A model generated the notes under the pieces. The model was not told the origin of the DNA and searched no databases. It saw nothing but the letters and a program-made list of their open reading frames with translations. From the IMG/VR virus record IMGVR_UViG_3300030104_006150, positions 1 through 23,579 of that record: a stretch of 23,579 nt of DNA; one strand, 5' to 3'. Origin of the DNA: a virus. The translations under genes were made by a program, and so were the position numbers. Within the stretch, counting starts at the first letter, position 1, and every line of letters starts with the position of its first letter. This document shows positions 1 to 23,579 of the stretch, in pieces.

Positions 1-153
1 TGGCTTTCTCTTCGTGCTCGTCTTGAGCAACCCAACGAAAGAGAGCAAGAGGAGCAAGATTATCTCACCGAAGTTCTTATGAGCTACAGCGGTGATGACC
101 TTGATATGGATCCAGAAGACCGCCGTCCACGTAAAACTAAAGGTGCTAAATGA
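1..153 (+). CDS. 3' end of a truncated unknown gene
   Basis: An open frame enters from the left edge and ends with TGA at 151-153, giving the last 50 residues of a protein. The tail is highly charged: a Glu/Gln-rich segment, an acidic patch (GDDLDMDPED) and a basic end (RRPRKTKGAK). I recognise no family. The stop overlaps the next start (ATG at 150), the 4-base ATGA arrangement used throughout this phage, which supports it being a real gene end. Function unknown. Confidence 0.6.
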   Translation, partial: WLSLRARLEQPNEREQEEQDYLTEVLMSYSGDDLDMDPEDRRPRKTKGAK

Positions 154-311
154 CACGCGACGAAATGGCCGCCTACATCGCTGAACAGTGGGTAGACGGT
201 ATTGATTTTAAAGATCTTTTGAGAGAAAAACTTATTGACTACACAGAAGAGCTTGAAGGATGGACTGATGAAGACATTCTTTATGAATACAAATCAATGA
301 CTGAACTATGA
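150..311 (+). CDS. Small unknown phage protein (53 aa)
   Basis: ATG at 150 overlaps the preceding stop and the frame ends with TGA at 309-311. The product is acidic and probably helical (starts MTRDEMAAYIAEQWVDG, then LLREKLIDYTEELEGWTDED). No family recognised. Start and stop are both ATGA-coupled to its neighbours, so it is probably translated as part of an early polycistronic message. Too short for a confident fold prediction. Confidence 0.6.
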   Translation: MTRDEMAAYIAEQWVDGIDFKDLLREKLIDYTEELEGWTDEDILYEYKSMTEL

Positions 312-472
312 AAGCTGAAGACTACATCCAAGCCTGGATTGATATGAATCCAGAGCTTGAGAAAGAAACACCTGGGATACGTCTTGCTATCCCTACACTT
401 GAACGTACTAAGGAATGGATGAATGAAACACCAGAATCTTGGCATAACCCAACAACTGGACAATGTGGTTAA
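308..472 (+). CDS. Small unknown phage protein (54 aa)
   Basis: ATG at 308 lies in the ATGA overlap with the previous gene; stop TAA at 470-472. The product begins MKAEDYIQAWIDMNPELEKE and ends with WHNPTTGQCG; its N-terminal half resembles that of the preceding gene in length and style (short, acidic, aromatic), but I cannot show homology by eye. No known domain. The frame's second half overlaps a further candidate gene at 423. Confidence 0.55.
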   Translation: MKAEDYIQAWIDMNPELEKETPGIRLAIPTLERTKEWMNETPESWHNPTTGQCG

Positions 473-578
473 GCTATTGGATGGTGAATTAACTCACCAA
501 ACAATGCTTGATTCAAGAGGCAACATTCAATATAGGTACATCATTACTTACACAAAATGCGATACGTCTACACCTTAG
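423..578 (+). CDS. Possible small overlapping gene (51 aa)
   Basis: An ATG at 423, preceded by AAGGAATGG, opens a frame to TAG at 576-578. It overlaps the previous gene by 50 bases in another frame; a GTG at 464 would shorten the overlap. The only non-overlapped part (VVKLLDGELTHQTMLD then IQYRYIITYTKCD) looks like ordinary protein and otherwise the 85 bases between the neighbours would be empty, which is unusual for this genome. Existence and start are uncertain. Confidence 0.4.
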   Translation: MKHQNLGITQQLDNVVKLLDGELTHQTMLDSRGNIQYRYIITYTKCDTSTP

Positions 579-712
579 TGATCGACAATGATGAGGATCC
601 TGAACCGAAGATCTGGGAGGCGCTTAATGAGCGCTTCCTAGCTGGTGCTGATCACATCTATTTAGAACTCAAAGACTACTACAACTTTCCACCAATTGAT
701 GACAGAACATGA
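557..712 (+). CDS. Small unknown phage protein (51 aa)
   Basis: ATG at 557 to TGA at 710-712, overlapping both neighbours. The product begins MRYVYTLVIDNDEDPEP, followed by a helix-like segment (KIWEALNERFLAGADHIYLEL) and an aromatic stretch (DYYNF). The start with alternating hydrophobic residues suggests a small alpha/beta fold, but no family is recognised. Codon use and the overlaps match the rest of the early cluster. Confidence 0.55.
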   Translation: MRYVYTLVIDNDEDPEPKIWEALNERFLAGADHIYLELKDYYNFPPIDDRT

Positions 713-908
713 AAGAGAAGAGTTTATCTTTGATTTAGCTCTTCATATGCTCAACAAAACATCTAAAGCAGGGATCTTTGCCCATGCCGTAGATCGCATC
801 TGTGATTTGCTTGATAAAAACACAGATGAACAATTGATTCAAATGGCTCCTGACAATTTAATAATTCAGAAAAAGAAAAGAAAGAAGGGGAAGGCTAAAG
901 GATTTTAA
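699..908 (+). CDS. Small unknown protein with basic tail (69 aa)
   Basis: I chose ATG at 699 over the TTG at 696 directly in front of it. The product has an acidic helical first half (MTEHEREEFIFDLALHMLNK, then VDRICDLLDKNTDEQLIQM) and ends in a lysine-rich tail (QKKKRKKGKAKGF), which could bind nucleic acid. No family recognised. The stop TAA at 906-908 shares its last base with the next gene's ATG, indicating coupled translation. Confidence 0.6.
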   Translation: MTEHEREEFIFDLALHMLNKTSKAGIFAHAVDRICDLLDKNTDEQLIQMAPDNLIIQKKKRKKGKAKGF

Positions 909-1069
909 TGACAGCAGTTAAATATTTACTCCTTATCGGAGAACTAGAAGGCTGCTCTGCTCATTTAAAAGACCTAGAAGAATTCGAAGACAGAGCAGCT
1001 ATTAAAGCGCTGTGCTCTAAATACTACAAACTATATTTCAGTACTAAAAAACATGAGCAAAAAAGCTAA
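908..1069 (+). CDS. Small unknown phage protein (53 aa)
   Basis: ATG at 908 reuses the last base of the preceding TAA; stop TAA at 1067-1069. The product begins MTAVKYLLLIGELEGCSAHL and continues with a charged helical stretch (DLEEFEDRAAIKAL). No domain recognised. Its last 17 bases overlap the start of the IF-1 gene, so IF-1 is probably translated by coupling from this gene. Confidence 0.55.
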   Translation: MTAVKYLLLIGELEGCSAHLKDLEEFEDRAAIKALCSKYYKLYFSTKKHEQKS

Positions 1070-1280
1070 TGTAATACAAGCAAAGGGCACGATATTTAAA
1101 GAGAGTGGCAATGGATATTTCAATGTTGAATTGGAAGAACCAACTGGTCACAAATGCCTCTGCCGTGCTTCCGGTAAATTAATTACGAGAAAGATCCAAC
1201 TACTAGTTGGTGATCGAGTAACAGTCGAATTAAGTCCCTACGATTTAGATCGTGGACGTATTACCCTCCGTGAAAAATAA
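1053..1280 (+). CDS. infA: Translation initiation factor IF-1 (phage-encoded)
   Basis: The 75-aa product matches bacterial IF-1 (usually 70-75 aa) along its whole length. The segment at residues 53-71, GDRVTVELSPYDLDRGRIT, is almost the family signature GDxVxVELxPYDLxxGRI, and it is preceded by the beta-strand pair around GTIF...YFNVELE and by SGK at 40-42. IF-1 is a single OB-fold (S1-like) protein that binds the 30S A site during initiation. The segment after SGK (LITRKIQLL) differs from the bacterial RxNYIRIL, so contacts to 16S rRNA may differ. ATG at 1053 overlaps the upstream stop; the TAA is immediately followed by the ATG of the MazG-like gene. Identity is clear from sequence; a role in biasing host translation is inference. 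Some plastid-like or host-derived origin is possible. Confidence 0.93.
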   Translation: MSKKANVIQAKGTIFKESGNGYFNVELEEPTGHKCLCRASGKLITRKIQLLVGDRVTVELSPYDLDRGRITLREK

Positions 1281-1721
1281 ATGACACTTCTTGAACAAGC
1301 AATTGCGTTTCGTAAAATCTTTGGACAAGAGATGTTGCCAAACATTTCTAGATACGGTTTCATTAAAAAGAAACTATGGGACATGCAGAAAGATCTAATT
1401 CGGGAAGAAGGCAAAGAGCTTCTTGATGCAATCGATGAATGCTACGCAGATCCTGAAAACGTAACTACTAGAATGAATCTCATTAAAGAGCTTTCAGATT
1501 TAGTATTCGTTTGTTATCAGTTTGCAGCTGCATTTAATATAGATCTTGATAAAGCAATGGACCTCGTTTATGAGAGTAATCTAAGTAAACTAGATACACA
1601 AGGTAACCCGATTTACAGAGAAGACGGCAAGGTTTTAAAAGGTCCAAACTACAAACCACCTTCGCTTGAAGACTGTATCCCTGAATTAACACCTACTCAC
1701 TACGACACAAATGGAAAGTAA
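1281..1721 (+). CDS. MazG-like nucleoside triphosphate pyrophosphohydrolase
   Basis: The 146-aa protein has the all-alpha NTP pyrophosphohydrolase pattern: REEGKELLDA at about 41-50 supplies E42, E43 and E46, and KELSDLVFVCYQFA at about 69-82 supplies E70 and D73, the usual ExxE...ExxD magnesium-binding set. A C-terminal segment YREDGKVLKGPNYKPP is typical of the phage MazG-like/PRA-PH group. Members hydrolyse (d)NTPs to monophosphates; in phages they may trim nucleotide pools, and a role for MazG in ppGpp control has been proposed but disputed. It sits between infA and nrdA and overlaps nrdA by 11 bases, consistent with nucleotide metabolism. Substrate cannot be read from sequence. Confidence 0.85.
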   Translation: MTLLEQAIAFRKIFGQEMLPNISRYGFIKKKLWDMQKDLIREEGKELLDAIDECYADPENVTTRMNLIKELSDLVFVCYQFAAAFNIDLDKAMDLVYESNLSKLDTQGNPIYREDGKVLKGPNYKPPSLEDCIPELTPTHYDTNGK

Positions 1722-3150
1722 TAAAGCAATTGCCCGCACAGGTCGGGTTCAAAACTGGATCGATAATCCCACCAGTCGTTTACCAGTTTCATGCACAGTT
1801 TTTGTGGTGGAAGACTCGATGACTGGTCCTAATGGAATAGAGGCATCGTGGAGATTCTGCTCACACGCCCTTCGCTATGGAGCAGGCGTTGCGATACACC
1901 TCTATAAGCTCAGAGCTGCAGGCATTGATAACGGCAAAGGGCTCGTTGCAAGTGGCCCAGTCAGCTTTGGCAAGATATATAGCTGCCTTAACGAACAGCT
2001 CCGTAGAGGTGGTGTTTACAAGAACGGTGCGGTGGTCCTTCACCTAGACATCTCGCACCCGGACATCCTTGAGTTTGTCAATTGCCCTAGGTCTGAACTG
2101 CCTTGGGCTAAGAGGTGCATCAACTTGACTATGCCTTTATGGCAAAGCACAAGTGATGAAGTAAAAGAAGAAATTCTCAAAGGAATCGCTAGAGGAGATA
2201 TCTGGTTAGCCAAGATTCGTCACGATCAAGATGGTCAACGAATTCACGCGAACGTTTGCCTTGAAGTCTTCCTGCGTAGCCGTGGCACTTGTTTGCTTGA
2301 GCACATTAATGTCGCTGGTTGTACTCTCGATGAGTTACCACAAGCCTTTACTGATGGCATGCAAGAGCTTGTAAATCTGCATGGTAAAACGGGTGTAGAG
2401 AGTACAGGTGAATACCTAACTCAAGAAGAAGATCGGCAAGTTGGCTTAGGCATCCTTGGCCTAGCGAATCTGCTTTCTCTTGAGGGTGTTACTTACTCAC
2501 AATTCGCTGATGCACTTGAGTTTAACAACCACGAACAGTGGGAAATGATGGTGACTCAACCTGCACTTAATATAGTGAAAGCACTTCAAAAAGGAATTAA
2601 CTCAGCAGCTGCTGTAGCACGTGAGGCCAATATGGACCGTGCGTTTGCTATTGCTCCTACTGCTAGTTGTTCCTATCGCTATACAGACCGAGCAGGCTAT
2701 ACAACTACCCCCGAAATCGCACCGCCGATCGGGCGTAATGTTGATAGGGACAGCTCTACATTTGGTGTTGAAACATTTGACTACGGCAATGTTGAAACAG
2801 CTGAAGAGGTAGGCTTCGATGTCTATAAAAGAGTTGTTGATGGAATCATGGAAATGATTAATCAAACAGGTCTTGCTCACGGCTATAGTTACAACACATG
2901 GTCAGACGTTGTTTCATACACCAACGAGTTCATTGAAGAGTGGATCAACTCACCTCAGACCAGTATGTATTACTCTCTGCAAGTAATGCAAAATACTCAA
3001 GCCAAAGATGATGCATTAGCTGCACTCGATGGCGACTTTGGAACTATGTTTGGTTTTGATGAGTGGGACAGCAAAGAAATGCAAGATATGGATAAAGAGA
3101 TTGAAGAACTATTTAATGGCCCTGACACTTGCGTTGGCTGCGCTGAGTAA
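1711..3150 (+). CDS. nrdA: Ribonucleotide reductase alpha subunit, cyanophage-type class I
   Basis: Reduces ribonucleotides to deoxyribonucleotides. The 479-aa protein shows redox cysteine C28 (SCTVF), the radical site NVCLE (N181, C183, E185), a second redox cysteine C194, the phosphate-binding PTAS at 316-319 and a C-terminal C474-x-x-C477 pair that re-reduces the active site. A tyrosine dyad at 420-421 (MYYSLQ) matches the YY radical-transfer pair of class I alpha subunits, arguing against class II (B12). There is no ATP-cone in the N-terminus, so the usual allosteric activity switch is absent. This fits the short 'Cyano SP' class I group of marine cyanopodoviruses described by Harrison and co-workers. 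The beta subunit follows directly. ATG at 1711 overlaps the upstream gene by 11 bases. Confidence 0.93.
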   Translation: MESNKAIARTGRVQNWIDNPTSRLPVSCTVFVVEDSMTGPNGIEASWRFCSHALRYGAGVAIHLYKLRAAGIDNGKGLVASGPVSFGKIYSCLNEQLRRGGVYKNGAVVLHLDISHPDILEFVNCPRSELPWAKRCINLTMPLWQSTSDEVKEEILKGIARGDIWLAKIRHDQDGQRIHANVCLEVFLRSRGTCLLEHINVAGCTLDELPQAFTDGMQELVNLHGKTGVESTGEYLTQEEDRQVGLGILGLANLLSLEGVTYSQFADALEFNNHEQWEMMVTQPALNIVKALQKGINSAAAVAREANMDRAFAIAPTASCSYRYTDRAGYTTTPEIAPPIGRNVDRDSSTFGVETFDYGNVETAEEVGFDVYKRVVDGIMEMINQTGLAHGYSYNTWSDVVSYTNEFIEEWINSPQTSMYYSLQVMQNTQAKDDALAALDGDFGTMFGFDEWDSKEMQDMDKEIEELFNGPDTCVGCAE

Positions 3151-3167
3151 ACCAAATTTCTAAAAAC

Positions 3168-3899
3168 ATGAAAGCAGAAACCCCTTACATTCATTTGCAT
3201 GAGCGCAAGCGTACCTGGACTCCAGTACAGATTGACGCCGGTACTCTCCTCGAAGGTGGTGAAGAAGTCATTCAACGTGCATTAGCACTGAGATGCCTTG
3301 AGATCCCTGTAGGTGACTTCATTAGTGAAGCTATGAAAGGTGATCTCCCTGATGTCAAAGGCTGCAAAGAATTACTTATCTCAAACGTAGAGGATGAAGA
3401 CAAGCATGACATTGCACTTAATTATGCAGCACGAGCCCACAAGGTACCAGCTCAGTTTGAGCGAGAAGCTGCCCATATATGCAAAACGTGGCTGGAACTG
3501 GATAGGCACCCTGTTCTCAAAGCTGTGGTCCTTGAAAGATCCGTGTTCTTCGTGCTCCTGCCGATCTTCCGATTCTTAGGTGACACGGGATTGCGTACAA
3601 CTAGTGCAGATATCTCACGTGACGAACAGACCCATGTCGCGGCTAACACTTTAGTCTGCGAGCAAATGGGGCTCAAGTCTGATAAGCAGATGAATGCTCT
3701 TCGTCGTGCCACGATTGCCTGGGTACTGCAACCTCTGCAAGCAAAGCACGAAAGTCGCTACCTTTCAGGCAATTTCTGGATGACTAATTCAGATCACCTG
3801 TATTCCAAAGGTAAAGCAGCAGGACTAATTGAAACTCGCAGCTCAAGAATGCCTGCGTTCTTCGAGACAAACAATATTAATTTGCCGCAATATGCATGA
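3168..3899 (+). CDS. nrdB: Ribonucleotide reductase beta subunit
   Basis: The 243-aa product has a ferritin-like four-helix pattern: E77xxH80 in NVEDEDKHD, E123 in VLERSVFF and E153xxH156 in DEQTH, giving a di-metal site. It lies 17 bases after nrdA, as expected for the partner subunit that generates the radical. It is shorter than typical NrdB (320-380 aa), as in the cyanophage-type pair. I cannot place the radical tyrosine with confidence; this group has been reported as atypical there, so metal and radical type are open. The stop TGA at 3897-3899 overlaps the next ATG. Confidence 0.85.
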   Translation: MKAETPYIHLHERKRTWTPVQIDAGTLLEGGEEVIQRALALRCLEIPVGDFISEAMKGDLPDVKGCKELLISNVEDEDKHDIALNYAARAHKVPAQFEREAAHICKTWLELDRHPVLKAVVLERSVFFVLLPIFRFLGDTGLRTTSADISRDEQTHVAANTLVCEQMGLKSDKQMNALRRATIAWVLQPLQAKHESRYLSGNFWMTNSDHLYSKGKAAGLIETRSSRMPAFFETNNINLPQYA

Positions 3900-4165
3900 C
3901 AAAAGTACAATTTATTGCCGATGATGTTGACATTGATAACTTTGATGATTCAACACTTCCATCAGACGTTCATCTAGTAACTTTCACAGAAAAAGATGAT
4001 CTCAAAGTTCACGCTGTCCGTGCATATACAAAAGTAGATATCTTTGATCACTACTATGACAAATTAAAAGACACTGGTACTATTCACTCTATTGAATCCG
4101 GTTACGGCCGCATTAGACCTAATTTATATGGCAAAATCTCAAAAGAAGTCGGACCTGATAGCTAG
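3896..4165 (+). CDS. Unknown small acidic protein (89 aa)
   Basis: ATG at 3896 overlaps the nrdB stop (ATGA). The product starts MTKVQFIADDVDIDNFDD and is rich in Asp, with beta-like segments (DVHLVTFTEKDDLKVHAVRA) and a C-terminal SGYGRIRPNLYGKI. No family recognised. Lying between nrdB and thyX in a tightly packed dNTP module, it might assist nucleotide metabolism, but that is only guilt by association. Confidence 0.65.
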   Translation: MTKVQFIADDVDIDNFDDSTLPSDVHLVTFTEKDDLKVHAVRAYTKVDIFDHYYDKLKDTGTIHSIESGYGRIRPNLYGKISKEVGPDS

Positions 4166-4244
4166 ACTGCAGTTGATTGTAGCTGGCTACGGATCACAAC
4201 TAACAATGAAACAATTACGTAAACTAATTGCTAAATATGCATGA
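4128..4244 (+). CDS. Possible small basic protein (38 aa)
   Basis: ATG at 4128 opens a frame inside the end of the previous gene and ends with TGA at 4242-4244, inside the start of thyX. The product begins MAKSQKKSDLIARLQLIV and ends MKQLRKLIAKYA: basic and probably helical. It fills the gap of about 70 bases between its neighbours and the overlaps match local style. Very short, so existence is uncertain. Confidence 0.45.
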   Translation: MAKSQKKSDLIARLQLIVAGYGSQLTMKQLRKLIAKYA

Positions 4245-4887
4245 AGCTAAACTTGTATGGATAACACCTGACGCTGAAAAGCTAATTGGTAAAATAGCAA
4301 GAGTATCAAACCCAAATAACGAGGATAATCCAAATGTCGAAGGACTGCTCAAATATCTCATCAGACATAGCCACTGGTCTCCCTTTGAGATGGCAAGTCT
4401 CTGCGTCGAGATCGAGACTACAAGAGCTATTAGCCCGCAAATTCTCAGACACAGATCTTTCTCATTTCAAGAGTTCTCCCAGCGCTATGCAGTAGCTATG
4501 GATCTGGACCTTCCACATTTACGTCGTCAGGACACAACAAACAGACAAAACTCCATAGACGATTTAAATGTTGCTGTGCAAGATCGGTTGCAGCACAGTA
4601 TAAGTAAACACTTCGAGGAATCTAAAGCTCTCTATAACAAGCTGCTAGGTCACGGAGTTGCTAAGGAATGTGCTCGGTCTGTACTGCCTTTAAATACAAC
4701 TACAAGGTTGTATATGTCAGGCACCATCCGCAGTTGGCTGCATTACTGCGACTTAAGAGCATGGCATGGTACGCAATGGGAACACACAAAGATCGCTCTC
4801 AATTGTATGGAGATCTTAAAAGAAAATGTTCCTACAGTTGCAAATGCTATGTGGCCCACGGATAAGCAATCTGGGGATGTAGTATGA
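4237..4887 (+). CDS. thyX: FAD-dependent thymidylate synthase ThyX
   Basis: Converts dUMP to dTMP using FAD, NADPH and methylene-tetrahydrofolate. The ThyX signature RHRxxSxxxxSxR is present at residues 71-83 (RHRSFSFQEFSQR), followed by Y84. The 216-aa length is normal for the family (about 210-250). I chose ATG at 4237; a TTG at 4228 is in frame but less likely. Downstream segments (LPLNTTTRLYMSGTIRSW and HGTQWEHTKIA) carry the conserved arginines and the family C-terminal helix. Lying after nrdA/nrdB it completes a dNTP supply module. Confidence 0.93.
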   Translation: MHEAKLVWITPDAEKLIGKIARVSNPNNEDNPNVEGLLKYLIRHSHWSPFEMASLCVEIETTRAISPQILRHRSFSFQEFSQRYAVAMDLDLPHLRRQDTTNRQNSIDDLNVAVQDRLQHSISKHFEESKALYNKLLGHGVAKECARSVLPLNTTTRLYMSGTIRSWLHYCDLRAWHGTQWEHTKIALNCMEILKENVPTVANAMWPTDKQSGDVV

Positions 4888-4914
4888 GAACTGGTAAAAC
4901 TAATATTGGTCATA

Positions 4915-5574
4915 ATGAACTTTATTACAGCAACTGTTGAACTCAAATCCCATTCATCAGATACAATTACATTTGCTGGCATCGATTATTGTGTTGCAAA
5001 TGCTGTCGTGCCTTCTGCTAATAGCAACGGAGAGGTCAAGCTTAGGCTTCTCTGTTACAACAATGAAGGACCCAAGCTCAAAGCATTCAAGGGTTGGCAG
5101 CCTAATTCAAGAGTCCTTGTAAGTGGACAAGTAAGCTTCTCTGATGATCCTAAAGAGCCTCTTGATTTAATTATCAAAACGCTAGAGCCTAATATTCCTC
5201 AAAACATGTATATCAATCAGATTGTTTTGGGCAATGCTTTCTTTGGTGATGATCAGATTAAAGAACGTAAAAATAATCAAGTAGCAGTGAAAATTGGTAC
5301 TACTTTGGATGATTCAGAAATTACTACATGGCTATACATGGAGACACATGAACAACGTAAAAAGAAAATCTCTGCGCGTATTCGTAAGGGACGCCCTATC
5401 TGTGTGCAAGGCTATCTGCGCGAATACCGTAAGGATGATTCTGACAGTGCCTATCGCGCCATTGTCGCGGATGATTTCACTACTAGAAAGGAACGTGCAC
5501 CAGCTAAACGGGGTGCGCCATCGGACTCTAGCTCGGTTGGATACTCGGAGATTGATCCGACGCCAGACTACTAG
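4915..5574 (+). CDS. Putative OB-fold single-stranded DNA-binding protein
   Basis: The 219-aa product begins MNFITATVELKSHSSDTITF and is rich in beta-strand-like segments in two tandem stretches (about 1-95 and 100-190), the second with basic loops (KERKNNQ, EQRKKKISARIRKGR). A low-complexity tail (KRGAPSDSSSVGYSE) ends in an acidic-aromatic tip, DPTPDY. This architecture, OB-like core plus flexible tail with acidic end, is typical of phage SSBs, but no catalytic motif exists to prove it. I chose ATG at 4915 over TTG at 4906. It is the last gene of the first plus-strand block; a hairpin follows. Confidence 0.6.
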   Translation: MNFITATVELKSHSSDTITFAGIDYCVANAVVPSANSNGEVKLRLLCYNNEGPKLKAFKGWQPNSRVLVSGQVSFSDDPKEPLDLIIKTLEPNIPQNMYINQIVLGNAFFGDDQIKERKNNQVAVKIGTTLDDSEITTWLYMETHEQRKKKISARIRKGRPICVQGYLREYRKDDSDSAYRAIVADDFTTRKERAPAKRGAPSDSSSVGYSEIDPTPDY

Positions 5575-5598
5575 GCCCTTGTTTTGTAAGTACAGAAA

Positions 5599-5621
5599 GC
5601 GCCCACCGTATTGGTGGGAGC
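5599..5621. terminator. Hairpin between convergent genes, possible bidirectional terminator
   Basis: A 9-bp stem with one mismatch (GCGCCCACC / GGTGGGAGC) closes a 5-base loop GTATT. It lies between the stop of the SSB gene (+) and the stop of the HNH gene (-). There is no good T-run on either side (only CTGTTT on the plus side), so termination efficiency is uncertain. Confidence 0.5.
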
Positions 5622-5628
5622 ACCCTGT

Positions 5629-6039
5629 TTACAGAGATTTCCGTAGCTCTGTCAAACGTTGAATAGCACGGTCGATTTCTTGTTTAGATGTCTGCCGTGA
5701 TCCATTTTCTATGTCATCAATTATATTGTTGAGAAAGCATCCTGCTTGTAAATTTTGCATTGTGTTATTTAAATGATTGCCATCAATGTGGCATGCATGC
5801 TCCCACACTTCTAACACTCTGTTTAATTTTGCAGACAGTACAACTCTAGATACTCTGCGTGTTTTTGGCTTTCCATTAATAACCATTCCAACCCTCATGT
5901 CTCTGCGTTTAGACCTTGGGCTTATCAATTCACTTTGCTTGAGTATTTTTTTCTTCCCGGTTTTATAAGAGTATACTTCACCTGATTCAGTTGCAATATA
6001 CTTTCCTTCTGTACCGGGAACAGGATATTCCCGTTCCAT
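5629..6039 (-). CDS. HNH homing endonuclease with NUMOD4-like N-terminus
   Basis: The 136-aa product begins with a NUMOD4-like segment (MEREYPVPGTEGKYIATESG, then EVYSY) found in free-standing phage homing endonucleases. At about 81-97 it has the HNH_3 type motif HACHIDGNHLNNTMQNL, with H84, D86, N88 and N92 as likely catalytic/metal residues. These enzymes nick or cut DNA to spread their own gene. It lies on the strand opposite to the flanking replication genes, splitting what would otherwise be one transcription unit, as expected of a recent insertion. The C-terminus is a short charged helix. Confidence 0.85.
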   Translation of the reverse strand: MEREYPVPGTEGKYIATESGEVYSYKTGKKKILKQSELISPRSKRRDMRVGMVINGKPKTRRVSRVVLSAKLNRVLEVWEHACHIDGNHLNNTMQNLQAGCFLNNIIDDIENGSRQTSKQEIDRAIQRLTELRKSL

Positions 6040-6154
6040 AGTTATATATCATTTCTTTAAAAATCTAACTAATAATCTATATAAATATGAGGTTTTATTG
6101 GCTCACGTTTAATCAATTACCGGCTTATATTAATAGGGTCAACAAATATTTAAT
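6040..6154. promoter_or_regulatory. AT-rich divergent spacer, likely promoter region
   Basis: These 115 bases separate the minus-strand HNH gene from the plus-strand replication block, so they should hold at least the plus-strand promoter. A TATATT at 6126-6131 could be a -10 element, but I see no convincing -35 and no strong Shine-Dalgarno before ATG 6155. No repeat or RNA gene seen. Confidence 0.35.
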
Positions 6155-6895
6155 ATGACCCTTCAAGTACTCCCACCTGAACTTTTAGAAACTCCTAAAG
6201 ATAGAATTGAAACTAAAGAACCACAACCCTACTGGAAACCAAGCTCACTTAAAGATGGTGATTCCGAAGAGTTTCGCCTGCTCGGATGCTATGAAACAGG
6301 ACACGCAATCGTCGGATGGCAATATGCATCCGAATGCCGTGATGACAAGACTGGTGACCTTCGTTTTAACGGCTACGTTGTTACTCGTTCTCATCCTGGA
6401 ACACCGAGTGATCTGGCTAGAGAGACCGACTGGAGTAAACCAGACCGCCCCAAAATCGATGGCACCTTCGTCAAGCCCAGACGATTCCTAGCTTGGACTG
6501 CTAGTTCTGCGTCTCGTTCACGTCTTGAAGTGATGTTTATAGAACAGAAATCATTGCGTGAACAACTAACTGAAATCTTGCAGGAAATTGATGACTACAC
6601 TTGGACAGAAGAAGGGCTCGCTAATTTCTCGATTAAAATCAGCCGTAAAGGCACTGGTCTTGAAACAAGCTATAGTATCTTACCAAAAGTCCGAGCTGTT
6701 TCTGCAAAGATTAAAGAACAGTGGGCTACCGAAAAAGAATCTATCTGGCTTCCTAATTTCTTTGAAGGGAAGGATCCATTTGATGGAAAACAAGTTGATG
6801 AGAAAGGTCTCCCGGCTGGTGGTGATGACAAAAGTGGATCCAGAGTAATGCCTAAAAAAGCAACGAAAAAACAATCTAATGATGCTGACTTCTAA
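6155..6895 (+). CDS. Putative ssDNA-binding/replication accessory protein with acidic tail
   Basis: The 246-aa product has a mixed alpha/beta central part with several Trp (WQYASE, DWSKPDRP, FLAWTASSASRSRLEVMFIE) and a lysine-containing linker (MPKKATKKQ) before an acidic-aromatic end, SNDADF. C-terminal tips of this type occur in bacterial SSB (DDDIPF) and T7 gp2.5, where they dock partner proteins. No catalytic motif or clear family is visible, so SSB-like is an inference from architecture and position at the head of the replication block. It could replace or complement the OB-like protein at 4915. Stop overlaps the next ATG by one base. Confidence 0.45.
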   Translation: MTLQVLPPELLETPKDRIETKEPQPYWKPSSLKDGDSEEFRLLGCYETGHAIVGWQYASECRDDKTGDLRFNGYVVTRSHPGTPSDLARETDWSKPDRPKIDGTFVKPRRFLAWTASSASRSRLEVMFIEQKSLREQLTEILQEIDDYTWTEEGLANFSIKISRKGTGLETSYSILPKVRAVSAKIKEQWATEKESIWLPNFFEGKDPFDGKQVDEKGLPAGGDDKSGSRVMPKKATKKQSNDADF

Positions 6896-7239
6896 TGACT
6901 AACTTTAATATGAATAATCTTCCGCCTGAACTACAGGCGCGTATCGCTTCGATTATGTCGGGCAACGTTCCTAACGAAGCTGCTAATCAAGTGACTGCAC
7001 CTGTTGCACCGCAGCAGCAAGCAGCGCCTGTTGTTAAGCAGCCGAGCCTTATGGATCATGTAATTGCTCTTCGCCAAGAGGTTGCTGAACTTAGGCAGCA
7101 AGTTGCTGCTATGGCTCAAGTAACCGAAGCTGTAGGCAATGCCACTGGACAACTATATGCCATGTTTCAAGAACAGACCCAACCTACAAATTTCAGCTCA
7201 GGTTTTCAAGAGGAACAACTAACACAAGATGACTACTGA
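6895..7239 (+). CDS. Coiled-coil protein with acidic-aromatic C-terminus (114 aa)
   Basis: The N-terminus (MTNFNMNNLPPELQARIASI) is followed by an Ala/Pro/Gln-rich linker and a heptad-like segment at about 55-80 (LRQEVAELRQQVAAMAQ) typical of a coiled coil. The protein ends QLTQDDY. No family recognised. It overlaps the exonuclease start by 11 bases. The combination of coiled coil and acidic-aromatic end suggests an oligomeric scaffold in the replication complex, but this is inference. Confidence 0.6.
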   Translation: MTNFNMNNLPPELQARIASIMSGNVPNEAANQVTAPVAPQQQAAPVVKQPSLMDHVIALRQEVAELRQQVAAMAQVTEAVGNATGQLYAMFQEQTQPTNFSSGFQEEQLTQDDY

Positions 7240-8002
7240 TCAGCCTTTCCGCATTCAAACGGCAGCTGGTTATCGTAAATACCTATGTAGCGGAATGTAT
7301 ATGCCTTCCGTTACTACTGTGCTGTCAGCTACAGAATCAGAAAAATCGAAAAAATCATTGGCTACATGGCAAACAAATAATCCCGGTGCACTAGAAGAAG
7401 CATCTAAAAGAGGATCTGCCATTCACCTTGGCTGCGAAAACTATCTCAGAGGTTTAGATCCAGCTGTTCCAGAGGAGTATCAACCATTCTGGAACGGCAT
7501 GTCACCATACCTTGACTGGTTTGATGTACTGCATTGGAGTGAGCGGCCACTTAGGCCTGACTGGTACCACCTACGGAGCGACGATAAAGAAGTTGCTTTT
7601 GTCTGGAGTACAGAACATCGTTACGCTGGATGTCCAGACTTGATAGGTGAGATTGGAGGTGTTAAGGTGATAGCGGACTTTAAGACAAGCAACGGTCCAT
7701 ATAGAAATTCGTTCCCTGATAGAGGCGATCGAATGGGCTTCGGTGGGTTTAGGAAGTATCAAAAGTGTGCTCAACAAATGGCAGCTTATCGGCTTGCTTT
7801 AGAAGAGCGGACTGGTTTCAGATGTGATGTCGCTTTGATCATCGTATCTACACCGGAGATTTCCCAAGGTATATTTATTGATGGCGATCAACTTAATTTA
7901 TACGAAAGTAGATTCCTAAAAAGAGTCAGTCAATTCCACGAAATAGATAATGAAACTGAAAATATCGGTTCACAAGAGATGCAAGAACAAGCAAAATCCT
8001 GA
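7229..8002 (+). CDS. PD-(D/E)XK exonuclease (RecB/Cas4-like)
   Basis: The 257-aa product carries the motif set of RecB-type nucleases: GSAIH at 62-66 (H66), YAGCPDLIGE at about 132-141 (D137), the ADFKTS core (D150, K152) and QxxxY at 183-187 (QMAAY). N-terminal SVTTVLSA is also typical of this family (Cas4, MGME1 and phage exonucleases). Such enzymes degrade DNA ends, needing Mg2+, and in phages process replication or recombination intermediates or break down host DNA. No four-cysteine Fe-S cluster is evident. It overlaps the primase-helicase start by 53 bases. Confidence 0.88.
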   Translation: MTTDQPFRIQTAAGYRKYLCSGMYMPSVTTVLSATESEKSKKSLATWQTNNPGALEEASKRGSAIHLGCENYLRGLDPAVPEEYQPFWNGMSPYLDWFDVLHWSERPLRPDWYHLRSDDKEVAFVWSTEHRYAGCPDLIGEIGGVKVIADFKTSNGPYRNSFPDRGDRMGFGGFRKYQKCAQQMAAYRLALEERTGFRCDVALIIVSTPEISQGIFIDGDQLNLYESRFLKRVSQFHEIDNETENIGSQEMQEQAKS

Positions 8003-10181
8003 GAAGGTCTCCAAAGGTTGGTCTAATATTTTTGAAGATATTGACTGGTTACTTGGATGGGTACAGCACGGCTACGGCTGGTGTGCCACTCATTTCCTAG
8101 ATCGTCACCGTAAGTCCGATAATGCAAACGGTAGCAACTTAATTGTTATCGATTTTGATGGTGATACTACTCTTGATAGATTTTGGGAATGTGATACAGC
8201 AAAACAATGGTGTATTGCTACTTACACTTCATCTAGTCATAGTGATCAAGAGCATAGATTCCGAGCGTTATTCCCCCTGGAACTTACACTCGAATCAATC
8301 AGCCAACACCGAGGCGCTTACTGGTTAGTTGTCAACCGTTTACTTGCCGAGCTAGAGCTTGAAAAGCTTGCAGACAATTGCGGTCAAAAACCTGAGCGAC
8401 TTTGGTATGGCAATACACAAGCAATAGTCAAGAAGAATGATGGTGCATTTGTGCCTGAATTCCTATTAAAGGATATTGACTATGAAGATAGGCCTACTGA
8501 CTTTGTTGCTAACGATGTCTCTCCTATAGATATTGAGCGCTGCCAGTGGTTGCTAGCAAACTTTCTAAAGCCCTCAGAAGATGGTGAGTACGAGAGCTAC
8601 TACGTGCCTGTTATGGCTGCGTGTGCTGGCATGGGCAACGTCATGTTCGATAGTTGGGTTGAGTGGGTACTTAAAGGTCACCATGGCGAGAAAGAAGAGA
8701 ATATTCGTCCCTTTAAATGGAGGGGATTAGGTAACTATTCAGGGCACACTACGCTATATTCATTAGCGAAGAAGCAAGATAGTGGTTGGACTAAGCATCT
8801 GCCAGATCATCTTCGTTTTGGTGCTGTAGGAAACGCACTCGGATATACCGAATTCGATCCTATCCCTGATTTAGATCAAGTAATTACTCATCATAAAGGA
8901 GGTAATAATATGAGTGAGGCTCCAGAGATTGAACCTATACCAGACATTAGTTTGGTTAAAAAGCGTGGTCGCCCTAAGAAGGGCTCTGATGATGCTGCTA
9001 AAGAACGAGCAAATGATGTTGAATCAGTTAAGTCTGTATTTTCTGATCTTAGGAAAAATGAATTAACTGGATCTATTGAATACACCACTAATACTGGTTT
9101 AACCATATCTCTCCAAGGCAATGACTTGGAACTCATGACTACTAAACTTAGTTGTGAGAATGGTATTTTCATACCTGAACAAAGAGTCAAAGCTGCTATT
9201 CAGTACGCTGCAGGTAGAAATAATTATTGTCCTATCAAGCGTTATCTAAATAATTGCGCTGACAACAATGCTCCGCATGCAGGTTGGGAAAATATTGGTG
9301 AGATTTACTTAGGTAACACTCATCGTATAGCAACTCTTGCTATGCAAAGAATGATGATTGGTGCAGTTGCTAGAGCATTTGATCCAGGCTGTTCTATGTC
9401 TTGGTTACCAATCTTAGTTGGTGCTCAGGGTGCTGGTAAATCAATGTTTAGTAGACACTTAGTACCGTCTGGTTTATTTGCTGAAATTACTACTCCTCTA
9501 GATACACTAATGAAGGAGCAGTATCGAATGCATGTTGCGTGGTTATTAGAACTACCTGAAATTGACCATTTCTTTAGTGCTAAAAATATTGAGAACTTCA
9601 AGAATCTAATTACTACTAGATGTGATGAAGTACGTTACCCTTATGCTGCGTTACCTTCTAAGCTTAATCGCAGGTTTTTCCTTATTGGTACTACTAATCG
9701 TAACCAGTTTCTGGTTGACAGTACCGGTAATAGGAGGTTTATCCCACTAGAACTTCCTAACGGATTTCAAATTCCTTGGAAACGCCTGTCTCAAGAAAGA
9801 GATTCTATGTGGTCTGCAGCTGTGCAGGCTTATAGAAACGGGCAGCTCTATGAATTCGATAGTGGTGAGATTGCTCAAATCTCTGAATACATACAACAGT
9901 TTGGTGATCCAGATCCTTGGATGGATAAGATCGCTTCCTATGTTGCCATTAGAGAAGAGGTTAATGTCACTGACATCTTGACCACTGCTCTTGAGCTTGA
10001 CCCCAGACAACAGGGTAGAAGAGAGTCTCGCCGCGTAACAGATTGCCTTCAAACATTAGGTTGGAGAAAGTTTGTAACTTCTCGCAAGGATTCTGTAACT
10101 GGCAGATTTAAATCAATCCGTGTTTGGCAACGTCCTCTTGATGATCCTCTTCCTGAAGATCACATTTTAAAGGACTTTTAA
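7950..10181 (+). CDS. Primase-helicase: AEP-like primase fused to VapE-type SF3/AAA+ helicase
   Basis: The 743-aa protein has an N-terminal archaeo-eukaryotic-primase-like domain with the metal motif DFDGD (D68, D70), SSSH at 94-97 and HRFR at 102-105. A C-terminal ATPase domain of the virulence-associated E/SF3 type has Walker A GAQGAGKS at 491-498, Walker B-like LLELPEID at about 531-538 and sensor IGTTN at about 579-583. Between them is an acidic/charged linker with an AT-hook (RGRP at 339-342). It should unwind DNA and make primers at the fork. The end is acidic-aromatic (HILKDF). ATG at 7950 is chosen because MKLKISVHKR matches the start of such primases, though it overlaps the exonuclease by 53 bases. 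An internal ribosome site at 8895-8912 would give a helicase-only form. Confidence 0.88.
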   Translation: MKLKISVHKRCKNKQNPEKVSKGWSNIFEDIDWLLGWVQHGYGWCATHFLDRHRKSDNANGSNLIVIDFDGDTTLDRFWECDTAKQWCIATYTSSSHSDQEHRFRALFPLELTLESISQHRGAYWLVVNRLLAELELEKLADNCGQKPERLWYGNTQAIVKKNDGAFVPEFLLKDIDYEDRPTDFVANDVSPIDIERCQWLLANFLKPSEDGEYESYYVPVMAACAGMGNVMFDSWVEWVLKGHHGEKEENIRPFKWRGLGNYSGHTTLYSLAKKQDSGWTKHLPDHLRFGAVGNALGYTEFDPIPDLDQVITHHKGGNNMSEAPEIEPIPDISLVKKRGRPKKGSDDAAKERANDVESVKSVFSDLRKNELTGSIEYTTNTGLTISLQGNDLELMTTKLSCENGIFIPEQRVKAAIQYAAGRNNYCPIKRYLNNCADNNAPHAGWENIGEIYLGNTHRIATLAMQRMMIGAVARAFDPGCSMSWLPILVGAQGAGKSMFSRHLVPSGLFAEITTPLDTLMKEQYRMHVAWLLELPEIDHFFSAKNIENFKNLITTRCDEVRYPYAALPSKLNRRFFLIGTTNRNQFLVDSTGNRRFIPLELPNGFQIPWKRLSQERDSMWSAAVQAYRNGQLYEFDSGEIAQISEYIQQFGDPDPWMDKIASYVAIREEVNVTDILTTALELDPRQQGRRESRRVTDCLQTLGWRKFVTSRKDSVTGRFKSIRVWQRPLDDPLPEDHILKDF
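8895..8912 (+). promoter_or_regulatory. Strong internal Shine-Dalgarno and in-frame ATG
   Basis: AAAGGAGGT at 8895-8903 is a full 9-base complement of the bacterial 16S 3' end (ACCUCCUUU) and is followed after 6 bases by ATG at 8910. The ATG is codon 321 of the primase-helicase frame. Most genes in the window have weak or no Shine-Dalgarno, so this is the best ribosome site here and sits between the two domains. Confidence 0.75.
8910..10181 (+). CDS. Predicted helicase-only isoform (423 aa) from internal start
   Basis: Translation from ATG 8910 would give a product starting MSEAPEIEPIPDIS, then the AT-hook linker and the complete ATPase domain, without the primase domain. This parallels T7 gene 4, where an internal start makes the 56-kDa helicase (4B) besides the 63-kDa primase-helicase (4A). 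Seen: the perfect ribosome site and domain-boundary position. Inferred: that both forms are made. Confidence 0.6.
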   Translation: MSEAPEIEPIPDISLVKKRGRPKKGSDDAAKERANDVESVKSVFSDLRKNELTGSIEYTTNTGLTISLQGNDLELMTTKLSCENGIFIPEQRVKAAIQYAAGRNNYCPIKRYLNNCADNNAPHAGWENIGEIYLGNTHRIATLAMQRMMIGAVARAFDPGCSMSWLPILVGAQGAGKSMFSRHLVPSGLFAEITTPLDTLMKEQYRMHVAWLLELPEIDHFFSAKNIENFKNLITTRCDEVRYPYAALPSKLNRRFFLIGTTNRNQFLVDSTGNRRFIPLELPNGFQIPWKRLSQERDSMWSAAVQAYRNGQLYEFDSGEIAQISEYIQQFGDPDPWMDKIASYVAIREEVNVTDILTTALELDPRQQGRRESRRVTDCLQTLGWRKFVTSRKDSVTGRFKSIRVWQRPLDDPLPEDHILKDF

Positions 10182-10210
10182 TTAAACTTTTATTAGTATT
10201 GGTAATCAAT

Positions 10211-10444
10211 ATGAATGCAGACGATGTACAAATCGGACAACGAGTTCGTGTTGCTCCTAACAACATGGTTGCTTTAGTTGTCGGCAAGCCTGAGTACTAC
10301 ACACCAAGGGCAAAGCTTGTGCGTATTAAATACGAAAACTCCACTCGCTATGAATATATGATCAATAAACACTTGGAACTTCTCCCTGTTGATGATCAAT
10401 ATCCTGCCTTAGGTGGCTCATACACAGCTCAAAATACAATCTAA
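10211..10444 (+). CDS. Small KOW/SH3-like unknown protein (77 aa)
   Basis: ATG at 10211 is preferred over TTG at 10199. The product starts MNADDVQIGQRVRVAPNNMV and has an IGQRVRV...ALVVGKPEYY pattern that looks like a small beta-barrel (SH3/KOW-type), followed by LVRIKYENSTRYEYM. No family can be named. Its TAA at 10442-10444 shares a base with the next ATG. Confidence 0.6.
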   Translation: MNADDVQIGQRVRVAPNNMVALVVGKPEYYTPRAKLVRIKYENSTRYEYMINKHLELLPVDDQYPALGGSYTAQNTI

Positions 10445-11256
10445 TGTCTGAGTCACAGCCCAGTAAGAAACGTGGTGGACACGCTTATGGCAGACGCAAT
10501 CTACAGCTGTCTAATGTCGCAGAGCCTGGTGAGCTTTGCCTCTATGCCGGGCATGCCATAGGTCGCTTTAGTTGCAGCTCCATGCGCTTTGACAGCCATC
10601 AGGCTTGTGTCAGGTGTGTTGCTGCTGCTAGGGAAGGCAGACTTTCCTTCGATATCAACCGGCTACTTAAAAAAGAGCGCAAACGTGCTTTGAAATTCTG
10701 GAGTCAAGTGGATATCGGAGATCCGCATGAATGCTGGGACTGGAATGGCTGCCGTAATCCAAATACACAGCAGCCTCAGTTCTCTTGGAGAAGGCACGGC
10801 ATTAGCTCCTCTACACAGCACCATCCTCAACGTGTTGCTATGTGGTTCACCTGGGGTGACTTAGGTTTTACTGGAGTTAAGACTACATGTGGCAATAAGT
10901 ACTGCTGCAACCCGTTCCATTTAATACCACAAAAGATTGGGGTATTTGTAGATCAAGAATGTTTCAGTGAAAGTTTTGAGCTTGCGTGTCAGTTGCACTC
11001 CTTAAAGCAGCAGATCGCAGAATTTGAAATGGAAGAGGCAATTAAAGAGCAAGAAAAGCTTGAAGCTAATTCTGAATCTATTATTGATGAAGACATGCTG
11101 CTTGATCCAAGTACAGACTTTGGCTCACGCTTTCAAGCTGTAATGGTTGACATGTTAACCGGCACACATCCAAGTCAAATTAATAAAGATTATTTAGATC
11201 TACTGAATAATCCTATTGATAACGACGAAGATGAAAATCCCACGAACGACTTTTAA
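10444..11256 (+). CDS. HNH-like zinc protein, probably degenerate, with acidic tail
   Basis: The 270-aa product has an HNH_3-like core at about 95-165: CWDWNGCRN, an arginine-containing RVAMWFTWG, then TTCGNKYCCNPFHL, which matches the family RHTCDNPxCVNPEHL except that the catalytic His is Thr. Cysteines that hold zinc (CGNKYC) and the last His remain. The N-terminal third carries further Cys/His (FSCSSMRFDSHQACVRC), possibly another zinc site. The C-terminus is acidic and ends NPTNDF. In T7-like phages an endonuclease (gp3) lies near the primase, so this could be a nuclease homologue or a DNA-binding derivative; cutting activity is doubtful. Confidence 0.65.
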   Translation: MSESQPSKKRGGHAYGRRNLQLSNVAEPGELCLYAGHAIGRFSCSSMRFDSHQACVRCVAAAREGRLSFDINRLLKKERKRALKFWSQVDIGDPHECWDWNGCRNPNTQQPQFSWRRHGISSSTQHHPQRVAMWFTWGDLGFTGVKTTCGNKYCCNPFHLIPQKIGVFVDQECFSESFELACQLHSLKQQIAEFEMEEAIKEQEKLEANSESIIDEDMLLDPSTDFGSRFQAVMVDMLTGTHPSQINKDYLDLLNNPIDNDEDENPTNDF

Positions 11257-11288
11257 ATTAATTATTCTTTAGAGAGAGTCATCCAATT

Positions 11289-11711
11289 ATGTCTAGAAGA
11301 ACAGATCTTTTACAACAGCTTATTAAATCCGACAAGTTTGGTGAAGATAAGAAGCAAGAGCAGAAATTCCTTATGGCAACTGCTGAATTGATACTGTCTG
11401 ATCTTATTGATATTGCTCTCAACGGTCTTTCTAAGAAAGGCGCGGGGTCTCTTGTCATTAACTTGGTGAACGATTCAACTACATATATGTCAGGCAATGA
11501 AATTGAATTTGACATTCGTGTAGCTGAACGTGAAGAAGATGAGGACATCCTCAAGTTCCTTCGTGGACTTATGGAAGAGATTGATGAAAATGATTGGACT
11601 CAAAACGTTTTAATTACATTGATCAGTGATGCTGGAACAAGAACATTTGCAATCGAAGCAGGTCGGGGCCAAGAAAGCCTCAGAGCGATTGCATCAGAAT
11701 TTACAGGATAA
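11289..11711 (+). CDS. Unknown acidic protein (140 aa)
   Basis: ATG at 11289; stop TAA at 11709-11711. The product starts MSRRTDLLQQLIKSDKFGED, with a helical part to about 50 and then beta-like segments (LVINLVNDSTTYMSG, VLITLISDAGTRTFAIEAG). No family recognised. It overlaps the following Dam-like gene by up to 83 bases. Its place inside the replication block suggests a DNA-metabolism role, but nothing in the sequence shows it. Confidence 0.6.
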   Translation: MSRRTDLLQQLIKSDKFGEDKKQEQKFLMATAELILSDLIDIALNGLSKKGAGSLVINLVNDSTTYMSGNEIEFDIRVAEREEDEDILKFLRGLMEEIDENDWTQNVLITLISDAGTRTFAIEAGRGQESLRAIASEFTG

Positions 11712-12297
11712 ACTAAAACAAGAAAGTTTAAAACTTCCACTTTATCCAACACCTCAAATTATTGAGCGTGCTCGATCTGTAATGGGAAGTATTGATTTTG
11801 ATCCTACTTCTGATCCTGTTCAACAGGTGCTCGTAAATGCGACATCTATACCATCTATTGAGGTTAATCCGCTTCAAGAAAGATGGCATGGAAACGTCTG
11901 GGTTGCAGCAAAAGGAGCAGTTAAAAACTCTAGGATATGGCTTAACAAAACCATCAACGAATATAGAAACGGCTATATCAATAGCTTTGTATATTTTTCG
12001 AGTGCTTCAGAGATTCTACGAGCTTGCCCTGTTATTTGGGATTATCCTATTTGTATTCCATTTAAAAGGATTAAGCAGCTTCGAGCAACGTCCGCAGGAT
12101 TTGAATCCGTGTGTCCATCAACCTGGAATGTCATTGTCTATGGTCCCCCCTTAGATCACTCCGTAAGTGATATTGACCGTATCTCTCTGTTCTATAGTTC
12201 ATTCAGAGATGTAGGCAGAGTTATTTACAATGAATATGCAGGAGATAACTGGAAGAAAGATTTGGAATATTACGAGGACACTAAAGGTGAGATTTAA
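11629..12297 (+). CDS. Dam-like N6-adenine methyltransferase homologue lacking the NPPY motif
   Basis: The 222-aa product resembles the phage N-6-adenine methyltransferase family (Dam, PF05869): YPTPQIIERARSVMGSIDFDP at about 39-59 matches the TP...lDP start, and the region RWHGNVW at 85-91 matches W-G-xVW. In active members VW is followed by LNPPY, the catalytic motif IV; here it is VAAKG. FKRIKQLRA and VYGPP match the family's C-terminal part. The enzyme is therefore probably catalytically dead while keeping the fold. I use ATG at 11629 (GTG at 11626 precedes it); later starts are possible because of the long overlap with the upstream gene. Stop and next ATG share one base. Confidence 0.65.
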   Translation: MLEQEHLQSKQVGAKKASERLHQNLQDKLKQESLKLPLYPTPQIIERARSVMGSIDFDPTSDPVQQVLVNATSIPSIEVNPLQERWHGNVWVAAKGAVKNSRIWLNKTINEYRNGYINSFVYFSSASEILRACPVIWDYPICIPFKRIKQLRATSAGFESVCPSTWNVIVYGPPLDHSVSDIDRISLFYSSFRDVGRVIYNEYAGDNWKKDLEYYEDTKGEI

Positions 12298-12707
12298 TGT
12301 CCAAGCACATAACTAAGGATTACTTCTACAACTTACCTTCTGGGAACTCAGTGCATCCTTGCCGCCTCATACAGAAGGATGGGATGCTTATGTGGAAGCA
12401 CGCTCTTCTTTATTACGGTGAATTGTTTATTCCAGAAGAGCATGCACATGAAGCTCACATAGTAAAAACTGCCCAGCGCCTTGAGGAACTGAACAGTTGG
12501 GTTTCACAAGGTCTAGATCCTTGGGAATGTTTTCAAGTATATGCTTGGTATTATCCGCTTGATAAAGAGTTAGCTAACGGTTACTGCGTTTATTTCAAGC
12601 ACCATATCCACGATACAGATCAAATCTATAAACAATTAATGCCACATATACAGGATCATGAATCCCTAGAACTACGTAACAATTATCTGTTCTTTCGTCG
12701 ATGTTAG
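12297..12707 (+). CDS. Unknown protein (136 aa)
   Basis: ATG at 12297 reuses the last base of the previous TAA. The product is rich in His, Tyr and Trp (WKHALLYYGELFIPEEHAHE, then FQVYAWYYPLDKEL, KHHIHDTDQIYK). No recognised family; the His/Glu content could bind metal, but no fixed motif is seen. It is the last gene of this plus-strand block and is followed by a terminator hairpin. Confidence 0.6.
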   Translation: MSKHITKDYFYNLPSGNSVHPCRLIQKDGMLMWKHALLYYGELFIPEEHAHEAHIVKTAQRLEELNSWVSQGLDPWECFQVYAWYYPLDKELANGYCVYFKHHIHDTDQIYKQLMPHIQDHESLELRNNYLFFRRC

Positions 12708-12715
12708 CAATCGTC

Positions 12716-12738
12716 AAGGCGCTTCTCAGCGCCTTTCT
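12716..12738. terminator. Intrinsic terminator between convergent genes
   Basis: A perfect 7-bp stem AAGGCGC / GCGCCTT with loop TTCTCA is followed on the plus strand by TCT. It sits between the plus-strand gene ending at 12707 and the minus-strand gene ending at 12737. The T-run is short, so termination may be partial. Confidence 0.65.
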
Positions 12739-13081
12739 AGTCTAACGAATCAATCAGTCTGTTTAAATACCAACGTGCTTTCTGTGCATCTTGTTTAGCA
12801 TCAATTTTGTGCCACAGCCTGAGCATGTACTTAAGAACTTGTCCCTGCAAAAATCCTGTATAAGCACCAGGAGCTTCACTGACTGCATCCTCTATGACTT
12901 CAATTGCTTCAGCCCTGCCTTTTGTGTAATGACTTGGGCTATTCACCAAATCCTCTTCAAAAGTGATTGATGTTTTCCATGTCGATCTTTGATCACCACC
13001 CCAGTTATCATCAAAAAAAGTTTGAGGAAAATCAATTGTGTTGTCGTTATATGCCTTGTTAGTGAACTCTTTCTTATTCAT
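12737..13081 (-). CDS. DUF3310 protein
   Basis: The 114-aa product has the DUF3310 pattern: NSPSHYTKGRAEAIEVIED at 47-65 and a second half QVLKYMLRLWHKIDAKQDA leading to KARWYLNRLID. DUF3310 is widespread in phages, often labelled nucleotide kinase-like without biochemical proof. The N-terminal 45 residues are extra and look disordered. The gene is on the minus strand between plus-strand replication genes, with a divergent spacer of 63 bases to the next gene. Confidence 0.85.
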   Translation of the reverse strand: MNKKEFTNKAYNDNTIDFPQTFFDDNWGGDQRSTWKTSITFEEDLVNSPSHYTKGRAEAIEVIEDAVSEAPGAYTGFLQGQVLKYMLRLWHKIDAKQDAQKARWYLNRLIDSLD

Positions 13082-13144
13082 TAGATGTTCGCGTTATCGT
13101 CTTTCAATATCTAATATAGGAATACTAGAGTCATAACGTGACAT

Positions 13145-13699
13145 ATGCCAAGTCCTAAAGGAGATCCAACATATATTAAGAACAAAGATCGATTCTTTCT
13201 GACACTTGCTAAAACAATTGCACAAGCATCCTCGCACCCTATTGCACCTGGAGGTTGTGTCCTTGTTCGGGACAGAGAAGTTATCGGAGATGGTCGTAGC
13301 TTTTATACAGCTTCCCAAGTGGAAGTCGATTGTCTATCACATGCAATTGCAACAGCAGCAAAGAGAGGTACTCCTACACCTGGAGCTGTTGTATATACAA
13401 CACGCTATCCGTTTTCACATTGCGTCTTCCAGTGCTATGTTATGGGTATTAGAAACATCTATTTCTTATCCCACGATTGGGAGACACGCTATAAGGATGA
13501 ATTTAAACGAGCAGCAAGATTAGCCAGAGAATTAGCTATATCAATTGAGCCCATATCTTTAGACGAACAATACTCACTTAATTCCTATGATGACCCAAAA
13601 AGCGACCCGAAAAATTTCACGGGAAGAAAAGATTTCGCACCAGATGAATTTGATGTCGCAGATCCAGAAACAACCAATGACAACTCAACTACTATTTGA
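13145..13699 (+). CDS. dCMP/cytidine deaminase-fold protein with substituted active site
   Basis: The 184-aa product follows the zinc deaminase layout: GGCVLVRDREVIGDGRS at about 36-52 (core strands), CLSHAIATAAKRG at 63-75, VVYTTRYPFSHC at 82-93 and MGIRNIYFLSH at 100-110. In active dCMP deaminases these read HAE...PCxxC. Here H66 is kept, but the catalytic Glu is Ile68 and the first zinc Cys is Phe90, leaving C93 (and C97). Catalysis and normal zinc binding are therefore unlikely. A disordered acidic tail follows from about 140. The last 23 bases overlap the exonuclease gene. It may be a regulatory or decoy derivative; that is inference. Confidence 0.7.
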   Translation: MPSPKGDPTYIKNKDRFFLTLAKTIAQASSHPIAPGGCVLVRDREVIGDGRSFYTASQVEVDCLSHAIATAAKRGTPTPGAVVYTTRYPFSHCVFQCYVMGIRNIYFLSHDWETRYKDEFKRAARLARELAISIEPISLDEQYSLNSYDDPKSDPKNFTGRKDFAPDEFDVADPETTNDNSTTI

Positions 13700-14201
13700 C
13701 CTTGAATCTACCGGCCTTCTCAGGCGTGGTTCCAGTATTCACTGTATTGTTACTCGCAATGGTGATGATGGGAATACTTACGTCTATGATCATAAACCTG
13801 AGCGAGAACTCATTCAGGGAGTAATGCAATTAGAAAATGCTGATGTGCTCATTGGGCATAACATCATTTCATTTGACATTCCACTTCTCAAAGAACAGTT
13901 TCCTGCCTTCAATCCTGTCGGCAAAGTGATGGATACTCTTGTTCTTAGCAGGCTATTTTATCCACACATTCAAGATAGAGATCACGAACGGCAGCCTGCA
14001 GGCATGCCTCTCCGCCTGTACGGGCGTCATTCCCTTGAAGCCTGGGGTCACAGACTTAAATGCTTTAAGGGGGATTTTGGTAAGCACGACGGGGCATGGG
14101 ATAAATACACTCCTGAGATGCTTGATTATTGCATTCAAGATACAGCTGTAACTATGAAACTTTGGGCACTTATGCAACGCAGGATGAATGATTATGTCTG
14201 A
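13677..14201 (+). CDS. 3'-5' proofreading exonuclease subunit of split T7-type DNA polymerase
   Basis: The 174-aa product matches the N-terminal exonuclease domain of T7 gp5: FDLE (D8, E10; Exo I), GHNIISFDIPLL with D67 (Exo II), DTLVLSRLFYPHI, GRHSLEAWGHRL, and YCIQD (Y151, D155; Exo III). ATG at 13677 is chosen over an upstream frame start because MTTQLLFDLE fits the family N-terminus. The polymerase domain is a separate gene 340 bases downstream, with two small genes in between. All exonuclease residues are intact, so it should proofread if it associates with the polymerase. Confidence 0.9.
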   Translation: MTTQLLFDLESTGLLRRGSSIHCIVTRNGDDGNTYVYDHKPERELIQGVMQLENADVLIGHNIISFDIPLLKEQFPAFNPVGKVMDTLVLSRLFYPHIQDRDHERQPAGMPLRLYGRHSLEAWGHRLKCFKGDFGKHDGAWDKYTPEMLDYCIQDTAVTMKLWALMQRRMNDYV

Positions 14202-14322
14202 TGAATTTTATGATTGGTTAGACTCATGCCCAGTGATGTGGCTTAGAGACAGCTTTACTAATGACTGGTACACATATCGCTTTTATTCAGATGAAGAAAA
14301 CAACGGAGAGAACAATGCCTGA
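14194..14322 (+). CDS. Small unknown protein between polymerase pieces (42 aa)
   Basis: ATG at 14194 overlaps the exonuclease end and the frame stops with TGA at 14320-14322. The product starts MSDEFYDWLDSCPVMWLRDS and is acidic and very aromatic. It overlaps the next gene's start by 8 bases. No family recognised. Its place within the split polymerase hints at a bridging role, which is speculative. Confidence 0.5.
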   Translation: MSDEFYDWLDSCPVMWLRDSFTNDWYTYRFYSDEENNGENNA

Positions 14323-14551
14323 AAAAAATGATCCTCTTACTCCAGAAGAAATTACCGAAGCTTCTGATCGTTTCTTTCCACTCTTTGACATTGTGCATAA
14401 ACGTATGCCAAAGACTTCTTCCATTGAAGATACTCTCAAAGTTATGGAGAACGTAGCGAAGCTTGCTCAAAAGAGTCGGTCTGAAGAAAGAGAGAAGTCG
14501 ATTAAAGAAAAATTTGGATTCAACAAAGCAACGGAGGTTGATGATGCTTGA
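14315..14551 (+). CDS. Small helical protein between polymerase pieces (78 aa)
   Basis: ATG at 14315 (an in-frame upstream codon at 14261 is not used because the preceding gene covers it). The product starts MPEKNDPLTPEEITEASDRF and is predominantly charged helix (VMENVAKLAQKSRSEEREKS), ending KATEVDDA. No family recognised. It overlaps the polymerase start by 11 bases, so the two are probably translated together. Confidence 0.65.
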   Translation: MPEKNDPLTPEEITEASDRFFPLFDIVHKRMPKTSSIEDTLKVMENVAKLAQKSRSEEREKSIKEKFGFNKATEVDDA

Positions 14552-15845
14552 TTGTGTTTCTCTTGAAATGCGTATGGCGGAACTGATGGCTCAACAAGAA
14601 GCCAGTGGATTTCGCTTTGATATGGATGCAGCAGTCCGTGTCAGATCTGAACTCTCATCTGAGATGAATGATATCGAAGAGAAGCTTTCGACTAAATACA
14701 ACTATGTTCCTGGCAAGGTTTTTACACCTAAGCGCAAGAACGCTAAAGAGGGTTACTTTGCTGGTGCCCCTATGACGAAGTTACTGCCATTCAATCCTAC
14801 GAGTAGGCAGCATATTGCTTGGGCTCTACAGCACTTTAGAGGTGCTCGTTTCATTAAAGTTACTGAGACAGGCAAACCAAAGGTTGATGAAGCTACTCTT
14901 TCAGAGATGAGAGATGTTGCACTTCAGCAAGACAACCAAGCACTGCATGATGATTGCGAAAGTTTTATTCGTTTGCTGACATTACAGAAGTGGTTGGGAC
15001 AGTTATCAGAGGGTACCAATAGCTGGTTTAATACAATCGAAGATGATGGATGTATTCATCACACTTGTTCTTTAGCAACTATCAGCGGAAGAAACGCGCA
15101 CCGATCTCCAAATTTGGGGCAAGTCGTTTCTGCACCTTGGGCACGACAACTATTTATTCCACATCCTGGAATGTTAATGGTTGGAGCTGATTTAGAAGGG
15201 CTCGAATTGAGATGCCTAGGCCACTACCTCAGCGTTTATGACAATGGCAACTTTGCTGACGTTGTACTCAATGGTGATATACACCAGCAAAATGCTGATC
15301 GTGTTGGCTGTACTCGTAAAGAAGTCAAGACTATCACTTATGCTTTCATTTATGGGGCTGGTGACGCAAAGCTTGGCCACTCATTACATCCTGAGTACTC
15401 TGACGCACAGAAAAAATCTCTCGGTCAAGACTTACGTAGAAAGTTCTTAGATGCTATTCCTGGATTGGAGCCTTTAATTAATGCCGTCAAACAACGAGTT
15501 CGTGGAGCTGGCCGCCTTACTGGTCTTGATAGGAGGCCTATTTTTTGTAGGGCTGAGCATAGTTCCTTAAATTTTTTGCTTCAAAGTGCGGGCGCGATTT
15601 TATCTAAGCGCTGGTGTGTCATCGGCCAAGATCTACTTGATGAAGCAGGTCTTACCTATAACACCGATTACACGCGCTGTGCATACGTACACGATGAAGT
15701 ACAGCTATCTGTAGTTCCATCTGAAGTAGAGCGAGTCAAGAGCTTATTAGAAGCTGCTGCTCCATTAGCAGGGGAATACTATAAGTTCAGAGTTCCTATT
15801 GCTGCTTCTGCAGACAGTGGAGACAATTGGGCTAATACACATTGA
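14541..15845 (+). CDS. Family A DNA polymerase (T7-like), polymerase domain only
   Basis: The 434-aa product aligns with T7 gp5 after its exonuclease domain: motif A GADLEGLELRCLGHYL (D217), motif B RKEVKTITYAFIYGAG (R259, K263, Y267, Y271), and motif C VHDEVQL (H384, D385, E386). Tyr267 corresponds to E. coli Phe762, a Tyr variant as in T7. The segment before FAGAPMT is much shorter than in T7, so most of the thioredoxin-binding loop appears missing. ATG at 14541 (or 14544) follows ACGGAGG, a good ribosome site; the frame is open further upstream but lacks support. Exonuclease function is supplied by the gene at 13677. Together the two pieces total 608 aa versus 704 in T7. Confidence 0.92.
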   Translation: MMLDCVSLEMRMAELMAQQEASGFRFDMDAAVRVRSELSSEMNDIEEKLSTKYNYVPGKVFTPKRKNAKEGYFAGAPMTKLLPFNPTSRQHIAWALQHFRGARFIKVTETGKPKVDEATLSEMRDVALQQDNQALHDDCESFIRLLTLQKWLGQLSEGTNSWFNTIEDDGCIHHTCSLATISGRNAHRSPNLGQVVSAPWARQLFIPHPGMLMVGADLEGLELRCLGHYLSVYDNGNFADVVLNGDIHQQNADRVGCTRKEVKTITYAFIYGAGDAKLGHSLHPEYSDAQKKSLGQDLRRKFLDAIPGLEPLINAVKQRVRGAGRLTGLDRRPIFCRAEHSSLNFLLQSAGAILSKRWCVIGQDLLDEAGLTYNTDYTRCAYVHDEVQLSVVPSEVERVKSLLEAAAPLAGEYYKFRVPIAASADSGDNWANTH

Positions 15846-15857
15846 TACAATATCTGT

Positions 15858-16043
15858 ATGGAAAATGATACTGTACAGATAACAATAGATGAGCGAGGCG
15901 TTCGTGCCTTGCACTCTGCAGTTTCTCTTACTTTAGAGAAGTGGACTGGTCAAGGCAGTATTGATCAAGAGCAGCTATTACATTTAAAACCCTTTTTACA
16001 AGGCTGTATATTTGAATTTGAGTTTGCAAGGGATATTAGTTAG
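15858..16043 (+). CDS. Small unknown protein (61 aa)
   Basis: ATG at 15858, 12 bases after the polymerase stop. The product starts MENDTVQITIDERGVRALHS and continues with an amphipathic helix (SLTLEKWTGQG) and an acidic/aromatic end (FEFEFARDIS). No family recognised. It is the last gene of the replication block; an AT-rich palindrome follows. Confidence 0.65.
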   Translation: MENDTVQITIDERGVRALHSAVSLTLEKWTGQGSIDQEQLLHLKPFLQGCIFEFEFARDIS

Positions 16044-16046
16044 CCT

Positions 16047-16064
16047 TATTTTATAGATAAAATA
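16047..16064. repeat. Perfect AT-only inverted repeat
   Basis: TATTTTAT-AG-ATAAAATA is a perfect 8-bp inverted repeat in the 44-base spacer between the replication block and the 506-aa gene. It could be part of a promoter/operator or a weak terminator; the surroundings (to 16087) are strongly AT-rich. Confidence 0.4.
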
Positions 16065-16087
16065 TAAAATATATAAGCAATGAATAA

Positions 16088-17608
16088 ATGTCAAATAGAT
16101 TTGCTGGATTGTTTCGCTTAGGTACGCCTGAAGATCTTATTAGTCAAGCCAAGGACTATACAGATTTTGATATTGATATTAATCAAGGCGTTCAAGCCCG
16201 ATGGGATGCTGAGCTAAATGAAAAAGCACTTCGGACTCCTATTGTTGATAGAGATGAACTTAGTCAAGCTTGGATGAATCTTCAAGGCGAATCACGAGAT
16301 CTGCTTAATGATCCAGGTGACTATCGTGGTATAACCCATGGTACTGAAGTCGCTTTCCCAGATGAAATCAACGACTTAAGGAATCAACAAATGATTGAAT
16401 TTGATAATGACTTTGAACGTTCACGTCATCGCTGGCGTACACATCCTGCCTTAAAAGATTTAGAGCAAGTTCCTAACTATTTTCAAATAGAAAACGATCG
16501 CTGGCAGTCAAAAGGCAAAGCACCTGATGACCTTGACTTACTTAATAATTATGCAAGAAGGATAAAGCAGTATCCTCCCGCTTACTTTGAAGGCTCAGCA
16601 GGTAGAGAGTTTAATGCAGATATGGTCGATCAATGGCGTAATAGAAAATTGTTAGAAATTGAACCTACAATGAATCCTCGTGATCCGAGGGTGCTGAATA
16701 GTCAACAAGCAAGAAGAGATAGTCAAGCTCAGATGCGTAAATTTATAGATAATATGAATAATCCTAAACCTCAAGCTATTCCTGATCAACTACCATCCAC
16801 AGTTGAGTTACCTAAAAGTCTTAGAAATCTAGATGCTATGAAAGGAGATATAAGAGCTATAAGTGATGAATCGAGTAAGTTAATGCAGGAATTAGGGATT
16901 CCTCCAGATACTCAACCTACTGATATGCGTCGTATAAGTGAGGAGGCAGGCCAATTGTTAGAAGATCTTGGTGGACCGCGTACAAACGTTGAGTATTTCC
17001 GTGATGGGCGTGTAATTCGACCTAGAACACCTACCACTGAATCGCTTCTAAGAGATCTAGATCAGATTCCAGCACCTAAGCCAGCAACTACTCCTAATAC
17101 ACCTACTACCCAGCCGCGTATTGTTCGTAAGGGTCCAGGTACAGCGCTTACCAACATACCTAAAGGTTTAGGCGTTGAAGTCGCAGCCGACGCTGCTTTA
17201 CAGTTTGCTGCAGGCGAATCACCAGAACAATCTATCTATGGAGCATTCACTAATTTAATTCCACAAGGCGGTCCTGTTGCCAATACAGAACTACCTCTTG
17301 TAATTGGTGGACGCGAGTATCAAAAGACTAATGAACCTAGTAGAGTCATTGGGCCTGATGGTAAAGCTTATGGGCTACAAATCAAAAACGGTGAATATGA
17401 AGTTGTAGATTATGGCCGAGGCGCTGCAGGTGGCAGACCAATTTATTCTGACTTTACTGATTTGGTTGGAGCTATTGGCAACGCGACTGAACAGCGTATT
17501 AGGGGCAATATGCCTCCTCCAGATAAAGATGATAAAGTTTTACGTAATGAAGGACGTTACATTTTAGATGCACTGTGGAACGGCAAGGTTCCATATGTTA
17601 GTAGATAA
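16088..17608 (+). CDS. Large unknown protein (506 aa), possibly virion-associated
   Basis: ATG at 16088. The first half (MSNRFAGLFRLGTPEDLISQ onward) is hydrophilic and rich in Asp, Arg, Gln and Pro with no catalytic motif; residues about 210-350 are Pro/Thr-rich and probably disordered (TPTTESLLRDLDQI, TPNTPTTQPRI). The C-terminal 140 residues are more ordered, with GPGTALTNIPKGLGVEVAAD and VIGPDGKAYGLQIKNGEYEV. There is no signal peptide or membrane segment. Its size and composition would suit an internal virion or ejection-type protein, but it lies on the plus strand among accessory genes and I cannot name a family. Confidence 0.6.
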   Translation: MSNRFAGLFRLGTPEDLISQAKDYTDFDIDINQGVQARWDAELNEKALRTPIVDRDELSQAWMNLQGESRDLLNDPGDYRGITHGTEVAFPDEINDLRNQQMIEFDNDFERSRHRWRTHPALKDLEQVPNYFQIENDRWQSKGKAPDDLDLLNNYARRIKQYPPAYFEGSAGREFNADMVDQWRNRKLLEIEPTMNPRDPRVLNSQQARRDSQAQMRKFIDNMNNPKPQAIPDQLPSTVELPKSLRNLDAMKGDIRAISDESSKLMQELGIPPDTQPTDMRRISEEAGQLLEDLGGPRTNVEYFRDGRVIRPRTPTTESLLRDLDQIPAPKPATTPNTPTTQPRIVRKGPGTALTNIPKGLGVEVAADAALQFAAGESPEQSIYGAFTNLIPQGGPVANTELPLVIGGREYQKTNEPSRVIGPDGKAYGLQIKNGEYEVVDYGRGAAGGRPIYSDFTDLVGAIGNATEQRIRGNMPPPDKDDKVLRNEGRYILDALWNGKVPYVSR

Positions 17609-17610
17609 AC

Positions 17611-17626
17611 ATATACAATATAAGTA
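17611..17626 (+). promoter_or_regulatory. Possible host-type promoter -10 before the riboswitch
   Basis: TATACAAT at 17612-17619 resembles a sigma70 -10 element (TACAAT at 17614-17619). Transcription would start near 17626, just before the riboswitch-like RNA. No clear -35 is seen. Confidence 0.35.
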
Positions 17627-17630
17627 AGTG

Positions 17631-17681
17631 CGTTGAACCTTTAGCTAGGTCGCAAGTAACCCTTGAGGGGGCGAAGCAACG
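17631..17681 (+). promoter_or_regulatory. Glutamine riboswitch-like RNA (glnA / downstream-peptide class)
   Basis: The 51 bases fold like the cyanobacterial glutamine riboswitch: P1 CGTTG (17631-17635) with CAACG (17677-17681), P2 ACCT with AGGT (17637-17640/17647-17650), the E-loop-like strand GCAAGTAA at 17652-17659, P3 CCC with GGG (17660-17662/17667-17669, loop TTGA), and the closing strand GCGAAG before CAACG. The known Synechococcus aptamer has GGAAGUAA and UGAAGCAACG at these places; here one G of the first is C. It lies 31 bases before a small-protein ATG, exactly the downstream-peptide arrangement, and would sense L-glutamine to control that gene. Match is from memory of the consensus, not a covariance search. 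Confidence 0.75.
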
Positions 17682-17712
17682 GGAATTCATTCACACTTTT
17701 GAGGACAACCAA

Positions 17713-17883
17713 ATGACTAGCGTAACCGTGCAAGGGCTTCTATCAGCTCGCCGTAAGGAGCTGCGTTCTAAAGTAGAGCGCGAGCATCATCAGAAAAATG
17801 AGATGCAAGTAGTGAGTTTCATCAGAGAAGACAAAGCTGGTAGATGCTACACATATCGCGGCGTAGAGTACTGCTATCAGTGA
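17713..17883 (+). CDS. Small DUF4278-like protein under the riboswitch (56 aa)
   Basis: ATG at 17713 follows TTTGAGGA (Shine-Dalgarno GAGGA at 17701-17705, 7 bases before the ATG). The product starts MTSVTVQGLLSARRKELRSK, a basic amphipathic helix, and ends GRCYTYRGVEYCYQ, which matches the TYRGVxY signature of the small cyanobacterial DUF4278 family. Its codons are richer in G+C than its neighbours, hinting at recent transfer from a host. Glutamine riboswitches of this class precede small peptides in picocyanobacteria, some linked to nitrogen control; whether this one acts on glutamine synthetase or anything else is unknown. Confidence 0.75.
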   Translation: MTSVTVQGLLSARRKELRSKVEREHHQKNEMQVVSFIREDKAGRCYTYRGVEYCYQ

Positions 17884-17890
17884 AATACTT

Positions 17891-17921
17891 TTGCCGCTAA
17901 TTGCATAATTGCTCCTATAAT
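17891..17921 (+). promoter_or_regulatory. Sigma70-type promoter
   Basis: A perfect TATAAT at 17916-17921 has TTGCCG at 17891-17896 upstream (19-base spacer). It would start transcription near 17928, 30 bases before the ATG of the next gene. Confidence 0.55.
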
Positions 17922-17927
17922 ATTTCT

Positions 17928-17942
17928 AGCAGGACCCCTGCT
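17928..17942 (+). other. Hairpin at the predicted mRNA 5' end
   Basis: AGCAGG-ACC-CCTGCT is a perfect 6-bp stem with a 3-base loop located where the promoter at 17916 predicts the transcript start. No T-run follows, so it is more likely a 5' stabilising stem than a terminator. Confidence 0.4.
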
Positions 17943-17958
17943 CTGAATATATGTAATT

Positions 17959-18315
17959 ATGTTTTTTAATTCAATTGTGGCAATAGCTTTTGGAACTATT
18001 GTCAATACTCCATCAGTATTGCCACAGGTTCACGAATCAAATCGGTATCCTGCTACAGACTTTGAGCTTTATTGTAATAGTAATATGCAATCTAATCTCA
18101 TGGCTGTACTTGAAGATAATGCTGGTGTAGCTACTGCATTCTTCCGTGATGGGCAAGTGGTAGGTATCCCAGAGAAAGGAATGAAAGCTCAAGTACTAGG
18201 TGTTTGGCATACTGGTCCAACACCTGATGACATTACTATCACTCCACACGATGGATTTGTAAGCGTGATTTATGATCTTGAAAGCAAGAAATGTGATTAC
18301 CACTTTACTAAGTGA
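17959..18315 (+). CDS. Putative exported unknown protein (118 aa)
   Basis: The N-terminus MFFNSIVAIAFGTIVNTPSV is hydrophobic and could be a signal peptide or anchor, though it lacks a clear positive n-region. The rest (FELYCNSNMQSNLMAVLED, then FRDGQVVGIPEKGMK, ITITPHDGFVSVIYDLESK) looks like a small beta-rich domain with two cysteines that could form a disulphide in the periplasm. No family recognised. It has its own TATAAT promoter and is followed by another promoter, so it is expressed independently, as expected of a moron-type accessory gene. Confidence 0.6.
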   Translation: MFFNSIVAIAFGTIVNTPSVLPQVHESNRYPATDFELYCNSNMQSNLMAVLEDNAGVATAFFRDGQVVGIPEKGMKAQVLGVWHTGPTPDDITITPHDGFVSVIYDLESKKCDYHFTK

Positions 18316-18342
18316 TATCCACTTTTCTTATATTCATCCATC

Positions 18343-18348
18343 TATAAT
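18343..18348 (+). promoter_or_regulatory. Promoter -10 (TATAAT) before the outer-membrane gene
   Basis: TATAAT at 18343-18348 lies 49 bases before ATG 18398; the -35 is not clear. A second candidate is the extended -10 TGCTATACAT at 18370-18379 with TTTAAG at 18351-18356 (about 16 bases apart). Either would serve only the beta-barrel gene, which has its own terminator. Confidence 0.45.
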
Positions 18349-18397
18349 AATTTAAGCAGTATTAATACTTGCTATACATATCTTTCATCAATTTTTT

Positions 18398-18772
18398 ATG
18401 TCTATTATTTCCAAGACTTTCGCTGCTTGTTTGGCAGCTGCAAGCTTCTGTAGTGCTTCTGCTATGGCAGCACCCTACGTAAGCACTGAAACCGACATCA
18501 TGGGTGTCAACAGCGAATATGACGCAACTCTCTTCACAGCCCGTGTTGGGTACGAGTGGGACAACCTGGATGCTCCTGTAGTTCCCTATGTCGAAATCGG
18601 CGGCGGTGTATTCACAAACACTGATGGTGATTCAGATGGCACCTTCGTTGTTGAAGGTGGTTTGTTTGCTGAACTGACGGAAAACTTAGGCACAGCAGTC
18701 TCCGTTGAGAATGTCCGCATTTCTGATGACAACAACTGGCTTGTAGAATTCGATCTGCGCTACACATTCTGA
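18398..18772 (+). CDS. Outer-membrane beta-barrel protein with signal peptide
   Basis: The 124-aa product starts with a typical Sec signal peptide (MSIISKTFAACLAAASFCSA, then SAMA before APYVS, cleavage after about residue 24). The mature part of about 100 residues alternates polar and hydrophobic residues (ATLFTARVGYEWDNL, VPYVEIGGGVF, FVVEGGLFAELTENLGTAVS) and ends VEFDLRYTF; a terminal Phe with aromatic residues at alternate positions is the outer-membrane barrel signal recognised by BamA. Length fits a small or partial barrel. It is flanked by its own promoter and strong terminator and is more G+C-rich than its neighbours, indicating an acquired cassette. It may alter the host surface, for example against superinfection; that is inference. 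Confidence 0.75.
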   Translation: MSIISKTFAACLAAASFCSASAMAAPYVSTETDIMGVNSEYDATLFTARVGYEWDNLDAPVVPYVEIGGGVFTNTDGDSDGTFVVEGGLFAELTENLGTAVSVENVRISDDNNWLVEFDLRYTF

Positions 18773-18788
18773 TTTTATAAACATAAGT

Positions 18789-18815
18789 AGGGCCTCCTCT
18801 CGGAGGCTCTTTTTT
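18789..18815 (+). terminator. Strong intrinsic terminator
   Basis: A 9-bp stem AGGGCCTCC / GGAGGCTCT (one G-T pair) with loop TCTC is followed by a T-run (TTTTT from 18811). It ends the outer-membrane protein transcript. Confidence 0.9.
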
Positions 18816-18846
18816 ATTATTTTCTACAATTAATAAAGGTAACTAT

Positions 18847-18858
18847 ATGTACTTATGA
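18847..18858 (+). other. Possible three-codon upstream ORF (Met-Tyr-Leu)
   Basis: AAAGG at 18835-18839 is spaced 7 bases before ATG 18847, which opens ATG-TAC-TTA-TGA; the TGA overlaps the ATG of the kinase-like gene at 18855. The Shine-Dalgarno fits this mini-frame better than the main start (15 bases), so start choice by coupling is possible. Confidence 0.3.
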
Positions 18859-19559
18859 TTAGAAAGGCTGGTGATATTATCAATGAATATCTTAGAGAAG
18901 GTAAATTAGCAGCCAACCGCAGTACTCCAATTGGAACTGGTGGCAATGCTGTCGTATTTGCTTCTGATGTTCCTGGCAACGTAATGAAGCAGTTAACCCA
19001 GAGAGACGAGGGTAAGTTTGGTTTGCCTGGTGATAATCCAAAAGTGATAGATGAAGCTAACTTACAAGCTATTGCTGCTGAAATGGGCATTGCTCCCAGA
19101 GTTGCTGGTGTTGAAACTTTTAAAGGGGGTGTAGGTAATCGTATTGAGATGCAAGATATCAGTAATAATTACGAAACTCGTGGCAAAAGATATCGAGATT
19201 TTCCTACAGGTATGAATGCTGTTCGTGTAAATCAGCAGCTAGGTCAGCTAGCTCTTAGAGGAGTTCGCTTAGAAGACAGGCACAATGGCAATGTTCGTTA
19301 TCACAAAATGACTGGCAGGCCAATGCAACTTGACTTTGGCATCGCTGGTAAATTAAATGATAAATCAGAGAAAGCTGCCTTCCTATCAGAAGTAACTGCT
19401 GAAGGCTTTGAAGCTGCTGGTATTCCTGAAATGGGCAGCATACTTAGAGCCACCGTAATGGACATGTTAGAAGGTGGAGATGTCGATGATGCTTTAGATG
19501 TAGCTCGCCAAGGTTTTGGTCGATTGATGCAGATTAAAAAGACTACTCAATTGTCCTAA
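18855..19559 (+). CDS. Protein-kinase-like protein
   Basis: The 234-aa product has kinase-fold motifs in order: glycine loop GTGGNAVVF at 27-35, VMKQL with K45 as ATP-binding lysine, possible helix-C glutamate E67, catalytic loop LEDRHNGNV at 139-147 (D141, N146) and LDFGIAG with the DFG triad at 160-162. The D-x-H-x-GN layout resembles RIO/ABC1/aminoglycoside-kinase-type atypical kinases rather than HRD kinases. All key residues are present, so it could be active. The C-terminal lobe is short. Substrate unknown: host regulation or virion function are both possible. No strong promoter is visible; start is ATG at 18855. It converges with the minus-strand gene at 19543, overlapping by 17 bases. 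Confidence 0.65.
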   Translation: MIRKAGDIINEYLREGKLAANRSTPIGTGGNAVVFASDVPGNVMKQLTQRDEGKFGLPGDNPKVIDEANLQAIAAEMGIAPRVAGVETFKGGVGNRIEMQDISNNYETRGKRYRDFPTGMNAVRVNQQLGQLALRGVRLEDRHNGNVRYHKMTGRPMQLDFGIAGKLNDKSEKAAFLSEVTAEGFEAAGIPEMGSILRATVMDMLEGGDVDDALDVARQGFGRLMQIKKTTQLS

Positions 19560-19824
19560 GAGTTTCTGCTCTGCGTCTTTCTTTGCCTACTTCTCTCATA
19601 CGTAACTGTTGTATTTCCCTGCCACGCAGGAATCCACCAGAGCCTGGTGATCTGCTTACAGTATCTGGCTCAGCACCTTCACGCCAGTTCTCTGCAGCTT
19701 TACGTGCTTTAACTCTTTTAAGGCTCTTCTGATCTTCCCTAGCACCCCGATTGTAGTCTCGTTTATCTTGATCAGATAACCTACGACGATCTACAGTAGT
19801 GTTTTGGAATTGATTTAAAGCCAA
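19543..19824 (-). CDS. Unknown basic, arginine-rich protein (93 aa)
   Basis: No ATG is available near the beginning; TTG at 19824 gives MALNQFQNTTVDRRRLSDQD. The product is very rich in Arg, Lys and Glu (KSLKRVKARKAAENWREGAE, REVGKERRRAETLRTIE) and probably disordered or helical. No family recognised; composition would suit nucleic-acid or capsid-interior binding. Its 3' end overlaps the kinase-like gene tail to tail by 17 bases. It is the last gene of the minus-strand transcript. Confidence 0.55.
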   Translation of the reverse strand: MALNQFQNTTVDRRRLSDQDKRDYNRGAREDQKSLKRVKARKAAENWREGAEPDTVSRSPGSGGFLRGREIQQLRMREVGKERRRAETLRTIE

Positions 19825-19833
19825 CAGTTTATA

Positions 19834-20013
19834 TTATCCGTCTTTATCATTATACTCCTCCCAAGTTGCTGCATTAAAACAGACAATCCAATCTGAGTCT
19901 TCATCTAGCAGATGATCAGGTAATTCATTTTCAAGAATTTTGACTGCCGCTAAATGGTGTGGTGAGCCTTTCTGGAATTCGTTAAAGAATTCAAGCAGCT
20001 CTACTCTATTCAT
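19834..20013 (-). CDS. Small acidic unknown protein (59 aa)
   Basis: ATG at 20013 lies in an ATGA overlap with the upstream gene; stop TAA at 19834. The product starts MNRVELLEFFNEFQKGSPHH and has AAVKILENELPDHLLDEDSD and WIVCFNAATWEEYN. It is acidic and helical with several Trp/Phe. The coupled start and ordinary composition support it; no family can be named, though small acidic proteins of this type occur near lysis or late genes of cyanophages. Confidence 0.65.
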   Translation of the reverse strand: MNRVELLEFFNEFQKGSPHHLAAVKILENELPDHLLDEDSDWIVCFNAATWEEYNDKDG

Positions 20014-20279
20014 CGGATCCCAATTTCCGTATTTAGTTTGACTACTGCCTTAGCTATAGGAGTAATTGTGGTCATTACTTTCTTAAGCAGCTCTTGGTCT
20101 ATTTCTTTATGACGGCTTTCGATGCGATCATATGCAGTCTGAAGCAGTTCAATATCTGCGCTAGTGCTTTCAATTAGGCTTTGAAACTCTTTTACTTTCT
20201 TATTTTGTTGATCTGTTTTCCAGTCAGTAAATTTCATGCCTAGCATTAAAGCAAGCACTGGTCCCAATACGTATTCCAT
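20010..20279 (-). CDS. Small membrane-anchored coiled-coil protein (89 aa)
   Basis: The N-terminus MEYVLGPVLALMLGMKFTDW contains one membrane segment (about residues 3-16), followed by a long charged helix (QQNKKVKEFQSLIEST, LLQTAYDRIESRHKEIDQEL) that could form a coiled coil. The layout, one membrane helix plus coiled coil, fits phage lysis accessories (spanin-like or XhlA-like) but no lipobox or endolysin is nearby. Stop overlaps the next ATG (ATGA). Confidence 0.6.
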   Translation of the reverse strand: MEYVLGPVLALMLGMKFTDWKTDQQNKKVKEFQSLIESTSADIELLQTAYDRIESRHKEIDQELLKKVMTTITPIAKAVVKLNTEIGIR

Positions 20280-20313
20280 ATATACTTTATAACTTTTGGT
20301 AGTCTAGCTTAAT

Positions 20314-20658
20314 TTATACGAATTGAAGACCATCATCTTCAAGGTCATCATTCTCGTAGCCTTCATCATAAATATCTGTTGGCATCGTATCTGTTTCATC
20401 TTGGCTTTGAAGTTTCAAGAGATCACAGAAAGTTTCCTCAGAAATAATTTCAGGTAAACCACCTTGCTGTTCATCAATTTTAAACATTATTCCATTAGCC
20501 ATAAGCACATTCTGTACTCCGTTCTTCTGTTCCATTCTCGATTTGAGCAGTCGTAATGCTGTCTTCTCCAGTGCATGTCTGCTCATCCTCGAACATTCGA
20601 ATCTCGCTCTTTGTAAGGCGAAACGTTGTTCTATTGTCAGCCCAGTCGTCGTGTTCAT
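20314..20658 (-). CDS. nblA: NblA-like phycobilisome degradation protein with acidic extension
   Basis: NblA proteins (about 60 aa) tag phycobilisomes for degradation. Residues 6-58 match the family pattern: LTIEQRFALQ (NblA: LSLEQQFSL), MSRHALEK, LRLLKSRMEQ and VLMANGIMF, two helices of the NblA type. Viral NblA homologues are known in freshwater and marine cyanophages and are thought to dismantle the antenna during infection. Unlike the short host protein this one has a further 50 residues, very acidic (DETDTMPTDIYDEGYENDDL), of unknown role. Assignment is by eye and the family is short, so a search is needed to be sure. Its first 164 bases are overlapped in another frame by the HNH gene. 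Confidence 0.65.
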   Translation of the reverse strand: MNTTTGLTIEQRFALQRARFECSRMSRHALEKTALRLLKSRMEQKNGVQNVLMANGIMFKIDEQQGGLPEIISEETFCDLLKLQSQDETDTMPTDIYDEGYENDDLEDDGLQFV

Positions 20659-20992
20659 TTTTTGAGTACTGCGAATTTTCTATCCATTCTTTAATAACCT
20701 CAGTAACAACTTCATTGTAATATTCCTGTCGTTTGTACCAATCTAACCAGTTTTCACTACCTTTGCTGCGATTGCATGAAACACAGCAAGGTAATAGGTT
20801 GTTTTTAAATGATGTACCGCCCCTGCATTTAGGAATGATGTGATCTACGGTTGTCGCTCTTTCAACTCTGCAATAAGCACAGAGACCGCCAAAGCTAGAT
20901 CTAATAATGTGTTTGAACTGTTTTTTGGCAGTTCTCTTATTAAGACATTGGAGGTCGTACATTAGCTCCCTCCAACACTCTTCAATTTGCAT
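20495..20992 (-). CDS. HNH endonuclease (zinc-type) overlapping nblA-like gene
   Basis: The product has the classical zinc HNH: CAYC at 38-41, DHIIPKCRGG at 50-59 with D50/H51, NNLLPCCVSCN with C70/C73, then RSKG. ATG at 20992 (165 aa) is chosen; a TTG at 21007 would add five residues. After about residue 111 the frame runs through the first 164 bases of the nblA-like gene, giving a tail (starting near NEHDDWADNRT) that looks like out-of-frame sequence rather than a domain. This suggests an inserted homing endonuclease whose original stop was lost, or true overprinting. The nuclease core itself is intact. Confidence 0.85.
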   Translation of the reverse strand: MQIEECWRELMYDLQCLNKRTAKKQFKHIIRSSFGGLCAYCRVERATTVDHIIPKCRGGTSFKNNLLPCCVSCNRSKGSENWLDWYKRQEYYNEVVTEVIKEWIENSQYSKNEHDDWADNRTTFRLTKSEIRMFEDEQTCTGEDSITTAQIENGTEERSTECAYG

Positions 20993-21011
20993 GCAGTTGT
21001 CCAGCAACTTA

Positions 21012-21047
21012 CCTTAACTTTAATTAAGGCATGTCTCTTTTAATGCC
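21012..21047. repeat. Two adjoining inverted repeats between minus-strand genes
   Basis: CCTTAA/TTAAGG (21012-21017/21024-21029) and GGCAT/ATGCC (21028-21032/21043-21047) adjoin in the spacer between the XhlA-like and HNH genes. They may form alternative hairpins that attenuate or process the minus-strand message. No T-run of note. Confidence 0.35.
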
Positions 21048-21276
21048 TAGTCCCTCTTACTAACTCATCTAACTTCTCTTCTATTCGAATCATGTGGTCT
21101 TCCATTCTGCTTAGAGCTAAGTTGAAATCACCTTTACTCACATATGATTCAGCAATCCTTAGTTCCATATTGTCAATACGTTTATCTAAGCTATTGATTC
21201 TGTTATGTAATCGTTGAATTATAACTCCAACACCTGTTGTAAGAGCAATAGTTGCTGGAATTACTTGATCAATCAT
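21040..21276 (-). CDS. XhlA-like membrane-anchored coiled-coil protein (78 aa)
   Basis: The N-terminus MIDQVIPATIALTTGVGVII is a membrane segment; the rest is a heptad-type coiled coil (RLHNRINSLDKRIDNMELRI, then ALSRMEDHMIRIEEKLDELV). This is the reverse-order look of XhlA/haemolysin-type lysis accessories, which associate with holins. ATG at 21276 overlaps by 8 bases the stop of the preceding frameshifted gene, so it may be co-translated. Lysis function is likely by architecture only. Confidence 0.65.
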   Translation of the reverse strand: MIDQVIPATIALTTGVGVIIQRLHNRINSLDKRIDNMELRIAESYVSKGDFNLALSRMEDHMIRIEEKLDELVRGTRH

Positions 21277-21660
21277 CTTTCACTGATTTGTGAGTGTACG
21301 AAATAGTCCAGCCATCTTGACCAAATTTACCGACTTCCTCAAACTCCCAATCCAGCTCAGGTTCGTCTGGTTGTTTATCTAACCACTCTTGTTCAGCAGC
21401 TTTGATTTTGTGAGGAAGAGTCGCATAAAACTTCTTCCTCTGTATTATATGTTGCAGTCGTTCAAAAGAACTTCTACTGTCGTATCTAAATATCCATTGA
21501 CCGTCGTCAGGGATGTTCAGATCTTTTTTGTAGGTTTTACTGCCTTTAATGCGCTTAGTACAAGTTGAATAACACTATTAGATTTAAGAGGTGTTAATGC
21601 AATAATTTCACTAGCAGCGGCGACAATAATCCAAAATACAGGTGATTCAATAATTCCCAT
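21269..21660 (-). CDS. Predicted -1 frameshift fusion: membrane protein plus acidic domain (130 aa)
   Basis: A -1 slip at A-AAA-AAG (21529-21523) joins 46 residues of the membrane protein to an 84-residue frame that ends with TGA at 21271-21269. The second part (DLNIPDDGQWIFRYDSRSSF onward) reads as ordinary soluble protein with FYATLPHKIKAAEQEWLDKQ and WEFEEVGKFGQDGWTISYTH. That frame has no ATG, GTG or TTG anywhere: upstream it is closed by TAG and contains only non-standard codons such as CTG or ATT before the domain. The fusion is therefore the simplest way to make it. An AAAGG 13 bases upstream could act as the stimulatory Shine-Dalgarno. Function unknown; membrane anchoring of a soluble domain is implied. 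Confidence 0.65.
21517..21660 (-). CDS. Small membrane protein (47 aa), 0-frame product of a frameshift gene
   Basis: ATG at 21660 to TGA at 21519-21517. The product starts MGIIESPVFWIIVAAASEII, a strong membrane segment, then ALTPLKSNSVIQLVLSAL and a basic end KAVKPTKKI. This looks like a holin-type or small lysis membrane protein of cyanophages. The codons just before the stop are ACA-AAA-AAG-ATC-TGA, containing a slippery heptamer, so a longer product is expected (see 21269-21660). Confidence 0.7.
   Translation of the reverse strand: MGIIESPVFWIIVAAASEIIALTPLKSNSVIQLVLSALKAVKPTKKI
21523..21529 (-). other. Slippery heptamer A-AAA-AAG for -1 frameshifting
   Basis: In the zero frame the codons are ACA-AAA-AAG-ATC-TGA, so the heptamer A-AAA-AAG fits the X-XXY-YYZ rule and is one of the most efficient bacterial slip sites (dnaX, IS elements). 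The stop comes one codon later. A Shine-Dalgarno-like AAAGG lies at 21547-21543. A downstream stem is weak (TGAC/GTCA). Confidence 0.7.
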
Positions 21661-21698
21661 TGTTTTAAATTTATACCATTTATATTTTAGCTACATAG

Positions 21699-21816
21699 CT
21701 ACGCTAACTACACTTGTTTTCTATATACCTATTATTTATATAGTACGCTCCCCTCTATACCTTTTAAAATAAACAGTATATAGGAGAGTGCGTAGTGAGC
21801 GTAGTGAGCGTAGTCA
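21699..21816. repeat. Tandem 9-bp repeats and matching inverted copy beside the integrase
   Basis: GCGTAGTGA occurs at 21790-21798 and 21799-21807, with GCGTAGTCA at 21808-21816 (the last three bases are the integrase stop). An inverted near-copy, CTACGCTAACTAC, is at 21699-21711 and matches the reverse of 21792-21804 except one base. The spacer 21661-21813 between integrase and membrane-protein gene thus has a palindromic plan; it may hold integrase arm sites, an operator or a terminator. A minus-strand promoter for the gene at 21660 should also lie here (AT-rich GGTATAAAT). Confidence 0.55.
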
Positions 21817-22605
21817 GTGATGCGCGAATTTATAAATCTCTTTCTTAAGTAAGTGCATTCCGGTTCTTCCGTACCTTGCAGTGACACTTTTTTTTGCATG
21901 TCCTGTGAGTATATCAAGCATATATTCTTCAGTTTCATTGTCTCTGCATTGTGTATGGAATGCATGTCGTAATGAATGAGCAGCTTCACCTGGGGGTAGT
22001 CCTAAGCGATCACCCATTTCCCAGCTCCATTTATGTCCATGATTTCCTTTTGCTTTAGTCATTACAAAGCGATCAATATAATTGAAGCAAGAAGGATGAA
22101 TGGGTACTTTCCTAACTGAAGCATCATTCTTGAGCATCCTATTAGGTTGATGCACAAAATTGAAGTAAGGGATTTTTGCATTCATTACAATGTTCTTTGG
22201 ATCTAATCCGGCAATCTCGCCAATCCTTGCTCCGCTGTACCAAAGGAAACGGAACCAAGGGTGCTCGTGGTATTCCTCCCAGAACTCCCAAGGCCTGTAC
22301 TCAGGATCACGCTCTTTTTTCTCTAAGCCATCATCCCCGTATTCCCATACGTTTTTTCCTTCGATTTTTTCCCAGCGTAAAGCTTTGGTCCATATAGCTT
22401 TGCAATATCCCATCCGTGTCACAACAGTGCTCTCTGAAAGCTCCTGCAATGACTGGATTCTGTAACGCTCTACCGCTGCTTTGTTGATTGATTCAACAGG
22501 CAAGTGGGCAATTGGTTTGATTGATTTGTCCCAACAAGCAAAGGTGCTTGGCCTTAACTTTGGATACAGGACTTTTAGCTCTTGAACGAGATCAGATACT
22601 TTCAT
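21814..22605 (-). CDS. int: Tyrosine recombinase (phage integrase)
   Basis: The 263-aa product has the catalytic set of tyrosine recombinases: R127 in SGARIGEIAGLD, H210xxR213 in HSLRHAFH, H236 in LTGHAKKS and the nucleophile Y245 in TARYGR; a Lys near 166 (SVRKVPIH) fits the beta-hairpin lysine. The N-terminal 100 residues are a SAM-like core-binding domain. ATG at 22605 (MKVSDLVQEL) is preferred over TTG at 22626. About 80 bases upstream is a tRNA-Ser 3' end on the same strand, the usual attP arrangement. It should carry out site-specific integration into the host tRNA gene. Confidence 0.95.
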   Translation of the reverse strand: MKVSDLVQELKVLYPKLRPSTFACWDKSIKPIAHLPVESINKAAVERYRIQSLQELSESTVVTRMGYCKAIWTKALRWEKIEGKNVWEYGDDGLEKKERDPEYRPWEFWEEYHEHPWFRFLWYSGARIGEIAGLDPKNIVMNAKIPYFNFVHQPNRMLKNDASVRKVPIHPSCFNYIDRFVMTKAKGNHGHKWSWEMGDRLGLPPGEAAHSLRHAFHTQCRDNETEEYMLDILTGHAKKSVTARYGRTGMHLLKKEIYKFAHH

Positions 22606-22682
22606 GTTTTGTGGGGTTATAAGCAACGCCTATCGTTAGTCTATAGACAAGAGCTAAAAAGTGCAGCCCTATGTGTGAAAAA

Positions 22683-22707
22683 CGGAGAGGGTGGGATTCG
22701 AACCCTC
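22683..22707 (-). other. Putative attP: 3' end of a tRNA-Ser
   Basis: On the minus strand the sequence gives a T-arm (GAGGG-TTCGAAT-CCCAC), the acceptor strand CCTCTCC and discriminator G73, as in cyanobacterial tRNA-Ser (5' partner GGAGAGG). No 5' half, anticodon arm or long variable arm follows upstream, so it is not a complete tRNA gene. Integration at a host tRNA-Ser would restore that gene's 3' end. Confidence 0.8.
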
Positions 22708-22783
22708 TCTTTAAGCGTTACCTACCCCAAATTAACACGGCTAAGTGACTCAACCAATAAGGAATTCTTATCTCAAGACCCCC

Positions 22784-22951
22784 TTAGTTTTCCACAGGCA
22801 TAGTGCCAAGTAAGGGTGGTCCGTGGCTCATCTGCGGCTTAACCGGTGGTGGCCAGGACTCAGGGCGCTTTGCACAGCCTTCACCGAACTGATCTAAGGG
22901 TGGCAGGAAGCCTCTTGCTACTAGCTCTGTACCGGCCATTCGTGAGTTCAT
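22784..22951 (-). CDS. Small proline-rich unknown protein (55 aa)
   Basis: ATG at 22951 overlaps the upstream stop (ATGA); TAA ends at 22784. The product starts MNSRMAGTELVARGFLPPLD and is rich in Pro and Gly (ESWPPPVKPQMSHGPPLLGT). No family recognised; it may be a small virion-associated peptide. It is more G+C-rich than its neighbours. Between its stop and attP there are about 75 bases with no gene seen. Confidence 0.6.
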   Translation of the reverse strand: MNSRMAGTELVARGFLPPLDQFGEGCAKRPESWPPPVKPQMSHGPPLLGTMPVEN

Positions 22952-23100
22952 TCTTCTTCTTCTTTGAATTTGGATTCAAACGGATCTGGCTTACCTGAAA
23001 CAATTGCTACTGCCCGTTTGTAGTAGAAGTTGTCTGTAGCACCTGATTCTTCTAGTGCTTCCTTAACTCGTTGCCAATTCTCTTTGGTGTCTTTATCCAT
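22948..23100 (-). CDS. Small unknown acidic protein (50 aa)
   Basis: ATG at 23100 lies within the end of the upstream gene and the TGA at 22950-22948 overlaps the next ATG. The product starts MDKDTKENWQRVKEALEESG, continues DNFYYKRAVAIVSGKPDPF and ends in EEEE. Helical and charged; no family recognised. Coupling on both sides supports translation. Confidence 0.65.
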   Translation of the reverse strand: MDKDTKENWQRVKEALEESGATDNFYYKRAVAIVSGKPDPFESKFKEEEE

Positions 23101-23572
23101 AATAAAGTCCTGAAACTGTTTGCACTGCTGGTTGATCTTCTAGCTTGGGTAGAGCAATTCCTAATCCAGCTAACTGGCCTAAAACTGAACCAGCAAGCCT
23201 GGCAGTATTTAATCGGCCTTTCTGTCTTGATTGTAAACGTGCAGCCGCATTGTTTTTAATATCTGCCATTTCATTAATGGCTGCTTGTGTTCCTATTTCC
23301 TTTGCACGGTTTACTGCATTCTTTTTGGCGTTTGATAATTCAGTAGCTACATAAGCACGTTCTTGCTCTGGAGTCATTGTGAATGCTCCTTTAACAAGTC
23401 CACCAGCTGCACCTGCACCGATTGCAGCTCCACCCATTGGCAGAAGTGAATACATATAATTCAACGGAAGTTCACCGCTGTTATAAAACTGATCAGGACC
23501 AGTTACTAAATCAACAGCAGATGCTCCTATTCCAGTTAAAGCTCCAGCACCAGAAGTACCTAGTAGAGCCAT
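23093..23572 (-). CDS. Gly/Ala-rich hydrophobic protein, possibly incomplete at the window edge
   Basis: Reading from ATG at 23572 gives 159 aa starting MALLGTSGAGALTGIGASAV. The frame stays open to the right edge, so this Met may be internal and the gene may begin outside. Hydrophobic Gly/Ala-rich segments at 1-20 and 46-62 (GGAAIGAGAAGGLVKGAF) are followed by a helical charged part (QERAYVATELSNAKKNAVNR) and another hydrophobic stretch (LAGSVLGQLAGLGIAL). Such composition is common in internal virion or DNA-ejection proteins of podoviruses. No catalytic motif seen. Confidence 0.6.
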   Translation of the reverse strand: MALLGTSGAGALTGIGASAVDLVTGPDQFYNSGELPLNYMYSLLPMGGAAIGAGAAGGLVKGAFTMTPEQERAYVATELSNAKKNAVNRAKEIGTQAAINEMADIKNNAAARLQSRQKGRLNTARLAGSVLGQLAGLGIALPKLEDQPAVQTVSGLYYG

Positions 23573-23579
23573 CCCTACT

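What the first reader, a model, noticed from the sequence alone, without database searches (positions are those of the whole stretch)
17631..17883. Phage-carried glutamine riboswitch controlling a DUF4278-like peptide
The spacer folds into the P1/P2/P3 plan of the glutamine aptamer with near-consensus GCAAGTAA and GCGAAGCAACG strands, followed by a Shine-Dalgarno and a 56-aa gene ending in TYRGVEY. This lets the phage sense host nitrogen status and adjust a host-like small protein. One conserved G is replaced by C, so affinity or specificity may be altered.
Basis: partly seen in the sequence, partly recalled or inferred. Interest (0 to 1): 0.78.

Follow-up and report, generated by a model that had tools for sequence, protein, structure and literature searches.

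The report
Phage glutamine riboswitch, swapped tertiary pair
A cyanophage-like virus carries an RNA switch of the known glutamine-sensing kind in front of a small protein gene, and the base that looked like damage is one half of a compensated swap seen in dozens of phage switches and in no cyanobacterial copy that could be read here.

Summary
Window 17629-17685 matches the Rfam glutamine-I (glnA) aptamer at 34.6 bits (gathering cut-off 35), and close relatives with the same leader pass it. The 84-base leader is identical in a second phage contig whose downstream gene has diverged at 45% of synonymous sites, so both leader and 56-aa ORF are under selection. Phage glutamine riboswitches, and this aptamer before DUF4278 genes in cyanobacteria, are already published; that part is not new. 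The idea that the G-to-C change weakens or redirects the switch is not supported: that base (C17653) forms the long-range 'linchpin' pair capping P1, and its partner changed too (G17682). Well-folded phage aptamers: 83 C..G, 89 G..C, 1 G..U, no C with anything but G. All 91 first-pass readable cyanobacterial aptamers are G..C. C-G is the pair that glutamine-II riboswitches use, so glutamine binding is probably kept. In most leaders the partner base also opens the hairpin that hides the ribosome site, (G,C,G) in one type and (C,G,C) in the other, suggesting an ON switch that hands one base between two partners. The window's own expression platform differs and is less clear. Ligand binding is untested.

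The parts
17614..17619 (+). -10-like hexamer TACAAT just upstream of the aptamer; candidate promoter with start at the aptamer's 5' end
   Evidence: 90 of 92 C-G type phage leaders have TANANT within 22 nt upstream, mostly 7-11 nt away; 30 of 90 G-C type leaders, at scattered distances. The consensus promoter scan found none here.
17626..17630 (+). AAGUG, possible 5' strand of a helix below P1 (with CACUU 17694-17698)
   Evidence: present in the window and sister leaders with this platform, invariant, so without covariation; part of the minimum-energy fold. Inferred.
17629..17685 (+). glutamine-I (glnA) riboswitch aptamer, C-G linchpin sub-type
   Evidence: RF01739, 34.6 bits, model 1-53; leader 84/84 identical to L001
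17631..17635 (+). P1 5' strand CGUUG (3' strand CAACG 17677-17681)
   Evidence: alignment; P1 fifth pair C-G or G-C across phages
17637..17650 (+). P2 hairpin ACCU..AGGU
   Evidence: P2 differs in sequence but stays paired in sister loci
17651..17658 (+). junction J2/3 CGCAAGUA; C17653 is the base called 'conserved G replaced by C' (RF01739 position 25, G23 of S. elongatus)
   Evidence: linchpin role from PMC11477058
17659..17672 (+). P3 hairpin ACCCUUGAGGGGGC with an A.C mismatch at its base
   Evidence: alignment (mismatch flagged); the same base mismatch in L001, L108, L160, L177, L223, L245
17682..17682 (+). G17682, base after P1 (RF01739 position 50, C60 of S. elongatus); proposed linchpin partner of C17653
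   Evidence: C25..G50 in 83 of 83 well-folded C25 phage aptamers
17694..17698 (+). CACUU, possible 3' strand of the helix below P1
   Evidence: inferred
17701..17705 (+). Shine-Dalgarno GAGGA, 7 nt before the start codon
17713..17883 (+). 56-aa YRG-motif (DUF4278-like) small protein, ends CYTYRGVEYCYQ
   Evidence: purifying selection pN/pS 0.15-0.46 against five relatives; no Pfam hit

Best explanation
This is a phage-borne glutamine-I riboswitch of a sub-type with a swapped tertiary 'linchpin' pair. It most likely acts as a translational ON switch for a small YRG/DUF4278-like protein. When L-glutamine binds, junction base C17653 pairs with G17682 and caps P1; the region after P1 can then no longer take part in the fold that hides the Shine-Dalgarno, and the small protein is made when glutamine is plentiful. 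In most sister leaders the OFF fold is visible: position 50 is also the first base of a hairpin that contains the SD, so one base is shared between two partners. Shown here: the aptamer match, the 25/50 covariation, the SD hairpin in most relatives, and selection on the ORF. Inferred: glutamine as ligand, the ON direction (by analogy with Synechocystis gifB and the Prochlorococcus type-2 switch), the OFF fold in the window itself, and that the protein acts on host nitrogen metabolism.
For: RF01739 match of 34.6 bits over the whole model; same-platform relatives over the cut-off. Leader identical to L001 while the ORF diverges synonymously. In the first scan, which left the base after P1 open, G..C 90, G..U 2, C..G 22, C..A 1, and the last has no P2/P3; after the C-only scan, well-folded aptamers give C..G 83, G..C 89, G..U 1. 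Hosts: all 91 first-pass readable cyanobacterial aptamers G..C. SD hairpin starting at position 50: 67 of 84 C-G leaders and 68 of 97 G-C leaders have a stem of at least 4 bp, against shuffle means of 13.5 and 10.7; position 50's partner is C in 66/67 and G in 68/68; hosts 54 of 99 against 10.9, partner always G. The glutamine-II crystal structure has the same long-range C19:G41 pair, with the glutamine side chain stacked between C19 and G18, and a site 'virtually identical' to glutamine-I. Cyanobacterial glnA aptamers sit mainly before DUF4278 genes, and gifB and Prochlorococcus switches turn genes on with glutamine (PMC6316151).
Against: The window scores 0.4 bit under the Rfam cut-off, and an energy fold of its leader prefers a competing long hairpin (-18.5 against -14.4 kcal/mol with the aptamer forced; tertiary contacts and ligand are not modelled). 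The window's leader lacks the SD hairpin found in most relatives; a computed SD-blocking alternative (-15.5 kcal/mol) is not clearly favoured, and SD accessibility hardly changes when the aptamer is forced. The C-G sequences are related, so the 25/50 covariation may rest on few evolutionary events. No binding data.
Confidence: 0.78

Rival explanations
1. The swapped linchpin marks a ligand-specificity variant: the aptamer no longer senses glutamine but a related compound made during infection.
For: Base 25 (G23) stacks on the ligand side chain in glutamine-I (PMC11477058), and riboswitch variants with changed ligands are known in other classes (titles returned). In the sample the C-G type precedes almost only YRG genes, while G-C phage aptamers precede several unrelated small ORF families.
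Against: The other pocket bases named in the structures are unchanged (C1-G59, G22, C58 equivalents). Glutamine-II carries the same C-G pair, stacks glutamine on that C, and binds L-glutamine. YRG/DUF4278 genes are also the usual targets of the canonical glutamine aptamers in cyanobacteria.
Confidence: 0.08
2. The element is a decayed or repurposed aptamer: the leader is conserved for another reason (mRNA stability, start-site structure) and no longer switches.
For: Sub-threshold score, an A.C mismatch at the base of P3, and an energy fold that prefers another structure.
Against: 84/84 identity of the leader between two phages whose ORFs have diverged, compensated linchpin, and P2/P3 paired in relatives of different sequence.
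Confidence: 0.1
3. The switch works on transcription (attenuation) rather than translation.
For: The two modes cannot be told apart from the aptamer alone.
Against: No terminator-like site in 17540-17960; the start codon is 31 nt after P1 and most sister leaders put the SD inside a covarying hairpin.
Confidence: 0.04

Closest known systems
Glutamine-I riboswitch (glnA RNA, RF01739), e.g. S. elongatus glnA aptamer and Synechocystis gifB leader
   Same: three-way junction P1/P2/P3, CGUUSA..CGSAAGUA..GAAGSAACG core, long-range cap on P1, position before a small DUF4278-like gene, SD close to the aptamer
   Different: linchpin pair is C-G instead of G-C; score just under the Rfam cut-off; on a phage; the window's SD is not in the usual GCC..GGC type hairpin
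Glutamine-II riboswitch (Downstream-peptide, RF01704), e.g. Prochlorococcus RS01 (PDB 6QN3)
   Same: C-G long-range pair (C19:G41) followed by GGA; small peptide gene downstream
   Different: glutamine-II folds by a pseudoknot and has no P3 arm; the window has P3 and scores 14.9 against a cut-off of 33
Glutamine riboswitches reported in marine phages: OM43 phage Melnitz, Pelagibacter phage Mosig, Prochlorococcus phage AG-345-P14, cyanomyovirus S-CREM1
   Same: a glutamine riboswitch carried by a marine phage
   Different: there tied to tmRNA or to unspecified genes; no linchpin sub-type described in the passages read here
DUF4278 proteins: IF17 N-terminal part (gifB), PMM1846
   Same: small size, glutamine-riboswitch control, YRG-type motif
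   Different: the window protein has no Pfam hit and a basic N-terminal stretch before the YRG motif; function unknown

Membership tests
RF01739 glutamine-I riboswitch | covariance-model score at or above the gathering cut-off (35 bits) | tested here: inconclusive
   34.6 bits, full length; closest same-platform relatives 35.7 and 35.2
RF01739 glutamine-I riboswitch | P1, P2 and P3 around the junction with the CGUUSA / CGSAAGUA / GAAGSAACG core | tested here: met
   P3 has one A.C mismatch at its base
RF01739 glutamine-I riboswitch | long-range Watson-Crick linchpin between J2/3 and the base after P1 | tested here: met
   C17653/G17682; C..G in 83/83 well-folded C25 aptamers; orientation reversed relative to the canonical G-C
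RF01739 glutamine-I riboswitch | selective binding of L-glutamine | not testable with these tools
   needs in-line probing or ITC
RF01704 glutamine-II riboswitch | model score of at least 33 bits; pseudoknot, no P3 arm | tested here: not met
   14.9 bits; the window has a P3 hairpin
DUF4278 (PF14105) | Pfam score at or above the cut-off of 25.3 bits | tested here: not met
   no hit for the window protein; sister proteins 14-20 bits
DUF4278 (PF14105) | YRG motif in a small protein behind a glutamine aptamer | tested here: met
   TYRGVEY in the window and a YRG motif in 83 of 88 ORFs behind C-G pattern matches; four of the other five are structureless bacterial pattern hits

The most novel reading that the evidence does not exclude
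Phages carry their own sub-class of glutamine riboswitch, a structural bridge between glutamine-I (three-way junction) and glutamine-II (C-G cap). It is absent from cyanobacterial genomes, wired almost only to YRG proteins, and retuned in affinity or kinetics to glutamine levels in an infected cell.
Probability: 0.3. Interest if true: 0.65.

Novelty: new variant of a known kind. Interest (0 to 1): 0.5.

Why it matters
The natural swap of both partners gives covariation evidence, outside the crystal, for the long-range pair that caps P1 of the glutamine-I riboswitch. It also shows that glutamine-I tolerates the pair used by glutamine-II. The matching change in the SD hairpin points to how binding is passed to the ribosome site: one base changes partner. 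For phage biology it shows that glutamine-type control of YRG/DUF4278-like small proteins is widespread in marine phages, in a form not found in the cyanobacterial genomes searched, so the phages did not simply keep a recent host copy. The double-swap test is simple and decisive.

Tried and rejected
1) Glutamine-II membership: rejected (14.9 bits). 2) A lesion or altered affinity from the single G-to-C change: rejected as the default because the partner changed too. 3) Chance match: rejected by leader identity and relatives. 4) The SD hairpin of relatives as the window's platform: not present. An alternative 8-bp pairing GUUGAACCUU/GAGGACAAC was folded and is not favoured (-15.5 against -18.5 kcal/mol). 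5) DUF4278 by Pfam: no hit for the window protein. 6) Named phages with this peptide: tblastn with the window peptide found nothing convincing; sister peptides found YRG ORFs in hundreds of Synechococcus phages. 7) RF01704 in 146 genomes of the family of G223: nothing found, but nothing rang in the controls either, so uninformative. 8) Ren 2015, Klaehn 2018 and Ames 2011 are not held; their content was taken from reviews and from Huang 2019.

Full report
Observation. The spacer between the 506-aa ORF (16088-17608) and the 56-aa ORF (17713-17883) holds a glutamine-I aptamer. The default Rfam scan is empty, but the permissive scan of 17580-17960 matches RF01739 over its whole length at 34.6 bits, E 6e-6, against a cut-off of 35. 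Glutamine-II (RF01704) reaches only 14.9 bits.

More than chance. Seven IMG/VR loci encode the same peptide behind the same kind of leader. Between the window and L001 all 84 bases from the aptamer to the start codon are identical, while the ORFs differ at 45% of synonymous and 7% of non-synonymous sites. Both the RNA and the protein are therefore under constraint. Relatives with the same leader pass the Rfam cut-off (L160 35.7, L223 35.2) and other members of the sub-type score 44-52 bits.

The replaced G. The base in question (C17653, RF01739 position 25) corresponds to G23 of the S. elongatus aptamer, which forms a 'linchpin' Watson-Crick pair with C60 when glutamine binds (review PMC11477058). 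In RF01739 coordinates I place C60 at position 50, the base right after P1 (my notes and scripts call it base48); this mapping is inferred from the alignment. In the window that base is G17682. Among 115 distinct matches I found G..C 90, G..U 2, C..G 22 and C..A 1; the last has no P2 or P3. After a second scan for C at position 25, aptamers with simple P2 and P3 pairing give C..G 83, G..C 89, G..U 1 and no C with another base. Two tandem aptamers (L180, L215) are C..C and remain unexplained.

Hosts. The C-type pattern in 84,980 bacterial and archaeal species gave 32 hits: 29 without aptamer structure and three real ones, none in a photosynthetic cyanobacterium. The three sit in marine MAG contigs (L237, L245, L248) with phage-like YRG ORFs, so probably phage DNA in the bins. 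No match occurred in 390 genomes of the class of G293. RF01739 found matches in 71 of 386 genomes of the same phylum. Of 110 such loci fetched, 91 could be read by the first pattern and all were G..C; those readable only by a looser pattern also have GGAAGTA with C after P1. The strict pattern recovers 58 of the 110, so its sensitivity in hosts is about half. The C-G type is absent from cyanobacteria at this depth, not proven absent.

Why glutamine is still the likely ligand. In the glutamine-II crystal structure the equivalent long-range pair is C19:G41, the glutamine amide stacks between C19 and G18, and the site is described as virtually identical to glutamine-I, where the hydrogen bonds go to C1-G59, G22 O2' and C58 (PMC6698751). 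Those positions are unchanged here. The phage type therefore looks like a glutamine-I scaffold with a glutamine-II cap.

How it may switch. In 67 of 84 C-G leaders a stem of at least 4 bp starts exactly at position 50 and closes just before the start codon around the SD (typically GGAAAC..GGAGUUUCC-AAUG). In G-C phage leaders 68 of 97 do so (CACC..GGAGGGUG). Shuffled leaders give means of 13.5 and 10.7. The partner of position 50 is C in 66 of 67 and G in 68 of 68. In cyanobacterial leaders 54 of 99 have such a stem, all with G, against a shuffle mean of 10.9. So three positions change together, (G,C,G) against (C,G,C), as expected if one base is handed from the SD hairpin to the junction when glutamine binds. 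Host glutamine switches turn expression on (PMC6316151). The window and about ten relatives lack this hairpin. They share AAGUG before and CACUU after the aptamer, but energy folds do not single out an OFF state. For the window the switching step is inferred by analogy.

How many events. The C-G sequences are related. Within the YRG protein cluster both types occur (83 C-G, 13 G-C), and L202 and L168 are C-G members of a protein family otherwise behind G-C aptamers, so more than one swap or leader exchange is likely. The number is not established. The covariation counts sequences, not events.

Promoter. 90 of 92 C-G leaders have a -10-like TANANT just upstream, mostly 7-11 nt from the aptamer; G-C leaders have it in 30 of 90 at scattered distances. 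The window has TACAAT at 17614-17619.

Phage and protein. The record (23.6 kb) has ribonucleotide reductase subunits, ThyX, a primase/helicase, DNA polymerase I nearest to Synechococcus podoviruses S-CBP2 and S-CBP42 (45-46% identity), a cyanophage OMP-like protein and an integrase. A cyanophage is likely but the host is not shown. The 56-aa protein has no Pfam hit; its relatives give weak DUF4278 matches. In cyanobacteria DUF4278 covers the N-terminal part of GS inactivating factor IF17. A role in host nitrogen metabolism is a reasonable guess, no more.

Novelty. Phage glutamine riboswitches and glutamine aptamers before DUF4278 genes are published. I found no description of the swapped-linchpin sub-type or of the three-way change with the SD hairpin in the papers that could be read; the main structural and gifB papers are not held, so prior mention cannot be excluded.

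A side finding. In T4-like cyanophages a related aptamer seems to be split around a complete small gene; it is listed under things noticed and deserves its own study.

Noticed in passing
L369-L374, L376, L377, L379, L380 and IMG/VR loci from L381 on: In T4-like cyanophages (Kyanoviridae) a glutamine-type aptamer appears split around a whole gene: the start codon of a 53-64 aa ORF (T4-GC_430) lies in the 5' P2 strand (CGUUCAUCCCAUG) and its stop codon in the 3' half (CGCAAACGACUGAAGGAACGG), upstream of a YRG ORF. 75 of 81 distinct split forms have this nested ORF; P2 pair 4 is C-G in 60 and U-A in 14; 8 compact forms also exist.
   Followed up: partly
L369-L380: Most of those cyanomyoviruses carry an upstream minimal element CGUUCA-hairpin-CGCAAGUAAGUCGCGGAACGG. 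The elements in these loci score between glutamine-I and glutamine-II, mostly under both Rfam cut-offs, and have the C-G cap.
   Followed up: partly
L180 and L215: Tandem aptamers in which the first has C25 with C50 and the second A25 with G50; exceptions to the linchpin rule.
   Followed up: no
window 16088-17608: A 506-aa ORF without a significant family match lies directly before the riboswitch; in L001 the riboswitch appears to follow the 61-aa gene directly, so this ORF looks inserted or lost.
   Followed up: no
window 21814-22626 (-): Integrase-like protein on a contig with podovirus-like replication genes.
   Followed up: no
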